Shown: piece after piece, positions 1-46,368 of the stretch
Layout: every line of letters begins with the position of its first letter
How positions within the stretch are numbered: position 1 is the stretch's first letter
NCBI RefSeq assembly: GCF_002939305.1
Contig: NZ_MVDI01000017.1
Location: forward strand, 1 to 46,368
Direction: 5' to 3'
Length of the DNA: 46,368 nt
From: Chroococcidiopsis sp. TS-821
GTDB taxonomy: Bacteria > Cyanobacteriota > Cyanobacteriia > Cyanobacteriales > Chroococcidiopsidaceae
Program-made: the position numbers and the translations under genes
The notes under the pieces: generated by a model
What the model saw: the letters and a program-made list of their open reading frames with translations, nothing else
The model's database searches: none
Told to the model about the DNA's origin: nothing

Positions 1-127
1 TGGATGAGTTGCGTTTGTTGGTACGAGAGCGATTGCAACAAATGACCCAAGCAGTGATTCGTTCAATTGTCGGTAGAGCCTCCATCCTTGAGGCATTATC
101 TGTAGCCGGTCTTTAAGGAATTGGTAT
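1..127. repeat. 127-bp terminal inverted repeat, left copy
   Basis: These 127 bases are the exact reverse complement of positions 46242-46368; the next base differs (a at 128 versus t on the other copy). The repeat contains the 3' end of an open frame and 11 bases after its stop. Exactly 127 is the usual maximum k of short-read de Bruijn assemblers, so the likeliest reading is that both contig ends run one k-mer into the same multicopy insertion sequence, whose edge lies at about 127/128. A genuine inverted pair of elements flanking the segment is compatible with this. Confidence 0.9.
3..116 (+). pseudogene. C-terminal fragment of a probable IS transposase (cut by the window edge)
   Basis: An open frame enters from the left edge and stops with TAA at 114-116. 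It encodes 37 residues rich in Leu, Arg and Gln, ending in LSVAGL. The same peptide is encoded at the opposite end of the window on the minus strand, which is what a multicopy mobile element would produce. The family cannot be named from this piece. It is incomplete because the window ends, so whether the gene is intact is unknown. Confidence 0.5.
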
Positions 128-130
128 AAT

Positions 131-164
131 AAGCGCCCCCTCTTATCAGTTTGAGGGAGCGCTT
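131..164. terminator. Terminator-like hairpin between IS end and dps
   Basis: Arms 131-142 (aagcgccccctc) and 153-164 (gagggagcgctt) pair over 12 bp with a single mismatch around a 10-base loop. It lies 3' of both the left transposase fragment (+) and the dps gene (-), so it may terminate both. The following T tract is weak (cttcttt). Confidence 0.6.
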
Positions 165-209
165 CTTTATTGATGAATTAAGCTAACCTGAGCTTCTCGG
201 CTGTAGCAG

Positions 210-752
210 TTACTTAACTTGCGCAGGAACTTTCATTTCTGGTTCAGGCTTAGAACCATCTGCTTTCAATGCTTCACCTTCGATGAAGGAGCGTAACATC
301 CACGCCATTTCTTCATGCTGTTCCATCAAGCCAGTCAGGAAGTCAGCTGTACCTTCGTCATGGAATTCTTCAGAACACTGATCGACGTGCTCGCGCAGAT
401 TGCGGATAATTTGCTCGTGATCGTCTACTAGCTGCGCAACCATTTCTGTTGCAAGTGGAATATTGTCTTCTTGCTCTTGAATCGTGGAGTTTTCTAGAAA
501 ACCTTTAGCAGTACCAACAGGGAAACCACCTAATGCACGTACTCGCTCAGCAATCGAATCAATGTTTTCAGTTAAAGCGGTGTATTGCTCTTCCCAAATT
601 TCATGAAGCGAACGAAATTGTGGTCCTACAACATCCCAATGAAACTTTTTAGTTTTGATGAGGACTAAATACGCATCAGCTAGGTCGCGGTTTAGTAATT
701 TAACTACGCCTGCGCGTTGCTCGTCCGATAAACCAATATTGATCTTACGCAT
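210..752 (-). CDS. Dps-family ferritin (DNA-binding protein from starved cells), copy 1
   Basis: The 180-residue protein is a Dps miniferritin, expected to form a dodecamer that oxidises Fe(II) with peroxide and stores iron, protecting DNA. The intersubunit ferroxidase ligands are visible in normal spacing: H38 (FHWDV), H50 with E54, and D65 with E69 in the ..D..AER.. stretch. The C-terminal tail (from about residue 160) is Lys/Pro-rich and longer than in the second copy at 1694-2185; such tails can bind DNA in some Dps proteins, but that is inference here. A paralogue and a sulfiredoxin lie within 2 kb on the same strand, making this an oxidative-stress cluster. The ATG at 752 was chosen; the hairpin at 131-164 lies downstream. 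Confidence 0.93.
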   Translation of the reverse strand: MRKINIGLSDEQRAGVVKLLNRDLADAYLVLIKTKKFHWDVVGPQFRSLHEIWEEQYTALTENIDSIAERVRALGGFPVGTAKGFLENSTIQEQEDNIPLATEMVAQLVDDHEQIIRNLREHVDQCSEEFHDEGTADFLTGLMEQHEEMAWMLRSFIEGEALKADGSKPEPEMKVPAQVK

Positions 753-838
753 AATTCCTTGTTTTACTCTTCTCGTTCATCCATACATAGTGGAACAAAT
801 CTTAGCTGTGAAGAACATCAGCCATAGGGGAGATTATT

Positions 839-1507
839 TCAAGAACTCGACGGAGCAACAGGACTCACCTGAGCGCGGTTCAGTAACTTGTCCCTATGAC
901 GGTAGCCGGTATAGCGCACTTTGACGCGATCGCCTGGTTGTGCAGTCCCTTCTAAGAGTTGATGCAATTGCGGATCGTAAGCTAATTCGGCTCCAACAGG
1001 TGCGATCGCTTCAACTCCCCATCGCTGCAATAACTGTTCCAAGGGTCGCATCAAAGGTAACAACCGCACAGCAGGTAATTGCGGATTTTCCTGTGCTTTT
1101 TGCGCTGCTGTTGGCCATTGTACCAGCCATGACTCAAGCTGTTGTAAACTCGATTGTTGAAACTCCTGCCACAAGCTTTCGCGCTGCTGTGCGAATGACT
1201 GCTGCAACCTTTGGTACTCTTTCGCTAATGTATCTACTGGCTGTAGCGTTGTCTGAGAATTTTTTCCAAAAGTAGCTACTAACTCATCTAATGGTACTTG
1301 TAGCACTTGCGAGAGCTTGAGCAAAGTATCTACCCGCATCTGCCCGACTTCGCCGCGACGTAACTTGCGAATTTGTTGCAGCGACACTCCTGCTGCATCA
1401 GCCAACGCTTTGAAACTCGATAATCCTACCTGCTGCATTTGTGCTTGTAGTGCAGAGGTAAGCCGATCTTCTAGATTCCTATTTGAGGATTTTTCCTGTG
1501 CATTCAT
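839..1507 (-). CDS. XRE-type HTH protein fused to a GrpE-like head domain
   Basis: The 222-residue protein has three parts. Residues about 29-79 form an XRE/Cro helix-turn-helix (ADAAGVSLQQIRKLRRGEVG, then a DTLLKLSQVLQVPLDEL helix pair). Residues about 90-130 are a Gln-rich helix with coiled-coil character. Residues about 150-217 resemble the beta-domain of the DnaK nucleotide-exchange factor GrpE: GVEAIAPVG, YDPQLHQ, then GYRHRDKLL followed by an A-x-V strand. A DNA-binding or sensing protein coupled to an Hsp70 exchange factor is implied. Whether it acts on DnaK is inference; it is not the main GrpE, which lacks an HTH. It lies between the two dps genes on the same strand. Confidence 0.72.
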   Translation of the reverse strand: MNAQEKSSNRNLEDRLTSALQAQMQQVGLSSFKALADAAGVSLQQIRKLRRGEVGQMRVDTLLKLSQVLQVPLDELVATFGKNSQTTLQPVDTLAKEYQRLQQSFAQQRESLWQEFQQSSLQQLESWLVQWPTAAQKAQENPQLPAVRLLPLMRPLEQLLQRWGVEAIAPVGAELAYDPQLHQLLEGTAQPGDRVKVRYTGYRHRDKLLNRAQVSPVAPSSS

Positions 1508-1536
1508 AGCTTAATTGTCGCAACAATAAAGCTATA

Positions 1537-1554
1537 TCAGGAATCAGGAATCAG
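1537..1554. repeat. Heptamer tandem repeat (CAGGAAT)
   Basis: The stretch tcaggaatcaggaatcag contains the heptamer CAGGAAT in tandem, about 2.5 copies. Short heptameric repeats between genes are a known feature of cyanobacterial genomes. No function is evident. Confidence 0.5.
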
Positions 1555-1693
1555 AAAACAATCTCAATCGTTAGTTACGACTTCTTCGTACTTGCAGTCT
1601 CCCACAGATGGGGGATGTAGGGGGCAAAATCACCTTGACTACATTTATGCTCAGACCTTGTTAAGCTCCCTGACCCCCAACCTCTGAGCCATC

Positions 1694-2185
1694 TTACTGC
1701 TCCAGCAAACTGCGGAGCATCCAAGCATTTTTTTCATGGACTTGCATCCGCTGCGTTAAAAGATCCGCTGTTGGTTCGTCGTTGACGCGCTCAACAACAG
1801 GGAAAATCGAACGTGCAGTGCGGACAACTGCTTCTTGACCTTCTACTAATAGCCGAATCATGTCTTCAGCTTTAGGAACGCCTTTTGTCTCTTCAATCGA
1901 GCTTAGTTCAGCAAATTCACTGTAGGTTCCAGGTGCTGGATAGCCTAAGGCTCTAATTCTTTCGGCAATTTCATCTACCGCAGTTGCTAACTCAGTATAT
2001 TCTTCCTCAAATAGCACGTGTAATGTTTGGAACATTGGACCTGTGACATTCCAATGAAAGTTGTGTGTTTTGAGGTAGAGTGAGTAGCTATCTGCAAGTA
2101 AACGTGAAAGTCCTTGCGCAATTTCTTTGCGGTCTTCTTCGTTGATGCCAATGTTTACTGGCATAACTTTACTTTGAGTTTGCAT
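1694..2185 (-). CDS. Dps-family ferritin, copy 2
   Basis: The 163-residue Dps paralogue keeps the ferroxidase set H44 (NFHWNV), H56, E60, D71 and E75. It lacks the Lys/Pro tail of copy 1 and ends shortly after the last helix (MLRSLLEQ). It lies 22 bp downstream of the sulfiredoxin gene on the same strand, so co-transcription is likely, linking iron/peroxide detoxification with repair of hyperoxidised peroxiredoxin. The start ATG at 2185 follows a good ribosome-binding site (aggaga, about 8 bases upstream on the minus strand). Divergence from copy 1 suggests an old duplication rather than a recent one. Confidence 0.93.
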   Translation of the reverse strand: MQTQSKVMPVNIGINEEDRKEIAQGLSRLLADSYSLYLKTHNFHWNVTGPMFQTLHVLFEEEYTELATAVDEIAERIRALGYPAPGTYSEFAELSSIEETKGVPKAEDMIRLLVEGQEAVVRTARSIFPVVERVNDEPTADLLTQRMQVHEKNAWMLRSLLEQ

Positions 2186-2207
2186 ACAATTCTCCTGAAT
2201 AAATTTC

Positions 2208-2471
2208 TTAGGCTAAGTGCATTTTCAGTACAGCACGAGGGGCTTTGCGGACTCTGGCTAGAACCGTCTCTTTCCCCAACCGCTGACACGCTTCGTAGCG
2301 GTGACATCCTGAAAAACCGTAGTACTGCCCGTCAACTTCGAGAACATCAATTGGTTCTTGCTGTCCAATTTCTCGAATCGATTCCATTAAAGCAGCTACT
2401 TTGTTCGGATCGTTTTCGCGTGGTAATGGACGTTTGATTTGATTGAGCGGAATTTCTTGTACTTTAACCAT
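2208..2471 (-). CDS. srxA: Sulfiredoxin
   Basis: The 87-residue protein carries the sulfiredoxin signature FSGCHR, whose Cys performs the ATP-dependent reduction of cysteine sulfinic acid in typical 2-Cys peroxiredoxins. The preceding ParB-like fold (VQEIPLNQIKRP, then DPNKVAALMESIREIGQQEP) and length fit the family. It is the first gene of a probable srx-dps operon on the minus strand. The ATG at 2471 is preceded by a strong gaggag-type ribosome-binding site. The peroxiredoxin encoded at 42641 is of another subclass and is not the expected substrate, so the partner 2-Cys Prx must lie elsewhere. Confidence 0.93.
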   Translation of the reverse strand: MVKVQEIPLNQIKRPLPRENDPNKVAALMESIREIGQQEPIDVLEVDGQYYGFSGCHRYEACQRLGKETVLARVRKAPRAVLKMHLA

Positions 2472-2644
2472 GAGTCTTGCTACCTCCTCATTGCCTATAT
2501 ATAAATCATAGTCGTTATGAGTTTAAGTTGCAAGTTTTTTTAAAATTACTCAAAAAGGAACTAAAATAAACCTCCACAGTCCTCGGAAATAAAGCTATTC
2601 TGAGAAAAATTACGCTACTAAAATGACCAGGCGAGGAAGCAGTG
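2472..2644. promoter_or_regulatory. Divergent promoter region of srx-dps and the SpoIID-like gene
   Basis: This 173-bp AT-rich gap separates two divergently transcribed units and must hold both promoters. A tatatataaatcat stretch near 2496-2509 could supply a -10 element for the minus-strand unit. No clear repressor palindrome was seen. Confidence 0.4.
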
Positions 2645-4411
2645 ATGGAGACGCACACACAGAACAATGCAAAGCACGCGAAAGTTGAGGATGCCTGCTG
2701 TGTCAGTTTATCAAATCGTCAACTTGCATTCGGTTGTGTTTCCTACAATTCGCACCTATTAGCTTTTCTCGCGTTGTGGAAGCGAAATCAAGGTAAAGTA
2801 CGATCGCACTTGACTTCGGTGTGTGTGACGACGGTTGTTTTGTGCGGTACAGCAACAGCGGCGATCGCCGCGCCAGCATCTGAGCCAGAACTCAAAATTG
2901 GAATTGTACAAAGATTTGGTGCTAAACCGACTGATGTTTTGAGTTTACAAGCAACTGCGGGCGATCGCCTGACAATTCAAGCTAAAACACAAGACAAGGA
3001 AAAAAAGCTACAAGCAACCAATATCAAGCTAGAAACCGTCATGCAACCGTTGCCTAAAGCAACACTATCTGAGCGAGTTGTGCTAAGTACGCACCGGAGT
3101 TTTGAAACGGCAGAACATACTGCGAAACAATGGCGGCAAATGGGTATCGAAGTCGAAATTGCGCAACCTGACAGGTGGCAAGTTTGGGCAAAGCGCGATA
3201 TTTACAATTCACCGCTGCTACGACGTTTCTTACTCTTGAGTTTACAAGTAAAGGGCAACAAAAATGCTTATCTCGATACTCAAGTGTTACAACAAGTACC
3301 GCAAGTCAATTTAGTCGTAGATGGTCAGCGCTACGCCTATCAAGAAATTGACATCACAACGAACAAAAACTTAATTCAAATCAGCGAGGGTAACAATCAG
3401 CGCGATTTGCGGCTATATGCAGGTAGAATGCGGCTACAACCGAATGCATATGGTACGTATACATTAGTCAATGAAGTTCCGCTAGAGACTTACTTGCGGG
3501 GTGTTGTCCCGCACGAAATCGGAGCAAATGTGCCTTACTCGGCGGTCGAAGCGCAGGCAATTATTGCACGGACGTATGCATTGCGCAACTTACGTCGGTT
3601 TGCAATTGATGACTATGAGCTGTGTGCAGATACCCAGTGCCAAGTTTACAGAGGTTTAAGTGGTACAGTTCCGCTAGCCGATCGCGCGATCGCCGCGACA
3701 AAAGGCAAAGTACTAACGTATGACAATCAACTTGTGGATGCCCTGTATTCTTCCACAACAGGTGGCGTTACGGCGGCGTTTAGTGATGTTTGGCAAGGAA
3801 CAGATCGTCCCTACTTGCAACCTGTAATCGATGCGGCGGATAGCGTTTGGAACTTATCAGGACAAAGCTTAGCCGAAGAAAAGAATTTTCAGCGCTTTAT
3901 TGGTTTGCAGCAAGGATTTAATGAAGCTGGCTGGAGTATGTTTCGTTGGCGCAAAGAAAGCAGTTTAGCTCAGATTACACAAGATTTGCAGCGCTTTTTC
4001 AAGGCAAATAATAGTCCCTGGGCAAACCTGAAACAGATTTATCAGATGCAAGTCACTGAGCGATCGCCTAGCGGACGTATTCTGAAACTAGCGGTACAAA
4101 CCGATCTGGGTACGGTTATTTTAGAAAAAGATGAAGTACGCAGTGCCTTTTCTGCACCGCGCAGTACGCTATTTTATCTACAACCACTTAATAAAGGTAC
4201 AAACTCGCTGTGGGGTTACGCTTTTGTAGGTGGTGGCTTTGGACACGGCGTTGGTTTAAGTCAAACCGGTTCGCAGCGTTTAGCCAAATTAGGTTGGTCA
4301 AGTGCCCAAATTTTAAATTTCTACTATCCTGGGACGCAAATCGAACCTCTAAGCGATCGCATTACCTTCTACTCGGAGGAATCCTTTTCAACAGCTACCA
4401 CAGCAAAATAA
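2645..4411 (+). CDS. SpoIID/LytB-domain protein with SPOR-like region, exported
   Basis: The 588-residue protein has an unusually long N-terminus of about 50 residues before a hydrophobic signal-like stretch (CVTTVVLCGTATAAIAA). A region around residues 145-180 resembles a SPOR peptidoglycan-binding repeat. The SpoIID/LytB core starts near residue 260, with EVPLETYLRGVVPHEI, AVEAQAIIARTYALRN and, near the end, GFGHGVGLSQTG. In Bacillus SpoIID is a lytic transglycosylase on denuded glycan; cyanobacterial members are mostly uncharacterised wall proteins. An aggaag ribosome-binding site precedes the ATG at 2645; a GTG directly before it (2642) is the alternative. The gene ends in a hairpin shared with the convergent ferredoxin gene. 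Confidence 0.85.
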   Translation: METHTQNNAKHAKVEDACCVSLSNRQLAFGCVSYNSHLLAFLALWKRNQGKVRSHLTSVCVTTVVLCGTATAAIAAPASEPELKIGIVQRFGAKPTDVLSLQATAGDRLTIQAKTQDKEKKLQATNIKLETVMQPLPKATLSERVVLSTHRSFETAEHTAKQWRQMGIEVEIAQPDRWQVWAKRDIYNSPLLRRFLLLSLQVKGNKNAYLDTQVLQQVPQVNLVVDGQRYAYQEIDITTNKNLIQISEGNNQRDLRLYAGRMRLQPNAYGTYTLVNEVPLETYLRGVVPHEIGANVPYSAVEAQAIIARTYALRNLRRFAIDDYELCADTQCQVYRGLSGTVPLADRAIAATKGKVLTYDNQLVDALYSSTTGGVTAAFSDVWQGTDRPYLQPVIDAADSVWNLSGQSLAEEKNFQRFIGLQQGFNEAGWSMFRWRKESSLAQITQDLQRFFKANNSPWANLKQIYQMQVTERSPSGRILKLAVQTDLGTVILEKDEVRSAFSAPRSTLFYLQPLNKGTNSLWGYAFVGGGFGHGVGLSQTGSQRLAKLGWSSAQILNFYYPGTQIEPLSDRITFYSEESFSTATTAK

Positions 4412-4447
4412 AGCAGGAACTTTTGGTGATTTAATCCCGTTCCTGCT
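4412..4447. terminator. Bidirectional hairpin between SpoIID-like gene and ferredoxin
   Basis: AGCAGGAAC (4412-4420) pairs perfectly with GTTCCTGCT (4439-4447), a 9-bp stem with an 18-base loop. It sits directly after the plus-strand stop codon and before the end of the convergent ferredoxin gene, the position expected of a shared terminator. There is no strong U tract. Confidence 0.55.
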
Positions 4448-4490
4448 CTATAAAGCTGCTACATCGACCGACTGATTGGCATCACATCGA

Positions 4491-4790
4491 TTAGTAGAGA
4501 TCTTCCTCTTTATGCGTTTCGATGGTGCAATCAGAAGTGGGGTAAGCTACACAGGTTAATACATAGCCTGCTTCGATTTGATCGTCATCTAAGAAAGACT
4601 GGTCAGATTGATCGACGGAACCTGATATGAGTTTACCTGCACAGGTTGAGCAAGCACCTGCACGGCAGGAATAAGGTAGATCTAACCCTGCTTCCTCAGC
4701 AGCATCTAGAATATATGTATCATCGTCAACTTCAATCGTTTGATTCAGTCCTTCAGACTCATTGATTAAAGTGACCTTGTAAGTTGCCAT
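4491..4790 (-). CDS. petF: Plant-type [2Fe-2S] ferredoxin
   Basis: The 99-residue acidic protein is a photosynthetic-type ferredoxin carrying electrons from photosystem I to FNR, nitrate and sulfite reductases and thioredoxin reductase. The cluster ligands are C42, C47 and C50 in [11 protein letters not shown], plus C80 in VLTCVAYP. Length and the C-terminal EEDLY match the main cyanobacterial ferredoxin. Cyanobacteria hold several paralogues, so the PetF (major) assignment is by similarity only. A gagagga ribosome-binding site precedes the ATG at 4790. It stands alone in its transcription unit. Confidence 0.93.
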
Positions 4791-5048
4791 TCAACAGTCC
4801 TCTCTATTTGCAACGGCAGTATAAGATAAACTAAAGCAAACTTTGGGCTTTGCTTATTGGCAAAGTCCAGGATATTTATGTTCACTTCATCTCTGATACT
4901 ACGAGAAAAACCATAGCTTGTAACCCCCTATTACCCCCGATTTTGCAGGCGATTAGGAATGAAATTTAGTTATTTAATCCTAATTAGTTATTCTTATGAA
5001 AGGGGTGAGTGGCTAGTGGTTAGAGAAAAGTGAAGAGGAAGAACTAAG

Positions 5049-6038
5049 ATGCCTGGATTTGGTTATTCTGAAGAGCGTGTGGTACGAGTAGGGATTGTTG
5101 GTACTGGGTATGCGGCGAAGTTGAGGGCAGAAACCTTTCAAAAAGATGAGCGATCGCAAGTTGTTGCCATTGTTGGTCACACACCAGAAAAAACTCAGGA
5201 GTTTGCCCAAACCTATCAAGCTGAGGCGCTAACTTCTTGGGTGGACTTAGTACAAGCTGATATAGATTTGGTTGCGATCTCAAACGTTAATAAAGAACAC
5301 GGCGCGATCGCAACAGCCGCACTACAAAATAACAAACACGTCGTTGTCGAGTATCCACTAGCACTCGATGTCGCTGAAGCTGAAAAGATTGTTGCACTGG
5401 CGCGCGATCGCGATAAAATGTTGCACGTCGAGCATATCGAATTACTCGGTGGCTTACACCAAGCCCTAAAACAGAACTTACCGACAATTGGCGAAGTTTT
5501 TTACGCTCGCTACGCTACAGTAACTCCTCAACGTCCTGCGCCGCAAAAGTGGACGTATCACAAAGAATTATTTGGTTTTCCCTTGATCGCAGCACTTTCG
5601 CGCTTGCATCGCCTGACTGACTTATTTGGTGAAGTGGCTTCAGTCAGTTGTCAAAATCGTTATTGGGGTGAAGGTGAGTTTTATCAAGCTTGTTTGTGTA
5701 CGGCTCAACTCAAATTTGTGAGTGGTATCATTGCCGATGTTACCTACGGTAAAGGTGAAACCTTATGGCAAGACGAACGCAAGTTTGAAATTCATGGTGC
5801 GCAGGGCGGATTAATTTTTGATGGCGATGCGGGCAAATTAGTCCGAAGCGAGCAAGCAACACCAATTGAAGTTGGTTCGCGTCGTGGTTTATTTGCTAAA
5901 GATACAGAGATGGTGTTAAATCACTTGTTAACAGGTGCAAAGATGTACGTGACTCCTACTGCGAGTTTATACGCGTTAAAAATTGCGGATGCAGCAAGGC
6001 GGTCGGCAGAAACAGGCGAGACTATCATTTATGAATAA
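5049..6038 (+). CDS. bvdR: Biliverdin reductase (Gfo/Idh/MocA fold)
   Basis: The 329-residue protein reduces biliverdin IX-alpha to bilirubin with NAD(P)H and belongs to the Gfo/Idh/MocA oxidoreductases. The N-terminal Rossmann motif is GIVGTGYAA (residues 15-23). Stretches that match my recollection of Synechocystis BvdR include LLHVEHIELLGG, GEVFYARY, WTYHKELFGFPLIAALSR and GSRRGLF; length is the same to within a few residues. The BvdR assignment rests on these rather than on the general fold. A gaggaag ribosome-binding site lies 8 bases before the ATG. In cyanobacteria the enzyme has been linked to phycobilisome maintenance. It converges with the TetR-like gene, 10 bp apart. Confidence 0.85.
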   Translation: MPGFGYSEERVVRVGIVGTGYAAKLRAETFQKDERSQVVAIVGHTPEKTQEFAQTYQAEALTSWVDLVQADIDLVAISNVNKEHGAIATAALQNNKHVVVEYPLALDVAEAEKIVALARDRDKMLHVEHIELLGGLHQALKQNLPTIGEVFYARYATVTPQRPAPQKWTYHKELFGFPLIAALSRLHRLTDLFGEVASVSCQNRYWGEGEFYQACLCTAQLKFVSGIIADVTYGKGETLWQDERKFEIHGAQGGLIFDGDAGKLVRSEQATPIEVGSRRGLFAKDTEMVLNHLLTGAKMYVTPTASLYALKIADAARRSAETGETIIYE

Positions 6039-6048
6039 ATAGCAATAG

Positions 6049-7233
6049 TTAAGCTTTTTGATCGAGACGCAAGGCTTGCTCTAAAGCTAGTTTTTCTTTC
6101 GCTCTACGTGCATAAGGTTGTAGCTTCGTTGAACTCCACCCTGTCAAAATACTCAAATCTTCAATACTGATTCCTTTAACCAACATTTCAACGCACCACG
6201 TTTGTTGTGCTTGCTCAATTACCGGAACTTTTCCTTCTGGCGTAATTAGTTCTTTAGTTAACTCTTGCCAACGCGCTTTTATTTCTTGCTCAGTTATTGG
6301 CATTCCGCTGTCATTTACAAACAAGGCAGAAGAATTGTCTTTACGGCTTTTGAGCCATTGTGTTAAGGGATTGCGAGTATAAGAACCGTAGCGCTTGCCC
6401 ATAATCCATTGATTAACAGGAACTTGTCTGACTGCACCTTGCGTAATTTGTAACAAGTGTTGATGAGGATCGCTGATTTGGTGGCTGCGCTCTAAACGAG
6501 TAATGTCTAGGGGTGATAAACCTGTGGCAAATAAAACATAAACAAGTGCATAATCGCGTAACCCTGATTTTTTAGCTTGTTGCAGAATTGCATGCACTAA
6601 ATTTGCAGGTAGATCTATTACATTTTCTGTTGAAGTTGTAGAAACTATATTTTCTCCTAAAAATAGTTTGACTAAGTCATTCAAAAACTCTTCTCGATCA
6701 TTTAATTCATTTGTTTCAGTCGCCAATTCAATAATTGCGTAACCTAATAAAATATAGTTCAGTAAGCTTGCAAGTTTTTCGACGGGTAACTGACTGCGTA
6801 ACTGTTCGCGCTGCATCACAGTTGCAAGATATTCGGCAACGTCGCGACTGATTTGATTGATGTATTTGCCAATGATGCGGCGATTTTCTACGGGATATTG
6901 CTGTGCTTCTCCTAAAATAGATAGCACTAATTCGGGAAATTGCGCGATCGCCGTTAAGCGATTGCTTGCATACCATTTAATTGCTTGCGCCGTAGTGTGC
7001 GTTTGCTGGGCTTGCTGGCGCAAGATTTCCCCTAACTCTTGAAACACTGCTGACTCGGAAATGACTGCAAGCAGTAAACCGTGCTTATTACCAAAATGGC
7101 GAAATAGCGTCACTTCATTAACTTGAGCTAACTCAGCAACGGCTTTTGTTGTCGTTTCGGTAACTCCCTGAGTCGCAAATAACTCAATTGCTGCATTAAT
7201 CAATTTTTGTCGAGTTGAAATTTGAGTAGGCAT
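6049..7233 (-). CDS. TetR-family regulator fused to a degenerate tyrosine-recombinase domain
   Basis: The 394-residue protein (numbered from the ATG at 7233; a TTG five codons earlier is the alternative) is about twice the usual TetR length. Residues 5-52 are a TetR HTH (TTKAVAELAQVNEVTLFRHF), followed by an all-helical ligand/dimer domain to about 195. Residues about 200-385 follow the phage-integrase catalytic fold: RDYALVYVLFATGLSPLDIT, then VPVNQWI, LTQWLKS, LFVNDSGMPIT and ISIEDLSILTGWSST. The first catalytic Arg is Ser (S240), the HxLR motif is missing and the GH histidine is Trp (W366), although a Tyr (Y374) remains, so recombinase activity is unlikely. It is divergent from desC and probably represses it through the palindromes at 7279 and 7322. 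Recognition of the second domain is from pattern, not search. Confidence 0.75.
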   Translation of the reverse strand: MPTQISTRQKLINAAIELFATQGVTETTTKAVAELAQVNEVTLFRHFGNKHGLLLAVISESAVFQELGEILRQQAQQTHTTAQAIKWYASNRLTAIAQFPELVLSILGEAQQYPVENRRIIGKYINQISRDVAEYLATVMQREQLRSQLPVEKLASLLNYILLGYAIIELATETNELNDREEFLNDLVKLFLGENIVSTTSTENVIDLPANLVHAILQQAKKSGLRDYALVYVLFATGLSPLDITRLERSHQISDPHQHLLQITQGAVRQVPVNQWIMGKRYGSYTRNPLTQWLKSRKDNSSALFVNDSGMPITEQEIKARWQELTKELITPEGKVPVIEQAQQTWCVEMLVKGISIEDLSILTGWSSTKLQPYARRAKEKLALEQALRLDQKA

Positions 7234-7278
7234 ACAGGCTAGTTTCAATCAGCGGGAGTACTGCGTTAGTTATAACTG

Positions 7279-7295
7279 TGCAAGTAACACTTGCA
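7279..7295. promoter_or_regulatory. Palindromic operator candidate 1 (TetR-like/desC)
   Basis: TGCAAGTAACACTTGCA is a perfect inverted repeat with 7-bp arms and a 3-bp centre. A near-identical site lies 43 bp away, about four helical turns, in the same intergenic region. The size, symmetry and position between a TetR gene and its divergent neighbour are typical of TetR operators. Confidence 0.7.
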
Positions 7296-7321
7296 TTTCT
7301 AGCGCAAAGTTGTTAAGGTAA

Positions 7322-7338
7322 TGTAAGTAGCACTTGCA
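7322..7338. promoter_or_regulatory. Palindromic operator candidate 2 (TetR-like/desC)
   Basis: TGTAAGTAGCACTTGCA matches site 1 at 15 of 17 positions, and one arm base breaks perfect symmetry. The desC start codon is 90 bp further on. Together the two sites give the consensus TGYAAGTARCACTTGCA. Confidence 0.65.
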
Positions 7339-7427
7339 TTTACTAGAGTAATGAGCGATCGCTCGTTACAAAAGATCGCTAGTGTTGTCTGCACTGGATT
7401 ACTAATAGAAATTTAAGGAAAACATTC

Positions 7428-8270
7428 ATGACGACATCAGCTGTCAACGCTGAGGGTAAGCAGCGGCTTACTCTAAGTTGGCTCAACGTGGCATTTTTTA
7501 GTACATTTCATGCGGTAGCGATCGCCGGATTTTGGCATTTTTCGTGGTCTGCATTAGGAGTGACGCTATTCCTCCACTGGTTGTTTGGCAGTATTGGTAT
7601 CTGTTTAGGCTACCACAGGCTTTTAAGTCACCGCAGCTTGCAGGTGTCACCTAAGTGGGTAGAATACGCGATCGCAACTTGCGGTGCGTTAGCCATCCAA
7701 GGAGGACCAATTTTTTGGGTAGCGACGCATCGACTGCACCACGCGCATACAGAAGATAACGACAAAGATCCTTACTCTTCAGGGCGTGGCTTTTGGTGGA
7801 GTCATATGCTGTGGATTTTCTATCCCCGCCCAGAGTTTTTTGAATATAGCAAATACAAACGATTCGCTCCCGATCTTGCCCGCGATCCCTACTACAATTG
7901 GTTAGACCGCAATTTTCTCCTCTTACAAATTCCGCTTGGCGTCCTATTATATCTTTGCGGTGGATGGTCGTTTGTCATCTATGGAATTTTCGTTCGTTCA
8001 GTCATCTTGTGGCACACGACTTGGTTAATTAACTCAGCAACGCATTGGCGCGGTTATCAAAACTATCAAGTCGATGACAACTCGCGTAACCTTTGGTGGG
8101 CAGCAATTTTAACGTACGGCGAAGGTTGGCATAATAACCATCACGCTTACCCTAATGTGGCAAAAGCAGGACGGCGCTGGTGGGAAATTGATATGACTTG
8201 GTGGGCGATCAAACTCTTGCAAACTGCGGGTTTAGCTAAAAAAATTGTCATGCCTACAACTAAAGTTTGA
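7428..8270 (+). CDS. desC: Acyl-lipid delta-9 fatty acid desaturase
   Basis: The 280-residue membrane enzyme introduces the first double bond into stearoyl chains of membrane lipids, taking electrons from ferredoxin. The three histidine boxes of the di-iron site are present: H63-RLLS-H68, H101-RLHH and H235-NNHH, with hydrophobic segments around 20-60 and 160-195. Length and box spacing fit cyanobacterial DesC, which underlies low-temperature membrane adaptation. The ATG at 7428 follows a short aagga ribosome-binding site. Its promoter region contains the two palindromes attributed to the divergent TetR-like regulator, so expression may respond to a lipid-related ligand (inference). Confidence 0.92.
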   Translation: MTTSAVNAEGKQRLTLSWLNVAFFSTFHAVAIAGFWHFSWSALGVTLFLHWLFGSIGICLGYHRLLSHRSLQVSPKWVEYAIATCGALAIQGGPIFWVATHRLHHAHTEDNDKDPYSSGRGFWWSHMLWIFYPRPEFFEYSKYKRFAPDLARDPYYNWLDRNFLLLQIPLGVLLYLCGGWSFVIYGIFVRSVILWHTTWLINSATHWRGYQNYQVDDNSRNLWWAAILTYGEGWHNNHHAYPNVAKAGRRWWEIDMTWWAIKLLQTAGLAKKIVMPTTKV

Positions 8271-8410
8271 CACCTCAAATACCCTAGCTCGATGGCAGAA
8301 AATTTGAGTTGGGGTTACTCCTTCTATCGTAGAGAACATCAAAGGAAAGTAGCTATATCTTCAACTGTTCGTGTTACGGGCGCTCAATTGTTACAAGTTA
8401 CCATCGCTCT

Positions 8411-9538
8411 TTAGGTATTCTTCATTTCGTCTGATGCCAAGTTTGAAATTTTAGGAGTGCGCAATTGAGAGTGCATGCGATCGCAAGAAGTTACACTTTC
8501 GTTGTTCAAGCCGCCGACTTCTGCCACAGTGTAAAGAGGTCTTCCTTTGACTTCTTCATAAATGCGTCCGACGTACTCGCCTAAAATACCAATACTGACA
8601 AGTTGAACAGCACCGATAAAAAAGATCGCCACAAGAATAATGGCAAAGCCTTCTAGACGCGAGCTTGGCACAAAAAGTCGCCAGTAGAGTACCAAAAGCG
8701 CCATCAAAATTGCGACGATCGCCGCCAATAAACCGACATACGTCGATAATCGTAGCGGTACTTTAGAAAAAGAGACTAAGCCATTGACAGCTAACGCTAA
8801 AGATTTTGTAAATGTATATTTCACTTCTCCCGCAAAACGCGGATCGCGTTCAAAGCGAATTGCGGTTTGATGAAAACCTACCCACGATCGCAGTCCGCGA
8901 ATATAGCGATTGCGTTCCGGCATAGCATTGAGGACATCTACAACACAGCGATCCATCAAACAAAAATCCCCTGTATCTGTAGGAATATCTACATCAGCTA
9001 AGCGTTGCAATAGACGATAAAAAAAATAAGCTGTAAACCGCTTAAACCAACCTTCTTGATGGCGCTGCGTGCGTTGGGCGTAAACAACTTGATATCCTTG
9101 TCGCCACTTCTCGATCATGTCAGGAATCAATTCAGGCGGATCTTGTAAATCGCCATCGAGTACGATCGCGGCTTGTCCCCGGACAAAATTTAAACCGGCT
9201 GTCACCGCAATTTGATGACCAAAGTTCCGCGCGAGACTAAGGTAGCAAACGCGCGAGTCTCGATCGTGGAGTTCGCGCAAAAGTTGCAGCGAGCGATCGC
9301 GGCTGCCATCATTGACTAAGATCAGTTCAGCATCCCCATCAAGCCGCTGCATCACTTTGTAAAGGCGTTGATACAGCGCCGGAATCGTTTTTTCTTCGTT
9401 GAAAATGGGAACGACGATTGAATACTTAGGCAACTTTCCAAATTTATGAACGTTGAATGAATATTGTAAAGTCTCGCACAAAAAACCACCGCAGTTTTCT
9501 AGTATAGTTTTCTTTATGATGGAGGTTTTCTTGCGCAT
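8411..9538 (-). CDS. GT2 glycosyltransferase, DPM1/GtrB-like with two membrane segments
   Basis: The 375-residue protein is a family 2 glycosyltransferase that probably moves a sugar from a nucleotide donor to polyprenyl phosphate at the inner face of the plasma membrane. The GT-A domain spans about 40-250: [25 protein letters not shown], the [11 protein letters not shown] metal/acceptor motif and DTGDFCLMD. Two hydrophobic helices follow at about 265-290 and 300-325, then the amphipathic tail [14 protein letters not shown] typical of this subgroup. The first 38 residues are not part of the domain and lack a clear ribosome-binding site, so translation may begin further in. No partner flippase is adjacent. 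Confidence 0.85.
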
Positions 9539-9623
9539 TTTTTATAGCCTAGCAACTGAAGTCGCGGCTTTAAACACAAAGTTCACCTGCGTGGACTAGA
9601 AAATAATACCCAGGTTCCTTCTT

Positions 9624-10925
9624 TTATCGTCCCAGCTTATTCGGAATACCACTACAACCACCAGGAATTGTTGCTCGTGTTTTTTCACCACCCCAAGCAC
9701 AGCAATAGTAGCGTGTTGATTCGGACATTCGCTGCACGTTTGTAAAATCGGCACCTTCAATCACAGCGCCAGTATATTCTCCTGTTTTGTAATTGGGCGG
9801 TTCTGTACGGCTGCGCGGGCTAGCAGTTTCAGCCGTACCGTAGAACAGGCGAGTTCCCTTGAAATCTGCGCCATTGAACTTGGCGTCTGCCAAAATTGTG
9901 CGGGCGAAGTTGGCGCGGACTAAGTCACAACCACTCAAATTAACGCGAATGAGATTGGCATCGCTTAAGTCTGTCCACCGTAAATCAGTACTCGATAAAT
10001 CGGCACCAGCAAGCATCACTCCCAAGTCGATAACGCGCACGCCAAAAACACGGTCTTCGGCATAACCACCGTCACCATTGAGAATGGCTCTGCCCAAACG
10101 CGAGTCGCGCTTGAGCGGTGTTAGTAATTTAGAACTAGAGAGAAATCGCAAAATCTTTGCTTTACCATCGCGATCGACACTACTCAAAATCGCTGCGGTT
10201 CGACCTTCAGCTAAGGCTCGTTCTTGCGGCCAATCTTCTAACAAGCCTTCGTCATCCAACACCAGTTCCGAAATTCCCTGAAAGTAGCTATCGATTGTTT
10301 GCTGCTGTGTAATCAGGTTTTGCTGCACGGTGAGCAAGTTTTGTTGAATCGTTAAATCTTTAGAAATAACGTATTGTCGCCACGCCACAAAAACTGCCAG
10401 TACCGCAATTAAAATTTGTCCTAACGCCCCAATCCATTCCGCAAGCGTGCCAAACGCTTCCCAGTTGATTTGGCTACCCCACAATAGCAAACGGCGATTG
10501 ATACCAGTCAGTTCAGCGATGCCGAATAAAGCTGCAACAATTCCTGCTAGAGCAACAAAGAGCGATCGCTCTTGCCTAGATAACAATTCGCGGATTACAG
10601 CTTGTAACCAAGGTAAGAGTACGGCGATTGATAAAACGAGCGCTAGCACGACTCCAAACCAAGCAACTAACGCGTTACTCAATACTAGCCCGATCGTCAT
10701 AATGGCGATCGCAACGAGTGTCATGCCAACTGCTTTGATATCAGGAATGCGATTTTCTGGCTGCGATCCTTGCATTGAGGCAAGTGCTGCTAAAGCCTGT
10801 TGTGAGAGCGAACCTTGGGGCGCAAGTTCGATATCTTGAGCGCGATCGGACAATTCGTCGGACGGTGGCACAACGGCTGGAGGAGGCGATAAATTTGGCT
10901 GGGAAGATTCTGGTTCAGGCGACAT
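9624..10925 (-). CDS. Membrane protein with C-terminal pentapeptide repeats
   Basis: The 433-residue protein begins with a Pro/Ser-rich cytoplasmic stretch (1-60). Three or four hydrophobic helices follow (about 66-88, 90-110, 123-142 and 163-183), then a Gln-rich helix. The C-terminal part has A(D/N)LxX pentapeptide repeats (about 300-355: ADLSSTDLRWTDLSDANL, then CDLVRANFARTILADAKF). Such repeats fold as a right-handed quadrilateral beta-helix. Family members are abundant in cyanobacteria and mostly without known function. The tail contains Cys-Cys and two further Cys within the last 30 residues (YYCCAW, GGCSG). No operon partner is evident. Confidence 0.8.
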   Translation of the reverse strand: MSPEPESSQPNLSPPPAVVPPSDELSDRAQDIELAPQGSLSQQALAALASMQGSQPENRIPDIKAVGMTLVAIAIMTIGLVLSNALVAWFGVVLALVLSIAVLLPWLQAVIRELLSRQERSLFVALAGIVAALFGIAELTGINRRLLLWGSQINWEAFGTLAEWIGALGQILIAVLAVFVAWRQYVISKDLTIQQNLLTVQQNLITQQQTIDSYFQGISELVLDDEGLLEDWPQERALAEGRTAAILSSVDRDGKAKILRFLSSSKLLTPLKRDSRLGRAILNGDGGYAEDRVFGVRVIDLGVMLAGADLSSTDLRWTDLSDANLIRVNLSGCDLVRANFARTILADAKFNGADFKGTRLFYGTAETASPRSRTEPPNYKTGEYTGAVIEGADFTNVQRMSESTRYYCCAWGGEKTRATIPGGCSGIPNKLGR

Positions 10926-11509
10926 GATTTTACGTCACTAAGACTAAGCTGAAGCATAATAGCTGTTTTATCGTAACTGCTGCGGGCACTCTCGGCGATT
11001 GCTACTTTTGGGGAAAAGCCATGTTAGTCGTAGTATGTTCTTCTGCCGATAGATCCTTCATAATGAGCAATGTTGATTTAGTAAGGGGCTTTGAATGTGT
11101 TCCATCTTACTTTTCTTAGCTTACAGAGCGATCGTCTTTCTAGAACAAACTGGGTAAAGATGTGGAGTAGATATTAGTAGTTTATTATTGGGTGTCAAGC
11201 GACTTGTGTCAGGTATGATTGTTCGTAGTTTTCTGAGATGGAATAACGATACATATACTGATAAAATTTATAAGCGCGTGTTTTATTTATTACTTTTTCT
11301 AACTATAATTGGTGTTATTTAGCAATGAATTCATTGCGATCGCAGATTGCGCATAACCTACAGTCAGTCGCGAGTAAAAGCTAAAGCCTAAGTAGCATCC
11401 CGCAATATATAGCAAGCAGTGTAGCTTAAAGTATTAATGGTCTAAGAAAGAGTGTAGAGAACAAGTCATTCCTGCTGCAATTAAGTTGATTTTCGTGTGA
11501 GGAATCGTG
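10926..11509. other. Intergenic region upstream of the TolC-like gene
   Basis: This 584-bp stretch has no convincing gene in any frame. It becomes AT-rich around 11260-11320, where a promoter could lie, and includes the 16-bp perfect palindrome at 11322-11337. No tRNA or riboswitch pattern was recognised. Confidence 0.5.
11322..11337. promoter_or_regulatory. 16-bp perfect palindrome upstream of tolC-like gene
   Basis: GCAATGAATTCATTGC reads the same on both strands. It lies about 170 bp before the TolC-like start, next to an AT-rich promoter-like stretch and directly before a HIP1 site. It could be a regulator binding site. Confidence 0.4.
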
Positions 11510-13162
11510 GTGAAACAACAATTATGTAACAGCTTATGGTTGAGCCTTACCGTGGTGATGACAATAGCTCAGCCAGCGGAAGCTGATACTATCCAAAGCA
11601 CATTGGTAGATAAGAACACATTTTTGCAACAGCACAATAGCAGTTACGATAGCTCGTTGCTGAGTTCAACTCCAACGAGCAAGCCTCTAGGCAAAGCCGC
11701 TACGTTGAGCGTTCAAAAAGGATTGACAACAGCGGGAATTATTGCACAGAACAATGTTCCCTCGACAGGCGATCGTAATATTGTTGTCCCTACAGCTCCT
11801 GCTCCGGCGACGCCAGGAACTGCGCCACCAACTGCGCCTGAAGTACGTCCTCCAGCACAGACGCCCAATTACCTCAATCCGAGTCCGAATCCACTCCAGT
11901 TTCCTACTCGCCCAGAAGAAGTTCGAATTCAAGGAACTCAACCGATCACGCTGCAACAAGCATTAGAACTTGCCCAGCGAAATAATCGTCAACTTCAAGT
12001 TGCAAGGCTCAACTTAGAGCGGAGTCGCGCTACTTTACGCGAAGCCCAGGCGGCTTTACTGCCTAACGTCAGTCTTAATGCAGGGCTAAGTCGCTCGCGA
12101 GCTGCGCAACCCCAAGCTTTTCCTCAGCAAGAAGTCAGTGCTAATACAACCTTCAGCGGTACAGCGCAACTCAGCTACGATATTTACACATCTGGAGAAA
12201 GAAGCTCTCGAATTCGTGCAGCAGAAGAGCAAATCCGCTTGAATGAATTGCAGCTAGAGCAAACCGCAGAACAACTACGATTGGATGTTGCCAACGACTA
12301 CTACAATTTGCAAGCAGCTGATGAATTAGTTCGCATCAACCAATCAGCGGTCACAAACGCACAGGCAAGTCTACGTGACGCCCAAGCTTTAGAACAGGCT
12401 GGAGTCGGAACGCGATTTGACGTCCTACAATCTGAAGTCCAGCTTGCCAACGCGACACAAGAACTAACGAACGCCTTGAGTCAACAGCAAAACAGTCGCC
12501 GCCAATTAGCCGCGCGGTTGAGTTTAGCACAGTCGGTAAGTCTTACGGCAGCCGAGCCAGTACAAATTGCAGGTTTGTGGAACTTACCGCTAGAAGATAG
12601 TATCGTACTTGCGTTTCGCAACCGTGCCGAACTGCAACAGCAATTAGCACAACGCAATATTAGTGAAGCACAGCGACGAATCGCGCTATCACAACTTGGA
12701 CCGCGAGTCAGTCTCTCAACAAACTACAACGTTCTTGACGTTTTTGATGACGGTTCGGGTCTTGCTGATGGTTATTCCATAGGCGCTAATGTATCACTTA
12801 ATTTATACGATGGAGGAGCCGCCCGTGCCCGTGCTCGTCAAGAGGAAGCTAATATTGCGATCGCCGAGACAAATTTCGCGGATACTCGCAACCAAGTTCG
12901 CTTTGAGGTCGAAGAAGCCTACAATACTTTACAAGCCAACTTAGCCAACATCCAAACGGCTTCGGTTGCCTTGGAGCAAGCTAGGGAAGCACTAAGATTA
13001 GCACGGTTACGTTTCCAAGCTGGAGTAGGAACGCAAACCGAAGTCATTAATGCAGAAAATGCTTTAACTACTGCCGAAGGTAACCGAGTCACTGCAATTT
13101 TAGACTATAACCGCGCTTTGGCAAGGCTGCAAAGGGCAATTAGTTCAGGTCAACCGCGTTAG
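11510..13162 (+). CDS. TolC-family outer membrane efflux protein
   Basis: The 550-residue protein is a TolC/OEP-type outer-membrane channel that forms the exit duct of efflux pumps or type I secretion (HgdD in Nostoc). It has an N-terminal signal peptide (LWLSLTVVMTIAQPAEA), a Pro/Ala-rich linker at about 88-140 typical of cyanobacterial members, then two structurally repeated OEP halves. The first starts ITLQQALELAQRNNRQLQVA, and the second repeats the helical hairpin up to LRLARLRFQAGVGTQTEVI. The gaggaa ribosome-binding site fits the second of two adjacent GTG codons (11510) better than the first (11507). No periplasmic adaptor or inner-membrane pump is adjacent, so it is an orphan channel. 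Confidence 0.88.
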   Translation: MKQQLCNSLWLSLTVVMTIAQPAEADTIQSTLVDKNTFLQQHNSSYDSSLLSSTPTSKPLGKAATLSVQKGLTTAGIIAQNNVPSTGDRNIVVPTAPAPATPGTAPPTAPEVRPPAQTPNYLNPSPNPLQFPTRPEEVRIQGTQPITLQQALELAQRNNRQLQVARLNLERSRATLREAQAALLPNVSLNAGLSRSRAAQPQAFPQQEVSANTTFSGTAQLSYDIYTSGERSSRIRAAEEQIRLNELQLEQTAEQLRLDVANDYYNLQAADELVRINQSAVTNAQASLRDAQALEQAGVGTRFDVLQSEVQLANATQELTNALSQQQNSRRQLAARLSLAQSVSLTAAEPVQIAGLWNLPLEDSIVLAFRNRAELQQQLAQRNISEAQRRIALSQLGPRVSLSTNYNVLDVFDDGSGLADGYSIGANVSLNLYDGGAARARARQEEANIAIAETNFADTRNQVRFEVEEAYNTLQANLANIQTASVALEQAREALRLARLRFQAGVGTQTEVINAENALTTAEGNRVTAILDYNRALARLQRAISSGQPR

Positions 13163-13522
13163 TAGAGACCAGCAGGGGAGTTACGAATGTGTTAAGTTCA
13201 GCAAATTCTTCTAAGAGAAACTTACACCCTAAATTAATATTATTAAATCCAGTTGATTAGCGATCTTAAACATGGTGACTAGTGGCATTGTTTCACTTTC
13301 AAGTGACTACAAATAGGCAGCTGCAGGCGCAGAGGAGCTAGTGCGGCGTGGAGGTTTCCGCGCGTGAGAGCAACTGGCGTGGGTCAAGAGAGGTACTTCA
13401 GGAGAAATTAACTGTAGTTCTCATTTAGTGAATGGTATGAATAGCTACTAGTCACTAACTACAAAGAAAGGCTATTTAAGCAAAGACGATATAGTGTTCT
13501 AGCCATAATGAAAAAGCAAGTG
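13163..13522. other. Intergenic region with dispersed repeat sequences
   Basis: This 360-bp gap follows the TolC-like gene and holds no convincing ORF. At about 13326-13380 there is a GC-rich stretch (cgcagaggagctagtgcggc, then gtggaggtttccgcgcgtga) resembling dispersed repeats I recall from other cyanobacteria. No terminator was clear. Confidence 0.4.
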
Positions 13523-15679
13523 TTATCTCTGACCTCCAACCCCTGACCCCTGACCTCTCTCATTTCCTGATGGCTTAGGAGTCACCGAATCAACTTTATT
13601 AGAAGTGATAAATTTTTCTGGATTTTGTAAAAACGATTGACATTTATTTTCTAATACCACGCAAATATTGCTTAAAGTTTCTTGGTAGCGCTCAATATCA
13701 CTTTGTTCTAAGAAGAGTTTTGCAGCTTGCTTGAGATCTGTCAGGGCATTGGAATGGTCTTGAATGTAGGTGTTATTGCTACTTTGGGCGATTTCATAGC
13801 GGACAATCCCCCTTCTCATATAAGCTTCAGCAGCTTGCGGGTCGATTTGTAAAGCTTGATTAAAGTTTTTGAGTGCTTCTTGATAACCTGGATGGAGAAT
13901 ATCTTTGCTGTTTTGTGCCAGTTTGTGATAAGAAATACCTCTTTTTATATAGGCTACAGCATTCACTGGATTTAGCTGTACAGTTTGGTCAAAGTCAGCG
14001 ATCGCGGCTAAATAACTGCTATCCACGTCTTTACTATATTTCGCCGTGTCATGACGGACAATACCACGACTGAGATACGCTTGCTCAGAGGCTGGATTAA
14101 TTTGCAGCGCCTGATCGAAATCAGCGATCGCCGCTTGGTATTCCTGCATGGGATTACTGCTGTGTTGAGCTATTTCGTAACGTGCATTACCGCGGTTGAC
14201 GTAGGCATTGACATCATTGGGATTATAAAGTAGAGCGCGATTAAAATTTTCAATTGCTCCTTTATAGTTACCTAGTTTGTAGTGAAACTTGCCTTGATCG
14301 TAGTAAGCGATGGAAATTTGATTACCATTCAGTGTCGGTTGTGGGGTCGCAGGCTGTGCTTCGCTGCGATCGGGAAACAGATTAGCAAAGGTTTGCGGGG
14401 AAATTCTTAAGTCATAAGCAATTACCATAATTTCCAAAAAGACTAACGCCCCTGTGCCAATCAAACCCCACATCAAAGGCTTAACTCTCTTCTTACTATT
14501 TGCCTTACTCGTTGCAACGAGCTTCGCTGTTGGGGTAGCAGCAGCTGCATTAAAAGCTGACAGCACTTGCTGCTGATAATCCCTTTTTGGCAAGACGGTA
14601 GGTTTGCGCTTGAGTGGTTGGAGATGTTGACCTGCACGCACCGCTTGTACCGAGGGAAAAGGATCGCGTCCGCCCAGTTTGACAGCGCGATCGCACCAAG
14701 GACACGAACTGAGATGGTTGCTGTAACGGTGCTGGTTATTCTTAGCACAAGTCGTTAGCGCTTGTTCGGCTTCAATTAACGCGGCTTGCCATGCTTGAGC
14801 ATTCGGTCGTAGTTTAGGATTATGATATCCCTCCTCAAAACAACGCAAGAAAAGTTGCTGTAAGGTCGGATGAAGCAATTCAAAAGGTGGCGCGATGGGT
14901 GTTGGTATATAAGGAACGCGCTTACTTTTACTGTAAACAAAATGTCCTGCACTAATTCGTGCTGAATACGAAGGAGGATCGCCAATTCCTTGATAAATTC
15001 CTGAGAATGGGTGCGTTCCTTCCATGAGTAGTTGAAACAATAATACCGCCAATCCAAAAAGGTCGTGTTCTGGCTTGCGATCGAAGTGGGCGAAGTTTTT
15101 TCCTTGCAACTCAGGCGGGGTAAATTCTGCCTTACCGACTCCACAACGATACACATAACCGTTTTTCGGATCTGGAACTTGAAACGAATCTGTGTCTACG
15201 AGTGCGATCAAGGCAGTATCGCTAACTAAAATATTTGATTCGTTAATATCTCCTATACAATAGCCACGCGAATGCAACGCACCCATCGCAGTCACAAGAT
15301 TCCGTGCGGTACGATGTAGGTAAAGATAGTTAAAAAACGGGCACGTTTGGCGTCGGGTTTTCGGATTATAAAACTCGACAATCGAGTGCATGTTATTGAC
15401 GCGAGGCATTAAAAAGCCTACAACACTGCCGTCTTTAATTAATAAATCAGTGGGCCAAGCAATCGAAATATGCCCTTTTGCTGCCGTTGGATTTTCTGGG
15501 GGGTTGGCAAGCATTGCCAGCAGTTTTTGCACGTGTGCTTTCGTTGGCTTGTGATATAGTTTTGCGACAAGCTGGTCATCTTGTGGCAACACAAAAACTC
15601 GCGCTTCGCCCCCATGTCCTACAACTAACTTGGGGTCTATGATAATCGATTGTTTGTTCGATTGACGTTGCAACCGCAT
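13523..15679 (-). CDS. Membrane-bound atypical Ser/Thr kinase with zinc motif and TPR domain
   Basis: The 718-residue protein has an N-terminal kinase of the YegI/TerY-associated type: Gly-rich loop GHGGEARVF (21-29), K40 in VAKLY, catalytic D144 and N149 in GDINESNIL (replacing HRD), and VDTDSF (D162/D164) for DFG. It then has a C/H cluster ending in HLSSCPWC (about 320-335), which probably binds zinc. A transmembrane helix follows (about 398-420), then five TPR units from about 450 to 670. Four of these carry inserts of 10-12 residues (such as AQHSSNPMQEY and AKYSKDVDSSY). The PP2C gene lies 9 bp upstream, so the pair probably forms a phosphorylation switch. The last ten residues are encoded by an intergenic repeat. 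Confidence 0.82.
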   Translation of the reverse strand: MRLQRQSNKQSIIIDPKLVVGHGGEARVFVLPQDDQLVAKLYHKPTKAHVQKLLAMLANPPENPTAAKGHISIAWPTDLLIKDGSVVGFLMPRVNNMHSIVEFYNPKTRRQTCPFFNYLYLHRTARNLVTAMGALHSRGYCIGDINESNILVSDTALIALVDTDSFQVPDPKNGYVYRCGVGKAEFTPPELQGKNFAHFDRKPEHDLFGLAVLLFQLLMEGTHPFSGIYQGIGDPPSYSARISAGHFVYSKSKRVPYIPTPIAPPFELLHPTLQQLFLRCFEEGYHNPKLRPNAQAWQAALIEAEQALTTCAKNNQHRYSNHLSSCPWCDRAVKLGGRDPFPSVQAVRAGQHLQPLKRKPTVLPKRDYQQQVLSAFNAAAATPTAKLVATSKANSKKRVKPLMWGLIGTGALVFLEIMVIAYDLRISPQTFANLFPDRSEAQPATPQPTLNGNQISIAYYDQGKFHYKLGNYKGAIENFNRALLYNPNDVNAYVNRGNARYEIAQHSSNPMQEYQAAIADFDQALQINPASEQAYLSRGIVRHDTAKYSKDVDSSYLAAIADFDQTVQLNPVNAVAYIKRGISYHKLAQNSKDILHPGYQEALKNFNQALQIDPQAAEAYMRRGIVRYEIAQSSNNTYIQDHSNALTDLKQAAKLFLEQSDIERYQETLSNICVVLENKCQSFLQNPEKFITSNKVDSVTPKPSGNERGQGSGVGGQR
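13527..13560. repeat. TGACC-type pyrimidine-rich intergenic repeat invading the kinase 3' end
   Basis: A series of gacc(c/t)ctgacc units (cccctgacccctgacctctc) overlaps the last codons of the kinase gene. Related units occur at about 1668-1687, 22676-22710 and 38671-38700, so it is a dispersed family in this genome. Confidence 0.6.
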
Positions 15680-15688
15680 AGCCCAATA

Positions 15689-16489
15689 CTAACTCAATGT
15701 TGCTAACACAAGCGTTAAATCGTCGTCTGTACGTTCGGTAATTTTTGGAGAACGCAAAAAAGCGACTAGTTGTTCTTTAGCTTCGGTTTCATCTTTGATC
15801 TGGGCAACAAAATGAAACAATGGCGAGAAAAACGGCACATAAGGTTTTCCTTGATTTAATTCTAAAGCGAGCATTTGCAGTCCATCAGATAACAAAGCGA
15901 TCTTAGCGGTTTTTCCTTGCCAAAGCGTGATTTGTGCTGCGTCGAGTGCTTGCGGCGAGACAAGAAAAGTTGTTTCGTTGATGTATTCTCCAAATTGCGG
16001 AGCGGTCAAGGCAATCAGATTTCCTTGGCGATCGCACGCAACAGCAACACCATCACCGATTTGTGCTGCAACTACTAAGTAGGGTGTGGCAACAACAATA
16101 ATTAAAGTTGTCGCCAATTCACGAACGGATAACTGACACGCCGCGGCTTCGGCTTCTACACTTGTTCTCGCTGCGGCGAGAGCATTGTTCAATACGACAC
16201 GCCATTCATTGTCGTTTGCAGGTAATGGAGCAGTTGTTAAGCGATCGCAAATTGTTTCTACGGCAGTTTGTGCCGCAACTATTGCCCCGACTTTGCCCAA
16301 GTTAGCTGAGCCAGCACCATCCGCAACGGCAGCAACTAAAATTCCTGTAGGTAACTTTTGCCAATAATGCGCATCTTGGCACAATTGCCCTACTTTTTCG
16401 TGTCCTCTACCACGCACTGACGCTGCTGCCACACGCCAATGAACTTCTTCAAGTGTATTCTTTTGTTTGAAGAAGTCATTCGCACTCAT
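15689..16489 (-). CDS. PP2C-family protein phosphatase
   Basis: The 266-residue protein is a metal-dependent Ser/Thr phosphatase of the PP2C type found beside YegI-like kinases. Visible motifs are the metal-binding QDAHYW (D39), VADGAGSA (D57-G58), LLSDGLQ, and the C-terminal DDDLTLVLA. It is shorter than SpoIIE-type phosphatases and has no sensor domain. It precedes the kinase gene by 9 bp on the same strand, so both are translated from one message and probably oppose each other. The VWA-domain protein that completes the TerY-P triad in other bacteria is not found in the neighbouring 900 bp. Confidence 0.85.
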   Translation of the reverse strand: MSANDFFKQKNTLEEVHWRVAAASVRGRGHEKVGQLCQDAHYWQKLPTGILVAAVADGAGSANLGKVGAIVAAQTAVETICDRLTTAPLPANDNEWRVVLNNALAAARTSVEAEAAACQLSVRELATTLIIVVATPYLVVAAQIGDGVAVACDRQGNLIALTAPQFGEYINETTFLVSPQALDAAQITLWQGKTAKIALLSDGLQMLALELNQGKPYVPFFSPLFHFVAQIKDETEAKEQLVAFLRSPKITERTDDDLTLVLATLS

Positions 16490-17333
16490 TGCATCTCACT
16501 CAATTTACTCAATTAATAATCTAGTTAACCTGGGCAATCAACGATTACCTGTGTACTATCTCATGAAGTTCTCGTTCTTTTTATAGTACTTGGCTGGTGT
16601 AACTCTAATCTAGACCTTGCCGTGGTTTTGACTTTCTTCATCTTGACTTCACAAATAATTTAATTAAATTCATACAAGTTCATGACTATCTGATTCTGAT
16701 ACTACATGGACTTGTAGCAGCATGCTTTTGTGCCCATCATAACTGCAATCTAGTTGGACAAAGGGTTATTACCTACAGCCAGCCTTGCGCGTCACATATT
16801 CTCAAAAATTTACAGCGAGCCATTTTGCAAAGCGCGCGCATTCAAGACAGATGCTCAGCTTCTACAAGAGGTAAGTCGGTTTCGTGCTACCAGTCTTCTC
16901 ATCACGTGTCGTTGTGCATTTTGCTGTTGACGTTAAAAAGCTTACAGTTTAGATATGTAACTTTGTAGAGGAGGCACTACCGTTTCTTTTTTGATGAGGA
17001 AAGACAAACTCCTCTAGAGTCAAATGATTCGTAGACTAAAGGTTGCTAATATAGATGCTTAACAACATTTTTCAGTTCGCCAAGGTCTGGAGACTTCATG
17101 TAAAATTCATGTAACTCAATGAACTCTATAGTATAGAGGTGAGTCAACAGTTTTCTGGGGCATAGAAATACTTTTGTTCTTTCATTAATCATTTTTCTTA
17201 TGTAAAACTTAAATGCTCGTATCTGAGAATTAAACAAAATTAGACTTCGTATTATAGACTGCTAAAAATAAGATTTTAAATTTAAAGTTATTGCTTGAGC
17301 AAATTGCGTACTTCACCAAGGTTTCAGTTGTAA
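16490..17333. other. Long AT-rich leader region before the phototaxis operon
   Basis: This 844-bp stretch has no supported gene; a 63-codon minus-strand frame has no recognisable sequence. It must contain the PP2C-kinase promoter and the phototaxis operon promoter. Structured elements are an inverted repeat with TAGAGGAG (16966-16973) and CTCCTCTA (17009-17016), a direct repeat of CATGTAA around 17097-17113, and the palindrome at 17124-17138. Confidence 0.5.
17124..17138. promoter_or_regulatory. Palindrome in pix operon upstream region
   Basis: CTCTATAGTATAGAG is a perfect 7-1-7 inverted repeat about 195 bp before the pixG-like start codon. Two CATGTAA direct repeats precede it within 30 bp. 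It is a candidate regulator site or a short RNA hairpin. Confidence 0.4.
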
Positions 17334-18734
17334 ATGACTATTCATGGCACGTTTCAAAAACTGCGTCCGTTAAGCTTGCTTGCGAATTTATGTAGTAGTT
17401 ATGACAGCGTCTGTCTCAAGGTAACAAGTAATACAGTTACGTGGTTTATTTATGTCAAACAGGGGAAAATTCTTTATGCTTCGCATACGGTAGATCCCTG
17501 CGATCGCCTTGATTGCTATTTACGACGTTTTAGTTATCATAGCCCAACACTTAACAATGAAATTCGCTCGCAGCTGCGCTTAAGATTTGACAATGCCTCT
17601 GAGCTGCATCCTGAATATCAAGCAATTTGTTGGTTATTTGACAATCAATACCTCAACCAAAATCAAGCTGCAGCTTTAATTGAATATTTAGTTAAAGAGG
17701 TTATTGAATCATTTCTCTTAATTAAAGAAGGTCGCTACGAACTTGACGAAAAGTATAATATACTACCGGCTGAGTTCTGCTGGCTCGATTTGCAACCAAT
17801 AGTCAAATATTGCCAGCAAAAAATTCAAGCTTGGCAATCTTTAGCACCACAAGTTTGGTCTCCCTATCAACGACCATACTTAGACAATCAACCCGGTACG
17901 AAAGAACAACTCACTCCTGAAACACAACATAAACTCCACTCGATTCTTAAAGGCTTTAGCATTCGTCATTTAGCAGTTTTACTCAACCAGGACGAACTAC
18001 ACTTAGTACAAAGTTTATATCCTTACATCAAAATGGGGAGCGTTATCTTACACGATCCTCAGCCACCTTTCGAGCAGCTCCCAAGAACGTATGAACCCCC
18101 AACAGAAAGTCAACCTGTTGCCGTTCAACTTGCCACTCCCGCGACAGTTGAAAATCAACCTTCGGTCACATCTAACCTTCGTAAAAATAGCGATAGCAAC
18201 GACAATAAAAATACCGTTTCGCTAACCAAAGCTACACATAGTACTCAACTGCCCAAAGTCACTCAGCAGAATAATAAATCTGTTGAAAAATTTGTAGTAC
18301 CTCCAGGAACAACACCTGAAAAGTCTGCTAAGCCATTAGAGAAAATTTTTAATTCTCATACTAATAAAGCAGTATATAAAGTTGTATGTATTGATGATAG
18401 TCAAGCAATGTTACGCGAACTCGCCCATTTTTTAGACGATGAAAGTTTTGATGTATATACAATTAGCGATCCTGTCAAAGCGCTTATGCAAATTGTGAGA
18501 ATTAAGCCAGATTTAATTTTATTAGATATTAAAATGGCTAAAATTGATGGATATGAATTATGTCGTTTACTGCGCAATCATATTTTATTTAAAAGTACGC
18601 CCATTATTATGGTAACAGGTAGTACAGGAATTATTGATAGAGTAAAAGCTCGAATCGTAGGTGCGTCTGGCTATTTAACAAAGCCTTTTACTCAGTCTGA
18701 ATTATTTAAAATAATCTTTCGTCATTTATCTTGA
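17334..18734 (+). CDS. pixG: PatA/PixG-type response regulator
   Basis: The 466-residue protein has the architecture of PatA/PixG/PilG-type regulators: an N-terminal PATAN/DUF4388-like domain (GTFQKLRPLSLLANLC, then VTWFIYVKQGKILYASH), a low-complexity Asn/Thr/Pro linker (about 260-335), and a C-terminal receiver domain with phospho-acceptor D398 (LILLDIKMAKIDG) and TKPF. In Synechocystis PixG is the first response regulator of the positive phototaxis operon, expected to act on the type IV pilus motors. It is the first gene of the five-gene unit here; pixH follows after 56 bp. The name is by domain order and operon position. Confidence 0.85.
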   Translation: MTIHGTFQKLRPLSLLANLCSSYDSVCLKVTSNTVTWFIYVKQGKILYASHTVDPCDRLDCYLRRFSYHSPTLNNEIRSQLRLRFDNASELHPEYQAICWLFDNQYLNQNQAAALIEYLVKEVIESFLLIKEGRYELDEKYNILPAEFCWLDLQPIVKYCQQKIQAWQSLAPQVWSPYQRPYLDNQPGTKEQLTPETQHKLHSILKGFSIRHLAVLLNQDELHLVQSLYPYIKMGSVILHDPQPPFEQLPRTYEPPTESQPVAVQLATPATVENQPSVTSNLRKNSDSNDNKNTVSLTKATHSTQLPKVTQQNNKSVEKFVVPPGTTPEKSAKPLEKIFNSHTNKAVYKVVCIDDSQAMLRELAHFLDDESFDVYTISDPVKALMQIVRIKPDLILLDIKMAKIDGYELCRLLRNHILFKSTPIIMVTGSTGIIDRVKARIVGASGYLTKPFTQSELFKIIFRHLS

Positions 18735-18790
18735 ATTGTCTTTAGTATGATTTAATTAATAATAATTATGATAATTAGAGGAAAATAAAG

Positions 18791-19153
18791 GTGGCTACAA
18801 TTTTAGTAGTTGAAGATACTTTGTCTGAGTTGGAATTAATAAGTAATTACCTGCGCGAAAGTGGCTACAGTGTTATTGGTGTTACGAGTGCCAAAGAAGC
18901 ATTGCATAAAGCCGTGGAAGAAAAACCGGATGCAATTGTTACGGATATCGTCATGCCAGGTATGAGTGGCTTTGAATTATGCCGTAAACTAAAAAACAAT
19001 CCGGCAACGGAGCAATTACCGATTATTATTTGTAGTTCCAAAGATCAAGAGATTGACCGCTTTTGGGGGATGAAACAAGGTGCAGCGATTTATGTCACTA
19101 AGCCTTTTACCCGCGAAGAATTAGTGCGTGCTGTCAAATCAGTCGTGGCTTAA
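18791..19153 (+). CDS. pixH: CheY-like response regulator (PixH type)
   Basis: This 120-residue single receiver domain has the acidic pocket E8-D9, phospho-acceptor D52 (VTDIVMPG) and K103 (TKPF). It starts with GTG after a gaggaa ribosome-binding site. In Synechocystis PixH is the CheY-like regulator of phototaxis and opposes or balances PixG. The next gene begins 6 bp after its stop without a strong ribosome-binding site, suggesting coupled translation. Confidence 0.88.
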   Translation: MATILVVEDTLSELELISNYLRESGYSVIGVTSAKEALHKAVEEKPDAIVTDIVMPGMSGFELCRKLKNNPATEQLPIIICSSKDQEIDRFWGMKQGAAIYVTKPFTREELVRAVKSVVA

Positions 19154-19159
19154 AAACTT

Positions 19160-19651
19160 ATGGATATTCCTATCCTGACATCACAGTTACATCGACCGGA
19201 AACCAGTGTAGGTGATTCTTATTTGAGATTTCAAATTAATGCAGATACTCCAGCACTGCTGGCGATGAAGTACGTTCAAGAAGTCTTAATTGTACCGACT
19301 ACACGGATAACACCGATGCCAAATATGCCAGAGTGCATATTAGGATTATTCAATCGCCGCAACCGCATCCTCTGGGCAGTCGATCTAGCACTAATGTTGC
19401 TAGCGCAACCGATTGATGCTAGTAGCCAGCAATACCACAGTGCGATCGTCCGAGTAGGGGAAACTCCGCTAAGCTTAATCGTACGAGAAATTCAAGGAGT
19501 TACCAGAGTGACGTCAAATGTACAACCTGCAGCCGGAGAAAGCACCGCACTACTGCCTTACCTAGAAGGATATGTTTGGCAACAACAAGAGAAATTGCTG
19601 GTGTTAGATGCAAAAGCAATTGTAAATTCTCCGAGTTTACATAGCTACTAG
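19160..19651 (+). CDS. pixI: CheW-like coupling protein (PixI type)
   Basis: The 163-residue CheW-domain protein is expected to bridge the receptor PixJ and the kinase PixL at the membrane. The two beta-barrel halves are visible: FQINADTPALLAMKYVQEVL, ILGLFNRRNRILWAVDLALM, then a VREIQGVTRV strand. It is directly downstream of pixH and 37 bp upstream of pixJ. Length and position match PixI. Confidence 0.87.
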   Translation: MDIPILTSQLHRPETSVGDSYLRFQINADTPALLAMKYVQEVLIVPTTRITPMPNMPECILGLFNRRNRILWAVDLALMLLAQPIDASSQQYHSAIVRVGETPLSLIVREIQGVTRVTSNVQPAAGESTALLPYLEGYVWQQQEKLLVLDAKAIVNSPSLHSY

Positions 19652-19688
19652 TTGTATAGTAATCGAGCAAATACTGATTGGAGCGGAT

Positions 19689-22568
19689 ATGGCAACCCGA
19701 TTTAAACAGGAATCAACGAGTAGGCATCAACACAAAAGTGCAAATCACCTGGACAGCGATCGCTACAGCAGTGATGATGTCCCCAACCGCGTTCAACCTT
19801 ATTCCGGGTTAGATATTAATCAGCCGCTTATCCAGCCGACGCGTAAATTAAGTTTGCCCTTTTGGCAGCAACTTAGCTTGAAAACAAAAGCAACTACCCT
19901 GGCAATTGTCCTTAGTACGCTACCGATTATCATTATTGGCGCCGCCGCATACCATATCACAAATAAAGGCATTACAAACAACGTTACGCAACAGCAACAA
20001 GCACGCGCGATCGCTTTAGCCAGTCAATTTGATAATTTTATTTCGCAACGCTATCTCGATATTCAAAACTTAGCACAGTCGAGTATGTTAAGCGATCCTG
20101 CTGTGCGAGCAATCGTATCGACGCAAGCCAAGCAATTTAATTTAGAGCAGTATATTAAAAATAACCCTGGTTACGATAATATTGTCGTGATTAATCCCGC
20201 TGGTCAAGTGATTCTGCAAACTGCGGGAGAAGGTATCGCTAACTATAGCAATGTAGATTATTTTCAACAAAGTATTAAAACGAAACGTCCTGTCGTTACG
20301 CCACCGAGAAAGTCATTATTAACAGGTGAATACTCGATCTATGCCGCAGCTCCTGTCATTGATGCAACAACTGGAGAAGTGTTTGCAGTGGTGCGATCGC
20401 GGACTCCGGTACAATACTTTAATGAAATTTTACATGCTGAAGCAAAAACCCTAGCTCGTACCGGCAACAGTTTCGGCGTTGAAGAATACTTTGCTGTCAA
20501 CGACTTAGGCAAAATTGTTGTTGCTCCGACTGAACACCTAGACTACATTGGTGAAGACGCGCAAGCAGTATTTTCCCGCGTGGCATCGCGATTAGTTAAC
20601 AATACTTCGGTCGGCAGTATCATCGACCGCGATCGCAACGAGCGCCAAGAATATTTAGTATCCTACACCCCCATTCGCCAAATCGAAAGTCAAACCGACT
20701 TGAATTGGAGTGCGATGGTTGCACTACCCACAGAACAAGCTTTTGCTGCACGTCAAGGATTATTTTTACCCTTTTTCTTAGGAACAAGTGCGATCGCCTT
20801 ACTTGTGGGCGCAATCGTCGCTTACTTCGTTAACCGCGCCTTACGTCCAGTCGTCAATGCTTCGTTGGCAGTCCAAAAAATCGGCAACGGGCATCTCAAT
20901 ACAAGATTAAGCGTACGCGGTAACGATGAGTTAGCCATGCTCGGTACTAACATCAACAACATGGCAGAGCAGCTGCAAATTTTAATGCAACAGCAAGAAG
21001 AAGTGACCGAACAAGCACAACTCTTTGCAGATGTTACGTTTCGGATTCGTCGTTCGTTGAATGTAGACGATATTCTCAAAACAGCAGTAAAAGAAGTCAG
21101 AAAAGTGCTTCGATGCGATCGCGTTGTAATTTATCAGTTTAATCCTAACTATAGCGGTACAGTTGTTGCCGAATCTGTTGCCCCTGGTTGGACACAATCA
21201 TTGGCAGAAACCATTGACGATCCTTGTTTTAGAGACCGACACATTCAACAATACCAAAACGGTCGCGTTCGCGCCATCGACAATATCCATCAAGCTGGGT
21301 TGACCGATTGTCATATCAAAACTTTAGAACGATTTGAAGTCAAAGCCAATTTAGTCGCGCCCATCCTCAAAGACAGTCAATTACTAGGGTTGCTCATTGC
21401 GCATCAGTGTGCAACCACCCGCGCTTGGCAACAAGCTGAAATCGATTTATTTACGCAGCTAGCTACTCAAATTGGATTTGCACTCGATCAAGCCTACCTT
21501 CTAGAACAAGTCGAAAAAGCGCGAACAGTCGCTGAAGAAATTTCTAACGAACAGCGATGGCAAAAAGAAGTACTTCAACAACAATTGATGGGTTTACTCA
21601 GCGATGTTGAAGAAGCAACCAAAGGAAACTTAACCGTACGCGCAGAAGTAACTGCTGGCGAGATTGGTACTGTGGCTGACTTTTTTAACTCAATTATTGA
21701 AAGCTTACGTCAACTGGCAACCAATGTCAAAACAGCAGCAAGTCAAGTTAATGTTGCAGTTGCCGAAAATCAAGATGCCATGCATCAATTAGCCGAGCAA
21801 GCCTTACAACAAGCCACAGCGATTGCCCATAGTCTCGATGCTTTAGCACAGATGACCGACTCGATTCAACAAGTTGCCGCTAGCGCCCACCAAGCCGCAG
21901 AAATTACGCGCACAGCTTCGCTCACTGCCCAAGTGGGAGGAGTCGCCATGAATCACGCCGTAGACAGCATTTTAAACTTACGCCAGACTGTTGCCGAAAC
22001 TGCAGGCAAAGTTCGCCAGCTAAGCGAATCTTCACAACAAATTTCCAAAGTTGTTTCTTTAATTAACCAAATTGCACTGCAAACTAACATTTTAGCAATT
22101 AACGCTAGTATAGAAGCAAATCGTGCAGGTGAAGAAGGTAGAGGCTTTGCTTTGGTAGCAGAAGAAATTGGCGAACTTGCCTCGCAATCGAGCGCCGCAA
22201 CAAAAGAGATTGAGCAGATTGTGGAAAATATTCAACGCGAAACTGTTGAAGTTACCCGCGCGATGGAACTTGGCACAAATCAAGTTATTGAGGGAACGAA
22301 CTTAGTAGAAGACACGAAGAAAAATCTCAAGAAGATCTTTGATGTTTCGTGCCAAATCGATCAATTAGTTCAATCTATTTCTCACGCCACAATCGCGCAA
22401 GCCCAAACCTCGCAAGAAGTTACCCAGTTAATGAAAGAAATCGCAACTGTTTCTGAGCAAACTGCAAATTCTGCACAGCAGGTTTCAGGGTCTCTACAAC
22501 AGACAACTGCGATCGCCCAGCAATTACAAACTTCTGTTGGTGCCTTTAAAGTTGATGATGAAAGTTAA
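19689..22568 (+). CDS. pixJ: Phototaxis receptor PixJ-type: Cache-like, HAMP, DXCF cyanobacteriochrome GAF, MCP
   Basis: The 959-residue chemoreceptor has TM1 (about 66-91), an extracellular dCache-like domain (about 100-350), TM2 (about 356-379), HAMP, one GAF domain (about 445-610), a second HAMP-like linker and the MCP signalling hairpin (tip near 795-820, ALQTNILAINASIEANRAGE). The GAF domain contains DDPCF with C513, the DXCF cysteine, and DCHI with C541-H542, the canonical chromophore Cys. Their 28-residue spacing is the same as between C494 and C522 of Synechocystis PixJ. It is therefore expected to bind phycoviolobilin/phycocyanobilin and switch between blue- and green-absorbing states. 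It feeds PixI and PixL. The Synechocystis protein has two GAF domains, this one only one. Confidence 0.88.
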   Translation: MATRFKQESTSRHQHKSANHLDSDRYSSDDVPNRVQPYSGLDINQPLIQPTRKLSLPFWQQLSLKTKATTLAIVLSTLPIIIIGAAAYHITNKGITNNVTQQQQARAIALASQFDNFISQRYLDIQNLAQSSMLSDPAVRAIVSTQAKQFNLEQYIKNNPGYDNIVVINPAGQVILQTAGEGIANYSNVDYFQQSIKTKRPVVTPPRKSLLTGEYSIYAAAPVIDATTGEVFAVVRSRTPVQYFNEILHAEAKTLARTGNSFGVEEYFAVNDLGKIVVAPTEHLDYIGEDAQAVFSRVASRLVNNTSVGSIIDRDRNERQEYLVSYTPIRQIESQTDLNWSAMVALPTEQAFAARQGLFLPFFLGTSAIALLVGAIVAYFVNRALRPVVNASLAVQKIGNGHLNTRLSVRGNDELAMLGTNINNMAEQLQILMQQQEEVTEQAQLFADVTFRIRRSLNVDDILKTAVKEVRKVLRCDRVVIYQFNPNYSGTVVAESVAPGWTQSLAETIDDPCFRDRHIQQYQNGRVRAIDNIHQAGLTDCHIKTLERFEVKANLVAPILKDSQLLGLLIAHQCATTRAWQQAEIDLFTQLATQIGFALDQAYLLEQVEKARTVAEEISNEQRWQKEVLQQQLMGLLSDVEEATKGNLTVRAEVTAGEIGTVADFFNSIIESLRQLATNVKTAASQVNVAVAENQDAMHQLAEQALQQATAIAHSLDALAQMTDSIQQVAASAHQAAEITRTASLTAQVGGVAMNHAVDSILNLRQTVAETAGKVRQLSESSQQISKVVSLINQIALQTNILAINASIEANRAGEEGRGFALVAEEIGELASQSSAATKEIEQIVENIQRETVEVTRAMELGTNQVIEGTNLVEDTKKNLKKIFDVSCQIDQLVQSISHATIAQAQTSQEVTQLMKEIATVSEQTANSAQQVSGSLQQTTAIAQQLQTSVGAFKVDDES

Positions 22569-22716
22569 GTCTTTCATCGTATAGCAATGGTCGATAAAGT
22601 TAGGACATTGTCCGCTTTTCTCGTCAAGAGTTTTGAGATGACCTCACCATAGTTTGCCCTTGCCCTAATCATACCCTGACCTCTAACCTCCGACTTCTGA
22701 CCCCTAGCTTAATCAC

Positions 22717-25512
22717 ATGGTAAAGGATAAAGAACTAGAAATCCGGCTATCGTTTCTTGAAGAAGCTCAAGACTATGTAAATACGATGGAAACCGGAATT
22801 ATGGTTGCTGCTGCACGCGAAGAGCGTCAACAAATGGACGCGGTATTACGCGCTGCACACTCGATTAAAGGCGGCGCGGCGATGATGGGGTTTCCTATCC
22901 TCAGCGAGCTTGCGCATCGTTTAGAAGATTTTTTTAAAGTGTTAAAAGCACAGCAACTAGCCATTGATGCTGAATTGGAAAGTTTGTTGTTGGCAAGCAT
23001 CAGTTGCTTGCGACAAGCGATCGCAATCTATCATCAAGGAACAACGCTGGACGAACAATGGCAACAAAACCATGTCGAACCAATTTTCTCTCAACTCCAA
23101 CAACGTCTAGGAGAGGCAACATCGACTGAGAGTAACGAGTTGCTATTGTCTGAAGATACGCAAGACATGCAAACTTTAATCTTTGAAACAGAAGTAGAAG
23201 AATGCCTGCAACGGTTAGAAGGTATCCTAGCAGAGCCTCAGCAACCTGGACTTTTCGCAGAAACTCTCACAATTGCGCAAGATTTCGCGAGTTTAGGGCA
23301 AATGTTTCAACTTCCGGCATTTCAAAGCTTTTGCGAGTCGATTATTCACCATCTCGAAGCCTCCCCCGATCGCGTTACAGAAATTGCGCGTTGGGCTTTG
23401 CAGGAATGGCGGCGATCGCAAGCTGCTATTTTACTTCATCAAGGCACAGTTCCCGCCACACTTCCTCTAGATGCAGTTAATGATAACGAGCTAGAGACCA
23501 CACAACCCGCAGCGACAGCCTTTGACTTACTTACTGATTCCGAAACAACGGTAGAAAATCCTCAAGAACTTACTCTCTCTTCGACTCAAGAATCTCAAAA
23601 GAAATCTGTTCATCTAGCTTCTGAATCTGATTCAGCTTTAGTTGTCAAAGAGCAAGATACAACAGTTCGCGTTTCGATTGATATCCTCGAACACCTTAAC
23701 GATTTATTCGGAGAATTCACAATTGAGCGCAACGGCATTAACTTGTATTTGGAGCGCTTGAGAAACTTAGTTAAAATTTTAGATGGTCGAGTTCGAACGC
23801 TGAAAAACCTAGATACACGCTTATTTGCAGCGTATGAAAGGAATAACTATTCGCCTAGAGACACTGCTGATACATTTAATAACTACGCGCTAGAACGCGA
23901 AAATAATTTTACTCATAGTTCTAACGAAAATTCTAACCTCCGAACTTTAATCGACGAGGTTATGGAAAACGTTTTTCGGATTCAAGAGGTCGCAGACGAT
24001 ATTAGCCTGAGTATCGAAGACACGACACAAACTGTTGGCGAACTCAATCGCACAGCCAAACAAATGCAAACAAGTTTAACGCAAGTGCGAATGCGTCCTT
24101 TATCTGACTTATTAAATCGATTTCCTAGATTTTTGCGCGAGCTTTCCCTACAGTACAACAAAAAAGTTGAATTAAAAATCCACGGCGGCGAAACTTTAAT
24201 CGAACGTAATATTTTAGAAGCCTTAAACGATCCTTTAATGCATTTATTACACAATGCGTTCGATCATGGAATTGAAGACCTGCAAACGAGGCGATCGCGC
24301 GGCAAACCAGAACAAGCCACTATTGAAATTAAAGCCACTACGCGTGGCAATCAAACGATTATTAGCGTGAGCGATGATGGTAGAGGAATTGACTTAAACG
24401 CCATACGCGTTAAAGCGCAACAGTTAGGTTTAGACGCGAAGGCGCTGACAACAGCTAGCGAACAAGAACTTTTAACACTGATTTTTGAACCAGGTTTTAG
24501 CACTGCACGTCAAGTGACGAACTTGTCTGGTAGGGGAGTTGGGCTGGATGTCGTCCGCACAAACTTAAGCAAAATTCGCGGAAATATTAAAGTTGATACG
24601 CAGCTTGGTGTAGGCACAACTTTTCATCTTAATGTACCGATAACACTCTCAATTGCCAAAGTTGTTCTTGTTGAAAGTAATGGGATGCTTTTAGCATTTC
24701 CCACTGATGTCATCGAAGGAATGCTCATACTTAATTCTGAACGCGTTACCACAATTGCTGGTAATGAAATGTTGTGTTGGGAAAACAACACAATGCCTTT
24801 AATTCGCTTGGGACAATGGCTTGTATTTCGTGGGTTAACGCACCAAAAATCTCCTGCAGTCACTGTACCAAATATGAGCGTTCCCACAGTATTAAAAATT
24901 ATTCAAGGTCATGAATTAGTTGCTGTGCAAGTAGATCGTTGCTGGGGCGAACAGGAAGTCGCGATTCGCCAAGTTGAGGGCACGATCGCTATGCCTCCTG
25001 GATTTTCTAGCTGTACAATTTTAGGTGATGGTCGCGTTGTCCCCTTGGTTAATCCTTCAGCTTTACTGCATTGGATTTCGACTTGTCAAAAATCAGCTAA
25101 ACTAGAACAACCCGAAACGCTAACCACTGCCCAAATTCAAAGTCATAAAGATACAATTCTAGTCGTTGACGACTCGATCAATGTGCGTCGCTTCTTAACT
25201 TTATCTTTAGAAAAAGCTGGCTACCGCGTTGAAGAAGCGCTCGACGGGCAAGATGCGCTAGAAAAACTTGTTAGTGGCTTGCAGGTAAAGGCTGTGATTT
25301 CTGATGTTGATATGCCTCGCCTTGATGGTTACAGCCTACTTGCCCAAGTAAAATCGATGACTAATCTCCAGCAAATACCTTTTGTGATGTTAACTTCGCG
25401 GCAAGGACAAAGAGAGCGTCAACTAGCGCTCAATTTAGGAGCAGCAGCTTATTTTTCTAAACCTTTTAACGAGCAAGAATTGCTTCAAAGTTTACAGTTG
25501 GTTTTAAATTAA
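22717..25512 (+). CDS. pixL: Hybrid CheA histidine kinase (PixL type)
   Basis: The 931-residue kinase has an N-terminal HPt domain with phospho-histidine H48 (AAHSIKGGA), a variable middle region, a dimerisation helix region (about 320-480), the HATPase domain (HNAFDHG, DDGRGID, GRGVGLDVV), a CheW-like regulatory domain and a C-terminal receiver with D863 (ISDVDMPRLDG) and SKPF. This order matches CheA-like PixL of phototaxis clusters. A 148-bp gap after pixJ contains TGACC-type repeats but no obvious terminator, so it is probably in the same operon. The kinase would phosphorylate PixG and PixH, which steer twitching motility by type IV pili; no pil genes are in the window. Confidence 0.88.
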   Translation: MVKDKELEIRLSFLEEAQDYVNTMETGIMVAAAREERQQMDAVLRAAHSIKGGAAMMGFPILSELAHRLEDFFKVLKAQQLAIDAELESLLLASISCLRQAIAIYHQGTTLDEQWQQNHVEPIFSQLQQRLGEATSTESNELLLSEDTQDMQTLIFETEVEECLQRLEGILAEPQQPGLFAETLTIAQDFASLGQMFQLPAFQSFCESIIHHLEASPDRVTEIARWALQEWRRSQAAILLHQGTVPATLPLDAVNDNELETTQPAATAFDLLTDSETTVENPQELTLSSTQESQKKSVHLASESDSALVVKEQDTTVRVSIDILEHLNDLFGEFTIERNGINLYLERLRNLVKILDGRVRTLKNLDTRLFAAYERNNYSPRDTADTFNNYALERENNFTHSSNENSNLRTLIDEVMENVFRIQEVADDISLSIEDTTQTVGELNRTAKQMQTSLTQVRMRPLSDLLNRFPRFLRELSLQYNKKVELKIHGGETLIERNILEALNDPLMHLLHNAFDHGIEDLQTRRSRGKPEQATIEIKATTRGNQTIISVSDDGRGIDLNAIRVKAQQLGLDAKALTTASEQELLTLIFEPGFSTARQVTNLSGRGVGLDVVRTNLSKIRGNIKVDTQLGVGTTFHLNVPITLSIAKVVLVESNGMLLAFPTDVIEGMLILNSERVTTIAGNEMLCWENNTMPLIRLGQWLVFRGLTHQKSPAVTVPNMSVPTVLKIIQGHELVAVQVDRCWGEQEVAIRQVEGTIAMPPGFSSCTILGDGRVVPLVNPSALLHWISTCQKSAKLEQPETLTTAQIQSHKDTILVVDDSINVRRFLTLSLEKAGYRVEEALDGQDALEKLVSGLQVKAVISDVDMPRLDGYSLLAQVKSMTNLQQIPFVMLTSRQGQRERQLALNLGAAAYFSKPFNEQELLQSLQLVLN

Positions 25513-25993
25513 AGATATAAATTATTTAGTTGAGCTATTTACTCAAACATCAATTGCATCTTGCTCCAACCTACTCGTTGTGACGATTCGCAAAAGTACG
25601 GTACTGCTAACACACCGCGACTGTTTGCATTGATTGATCGCGGCTCGCAATAGGTCTAATTCTTGCTTGCTCAGAACCTTCAGTAGGCTCAAGACGAGCA
25701 TCGTAGACTTCTTTTCGTCTCACATCTATAATAGCTTCCCTGATTCATGCGCTATCTTTAGGAATTTTGCATGATATTCATTTTCATCAGCCGTAGCAGA
25801 AAAAGCATTATCAATGTCTGCCCTTCTCTGCGCTACTCGTTCATGTCGTAAAGCAATAGCAACATACTTCATTACGACTGCGAGCGTATCTTTGTTTTGA
25901 TGTCTATTCTGATATCACTTGAGCGCGATCGCATCAAGAATTATTTCCCTTATTGCCTGTGCTGCGAAGTTAAGTGATACAATCATCTACCAA
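25513..25993. other. Intergenic region between pixL and the thiC riboswitch
   Basis: This roughly 480-bp gap contains a degenerate minus-strand coding stretch (see 25607-25914) and a HIP1-bearing region before the riboswitch. No other gene was recognised. A thiC promoter should lie near 25930-25985. Confidence 0.45.
25607..25914 (-). pseudogene. Frameshifted remnant of an unidentified small protein
   Basis: On the minus strand one frame is open from 25914 to the stop at 25726-25728. It includes a possible 48-residue ORF from the ATG at 25872 (MKYVAIALRHERVAQ, then NAFSATADENEYHAKF). A second frame then takes over and reads protein-like down to a stop at 25607-25609 (REAIIDVRRKEVYDARLEPT, then RPIASRDQSMQT). 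Joined at about 25740 by one frameshift, the two make a coherent hydrophilic sequence of about 100 residues. I do not recognise the family. It could instead be one short intact gene plus chance. Confidence 0.35.
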
Positions 25994-26074
25994 AGCTAGG
26001 GGTGTCTGGATAGTCCAGGCTGAGATCAAACCCTGAGAACCTGAGACCGGCTCATACCGGCGGAGGGAAGCTGT
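25994..26074 (+). promoter_or_regulatory. TPP riboswitch (THI element) upstream of thiC
   Basis: The conserved THI-box landmarks are in order: ggggtgtctgga, the CTGAGA core (ctgagatcaaaccctgagaa), cctgagaccgg, then the pyrophosphate-sensor arm ctcataccggcggagggaa. The flanking agct sequences (about 25994 and 26070) can pair as helix P1. The thiC ribosome-binding site (gagga, about 26080) lies just downstream, so thiamine pyrophosphate probably represses translation initiation or transcription of thiC. Confidence 0.95.
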
Positions 26075-26080
26075 TACTAG

Positions 26081-27466
<1,386 letters not shown>

Positions 27467-27498
27467 CTGTAGCAGGGGTCAGGGTTTTTAGCGCAGAG

Positions 27499-27526
27499 GG
27501 TGCAGAGGAGTAAAGGTGCAGAGGAG
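27499..27526. repeat. 12-bp direct repeat between thiC and pyrE
   Basis: GGTGCAGAGGAG occurs twice (27499-27510 and 27515-27526) with a 16-bp period, in the 118-bp convergent gap. A similar gcagaggag element is at about 13330. Probably a dispersed cyanobacterial repeat. Confidence 0.5.
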
Positions 27527-27584
27527 AAATACTGCATATAAACTTCTCTTTCACTATTCACTAACCACTAGCCCCTCGCTCCCT

Positions 27585-28202
27585 CTAATCTAGTTCCTGA
27601 AAGCGCCTTTGAATATCCTTGATTGTCAACACTGATTGAAATTGCAATCCGACTGAGGCATAGAGTTCTGCACCCCCTTGCAGGCGATCGACAAGAGAAA
27701 TTACTCGCTCAACGCTATAACCCGCAGCTTTAAGCCTTTCCGCGGCTTTTAATGCCGAGCCTCCTGTTGTCACCACATCTTCTAGTACGACAACATTCGC
27801 ATTTTCTGGCAAATTTGGTCCTTCGATATAGGCTCTTGTACCGTGTCCTTTTGCTTCTTTGCGGACAATCAACGCGGGAATGGGACGATTTTCATATGCG
27901 GAAACAACGCTGACAGCTGTCACAATCGGATCGGCACCTAACGTTAAACCCGCGACAGCTTGAGTATCAGGTGGTAACAAAGAAACGACAATTCGCCCGA
28001 TCGCTAACGCTCCTTGAGGGTGTAGCGTGACTTCCTTACCATTAATGTAATACGAACTGTGCTGCCCAGAAGAAAGCACAAAATCTCCTTCGCGATAAGC
28101 CAATCGACAGAATAGATCTAAAAGGTGCTGGCGAAGACTTGTCAGATCAGCAGTTATTGCCCAATTATCAGAAGCTGGCTGCGACGCAGTTTGATTAATC
28201 AT
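27585..28202 (-). CDS. pyrE: Orotate phosphoribosyltransferase
   Basis: The 205-residue enzyme joins orotate and PRPP to give OMP in pyrimidine synthesis. The PRPP-binding motif VVVLEDVVTTGGS (137-149) and the early SSGQHSSYYINGKEVTLHP stretch identify the family, and KEAKGHG is the flexible catalytic loop. Length is normal for bacterial PyrE without OMP decarboxylase fusion. It converges with thiC and stands alone. The ATG at 28202 was chosen; the first 18 residues are not conserved in appearance. Confidence 0.95.
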   Translation of the reverse strand: MINQTASQPASDNWAITADLTSLRQHLLDLFCRLAYREGDFVLSSGQHSSYYINGKEVTLHPQGALAIGRIVVSLLPPDTQAVAGLTLGADPIVTAVSVVSAYENRPIPALIVRKEAKGHGTRAYIEGPNLPENANVVVLEDVVTTGGSALKAAERLKAAGYSVERVISLVDRLQGGAELYASVGLQFQSVLTIKDIQRRFQELD

Positions 28203-28296
28203 CAGTGTGTCAACGGTGGTGGCTAAGCCAAAGTTAAGCTAAAAAGAGTTTAAATTCCAGCATAAATGAACTGCGTTAGAAAGTGAGGTTGAATTG

Positions 28297-28836
28297 ATGC
28301 GTTTTGCGTACAAATGTTTGACTAGTTTAATTATTCTTACAGCTATCCCGACTGCGGCGATCGCCCAACCATCACCTATCGAGCCAATCAGAAGCGAAAC
28401 AATACCAGAGGCATTTTACCGTGCTTTTTTTACAAACGCCCCTGATTTTTACCGCGATCGCTCTTTACTGCGACAACTCAACTCCTTATTTGGTATTAGT
28501 TCTTTCACGCGCAACTCTTATCCTGAAAACGAATACATACGCGATGCGCGGCTAGTTAATATTTTGTACCAAGATATACTCCAACAACAAGTCGGCAATA
28601 CAACGCTGCGTACGCCCGATCTCCAAAATCCGTATAATACATCGGTGTTCTCAGAACCTCCCGCGCAAGCAACACCAACTACCGATACGACACCTGATGC
28701 AGAAGATGCCAACCAAAACGAGATCGATAGTCCACTTCCCGAAATACCTGCAGAAGATGCTCCCAGCGAAAATGGTTTAGAAAGTGGAGATTTCGAAGGT
28801 GAAACAGAATCTCCTGAGATTGTTCCTTTCGAGTAG
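28297..28836 (+). CDS. Exported hypothetical protein
   Basis: I do not recognise a named family. The 179-residue protein starts with a clear signal peptide (CLTSLIILTAIPTAAIA, cleavage probably after IAQ). A short folded portion (about 30-110: EAFYRAFFTNAPDFYRDRS, then NILYQDILQQQVG) follows, and then an acidic, Pro/Glu/Asp-rich tail that ends in IVPFE. It is likely periplasmic or secreted. The ATG at 28297 is better placed after a gtgagg ribosome-binding site than the TTG directly before it. It is followed by a minus-strand tRNA gene. Confidence 0.7.
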   Translation: MRFAYKCLTSLIILTAIPTAAIAQPSPIEPIRSETIPEAFYRAFFTNAPDFYRDRSLLRQLNSLFGISSFTRNSYPENEYIRDARLVNILYQDILQQQVGNTTLRTPDLQNPYNTSVFSEPPAQATPTTDTTPDAEDANQNEIDSPLPEIPAEDAPSENGLESGDFEGETESPEIVPFE

Positions 28837-28854
28837 ATTCGATAACTCCTAAAA

Positions 28855-28927
28855 TCGGCAGTGCAGGAGTTGAACCTGCCTAAGGCGAATTATGAGTTCG
28901 CTGCCTCAACCGCTCGGCCAACTGCCG
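28855..28927 (-). tRNA. tRNA with CAT anticodon, probably tRNA-Ile (lysidine-modified), otherwise tRNA-Met
   Basis: A full cloverleaf can be drawn: acceptor CGGCAGT/ACTGCCG (7 bp), D arm GCCGAGCGGTTGAGGC, anticodon stem GCGAA/TTCGC with loop CTCATAA, five-base variable loop CTTAG, T arm GCAGG-TTCAACT-CCTGC, and discriminator A. CCA is not encoded. The D arm and loop resemble chloroplast trnI-CAU more than initiator or elongator Met, so the anticodon C is probably converted to lysidine by TilS to read AUA. Identity between Ile and Met is not certain from sequence alone. Confidence 0.9.
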
Positions 28928-29110
28928 GAATTTGTTAGATGACACAACTAGCTGCTCGCAACAACTTGTCTGTTTGTTCACAACATGTTGTTACAGCTGA
29001 CATATTAACATATCATTTCTATACTATATTATTGCCTATTGACAATCAAACAATCCTAATAGGCACAGCAAACAATACGTTGAGCAGCAACTTGTCTCTC
29101 CAAATAACCA

Positions 29111-29803
29111 ATGAAAATTAACTCTACTGTAGCGCTCAGTTTGCTCTTATTAGTCCTTATGGCGATCGCAGGTTATGTGAGTGCAGTATGGGGTTTCAGT
29201 ATTGGTAGCGAAGCCCTCGAAAGCGTGACTCAGCCAGATACTCGTCCAGTAAATAAAGGTAAGATGGTTCAGAGAGCCTCACAACCGCAACGGGCAGTAG
29301 TGATGTTAAAAGAGGAAGATATCCTCACCAACGTGCGCGCTAGAATTGAAGGCAAAGGCAAAAACGCTAAACCTGAAAAGCCACAGTCACAGAAAACGAA
29401 TACTCAATCGTCTCGGACAACACCAACAGCGCAGTTAGTGGCAGATACAAGCCAGCCAGGGTTTCCGATTGTCAAGCGCGATCGCGATGTAATATTAGAA
29501 GTTCTGTCAGCGCAATACGTAGGTGGAACTTTACAAATAAAAATGAACCTCAAAAACGAAGGCGATCGCACTGTGCGCTTCTTGTCGAGTTTTATGGATG
29601 TTACAGATAACCACGGGCGCGTATTAACAGTCAATGCTGAAGAGTTACCCGAAAAAGTAGCCCCCGATGGTAAACCGGTATCTGGCGTTTTAAGTATTCC
29701 TGCGACCGCGCTTGATGATGTGGAAAAACTCTCGCTGCGTTTAACTGACTATCCTCAGCAGCAACTTAAACTGCAAGTCTCTGAAATTCCTGTCAAAATT
29801 TAA
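29111..29803 (+). CDS. Membrane-anchored hypothetical protein with Ig-like C-terminal domain
   Basis: No named family is recognised. The 230-residue protein has one N-terminal membrane helix (VALSLLLLVLMAIAGYVSAVW), a Lys/Pro/Gln-rich linker (about 50-110), and a beta-rich C-terminal domain (about 120-230). The latter has alternating strands (VILEVLSAQYVGGTLQIKMN, then NEGDRTVRFLSSFMDVTD) resembling DUF4352/FxLYD-type immunoglobulin-like domains. It probably faces the periplasm. It is 65 bp upstream of the CNNM/CorC-type gene and may be co-transcribed with it. Confidence 0.65.
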   Translation: MKINSTVALSLLLLVLMAIAGYVSAVWGFSIGSEALESVTQPDTRPVNKGKMVQRASQPQRAVVMLKEEDILTNVRARIEGKGKNAKPEKPQSQKTNTQSSRTTPTAQLVADTSQPGFPIVKRDRDVILEVLSAQYVGGTLQIKMNLKNEGDRTVRFLSSFMDVTDNHGRVLTVNAEELPEKVAPDGKPVSGVLSIPATALDDVEKLSLRLTDYPQQQLKLQVSEIPVKI

Positions 29804-29867
29804 GTGTTGTATTTTATAGGAGCAAGGCAGACAACAATGCCACGAGGCAGAATTTGAAATCAAACTG

Positions 29868-31274
29868 ATGTCTCACTTATTGATGGTTGCCTGTTTTGTT
29901 CCACTTTTAGCTGGATCACCGTTGTTTATCTCAGACATTTGGCTGCGCCTGCTATCAGTATTGTTACTGATTGCAATTAATGCCTTTTTTGTGGCAGCAG
30001 AGTTTTCCATGGTGTCCGTGCGGCGATCGCGCATCCACCAATTGGTAGAAGCTGGAGACACGCCAGCGATCGCGCTGCAAGCACTCCAGCACAGTATCGA
30101 TCGCTTGCTGTCTACAACTCAATTAGGAATTACGTTATCAAGTTTGGCACTCGGTTGGATTGGCGAGAGTACGATGGCTGTTCTCGTCGCTACAGGTCTA
30201 GCGCAGTTACCCGTGTCAGAGGCACTGCGAATGAGATTAGCGCACTCGCTGGCGATTCCCTTAGCTTTTCTCCTTGTTGCCTATCTCCAAATTGTCTTAG
30301 GAGAACTTTGCCCCAAGTCCGTCGCGCTGCTTTACTCTGAACGATTGGCAAGGTTGTTAGCACTGCCAGTAAAAGCGATCGCGCGTTTTTTTACTCCTTT
30401 TATTTGGGTTTTAAATCAATCAACGCGCTTACTGCTAAGGGTTGTAGGAATTCAATACACTGGACAAGCTTGGCTACCGCCAGTGACTTCCGAAGAGTTA
30501 CAGTTAATTATCGCCACTGAGCGCGAATCAACAGGCTTAGAAGCCGAAGAACGCGAATTATTAAATAACATCTTTGAATTTGGCGACGTAACTGCTGAGG
30601 AAATTATGGTACCGCGCACCAGAATTGTGGCTCTATCCGAAGAAGCGACGCTGCAAACTTTACTCAAAGAAATGGCAACGACAGGGCATTCACGCTACCC
30701 AATTGTCGGTAAATCGCTAGACGATATTCGCGGTATTGTTCACTTTAAGGAACTAGCAAAACCACTGGTTTTAGGGAAATTATCGCTCGATACAAAAATT
30801 CAACCTTGGGTCCAACCCGCACGTTTTGTACCTGAATATACTCCGTTAAGCGAGTTATTGCCATTAATGCAGCAATCGCATTTACAAATGGTTATTGTAG
30901 TTAACGAATTTGGCGGTACGGTTGGCTTATTAACTATTCAAGATTTAATTGCTCAAATTGTTGGCAAGACTAGCGAACTTGCCAGCACAAATGAGTTACT
31001 CGTACAACATTTGGACGAGCAAACTTTTTTGGTTCAAGCACAAATGAACCTTGAAGATCTCAACGAATTGCTACAGTTAAACTTACCTCTAAGCGATGAC
31101 TATCAAACATTAGGAGGATTTGTTCTTTACCAACTCCAAAAAGTTCCCGCGATCGGGGAAACCTTACACTATCAGAACTTAGAGTTCACCGTCGTTTCAG
31201 CCCAGGGACCGCGCCTACAACATATTCGCATTCATCGTTCTCAGGCAATACATAGTAATGAACAGCAACATTGA
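29868..31274 (+). CDS. CNNM/CorC-type membrane protein with CBS pair (hemolysin family)
   Basis: The 468-residue protein has an N-terminal DUF21/CNNM transmembrane domain (about 20-220, including INAFFVAAEFSMVSVRRSRI and STTQLGITLSSLALGWIGE), then a CBS-domain pair (about 240-370: VPRTRIVALSEEATLQTLL, HSRYPIVGKSLDDIRGIVH, EFGGTVGLLTIQDL) and a C-terminal CorC_HlyC domain (about 385-460). Relatives export or sense Mg2+, and 'hemolysin' is a historical label. The ribosome-binding site before ATG 29868 is weak. The hypothetical Ig-like gene precedes it on the same strand. Confidence 0.9.
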   Translation: MSHLLMVACFVPLLAGSPLFISDIWLRLLSVLLLIAINAFFVAAEFSMVSVRRSRIHQLVEAGDTPAIALQALQHSIDRLLSTTQLGITLSSLALGWIGESTMAVLVATGLAQLPVSEALRMRLAHSLAIPLAFLLVAYLQIVLGELCPKSVALLYSERLARLLALPVKAIARFFTPFIWVLNQSTRLLLRVVGIQYTGQAWLPPVTSEELQLIIATERESTGLEAEERELLNNIFEFGDVTAEEIMVPRTRIVALSEEATLQTLLKEMATTGHSRYPIVGKSLDDIRGIVHFKELAKPLVLGKLSLDTKIQPWVQPARFVPEYTPLSELLPLMQQSHLQMVIVVNEFGGTVGLLTIQDLIAQIVGKTSELASTNELLVQHLDEQTFLVQAQMNLEDLNELLQLNLPLSDDYQTLGGFVLYQLQKVPAIGETLHYQNLEFTVVSAQGPRLQHIRIHRSQAIHSNEQQH

Positions 31275-31713
31275 TCTTTATAGAATCTTACCGATAAGAC
31301 AGCATAACAGTACAAGTAAGCAGCGGTATGTAACCTTTAACTATTCGCTGTATAAATCTTCCCACAATTATTCGCATGAAACTTTTAAAATTGTCTTTCA
31401 ACTGTTACGTGCTATGAAGTTGCGATCGCTGAAGACATTACAAAGGCAGATTAAAAATATCGTGGCTATACATCAACAAGGTAATCCATGATACCAAAGG
31501 GTAACAGAGTCGAGTTCTGACCCTACCCATTTGTATGCTCAATACAGTCGCGCTGTCCAAACTGCAATTGCGTTTATAGCTGAGGCTATCTATGTTTGAT
31601 TTGCTGAATAAATTTAGTTGGTCAGCAGGAATCTTGAGTCATAAAGAGATGAAAAATCAAAAATCTTAGACTACAATAAATTGCCAGGAAGCTATTAGTA
31701 GAAATATCTTAAA
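31275..31713. other. Intergenic region, no supported gene
   Basis: This 439-bp region contains a 77-codon plus-strand frame overlapping the 3' end of the CNNM-type gene, but it has no family resemblance, signal or ribosome-binding site. The rest is AT-rich. I see no RNA gene. Confidence 0.4.
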
Positions 31714-32265
31714 ATGCGATCGCTTCTCTTTCTTATCTTAAGCGCGAGTACTTTGCTGGTTTCATTGTTGTCGTCCATCGTACAAGCAGTACCACAGCCC
31801 TCAACCGAGCCATTGGAACTAAGCTTATTAGAGCCAGACGCAGCACTAAACAACAGATATGTAATTACAGCAAACACAATTTCTCAAAGCGACTTGACTG
31901 TTCCTAGTTTATGGTGGGCAAGAGAACAGTTTGCACGCGAACTTTTAGATAATTGGATCGCATATCCGCCAGATGGTATCAATGCTGGACGTATTGACCT
32001 CATTGTTAACCGACGTCTTTGGAATACGCTCGACTACCTGCAACGCTACGAATTTGTCAATCGCTTTGGTACGGTAGCAAGAGATTTCGGATATAATCTG
32101 CGTGTATTTAACTATCAACAAGAACTTTTAGCAACCTACACGTGCGACTTCACAGCAAATCTGCAATGTCAAATCGCTCATCTCAATACTACAGGAAGAC
32201 CTGGATTGCGGCGACTTGGTGAAGGTCACAACAGTGAGTCTATGCAGCTAATTGATATGCAATAA
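31714..32265 (+). CDS. Exported hypothetical protein
   Basis: The 183-residue protein has a signal peptide (LLFLILSASTLLVSLLSSIVQA) and a mature domain of about 155 residues (SLWWAREQFARELLDNWIAY, LIVNRRLWNTLDYLQRYEFV, FGTVARDFGYNLRVFNYQ). It has two cysteines that could form a disulfide (YTCDF and QCQIA). It has the look of a conserved cyanobacterial periplasmic protein, but I cannot name the family. No operon partner. Confidence 0.7.
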   Translation: MRSLLFLILSASTLLVSLLSSIVQAVPQPSTEPLELSLLEPDAALNNRYVITANTISQSDLTVPSLWWAREQFARELLDNWIAYPPDGINAGRIDLIVNRRLWNTLDYLQRYEFVNRFGTVARDFGYNLRVFNYQQELLATYTCDFTANLQCQIAHLNTTGRPGLRRLGEGHNSESMQLIDMQ

Positions 32266-32420
32266 ATTTGAGCTACATAGAGCATGTAGGGAAAAATTAT
32301 CTAAGAAAGTATTACAAAATATAAGCAATAGTTTGCTAAATACCTGAATGGAAACTTCATTATTAGAAGCTTCCAAATTTGCAGGCAACTAACGTCTTGT
32401 TCAGTCAAGTAGCATTTTTC

Positions 32421-33560
32421 CTACGCTCTAATTGTTTGCCACAATGCCTCATACTGCTGTTGTGCAGTTGCCGAAAGTGGTAGCAAAAACTCACTACGTT
32501 GCAATTGGGCATTTGTAAATTCAATTCGTGTCAGATTTTGTCTACTTCCTGGTGGGAGTTCTACTGGAATAGGGGAAGTTCCATGACTGCGTAACGAGAT
32601 TTGCTGTGCGATTTGTGGCTGCCAACAAAAATCGATCCATTGCGAGGCTAAATGAGGTAATGCTGCATTGGTTGGATTCACCCACACATCTGCCCAAAGA
32701 GCTGTTCCTGATTGCGGAACAACAACGGCAATTTCTCGATAGCGCCGCATGATTGGTAGCACGTCAGTTGACCATCCTACAGCCACCCAAGTATCGCCAA
32801 TAATTAAAGGCTCGATATAGCGATTAGAACTATAGAGTCGCACTTGTTGATGTAAAGCCCGTAGTTCTTCCTCTAAGTTTGGGATTTGCTCGAGATTTTG
32901 GGCATTATAAGATTGACCCAAACGCTTTAAAGTTAAGCCAATGACTTCCCGCGATTGATCGACAATGGAAATACGCGATCGCAGTTCAGGACGCCATAAA
33001 TCACTCCAATCGTTTGGTGTCCAGTTTAAAGAATGAAATCTGTCTCGGTTATAAAGTATAACTGTACTACCCCAGCGATAAGGCGCTGCCCAGATTTGTC
33101 CTTGGGGATCGGGTTCTCCTTGATTGTTGCGTCTAACAAGCTCTTGCCAGCGACTAGGTAACGCATTCCAATTTTGGAGTTGAGTGATGTTGAGCGGTTG
33201 AATTAATTGCTGTTGAATCGCTGTCGATAGCCAATAATCTCCTAAAGTAATCAACGCAGACGGGTTCTGGGGTCTCGCGCGGCGGCGAAAAGGTAGAGGA
33301 GACGATTGCGGTTGCTGTGTCGTATTGGCTTGCTGATGCCAAGTTTGTAGTTGTTCAAATAATTCTTGTAGTTGGGCAACAGGCGTAAACCTTGCTTGCG
33401 AGCTTTGTACTTGCTGGCGAAAGCGATCGACAACAATTGCTGGTATCGAACCACGTAGAAACTCGATTTCAAACAAGTTTCCTGTCTGTGGATGACACCC
33501 TGATAAGAGTTGTGACAGTGCTAGAGTTCCTGCCCCGAGTAAAAAAATCCGTCGCTCCAT
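32421..33560 (-). CDS. ABC-transporter solute-binding lipoprotein (spermidine/putrescine-like)
   Basis: The 379-residue protein has a lipoprotein signal with lipobox LLSGC (Cys22) after an MERRIFLLGAGTLA leader. The rest fits type II periplasmic binding proteins of the PotD/ferric-binding group: ALITLGDYWLSTAIQQQLIQ, VTVILYNRD-like strands (here GSTVILYNRDRFHSLNWTPN), RISIVDQSREVIGLTLKRLG, WVAVGWSTDVLPIMRRYREI and NAALPHLASQWIDFCW. Polyamine, iron or thiamine could be ligands. No permease or ATPase gene is adjacent, so the transporter is elsewhere or the protein is used alone. The phycobiliprotein lyase gene lies 20 bp upstream on the same strand. Confidence 0.8.
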   Translation of the reverse strand: MERRIFLLGAGTLALSQLLSGCHPQTGNLFEIEFLRGSIPAIVVDRFRQQVQSSQARFTPVAQLQELFEQLQTWHQQANTTQQPQSSPLPFRRRARPQNPSALITLGDYWLSTAIQQQLIQPLNITQLQNWNALPSRWQELVRRNNQGEPDPQGQIWAAPYRWGSTVILYNRDRFHSLNWTPNDWSDLWRPELRSRISIVDQSREVIGLTLKRLGQSYNAQNLEQIPNLEEELRALHQQVRLYSSNRYIEPLIIGDTWVAVGWSTDVLPIMRRYREIAVVVPQSGTALWADVWVNPTNAALPHLASQWIDFCWQPQIAQQISLRSHGTSPIPVELPPGSRQNLTRIEFTNAQLQRSEFLLPLSATAQQQYEALWQTIRA

Positions 33561-33580
33561 GATAATTCAACATTAAATTG

Positions 33581-34222
33581 TTACGCGCTTCGCTGCTCCA
33601 CACCAAACCCTATCAAATCAATTATCGTCGGTATTTCATCAGTATTGACGGGTCTTTGGTATGTCACAATTGTCCGCAGCCGTAAGTTTGGTGCTATCAT
33701 ACGCATTTGATCGACTGCGACTGAGCGTCGGTAGTAAGTTGTCATTTCTAACGTTTGGCGTGTGGGTTGATATGTAAACCGCCCTACTGCGGTTCCCGTC
33801 TCGGAATAGCCCTCATCGCGCAAATAAAAACCTTGAATCACCTCTCCTTCTGGTTCGGTTGCCACTTGTGCGGCTACAGGAGGTGGTAATTTGACAACTG
33901 TACTTTCTTCAGAAATATACATATCTGGCACAAATAAAGCTTGCAAGCTCATTGATACTGTTTCACCTGTTTCCGAGCGAGTATTAAACGAAATTGCAAA
34001 GCCTGGCAGAGCTTCTTGTTGTACAGTCGCTAGCTGTACTTCTACTTTTACCCCTGCTTGAGCTGATAAAGTTAATATTCGTTGTTTATCTGCTAGTGTA
34101 ATTGGTTCGACTTGATACTCAGTATAAGAGCGTTCGATACTACCCTGCGGCATCGAATGATAGATACGTTCTGTTGTCCATTTACCGCTACAAGCTGTAA
34201 AAAAATCTAAAAAACTAAGCAT
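33581..34222 (-). CDS. Phycobiliprotein lyase, CpcS/CpcU/CpeS family
   Basis: The 213-residue lipocalin-like protein attaches phycocyanobilin to Cys-84-type sites of phycobiliproteins. Family features are the start LDFFTACSGKWTTERIYH, the central GFAISFNTRSETGET and the C-terminal AVDQMRMIAPNLRLRTI. Which member (S, U or T) cannot be told; some act only as heterodimers. The gene lies 20 bp upstream of the solute-binding protein and probably shares its message, although no functional link is obvious. Confidence 0.85.
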   Translation of the reverse strand: MLSFLDFFTACSGKWTTERIYHSMPQGSIERSYTEYQVEPITLADKQRILTLSAQAGVKVEVQLATVQQEALPGFAISFNTRSETGETVSMSLQALFVPDMYISEESTVVKLPPPVAAQVATEPEGEVIQGFYLRDEGYSETGTAVGRFTYQPTRQTLEMTTYYRRSVAVDQMRMIAPNLRLRTIVTYQRPVNTDEIPTIIDLIGFGVEQRSA

Positions 34223-34687
34223 TATTTCCTATGTGAAACGTTGCCTATCTATTTTCGCTTAAGAGCCTGTAGATAGAGAGTTTTCGATCTAAAAATTGCT
34301 GTATTGATTTTTATCAATGATATATTTCTTTTTTCGTTGCTAACCTAATCTAATGAGTATTATTACTAGATAATTATCGCCTTTACGGCGATCGCATCTC
34401 GAAATTTGATTTATCTAGTTGCTAGTTAACATTTTTGTTAAAGACACAAAAACTGGCATTTATAACGATTTTCCTGGTCATATCAGCTAAATATTTAATC
34501 AATCTACACAAATCAAGATATTGCTACTCACTACTATCATTTACTTCTGTTGAGAAGCAAAAAATAATGTATCGCTTTAAAAGTAAGATTATCAAAAGTT
34601 AAATGTTTCATAAGTAGAGTTAACTTTGCTATTTTCTTGCCTAGCATAGATAGAGATAACCCTTCGGGCAATGAGGCAAGAAAGTCT
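34223..34687. other. AT-rich intergenic region
   Basis: About 465 bp of AT-rich sequence between divergent genes. It contains the lyase promoter and a HIP1 site near 34388. No gene, RNA or clear palindrome was recognised. Confidence 0.4.
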
Positions 34688-35056
34688 ATGGAACCGCTAC
34701 AAAAGCAAGTCATCACATTAAGTCACAAAGTTGATACGTTATATCAAGCCATCGAGCAACTCAACGGCAGAGTTTCTGAAGCATTAACAGAGTGCCGCTT
34801 AGCGTCTGCACAAGAGGCTCAGTACTCGATACAAAATACAGCAGGACGTTATTCGACTCAAGGATACAAAGCTACTAAAACTATGGGACATAAAGACGTT
34901 ATAGAAGATAGCAGCAGTATCGAGAACCAGCGTCAAAGTGGCGAGAAGGAACTTGCACCAGAAATCCAAATTCAGCGGTTAACAGCACAGCTAACGGCTG
35001 CCTATAATCGAATCGCCGCGTTGGAAGAACAACTGCTAGCACAAAGAATTCACTAG
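34688..35056 (+). CDS. Small coiled-coil hypothetical protein
   Basis: The 122-residue protein has two heptad-patterned helices (about 3-40: VITLSHKVDTLYQAIEQLNG; about 92-118: IQRLTAQLTAAYNRIAALEE) joined by a polar linker rich in Ser, Gln and Tyr. No named family is recognised. The ATG at 34688 with a gagg about 12 bases before was preferred over the TTG at 34637. Its function is unknown; coiled-coil oligomerisation is likely. Confidence 0.55.
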   Translation: MEPLQKQVITLSHKVDTLYQAIEQLNGRVSEALTECRLASAQEAQYSIQNTAGRYSTQGYKATKTMGHKDVIEDSSSIENQRQSGEKELAPEIQIQRLTAQLTAAYNRIAALEEQLLAQRIH

Positions 35057-35175
35057 CAAGTTACGCAATGGTAATGGGTAATTGCGAATAGGTAATAGAA
35101 GTTAAACCTAAACGCCGATGACCCTTGACCAGTAAACAAAATCTTGACACTTCTTAGCACTATTAGTGCTAGATA

Positions 35176-36282
35176 CTAGAAGCCAACAGCTTTTGAATAA
35201 CGCTCTAGTAAACCTTCGATTGTCTGTAAGAGTTGAGCTTGGTGCCAATTTTGCATCAAACAAGCAGCAATACAGCAACCGCCAGCAGCTACACCTTCTT
35301 TGACATAACCCTGTTCGTAAACTTGTAGTTGAGGGTATCGAGAATTCTTAAAGCTTAATTTTGTACCGAGTAGCACTCCCCCGATCAGTTGTGCTAATTC
35401 AACAGTATTACCCGTAGGATCTTCTGCAACCCAACGAGTCGTTCCGACGACAACTGCTTCTGGTTGCCATGCGATTTCAAAAGCTTTGCCTAAGGCGTGC
35501 ATCAAAGCATAGACAGCAAGCATTTGCGTACCACCAGCAAGAAGGACGCCTTGAGAACGACTCAGAGCGATCGCCATTCCCGCGACCGCAATTTGCATCG
35601 GATCGCCCACTGCAGCGATCAATACCAAAGGATCTTGCAGCGGTATTTTGTCCCAAAGATGCGCGCGCTGTAACCCTAATTTCACCAGTGTCCATTTTTG
35701 TGCGTGATTGCAAACGGGGTGACTACTATTCACTTTGCCTGCAGCGGCAATTCCTAAGCCTGTCAAAACTGCGAGTGCAGTTGTTGTACCGCCGACGACG
35801 CACTCGCCCAAAATCACATAATCCTGCGGCTGACGCGCTAGTTGTTCGCCCCAGAGGATACCTTGCTCCCACAGATGTTTCACGGTTGCCAATTTCATGG
35901 CACAGCCACGACTTAAACATTGCGCAGCTGCACCACCTAAATCAATTGTCGGGACGCTAGGGAGTTGAGGTAATCCAGCATTAAAAAGATAAATTGGTAA
36001 ACCTAGTGCTTCGACAATTGCCCGCGAAATAAAAACTGGCGAAGCACCTGCTGCGAGTGGCGGTAAAGGGTATTGCGGTCGCGGCTGCGGACCATTATAG
36101 AGAAATTCGGCATCGGCGATCGCGGTATATCTTCGCGCGTGTGGCGTACTTCCTGCTGCGGAAATTCCAGGAATTAACCCTGTTTCCGTAAACCCTAAAA
36201 CGCAAACTAACGCCGCCGAAGCACCGCGATAGCGTTGCAGCCATTCGTTGCCTTGTTTCTCTTGGGTGTAAACCTGAATCAT
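35176..36282 (-). CDS. cobT: CobT-like nicotinate-nucleotide-dimethylbenzimidazole phosphoribosyltransferase family protein
   Basis: The 368-residue protein belongs to the cyanobacterial/archaeal branch of CobT (lower-ligand activation in cobamide synthesis). Visible features are the Gly-rich GECVVGGTTTALAVLTGLGI, AVGDPMQIAVAGMAIALSRS, VLLAGGTQMLAVYALMHAL and VVGTTRWVAEDP. This branch is divergent from classical CobT, so the activity is inferred and the substrate may differ. The gene lies 22 bp after a DUF2232 membrane protein gene on the same strand, so the two are likely co-transcribed. Confidence 0.78.
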   Translation of the reverse strand: MIQVYTQEKQGNEWLQRYRGASAALVCVLGFTETGLIPGISAAGSTPHARRYTAIADAEFLYNGPQPRPQYPLPPLAAGASPVFISRAIVEALGLPIYLFNAGLPQLPSVPTIDLGGAAAQCLSRGCAMKLATVKHLWEQGILWGEQLARQPQDYVILGECVVGGTTTALAVLTGLGIAAAGKVNSSHPVCNHAQKWTLVKLGLQRAHLWDKIPLQDPLVLIAAVGDPMQIAVAGMAIALSRSQGVLLAGGTQMLAVYALMHALGKAFEIAWQPEAVVVGTTRWVAEDPTGNTVELAQLIGGVLLGTKLSFKNSRYPQLQVYEQGYVKEGVAAGGCCIAACLMQNWHQAQLLQTIEGLLERYSKAVGF

Positions 36283-36303
36283 GAGTAGCAGTTAGCCAGC
36301 AGC

Positions 36304-37017
36304 TCAAGCATCTTCTTCATAATCCATTAAAACTTGCACCCAGTGGGGCGGACGCGGAATCGAATTACCTAAGCGATCGAGGAGGAACCAAGATGCTAAG
36401 TGGACGACAAATAAATACACAATATTTTGCACAAAAACAAGCGCGATCGCGGCTGCTTCAATTAATAAAACACTTGGCTGTGCTAGCAATCCGAGTCGCA
36501 AAAAAGCCCATTCCGTGAATCTTGTTACTTGAGTGATTGTATAAACCCACAGATCTTCACCCGACAAAACGGATAATACCCAAAACCGAAAGAAAAAGCC
36601 GATGGTACCCAAAAGCGCACCTAAACTAATCGAAACGATCCAAGGTGCGCGACGATGCCATACCGCACCGAGCAATACACCCATCAGTGCAAACGGCATA
36701 ATATACAAAATACCGCGTGTTGGTCCTAAAAGTACTGATAGCAGCAATCCAGAAACAGTAGTTGCCATCCAAGCCGCCCTAGCACCCCAACGCAGGTAAA
36801 CTAATGCGATCGGTACCGGAAAGAAAATTCGCAACAACGGTCCTAGCGATAGATAGTAATTGATAAACCAAATTAAGCTTGCAGTACTCGCTAGAAACGC
36901 AGTTTCCACCATCTTTAACGGCGCAGCACTCTTGCTTTTTACGGCTAAAGGATGACTCACAGGTGTTTCTATATGTTTTGACGGGTATTCCTCGTTACGG
37001 CTGACGGAATCACTCAT
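36304..37017 (-). CDS. DUF2232 integral membrane protein
   Basis: The 237-residue protein has about six hydrophobic helices (for example TAFLASTASLIWFINYYLSL, ALVYLRWGARAAWMATTVSG, GILYIMPFALMGVLLGAVWH) after a polar N-terminus of about 35 residues. It fits the DUF2232 family of cyanobacterial membrane proteins, whose shape resembles substrate-binding S components of ECF vitamin transporters. With cobT directly downstream, a role in cobamide precursor uptake is a possible but untested inference. It starts with ATG at 37017. Confidence 0.7.
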   Translation of the reverse strand: MSDSVSRNEEYPSKHIETPVSHPLAVKSKSAAPLKMVETAFLASTASLIWFINYYLSLGPLLRIFFPVPIALVYLRWGARAAWMATTVSGLLLSVLLGPTRGILYIMPFALMGVLLGAVWHRRAPWIVSISLGALLGTIGFFFRFWVLSVLSGEDLWVYTITQVTRFTEWAFLRLGLLAQPSVLLIEAAAIALVFVQNIVYLFVVHLASWFLLDRLGNSIPRPPHWVQVLMDYEEDA

Positions 37018-37088
37018 GTAATTTTTTATGTAACAATAACTTTATCTTTATTAAGAATGGAAACTCAAGGCTTTAGCTTATCTGACGC

Positions 37089-37796
37089 CTACATTATTAG
37101 TCGTTCTAGCGCTTTGAAATCGGGGATAGAAAGTACTTGTTGTTGGCGCAGGATCAAGCCTTTTTTCTCTAATTTTGTCAAGACTCTTGTCACTGTTTCG
37201 CGGGCTAAGCCACTCAAGCTGCTCAATTCTCGATGCGGTAAGTTGGGAATTTGGATTCCGGCTTCATCTTGTATTCCTTGTCCTTCTGCTAAAAATAGCA
37301 GCGTGTCTGCGACGCGCGATACACTATCAGATTCGCGTAGCCGCAGACGGCGATTGACTTGACGTAAGCGCCGTGCCATAAGTTGCGATAATCGAATTCC
37401 TGCTAAAGGTTCGGTTTGAACTAAGGTAATAAAATCTTGCGCGGGCATACTGCCAATTGTCGTAGGAGTGAGTGTAATTGCATCCGTCGAGCGGGGCACT
37501 TCATCTAACGCTGCCATTTCACCGAAAATTTCTGCTTTGCCCAAAATATTAAGCGTGACTTCTTTGCCGTCGAGATTGTAGGTACGAATTTTGACCCAAC
37601 CTTCAAGAATAAAATAGACTGAATTTCCCCAATCATTTTCCAAAAGAATCACTTGATTGGCTGGATGCGTCCGCGTGACAAGATGCGCGATCGCTTTTTC
37701 CACAGCTGGTGCTGGCAATCCTTGAAAAAAAGGTGCCAAGTAGATTGATGGATTGACAGATGTAGGAGCATTGTGTTGATCATCCATAGATTGCAT
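37089..37796 (-). CDS. Crp/Fnr-family transcription regulator
   Basis: The 235-residue protein has an N-terminal cyclic-nucleotide-binding fold (NQVILLENDWGNSVYFILEG, FGEMAALDEVPRSTDAITLT) and a C-terminal winged HTH (LSSLSGLARETVTRVLTKLE). The R-S-T in EVPRSTDA corresponds to the phosphate-binding Arg-Ser of CRP, so cAMP binding is plausible. The frame continues upstream into surE, but the ATG at 37796 (MQSMDDQ) avoids overlap and gives the family's normal length. It follows surE by 49 bp on the same strand. It is not NtcA, whose HTH differs. Confidence 0.85.
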   Translation of the reverse strand: MQSMDDQHNAPTSVNPSIYLAPFFQGLPAPAVEKAIAHLVTRTHPANQVILLENDWGNSVYFILEGWVKIRTYNLDGKEVTLNILGKAEIFGEMAALDEVPRSTDAITLTPTTIGSMPAQDFITLVQTEPLAGIRLSQLMARRLRQVNRRLRLRESDSVSRVADTLLFLAEGQGIQDEAGIQIPNLPHRELSSLSGLARETVTRVLTKLEKKGLILRQQQVLSIPDFKALERLIM

Positions 37797-37845
37797 CTTA
37801 CGGGCGTCTTGCTGTGGATTTGCGTTTTGATGAAAGATCTGAAAA

Positions 37846-38523
37846 TCAAAGTTTGAGTTGCGTAACGGCGATGCGTCCTGAAAAGCAAACATCAACATCA
37901 GTGCCTGGAGTGCGATCGCGCAGGGCATACTCGCCTGCATAAAACAAATGATCTCCCTCCACACGATATTTTAATGGTAATGGTTGCGTACACGGTTCAC
38001 AAAACACGACCTCTGGATCGGGGTCTCCTGGCTCTAAGTGTGGTAAGTTGACATTCCAAAACGTTCCTGACGCCAATGGGCGTTGCAGAAGATCCGCCAG
38101 CACATTTGCTGTCCAGCGCGCGGCAACATCCCAATCAACATTTCTTTTGCCTTTACGATAATGCGAAATCGCAATGCCTGGAACTCGGTGAAATGCCGCT
38201 TCTCTCACTGCTGCTACTGTTCCTGAAATATAAGTATCTGCCCCCATGTTACCCCCTGCATTTATGCCTGATAAGACAAGCTTGACATCGTCAAAAAGAT
38301 GCGATATTGCTACGCGAACACAATCAGCAGGAGTGCCCGCGATCGCATATTCGGCTTGCGAGCGTTTCTCAATATGAATTGGCTGCGTTGTTGTCACTTG
38401 ATGAGCGCAACCAGAGAGATGCGCTTTCGGTGCAACAATGACACCCTGACCATTCACCGCTTTGAGCAAAGCGCGAATTCCAGGAGCATCAACACCGTCG
38501 TCGTTTGTCAGAACTAAAGTCAT
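37846..38523 (-). CDS. surE: 5'/3'-nucleotidase SurE
   Basis: The 225-residue metal-dependent phosphatase acts on nucleoside monophosphates and helps stationary-phase survival. Metal ligands are visible: D8 and D9 in LTNDDG, S37 in APKAHLSG and N88 in LSGINAGGN. Further family motifs are IAGTPADCVRVA and YISGTVAAVREA. It starts with ATG at 38523 and is followed by the crp-like gene in what is probably one unit. Confidence 0.94.
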   Translation of the reverse strand: MTLVLTNDDGVDAPGIRALLKAVNGQGVIVAPKAHLSGCAHQVTTTQPIHIEKRSQAEYAIAGTPADCVRVAISHLFDDVKLVLSGINAGGNMGADTYISGTVAAVREAAFHRVPGIAISHYRKGKRNVDWDVAARWTANVLADLLQRPLASGTFWNVNLPHLEPGDPDPEVVFCEPCTQPLPLKYRVEGDHLFYAGEYALRDRTPGTDVDVCFSGRIAVTQLKL

Positions 38524-38878
38524 ATTTAAGAGAGGACAGAGTCAGGGAAAAGTTTAGTTTTTTAGGGTTGCGATTGAATATTAACTTTTTGTTGAGCAGG
38601 TGCATTGGTAGTATCTCAACGATTTTTGATGATTAATGCAAGATCTGAGCAATCAAATTTCTATTCTCCAAGATCCAACCTTTGACCTCTGACCCCTTTC
38701 CTTGCGGTAGTATTTTGGGATAAAAGCATTTAGTAGTTGGTGAATAGCTTAAATAAAACATATAAACTCGCTCAGGGAGAACTACCTGCGTTTAAATTTA
38801 GTTTATGTCAGCCTTCGTTTAAGCTAAAGGCTAACAGCTAATTGCTTTTTTGATTCGTCGTCTATCGGTTTAGTTCCG
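38524..38878. other. Intergenic region between surE and psb32
   Basis: This 355-bp divergent gap holds a TGACC-type repeat at about 38671-38700 (caacctttgacctctgaccc). A psb32 promoter probably lies in the AT-rich stretch after 38740. No gene or RNA was recognised. Confidence 0.4.
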
Positions 38879-39592
38879 ATGAAACTCCTCAATTCATTTT
38901 TTAATCGAATAAAATATTTACCGCGTTTGGTAGTACTACTCGTATTGATGTTGCTCGCATCGACGCTATGGATAGCGCCAGTAAAAGCCACTGGTGTCTA
39001 TCAAATGCCACAAGTTAGCGCAGGCGATCGCACTTGGGTAATTGACCAAGCCGAAGTGATCAGCCGTATTAATGAAGGCAAAATTGGTAGCGCTTTGGAA
39101 AACTTAGCAAAAAACACAGGCAACGAAGTTCGATTTGTCACTATTCGCCGTTTAGACTATGGGGAAACCATCGATAGCTTTACACAAAAGTTATTCACCA
39201 AATGGTTCCCAACTCCAGAAACGCAAGCAAATCAAACCTTACTGGTGATTGATACGCTCACTAACAACACAGCCATCCGTACTGGTGACAAAGTTAAGAC
39301 TTTGTTATCAAATGATACGGCTCAAAGTGTGGTGACAGAAACCGTGCCAGCACCGCTGCGCGAAGGTGAAAAATATAACCAAGCCCTCTTAGATGCAAGC
39401 GATCGCCTAGTTGCTGTTTTGTCTGGCAAAGAAGATCCAGGTCCCCCCCAAGTTGCTCAAACAGTAAGTGTTGCAGGAACATTCAAAGCTAAAGACGAAA
39501 CCGATACAGGTAATGCAACAATCTGGGTTGTTGGTTTATTAATTGCTGCAACAGTTATTCCTATGGCAACTTACTACTTATATGTCCGGTAG
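38879..39592 (+). CDS. psb32: Photosystem II repair protein Psb32 (TPM domain)
   Basis: The 237-residue protein has an N-terminal membrane/signal segment (LVVLLVLMLLASTLWIAPVKA), a TPM domain (about 50-185: WVIDQAEVISRINEGKIGSA, GNEVRFVTIRRLDYGETIDS, TLLVIDTLTNNTAIRTGD) and a C-terminal membrane helix (IWVVGLLIAATVIPMATYYL). Psb32 is a thylakoid protein that protects photosystem II from photodamage and speeds its repair. Length and topology agree. A small conserved gene converges from downstream. Confidence 0.87.
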   Translation: MKLLNSFFNRIKYLPRLVVLLVLMLLASTLWIAPVKATGVYQMPQVSAGDRTWVIDQAEVISRINEGKIGSALENLAKNTGNEVRFVTIRRLDYGETIDSFTQKLFTKWFPTPETQANQTLLVIDTLTNNTAIRTGDKVKTLLSNDTAQSVVTETVPAPLREGEKYNQALLDASDRLVAVLSGKEDPGPPQVAQTVSVAGTFKAKDETDTGNATIWVVGLLIAATVIPMATYYLYVR

Positions 39593-39609
39593 TTAGCAAT
39601 GAGCGCGGG

Positions 39610-39993
39610 CTAATCCTGAATATATTCTTGCCCAGATACTAAAGCATTCTCAGCCCGCACAAACTCGCGACCAAGATAAGCCGCATGGTCTAACCGAGTC
39701 ACTGGACAAGGCTGAGTTTGCTCTAAAATTTTGACACAAAGCTCTTTTGCGGTTCTACCAGAGTAAACTGTCGTGTGAGTTCGTTCGACTTTACCGCGTG
39801 CGGGAATCACTTTTCCTGTTTCTGGGTCAACCGCTAAACCGCGATCGTCGATAACGTTCGTAAAATGTTTAGCACAAATTAATTGAGCTTCGCGGTCAAG
39901 ATAAATAATAAAGTATCCTGATGGGTCAAGGTCAATGTGACGCTGCGAAAGTTTGTTGTCGATTGCTGCTAAAGATTCAATCGTTTGATTCAT
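39610..39993 (-). CDS. DUF4346-like conserved hypothetical protein
   Basis: The 127-residue protein has stretches such as LDPSGYFIIYLDREAQLICA, KHFTNVIDDRGLAVDPETGK and HTTVYSGRTAKELCVKIL. It resembles the DUF4346 family, though I am not certain. No catalytic motif is clear; three Cys are spaced along the protein without a binding pattern. It ends 17 bp from psb32 in the convergent direction. Confidence 0.65.
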   Translation of the reverse strand: MNQTIESLAAIDNKLSQRHIDLDPSGYFIIYLDREAQLICAKHFTNVIDDRGLAVDPETGKVIPARGKVERTHTTVYSGRTAKELCVKILEQTQPCPVTRLDHAAYLGREFVRAENALVSGQEYIQD

Positions 39994-40134
39994 CGTTTGT
40001 TAACTGCTTTACCAATTTTTTACCCTATAACCAGTGTAATTCTTCTCTCTTTTTCTGTTACGACTGACGCAGTCTTAGCGTTTTCATCAGAAATATTCAT
40101 CACAGCTTGGTAAGGGGTTTGTACGCGAGACAAG

Positions 40135-40860
40135 TTAGAGTTGGCGATCGCTTAGTGATTGCTTCAATTCCTCTACAAACGCCGCGTGTACTGATGAGTG
40201 CAATCCCTCCTGCACCACCGCCAGCACTCTTGCCATATCGCTAGCCAGCAACGATTCAACCGCCAACCATAGTCCTGGAAATACCTTACTTTGAATGATG
40301 CCAGTTGCATCTGGTTGCTGTAAGATATACTCTCCATCCTGTAGCACGAACCAATCTATTTTTTGGTCTAGCACTTGCCAAACAATATATTCTTGAACGC
40401 CATTGCGGCGATAAACAGTTTTCTTATCATATAAATCATAAGCTGCACTACTAGCAGCAACTTCGGCAATGAGTTCGGGTGCGCCTTCGATATAGCCATC
40501 GTTGCTTAAGCGCGATTGCCCCCCTGCGGCTGCGTCAATCAAAAGCACAGCATCAGGTTGAGGTTCATTATCTAAATCAAGCCGCACTGTGGGATTATCC
40601 CCCATCATTACCCCAGGGGTAAAAGCTTCATAAATTCCTAGCCAGGTGATGAGGTGCCCGTGAGGTCTAGCATGAGGTTCAAATCTTAGCGGCGATGGCA
40701 AGTAAACAACTCCTTCAATCAGTTCAGCTTTTTTCAAGTGTGGCATGGCATGATAGCGCCGCTCAAATTCGTACCGAGTGAGGCGATCGCCACTTTCAAG
40801 CGGTGGCAGGTTCTGTGTAGAACTTGATTGAAGGTAGGATAATTTTTTTACCATCATCAC
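40135..40860 (-). CDS. Uma2-family putative endonuclease (DUF820)
   Basis: The 241-residue protein belongs to the Uma2/DUF820 group of PD-(D/E)XK-fold proteins, which is greatly expanded in cyanobacteria. Visible elements are ELIEGVVYLPSPLR, EPQPDAVLLID (metal Asp), APELIAEVAASSAAYDLYDK (Glu and Lys of the core) and YRRNGVQEYIVWQ. The biological role is unknown; nuclease activity is predicted from fold only. It stands alone between gaps. Confidence 0.88.
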   Translation of the reverse strand: MMMVKKLSYLQSSSTQNLPPLESGDRLTRYEFERRYHAMPHLKKAELIEGVVYLPSPLRFEPHARPHGHLITWLGIYEAFTPGVMMGDNPTVRLDLDNEPQPDAVLLIDAAAGGQSRLSNDGYIEGAPELIAEVAASSAAYDLYDKKTVYRRNGVQEYIVWQVLDQKIDWFVLQDGEYILQQPDATGIIQSKVFPGLWLAVESLLASDMARVLAVVQEGLHSSVHAAFVEELKQSLSDRQL

Positions 40861-41217
40861 ATCCTCAGCACTGCTGGATACCGTTTACTGTAGCAAATTT
40901 CAGTTTGAGAGCTACCGCGTTTTCTATCGTTAAGTATTGCAATAAATCACAATTCTCCAGTTTTTTATGAGATCCTCCACACCAGGCTCTAGATACCGTA
41001 AAAACACTTTAATAGCAGTAAAAAATTAAATACATACTATTGTATAAACCAAATTTTGCAGCCATTAAGGTTTCAATCAAGTTTCCACTCATGCATCAAC
41101 TACAAAACGTAGCGTTATTCGTTGGGGTAGCAGCTACAGTTACTATGACTGCTTTTGAACATTCAAACACCATGCAATTAGTGAAATACTCTTCATCAGG
41201 GAGAACCAATATTGAAA
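40861..41217. other. Intergenic region, no supported gene
   Basis: This 357-bp gap includes an AT-rich stretch at about 41005-41050 and a short plus-strand frame from 41091 with a hydrophobic start that runs into the convergent DUF3365 gene. No confident gene. It marks the left border of the accessory block. Confidence 0.4.
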
Positions 41218-41880
41218 TTATGGATTGGTTGCATCTTGGAGTGCCTGCTTCACGTCATCGGGAATGAATACAGAGTACATTCCGCGCAGATCGCCCACAT
41301 CAAAGTTGTAGGCTAAATCTTGAGGATAGTTGTCTTTGACAAACTGAGGACGACTCTCTTTCAATCCATGACAGGCTAAACAGCTTGCTTCCACATCAAT
41401 GCGGCGGTAATAGCGAGTTCCCAGTTGCCCATCTATCGTTTCTCGATCCCAAAATCCAACGAGATCGGGTTCGCGTTCAAATTTTGCTAATGCAATCTGA
41501 GCGTGTAAGTTATCAGGAGCATGGGCGGGGTTGCGATATTTCTTTGCAATCTGCTTTACCTGCCAACCATTCTCATGACTTAGTTGCATCGCCCGCATTC
41601 CCACCGGACGACAGACTTCCTTCATGGTTTGCATCGTTGGTTCTTCTATACGCCCTTCCAGAGAAGCGGCTAACCCAGAGCGCATTGCATCCAGATTTTC
41701 AATTTCCTGAACCGCGCGGGATAATTCACTCGGATTCGGAATATTGGGAGCGGCTAGCGCCATTGCAGGTTTCCAACTGAACAGCAACACACTGAAACTG
41801 AGCGTAAGAACCAGCTTGAGAATATGGCTAATCGCACGCTGATGAAAGTTTTGTATCACTTCCTGAATCGGCTTTAACAT
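41218..41880 (-). CDS. DUF3365 c-type heme protein (Tll0287-like), exported
   Basis: The 220-residue protein has a signal/anchor segment (ISHILKLVLTLSFSVLLFSW) and a DUF3365 domain with one c-type heme site C167-LAC-H171. A preceding cysteine, C90 in KEVCRPVGM, may be the sixth heme ligand, as in Tll0287 of Thermosynechococcus, where Cys/His ligation was described. A redox or gas/sulfur-sensing function is inferred. The ATG at 41880 has a good ribosome-binding site (aggag, 6 bases away); the frame is open upstream but that part overlaps arsR. It lies downstream of arsR on the same strand and overlaps its end by 53 bp. Confidence 0.82.
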   Translation of the reverse strand: MLKPIQEVIQNFHQRAISHILKLVLTLSFSVLLFSWKPAMALAAPNIPNPSELSRAVQEIENLDAMRSGLAASLEGRIEEPTMQTMKEVCRPVGMRAMQLSHENGWQVKQIAKKYRNPAHAPDNLHAQIALAKFEREPDLVGFWDRETIDGQLGTRYYRRIDVEASCLACHGLKESRPQFVKDNYPQDLAYNFDVGDLRGMYSVFIPDDVKQALQDATNP

Positions 41881-42184
41881 GAGGTTCTCCTGATTCATTG
41901 CAAGCAGTTTTTGTACAACGCCAACAGCTGAGAATTTGCGGATCGATCGCGCGATAGTAGTGGTAGTAGCTCCTTTGCTCGCAGGCGATCGCCCCAATTT
42001 CGCGCAGTACTCGCAAGTGTTTGGAAACATTGGACTGTTTGTAGCCTGTGCGATCGCAAATGTCTTGGACGCTCAATTCTTGTTCTCCCAGCACTGCCAG
42101 AATGCGCAGACGAGTCGGATCAGACATCACCCGAAACCGATCCGCCATTTGTTCCAGTCGTTTTAGGTTCTTTGTCCAATCCAT
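41828..42184 (-). CDS. ArsR/SmtB-family transcription repressor
   Basis: The 118-residue protein has an ArsR winged HTH: FRVMSDPTRLRILAVL, then ELSVQDICDRTGYKQSNVSK and HLRVL. The classical ELCVCDL metal motif is replaced by ELSVQDIC, so a thiol-redox or sulfide sensor is possible. The ATG at 42184 is preceded by gagga; an ATG at 42211 lacks a ribosome-binding site. The final 25-30 residues after DPQILSC are Cys/Ser-rich and unlike the family; a one-base frameshift would end the protein at about 41895 instead. An SQR-like fragment ends 10 bp upstream on the same strand. Confidence 0.83.
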   Translation of the reverse strand: MDWTKNLKRLEQMADRFRVMSDPTRLRILAVLGEQELSVQDICDRTGYKQSNVSKHLRVLREIGAIACEQRSYYHYYRAIDPQILSCWRCTKTACNESGEPHVKADSGSDTKLSSACD

Positions 42185-42194
42185 TGGAGTTTCC

Positions 42195-42497
42195 TCAATA
42201 AGGGATTTCATGCAGGCGATCGCTTGACGATGAGACAGAAGTCGGCTCTACCAGTGACAACCCAACGCCTCTCAGGGCAAGCCGCTCAAACCAGGGAACA
42301 GCCGCACCCAAGCGCATCTTGGTAAGAAAATATTGCTCAAACGCGGTTTTTGCCCACCCTACCCAAGCTCCTTGCAGCGCGATCGCCCGTCGCCGCTTGC
42401 CTGTTGCCGGATCGGGCAGCACTGGCTCACTCAGATTGTAGAGAGATTCATTGAATACCGAGGTGAGGACAACCCAGCTTTTTAATTTATTATATAG
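42195..42497 (-). pseudogene. C-terminal fragment resembling sulfide:quinone oxidoreductase
   Basis: An open frame of about 100 codons without a convincing start runs from a stop at 42498 to 42195. Its central part, GAWVGWAKTAFEQYFLTKMR then PWFERLALRGVGL, resembles the C-terminal membrane-binding helices of SQR, as I recall the pattern W-AK-FE-YFL-KMR. The FAD- and NAD-type domains (about 330 residues) are absent, and sequence upstream is promoter-like, so this is a truncated remnant left by a deletion. It ends 10 bp before arsR, matching the pairing of sqr and arsR-type genes in other cyanobacteria. SQR identity is by eye only. Confidence 0.5.
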
Positions 42498-42503
42498 CTA
42501 TAC
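42490..42503. promoter_or_regulatory. Shared motif TTATATAGNWATAC, copy 1
   Basis: TTATATAGCTATAC lies upstream of the SQR-like fragment and arsR; a close copy is at 43412. It overlaps the palindrome TATAGCTATA and is followed by ACGGTA/TACCGT arms (42502-42507 and 42517-42522). It may be the ArsR operator. Confidence 0.4.
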
Positions 42504-42640
42504 GGTAGTATAAAATTACCGTCAAACACTAACTTGATAAATAAATTAATACAACAAATTACATCATTACTTAAACATCAGTTTCAGGCAGGAACTGTGC
42601 ACATTCCTGCCTGCAAACGTTTAACTCAAAGACAGTTAAC

Positions 42641-43303
42641 CTAAAGCTGCTTCTTGCAAAAATACCAATCTACGCAGTCATACCCCTCAGACAAACGGGC
42701 GGTTGCTGCCTCAACGGTCTTGGGAGGGGGTACAATCACTGCCTCACCTGGTTGCCAACCTTCCGGCGTTGCAACTCCATTGCGATCGCTGGTTTGCAGT
42801 GCTTTCACCAGTCTGAGAAACTCAGGAATGGAGCGACCGTTGGTCATGGGATAGTACACCATTGCTCGCAAAATTCCCTTGTCATCAATGATGAAGGTTG
42901 CCCGAACCGCAGAGGTATCACTTGCTCCAGGCTGAATCATACCGTAGGCGTGAGCTACCTTCATCGACAGGTCTTCGATGATTGGAAAAGGAATCGACAC
43001 TCCAAATTTTGCCTGAATATTTTGCACCCATGCCAGATGGGCATAGTTGCTATCGATCGACAAACCAATCAATTCACAGTTTAATGCCTTGAACTCCTCA
43101 TAGTGCTTAGCAAATGCAATAAATTCTGTGGTGCAAACGGGCGTGAAGTCAGCAGGATGGGAAAACAGGATTAGCCATTTCCCCTCATAGTCAGATAGCT
43201 TTTTTACTCCATGCGTAGTGTTTGCCTCAAAGGCAGGCGCAGGTTCGTTAAGCCGAGGCATCGCCATTGGAGTCAACGTCGAAGCGGTTTCCATCGTCTG
43301 CAT
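42641..43303 (-). CDS. Archaeal-type three-Cys peroxiredoxin (Prx6 subfamily)
   Basis: The 220-residue thiol peroxidase has peroxidatic Cys57 in FTPVCTTE and a C-terminal pair C210 and C216 in YDCVDWYFC, the same pattern as in Aeropyrum ApTPx (C50, C207, C213). The long C-terminal domain (KTVEAATARLSEGYDCVDWY) defines this subgroup. It reduces peroxide with thiols such as thioredoxin. It differs from the usual cyanobacterial 2-Cys Prx, and the pattern suggests horizontal transfer. The promoter region to the divergent methyltransferase gene contains the shared TTATATAG motif. An aggaga-like ribosome-binding site precedes the start; the second ATG (M4) is an alternative. Confidence 0.9.
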   Translation of the reverse strand: MQTMETASTLTPMAMPRLNEPAPAFEANTTHGVKKLSDYEGKWLILFSHPADFTPVCTTEFIAFAKHYEEFKALNCELIGLSIDSNYAHLAWVQNIQAKFGVSIPFPIIEDLSMKVAHAYGMIQPGASDTSAVRATFIIDDKGILRAMVYYPMTNGRSIPEFLRLVKALQTSDRNGVATPEGWQPGEAVIVPPPKTVEAATARLSEGYDCVDWYFCKKQL

Positions 43304-43411
43304 ACAATATCTCCCAATTTAAATTTGTCATCTTTACTTCAAGTCAAAGCCAAGTATGACAGGCAGAAAATTTTTGTAAGTCAAAAGCATAACGAGTTTG
43401 ACTTAACATCA

Positions 43412-43425
43412 TTATATAGTAATAC
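43412..43425. promoter_or_regulatory. Shared motif TTATATAGNWATAC, copy 2
   Basis: TTATATAGTAATAC matches copy 1 at 12 of 14 positions. It overlaps the perfect 5-1-5 palindrome TAGTAATACTA (43417-43427), flanked by ATCATT and AATGAT arms. It lies between the divergent prx and methyltransferase genes and could control both. Confidence 0.4.
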
Positions 43426-43526
43426 TACTAAATGATCAATTAACCTAAAAATGCTTAAAGTAGAGGTAGTTTTTAACCAAGTGCTGTTAAATCACTAAGC
43501 ATTTATTAGTCTTCTATAGAACAAGC

Positions 43527-44234
43527 ATGCTTATGAAGGGTTTATTTCTGCAAAATTGGCATAAAAAATTATTTGCCTGGGGCATGGCAAAAGCTAACAA
43601 TGCTGACGATCGGGCAATCAAGCTACACGACTGTCAGGACTATGAGACAATGGCAGACTTGAAGCGATCGCTCCTTAGCCATCTGCAAGGCAACGTTTTA
43701 GAAATTGGACCCGGTGCAGGGGCAAATCTCTCCTATTACTCACCAGCTATTCACTGGATTGGGGTAGAACCTAACCCCTATATGCACCCTTACATTCATC
43801 AAGAAGCAGACCGTCATGGGCTTACAGCGATCGAGTTATACGGAGGACGGGCTGAGACATTACCCGTTGCAGACAACAGCATTGATACGGTAGTCAGCAC
43901 CTATGTTCTTTGCTCGGTAACTGACATTGACGCAGCCTTGAAGGACATTCAACGAGTGCTGAAACCTGGTGGAACCTTTGTCTTCATTGAACACGTTGCA
44001 GCTCCAGAAAATACTTGCAAGCGCACCGTTCAAGATGGCGTCACTCCTGTCTGGAAAACCGTATTTGACCACTGTCACCCAAACCGAGAAACCTGGTTGT
44101 ATCTTGAGAACGCTGGATTTGAATCAATTCATTATCAATCGTTTCGCCTATCTATTCCTGTTGTCAGTCCGCACATTGCTGGAATTGCAACGCAAAAATC
44201 AGATAAGACTGAGATAAGGCTGGAAAGCTGCTAA
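43527..44234 (+). CDS. Class I SAM methyltransferase, METTL7-like
   Basis: The 235-residue protein has the SAM-binding motif LEIGPGAGAN (58-67) and acidic E81 (GVEPNPYM). The middle and C-terminal parts match the pattern I recall of animal METTL7/TMT1 thiol methyltransferases: TVVSTYVLCSV, RVLKPGGTFVFIEHVAA, PVWKTVFDHCHPNRETW and VSPHIAGIA. Those enzymes methylate hydrogen sulfide and small thiols. A thiol/sulfide substrate here is therefore attractive given the neighbouring SQR-like, rhodanese and peroxiredoxin genes, but it is inference; many family members are annotated only as UbiE-like. ATG 43527 is used; ATG 43533 is the alternative. Confidence 0.82.
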   Translation: MLMKGLFLQNWHKKLFAWGMAKANNADDRAIKLHDCQDYETMADLKRSLLSHLQGNVLEIGPGAGANLSYYSPAIHWIGVEPNPYMHPYIHQEADRHGLTAIELYGGRAETLPVADNSIDTVVSTYVLCSVTDIDAALKDIQRVLKPGGTFVFIEHVAAPENTCKRTVQDGVTPVWKTVFDHCHPNRETWLYLENAGFESIHYQSFRLSIPVVSPHIAGIATQKSDKTEIRLESC

Positions 44235-44322
44235 ACCTTCTAAACGCATCTGAAGATATCTCCAAGTAGCAGCTTTTGTAATCTCCTTAATCAATTTGGA
44301 GATTTATTGGGAGATTTCAGCT

Positions 44323-44532
44323 ATGGAAACAAATGTTGGTTTGCTCGATCGCCTGATCCGTTTGGTTGTGGCTTCTGTGTTGTTTTATCTAGGATTTCTC
44401 TACAGTGGCACTGCTTTGGGAATTGGGCTAGTGGTCGTAGGCAGTGTGTCTCTTGTTACAGCAATGGTTGGCTTCTGCGGTCTTTATCGCTTTCTCGGAA
44501 TTCGCACAAACCAGCCTAACCAACAACTTTAG
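44323..44532 (+). CDS. DUF2892 small membrane protein
   Basis: The 69-residue protein starts METNVGLLDRLIRLVVASVL and has two membrane helices (about 10-28 and 33-55) with the small-residue, Cys-bearing turn MVGFCGLYRFLG of DUF2892 (YgaP transmembrane type). In many bacteria this domain is fused to or adjacent to rhodanese domains; the rhodanese gene lies 0.7 kb downstream. The Cys may carry persulfide (inference). A ggag lies about 10 bases before the ATG; the upstream TTG (44296) is less likely. Confidence 0.8.
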   Translation: METNVGLLDRLIRLVVASVLFYLGFLYSGTALGIGLVVVGSVSLVTAMVGFCGLYRFLGIRTNQPNQQL

Positions 44533-44671
44533 TCTTACCCATTGATTCACATCTTCAGGACACGCAGATAACAGGGTAGAAGCCTTAGCTGCTGATCCCC
44601 GTTCATAATGTTCTTGCCACTGCACAGTCCAAGAGCAAAATAAATGTTGAAATTTAGTAAGGAGGTTTCCG

Positions 44672-45211
44672 ATGGACAACACTTTTCCTTTCGAAGAATC
44701 ATCCTTATCACGGCGACAACTGCTTAACTTTCTCACTGGAGCAACGGTAGCCGTAACCGTAGGTTCTGCACTCTATCCGGTTGGTCAGTTCTTTGTTCCA
44801 CCCAAAGAAGACACTGGGGTAGATGGTGGCATCATTGCTAAAGATATTTTGGGGAATCCTATTCCTGCGAGCCAGATTCTGGCAGAACCTCCTGGGACTC
44901 GTGCGCTGGTAGCAGGGTTAGCGGGTGAACCGACATATCTTGTTGTTAAAGATGACCAAACACTCGATCCTATAGGGCTTGTGAATGATTGTACTCACTT
45001 GGGTTGCACCTTTCCCTGGAACCCAGTCGATCAGCAGTTTCAATGCCCTTGTCACGGTTCCCTCTATGCGCCGGATGGAAGGGTGATTCGCGGTCCAGCA
45101 CCCCTACCCCTCAAGATTGTTCATGTTACAGTGCTGGACAACAGCAATATTTTGCTCTCCCCCTGGACGGAAACCGATCCCCGCATTGGCAAAAAGCTTT
45201 GGTGGGTTTAA
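44672..45211 (+). CDS. petC: Rieske iron-sulfur protein, PetC type (extra isoform likely)
   Basis: The 179-residue protein has a twin-Arg N-terminus (SRRQLLNFLTGATVAVTVGS) with one membrane helix and a Rieske [2Fe-2S] domain with C107-T-H109-L-G-C112 and C125-P-C127-H128-G-S. The C-terminus and overall length match the cytochrome b6f Rieske subunit. The partner petA gene, next to which the main petC is normally found, is absent here, so this is probably an additional isoform. Such isoforms are known in cyanobacteria. A perfect aaggagg ribosome-binding site lies before the ATG. The rhodanese gene follows after 18 bp in the same operon. Confidence 0.88.
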   Translation: MDNTFPFEESSLSRRQLLNFLTGATVAVTVGSALYPVGQFFVPPKEDTGVDGGIIAKDILGNPIPASQILAEPPGTRALVAGLAGEPTYLVVKDDQTLDPIGLVNDCTHLGCTFPWNPVDQQFQCPCHGSLYAPDGRVIRGPAPLPLKIVHVTVLDNSNILLSPWTETDPRIGKKLWWV

Positions 45212-45229
45212 TCATAAACGAGGTGTTCA

Positions 45230-45628
45230 ATGTCCAAACTGACTCATTCCAAACTTGCTCGTTCTGAGCCAATTGTAATTGACCTGTCTCCCACAGAATT
45301 TACTCAGTTGCCGAATCCACCATTACTCATCGATGTTCGCAGTTTCTTGGAGTACTTCACGGGTCATGCACCCAATGCCCGTAATTTAAGCTTGCCACGA
45401 ATTTTAATGGGCTTGAGCCTAACGCAGTGGTTTTTGCCCCAGTGGTTTCGAGAACTCTCGAAAGAGCAACCCATAGCCACGATCTGCTTAACAGCACATC
45501 GTAGCCCGATCGCAGCAAAAAAGCTTGCAGATGCAGGATTCACGACAGTCTATAACATTACAGGGGGCATGATCGAATGGCAACGATCGGGTCTGAAGAC
45601 AACAAAAGTGAGAGTTCAAGCGAATTAA
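45230..45628 (+). CDS. Rhodanese-domain sulfurtransferase
   Basis: The 132-residue single rhodanese domain has the LLIDVRSFLEYFTGHAPNA start and an active-site loop C86-LTAH-R91, followed by SPIAAKKLADAGF and VYNITGGMIEW. It is predicted to move sulfane sulfur from persulfide or thiosulfate to an acceptor such as cyanide or a thiol. It is preceded by the Rieske gene (18 bp) and by DUF2892, echoing the YgaP combination split into two proteins. It overlaps the convergent methyltransferase by four bases. Confidence 0.9.
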   Translation: MSKLTHSKLARSEPIVIDLSPTEFTQLPNPPLLIDVRSFLEYFTGHAPNARNLSLPRILMGLSLTQWFLPQWFRELSKEQPIATICLTAHRSPIAAKKLADAGFTTVYNITGGMIEWQRSGLKTTKVRVQAN

Positions 45629-46236
45629 CCCGTTCCGCATGGAGAATTCTTGAATCCTAGAAGTTGCACGACGGCACTCATTCCATTGTGTAAAGTCCCT
45701 TCCCGAATGAAGCGAACTTTTTCCTGCGCGATCGCCCACTCCAATCCGCTCAATTCAGTTTGTAGCTCAATCAAGTTCATCATTAACTCAGCAGTTGGTG
45801 GGCCACCGGTCTTATATTGCAACTGTTGAGGCGTGTAGGCTTCTAAAACGAAGGCTCCGCCAGTTGCTAACCCTGCTACAGCAGCGCGGTGCAGCGGAAC
45901 CCGCACTTCTGGTGGCACATGAGCAAAGATAGAGACAATTCCTTGCCATTGGTTGGGCTGAATCTTAAACTCACTCAAATCAGCACAACAGGTCTTGATG
46001 CTAACACCTCGCGCAGCTGCTAATCGGCGCGCTTTCTGCAAGCCAACACTAGAGAAGTCAACTGCTGTTACCGCATAGCCTTTCTCTGCCAGGAAGACTG
46101 CGTTTCGTCCTTCCCCCTCTGCTAAACAAAGAATGCGCCCTGGCGGAATGCGATCGACAACGCTGATCAAGAAGTCATTAGCAGTCGTGCCATAGACATA
46201 ATCCTCTGCCTTGTAGCGTGTGTCCCACTGGTTCAC
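45625..46236 (-). CDS. Class I SAM methyltransferase, TehB-like
   Basis: The 203-residue protein begins NQWDTRYKAEDYVYGTTAND, the form typical of TehB/thiopurine methyltransferase-like enzymes, followed by SAM motif LCLAEGEGRNA and AVDFSSVGLQKA. A substrate among thiols, tellurite/selenium compounds or quinones is possible. The GTG at 46236 is preferred because an upstream TTG (46248) lies in the terminal repeat. The gene starts 6 bp from the repeat boundary (46242), so the insertion sequence has replaced its native upstream region, and expression may depend on the element. Confidence 0.8.
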   Translation of the reverse strand: MNQWDTRYKAEDYVYGTTANDFLISVVDRIPPGRILCLAEGEGRNAVFLAEKGYAVTAVDFSSVGLQKARRLAAARGVSIKTCCADLSEFKIQPNQWQGIVSIFAHVPPEVRVPLHRAAVAGLATGGAFVLEAYTPQQLQYKTGGPPTAELMMNLIELQTELSGLEWAIAQEKVRFIREGTLHNGMSAVVQLLGFKNSPCGTG

Positions 46237-46241
46237 GACTA

Positions 46242-46368
46242 ATACCAATTCCTTAAAGACCGGCTACAGATAATGCCTCAAGGATGGAGGCTCTACCGAC
46301 AATTGAACGAATCACTGCTTGGGTCATTTGTTGCAATCGCTCTCGTACCAACAAACGCAACTCATCCA
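46242..46368. repeat. 127-bp terminal inverted repeat, right copy
   Basis: This is the exact reverse complement of positions 1-127. It contains the same probable transposase 3' end, now on the minus strand and again pointing inward. See the left copy for the assembly interpretation. Confidence 0.9.
46253..46366 (-). pseudogene. C-terminal fragment of a probable IS transposase (cut by the window edge)
   Basis: It encodes the same 37 residues as 3-116, ending LSVAGL with its stop at 46253-46255. It is incomplete because the window ends. The stop lies 17 bases upstream of the methyltransferase start codon. Confidence 0.5.

Follow-up and report, generated by a model that had tools for sequence, protein, structure and literature searches.

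A TetR-type regulator joined to an apparently inactive tyrosine-recombinase domain, beside a cyanobacterial desC-like gene with two predicted operators

In TetR repressors the second domain usually carries a ligand pocket, and a recombinase synapse is built from four catalytic domains. How desaturase genes are controlled has a bearing on tolerance to cold and light. Among the TetR proteins of cyanobacteria, PfsR (sll1392) of Synechocystis is a 203 aa protein of iron homeostasis that binds its own promoter, according to the excerpted text of its description (PMC4092027). In animals, tyrosine recombinases of Crypton elements have been domesticated as DUF3504 in KCTD1, ZMYM2-4, QRICH1 and WOC. 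According to the excerpted text of this work, dead tyrosine recombinases in regulators are already described for animals (PMC3212892). Among the top matches in the mostly open-access literature we found no bacterial description of a TetR repressor joined to a dead recombinase. The excerpted part of a review of prokaryotic mobile-element co-option (PMC8987985) contains no mention of a TetR-recombinase fusion, and among the matches listed for the motif or for the Anabaena desaturase gene the regulator characterized below is not mentioned.

We analysed a 46,368-nucleotide stretch of DNA from Chroococcidiopsis sp. TS-821 (contig NZ_MVDI01000017.1, positions 1 to 46,368), called the window in the following. 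On its minus strand an open reading frame at 6049-7233 encodes a regulator of 394 aa with its ATG at 7233; an in-frame TTG at 7248 provides an alternative start, for which the frame spans 6049-7248. An earlier sequence-only reading had proposed a TetR regulator fused to a decayed recombinase at this place, and its coordinates as well as its TetR assignment held up. The TetR half (residues 1-195, 6649-7233, minus strand) contains a helix-turn-helix (HTH) at residues 11-57 that matches Pfam TetR_N with an E-value of 2.3e-13 (50.1 bits versus a gathering cut-off of 24), and TetR_N was found in 42/42 family members. The second domain is helical in the AlphaFold2 model, with helices from residue 50 to 192. 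The best solved fold match of the TetR half was 1vi0 (Foldseek TMt 0.79), closely followed by B. subtilis FadR (3whb), at an identity of only 17% to either of them. Modelling the whole regulator from 42 aligned sequences gave a mean pLDDT of 85.4 and a pTM of just 0.51, such that the model provides no interdomain geometry. The pLDDT fell below 50 at residues 195-202, i.e. the joint between the two halves is flexible in the model. A split gene or a frameshift artefact was ruled out, since 80 relatives read through in one frame without a stop. Orthology with PfsR was ruled out by the length of that protein.

Another regulator with an unusual partner region was seen in the window at 839-1507. It is encoded on the minus strand between the ferritin-domain (Dps-like) genes at 210-752 and 1694-2185, has 222 aa and combines HTH_3 with a subsequent weak GrpE-like region (E 1.2e-5, just under the cut-off).

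For the C-terminal half of the fused regulator (residues 204-394, 6052-6624, minus strand) profile and structure comparisons returned the catalytic fold of tyrosine recombinases, as the sequence-only reading had anticipated. Pfam Phage_integrase matched residues 210-376 with an E-value of 7e-10, above the gathering cut-off, and was found with E < 0.01 in 37/42 family members. Modelled alone from 63 sequences, the C-terminal half reached a pLDDT of 95.7 and a pTM of 0.91. A Foldseek search with this model provided 60 PDB chains at E 0.001, and 50/50 among the matches listed were tyrosine recombinases as assigned by title or well-known entry. The TM-scores by query length ranged from 0.49 to 0.76 across these 50 matches, with XerA at the top (E 8e-9, 0.74-0.76). 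Profile comparison with the XerC-like structure 4a8e (E 4e-9) and an integrase match in PHROGs (E 6e-6) agreed with this assignment; PADLOC gave no match. The N-terminal core-binding domain of tyrosine recombinases is absent from the protein, and the TetR half occupies its place.

The catalytic positions were mapped by aligning profiles with the own genome's integrases and with the solved 4a8e. Of the residues that we take to be catalytic in recombinases, the first Arg corresponds to S240, the Lys to about Q265, the His and the Arg of the HxxR motif to E340 and Q343, the GH position to W366 and the nucleophile to Y374; among the catalytic residues only this Tyr is kept. The proposed loss of the active site was thus borne out for S240 and the HxxR residues, together with the retention of Y374. 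W366, which had been counted as a further loss, is no loss by itself, because active recombinases, Cre and Flp among them, can also have Trp at the H/W position. The substitutions extend over the whole set of 121 distinct C-terminal halves (identical rows merged): Position 240 is Ser in 102 and Arg in 3 of them, position 265 is Lys in 7, and position 343 is Gln in 95 and Arg in 20. Arg at both Arg positions was found in 3/121, one of which carries Phe instead of Tyr. At the HxxR His position a residue other than His stands in the 118/121 C-terminal halves whose residue was listed, and position 374 is Tyr in 116 and Phe in 5. With the Arg, Lys and HxxR residues replaced in this manner, the whole fusion family should no longer be able to catalyse recombination in the usual way, while the Tyr stays.

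Other positions of the C-terminal half are strictly kept. R269, Q341, T345 and W346 are invariant in 121/121 sequences, the latter three being family-specific residues at the site of the old HxxR motif. In the first 81 sequences aligned N274, Q275, W276, G279, G283, P289 and W322 were invariant, as were R269 and K298, and 16 invariant columns were counted among 63 C-terminal halves. In addition, 109/121 sequences share a 12-residue loop between VPxNQ and NPL of the type GKRYGSYTxNPL, about 9 residues of which are an insertion relative to 4a8e. For 10 chosen pairs of relatives dN/dS was 0.03-0.18 in the TetR half and 0.07-0.35 in the C-terminal half, which had the higher value in 7/10 pairs. 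In 121/130 loci the C-terminal half is more identical to the window protein than the TetR half is. As judged from these comparisons, the C-terminal half is constrained by purifying selection, without decay. Its net charge has a median of +2 (range -12 to +7, n=121) and is +5 in the window protein, compared to +8, +10 and +12 for three integrase domains from the same genome; this small control speaks mildly against DNA binding as the main role. Stand-alone homologues of the C-terminal half were found in 0 of 292 genomes of the phylum at E 1e-5.

The own genome contains a second integrase-like open reading frame on contig C6 (L244:2146-2946, minus strand; 266 aa) that matches Pfam at E 7e-16 over profile positions 2-135 of 172. 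Its C-terminal motif region appears degenerate by eye, and it lies convergent with an intact-looking integrase at L244:997-2073.

Divergent from the regulator, the plus strand at 7428-8270 encodes a desC-like membrane fatty-acid desaturase of 280 aa, the presumed target. It matches Pfam FA_desaturase with an E-value of 1e-20, and three more desC-like genes were found in the own genome. The NCBIfam model DesA_fam_desat matched at 97.8 bits, far under its cut-off of 400. The His boxes HRLLSHRSL, THRLHH, HTTWLINSATH and GEGWHNNHHA are present; compared by eye, they are near to those in the excerpted text of PMC4390868 without being identical, which together with excerpts of PMC2593844 served as desaturase background.

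Between the two genes lie two near-identical 17-bp palindromes, as the sequence-only reading had noted. The predicted operator O1, TGCAAGTAACACTTGCA, is found at 7279-7295 and the predicted operator O2, TGTAAGTAGCACTTGCA, at 7322-7338 (both without strand), corresponding to a start-to-start distance of 43 bp. Taken by itself, the window shows a modest excess: Three matches with up to 3 mismatches were obtained, one of them being O1 on the other strand, versus a shuffled mean of 0.67, and 3/100 shuffles of the window reached three matches. It is the conservation that lifts the palindromes far beyond chance, as 156 sites were found in 17,833 bp of divergent intergenic DNA from 80 related loci versus 3 sites in 653,576 bp elsewhere (zero-mismatch pattern; two sites in 76 loci, one in 4). 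The two sites differ systematically at position 3, which is C in 61/81 O1 and T in 74/81 O2; this difference may set differing affinities or serve the overlapping desC start.

A promoter search revealed no standard -35/-10 promoter between the regulator and desC. Fifteen bp after O1, on the plus strand at 7311-7319, the window contains TGTTAAGGT, which resembles an extended -10 element (TGnTAnnnT) of desC, and TGnTAnnnT was found at this distance in 76/81 loci. O1 followed by YGNTANNNT at this same distance occurred in 22/292 genomes, all of them carriers of the regulator, while the control gave 0. From this conservation alone, across loci that are related to one another, we infer a desC promoter at TGnTAnnnT, for which O1 would cover about -47 to -31 and O2 the transcription start. 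That the palindromes bracket the conserved element suggests occlusion of the desC promoter.

The distance between the sites had been taken as about four helical turns, suitable for looped repression. This agrees with the 43 bp of the window but fails for the family: Among 81 loci the spacing was 43 bp in 2, 46 in 26, 47 in 43 and 48-58 in 10, i.e. 46-47 bp in 69/81 with a range of 43-58, and 85 bp in one further genome (G170). Since the usual spacing is other than four helical turns, phased looping is unsupported.

Strict palindromes are rare beyond the divergon. The own genome contains a single one outside (contig C3, L139:4065-4081), which is at chance level because the reversed control also gives one match. 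It sits inside an open reading frame that looks by eye like a pentapeptide-repeat protein, and the same 17 bases occur in G005. For 24 of the 31 other sample genomes with an orthologue, sites outside the divergon were searched; 16 of the 24 had none and 8 had one to four. Given this rarity, the regulator is probably a one-target switch, and a wide regulon is unsupported. The highest number among the 24, four strict sites outside the divergon, was counted in the nearest relative, G005, on L250 plus three other contigs.

The layout is conserved well beyond the window. Relatives were obtained by a single scan of genome contigs, and the best 80 of 180 were kept, which are cyanobacteria as judged by title; that all 80 were full-length and in one frame is partly a matter of this selection of the best-scoring. 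Desaturase and palindromes played no part in the choice, and a divergent desaturase together with two palindromes was found in 81/81 loci (the window and the 80 relatives), confirming the expectation that the palindromes are kept upstream of orthologous gene pairs. Cultured strains with the gene pair include Fischerella sp. PCC 9431, F. muscicola PCC 7414 and F. thermalis PCC 7521. Another 50/50 loci with both halves had a divergent desC and two sites at 15/17 positions at least; some of these are of the same species as the 80, one has its halves in different frames (L198) and one an in-frame TGA (L108). Altogether, all 131 loci with the C-terminal half keep O2.

The sequence-only reading had also proposed a census of the domain pair in cyanobacteria, for which 292 genomes were sampled evenly across the phylum, 139 from the window's class and 153 from other classes. 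The whole regulator matched 34 of these genomes at E 1e-20, four of them (G011, G177, G255 and G262) by a TetR-only frame. The C-terminal half alone matched 30 genomes, all among the 34, with frames of 399-464 aa. The palindrome pair occurred in 28/292 genomes, namely in 27/30 genomes with the fusion and in 1/262 others, and the reversed control gave 0/292. Restricted to the window's class, the comparison is 27/30 versus 1/109. The three fusion genomes missed by the pair search (G123, G170 and G195) have a site with one mismatch or, in G170, the wide spacing. The sole genome with the pair but without the fusion is G011, which has the TetR half alone.

Broken copies of the regulator were seen in L108 (G123; in-frame stop), L198 (G297; two frames) and L212/L237 (G328; broken frame). 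Some lineages may therefore be able to do without the regulator, though the breaks could also stem from assembly errors.

Regulators that consist of the TetR half alone are informative about which part reads the palindromes. In G011 a single contig carries a TetR-only regulator of 236 aa from its ATG, a divergent desC and both sites at a spacing of 47 bp, with a TGnTAnnnT-like element 16 bp after O1; in the family of this genome 26/36 genomes match the regulator at E 1e-15. In the order of G177, 8/9 genomes are TetR-only at the locus and the remaining one (G327) has the fusion and the palindrome pair. The eight TetR-only loci of this order keep O1 at 14/14 fixed positions, followed after 15 bp by CGNTANNNT, in which CG takes the place of TG. 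O2 is at chance in six of them, all from one genus (8-9/14; shuffled mean 8.2), and is kept in the other two (13/14 and 14/14); in one of these the frame of the regulator is broken (L212 of G328, excluded from the tree below but counted for O1 and O2). TetR-only orthologues thus have O1 in 9/9 and O2 in 3/9 loci. In two further genomes, G309 and G322, the TetR half, desC and both sites are likewise present, but the contig ends there before the locus is complete, so that neither genome enters these counts. Based on G011 and on the mostly TetR-only order that keeps O1, it is most likely the TetR half that reads the palindromes. O2 can persist without the C-terminal half and, as far as these loci tell, the recombinase domain is not needed for the upkeep of the paired sites. 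The association of the C-terminal half with O2 (131/131 versus 3/9) is suggestive only, because the six losses of O2 lie in one genus and may be a single event. Palindromes serving as recombination sites were ruled out, since the same sites occur with the TetR-only regulator of G011.

To address the polarity of the fusion, a quick tree was built from 125 TetR halves, of which 114 are fused to the C-terminal half, 8 are TetR-only and 3 belong to the outgroup (identical rows merged). It placed G011 among four fused rows at 98 percent SH-aLRT, to one of which it is 78 percent identical, and this placement favours loss of the C-terminal half in G011. In AU tests on a thinned set of 65 rows, from which near-identical fused rows and one outgroup row were dropped, a clade of all fused rows without G011 also passed (p 0.47), as did holding the TetR-only order outside (p 0.785). 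The TetR-only order sits on a long branch, and its TetR-only state may be either ancestral or derived.

With its HTH and helical second domain the regulator has the make-up of the TetR family, and considering the conserved palindromes and the TetR-only loci it likely binds the palindromes and represses from them. With a probability of about 0.55, we favour a local repressor switch that controls a delta-9-type desaturase and probably has no other target, in which the C-terminal half is an oligomerising contact module that locks repressors on the two operators. Each palindrome would be bound by a TetR dimer through its N-terminal half. With O1 over the -35 region and O2 over the desC start, occupancy would shut desC off, and O1, which adjoins the regulator gene, could additionally provide autorepression. 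The C-terminal half, presumably unable to recombine by the usual chemistry, would serve protein-protein contact: The four C-terminal halves of two dimers, as many as a recombinase synapse contains, could clamp the O1 and O2 complexes together and yield cooperative repression. Such bridging would be allowed at any helical phase owing to the joint that is flexible in the model. Judging weakly from fold similarity, a lipid-state ligand might release the TetR half, as in FadR. A bolder and less likely version is that a recombinase synapse has turned into a repressor lock: Four dead domains would assemble as in a recombinase tetramer, though without catalysis, and keep the desC promoter closed until, perhaps, a ligand in the old active site releases it.

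Other roles of the C-terminal half were weighed against this contact module. It could be a second DNA-binding module that covers the spacer or the flanks like a recombinase on its half-site, which would give a longer footprint and no bridging. Many of its best fold matches are DNA-bound recombinases, the geometry from O1 to TGnTAnnnT is fixed and neither R269 nor K298 varies among the first 81 sequences, all in agreement with DNA contacts. The same geometry, with CG for TG, is however also that of the eight TetR-only loci in the order of G177, such that the promoter explains it, and the net charge is below that of the three integrase domains in the small control; we rate this reading as rather unlikely. 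Alternatively, the old active-site pocket could act as a sensor, with Q341, T345, W346, R269 and the GKRYGSY loop forming the binding site for a small ligand or a partner protein. Invariant, family-specific residues where HxxR once stood, together with a conserved loop inserted relative to 4a8e, would suit such a pocket. A TetR protein would, however, usually hold a ligand pocket in its second domain already, and the ligand is hypothetical, which makes a sensor quite unlikely.

As an inert passenger under slow loss the C-terminal half would leave an ordinary TetR repressor as the switch. The shared locus layout of TetR-only orthologues, the loss favoured by the tree for G011 and the higher dN/dS of the C-terminal half in 7/10 close pairs all fit a passenger. 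Its dN/dS still remains at 0.07-0.35, though, and neither the 16 invariant columns nor its higher identity to the window protein in 121/130 loci are what a passenger predicts, so that we consider it improbable. A recombinase or nuclease that still works, always or conditionally, via the remaining Tyr, with the palindromes as recombination sites, would account for the Tyr kept in 116/121 sequences, though Phe replaces it in 5. It is hardly credible in view of Ser for Arg I in 102/121, a Lys in only 7/121, both Arg in only 3/121 and the His lacking wherever the HxxR residue was listed (118/121), besides the palindromes found with the TetR-only regulator of G011.

This regulator and its operator pair are candidates for the local control of a cyanobacterial desC gene. 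Because the neighbour gene is conserved, two operator-like sites are present and natural orthologues without the domain exist, the contribution of a retired recombinase fold to a regulator is directly testable here. In its HTH, its helical second domain and its palindromes beside a divergent lipid gene the regulator is alike to the TetR repressors 1vi0 and FadR, to which it adds a recombinase domain of 190 residues; PfsR, likewise a cyanobacterial TetR protein, is without this half in the excerpted text (PMC4092027). With the Xer/integrase recombinases (XerA 5hxy, XerC-like 4a8e, Tn1549 Int 6emy and Cre) it has in common the fold of the catalytic domain and the Tyr at the nucleophile position, whereas the active-site Arg, Lys, His and Arg and the core-binding domain are gone and a TetR half stands in front. 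DUF3504 proteins, following the excerpt of PMC3212892, are likewise catalytically dead recombinases, many of them in transcription regulators with another DNA-binding domain. The animal domains have lost the Tyr and the second Arg, while the cyanobacterial TetR fusion keeps the Tyr; in further contrast to DUF3504, the regulator is bacterial and comes with a conserved neighbour gene and operator-like sites.
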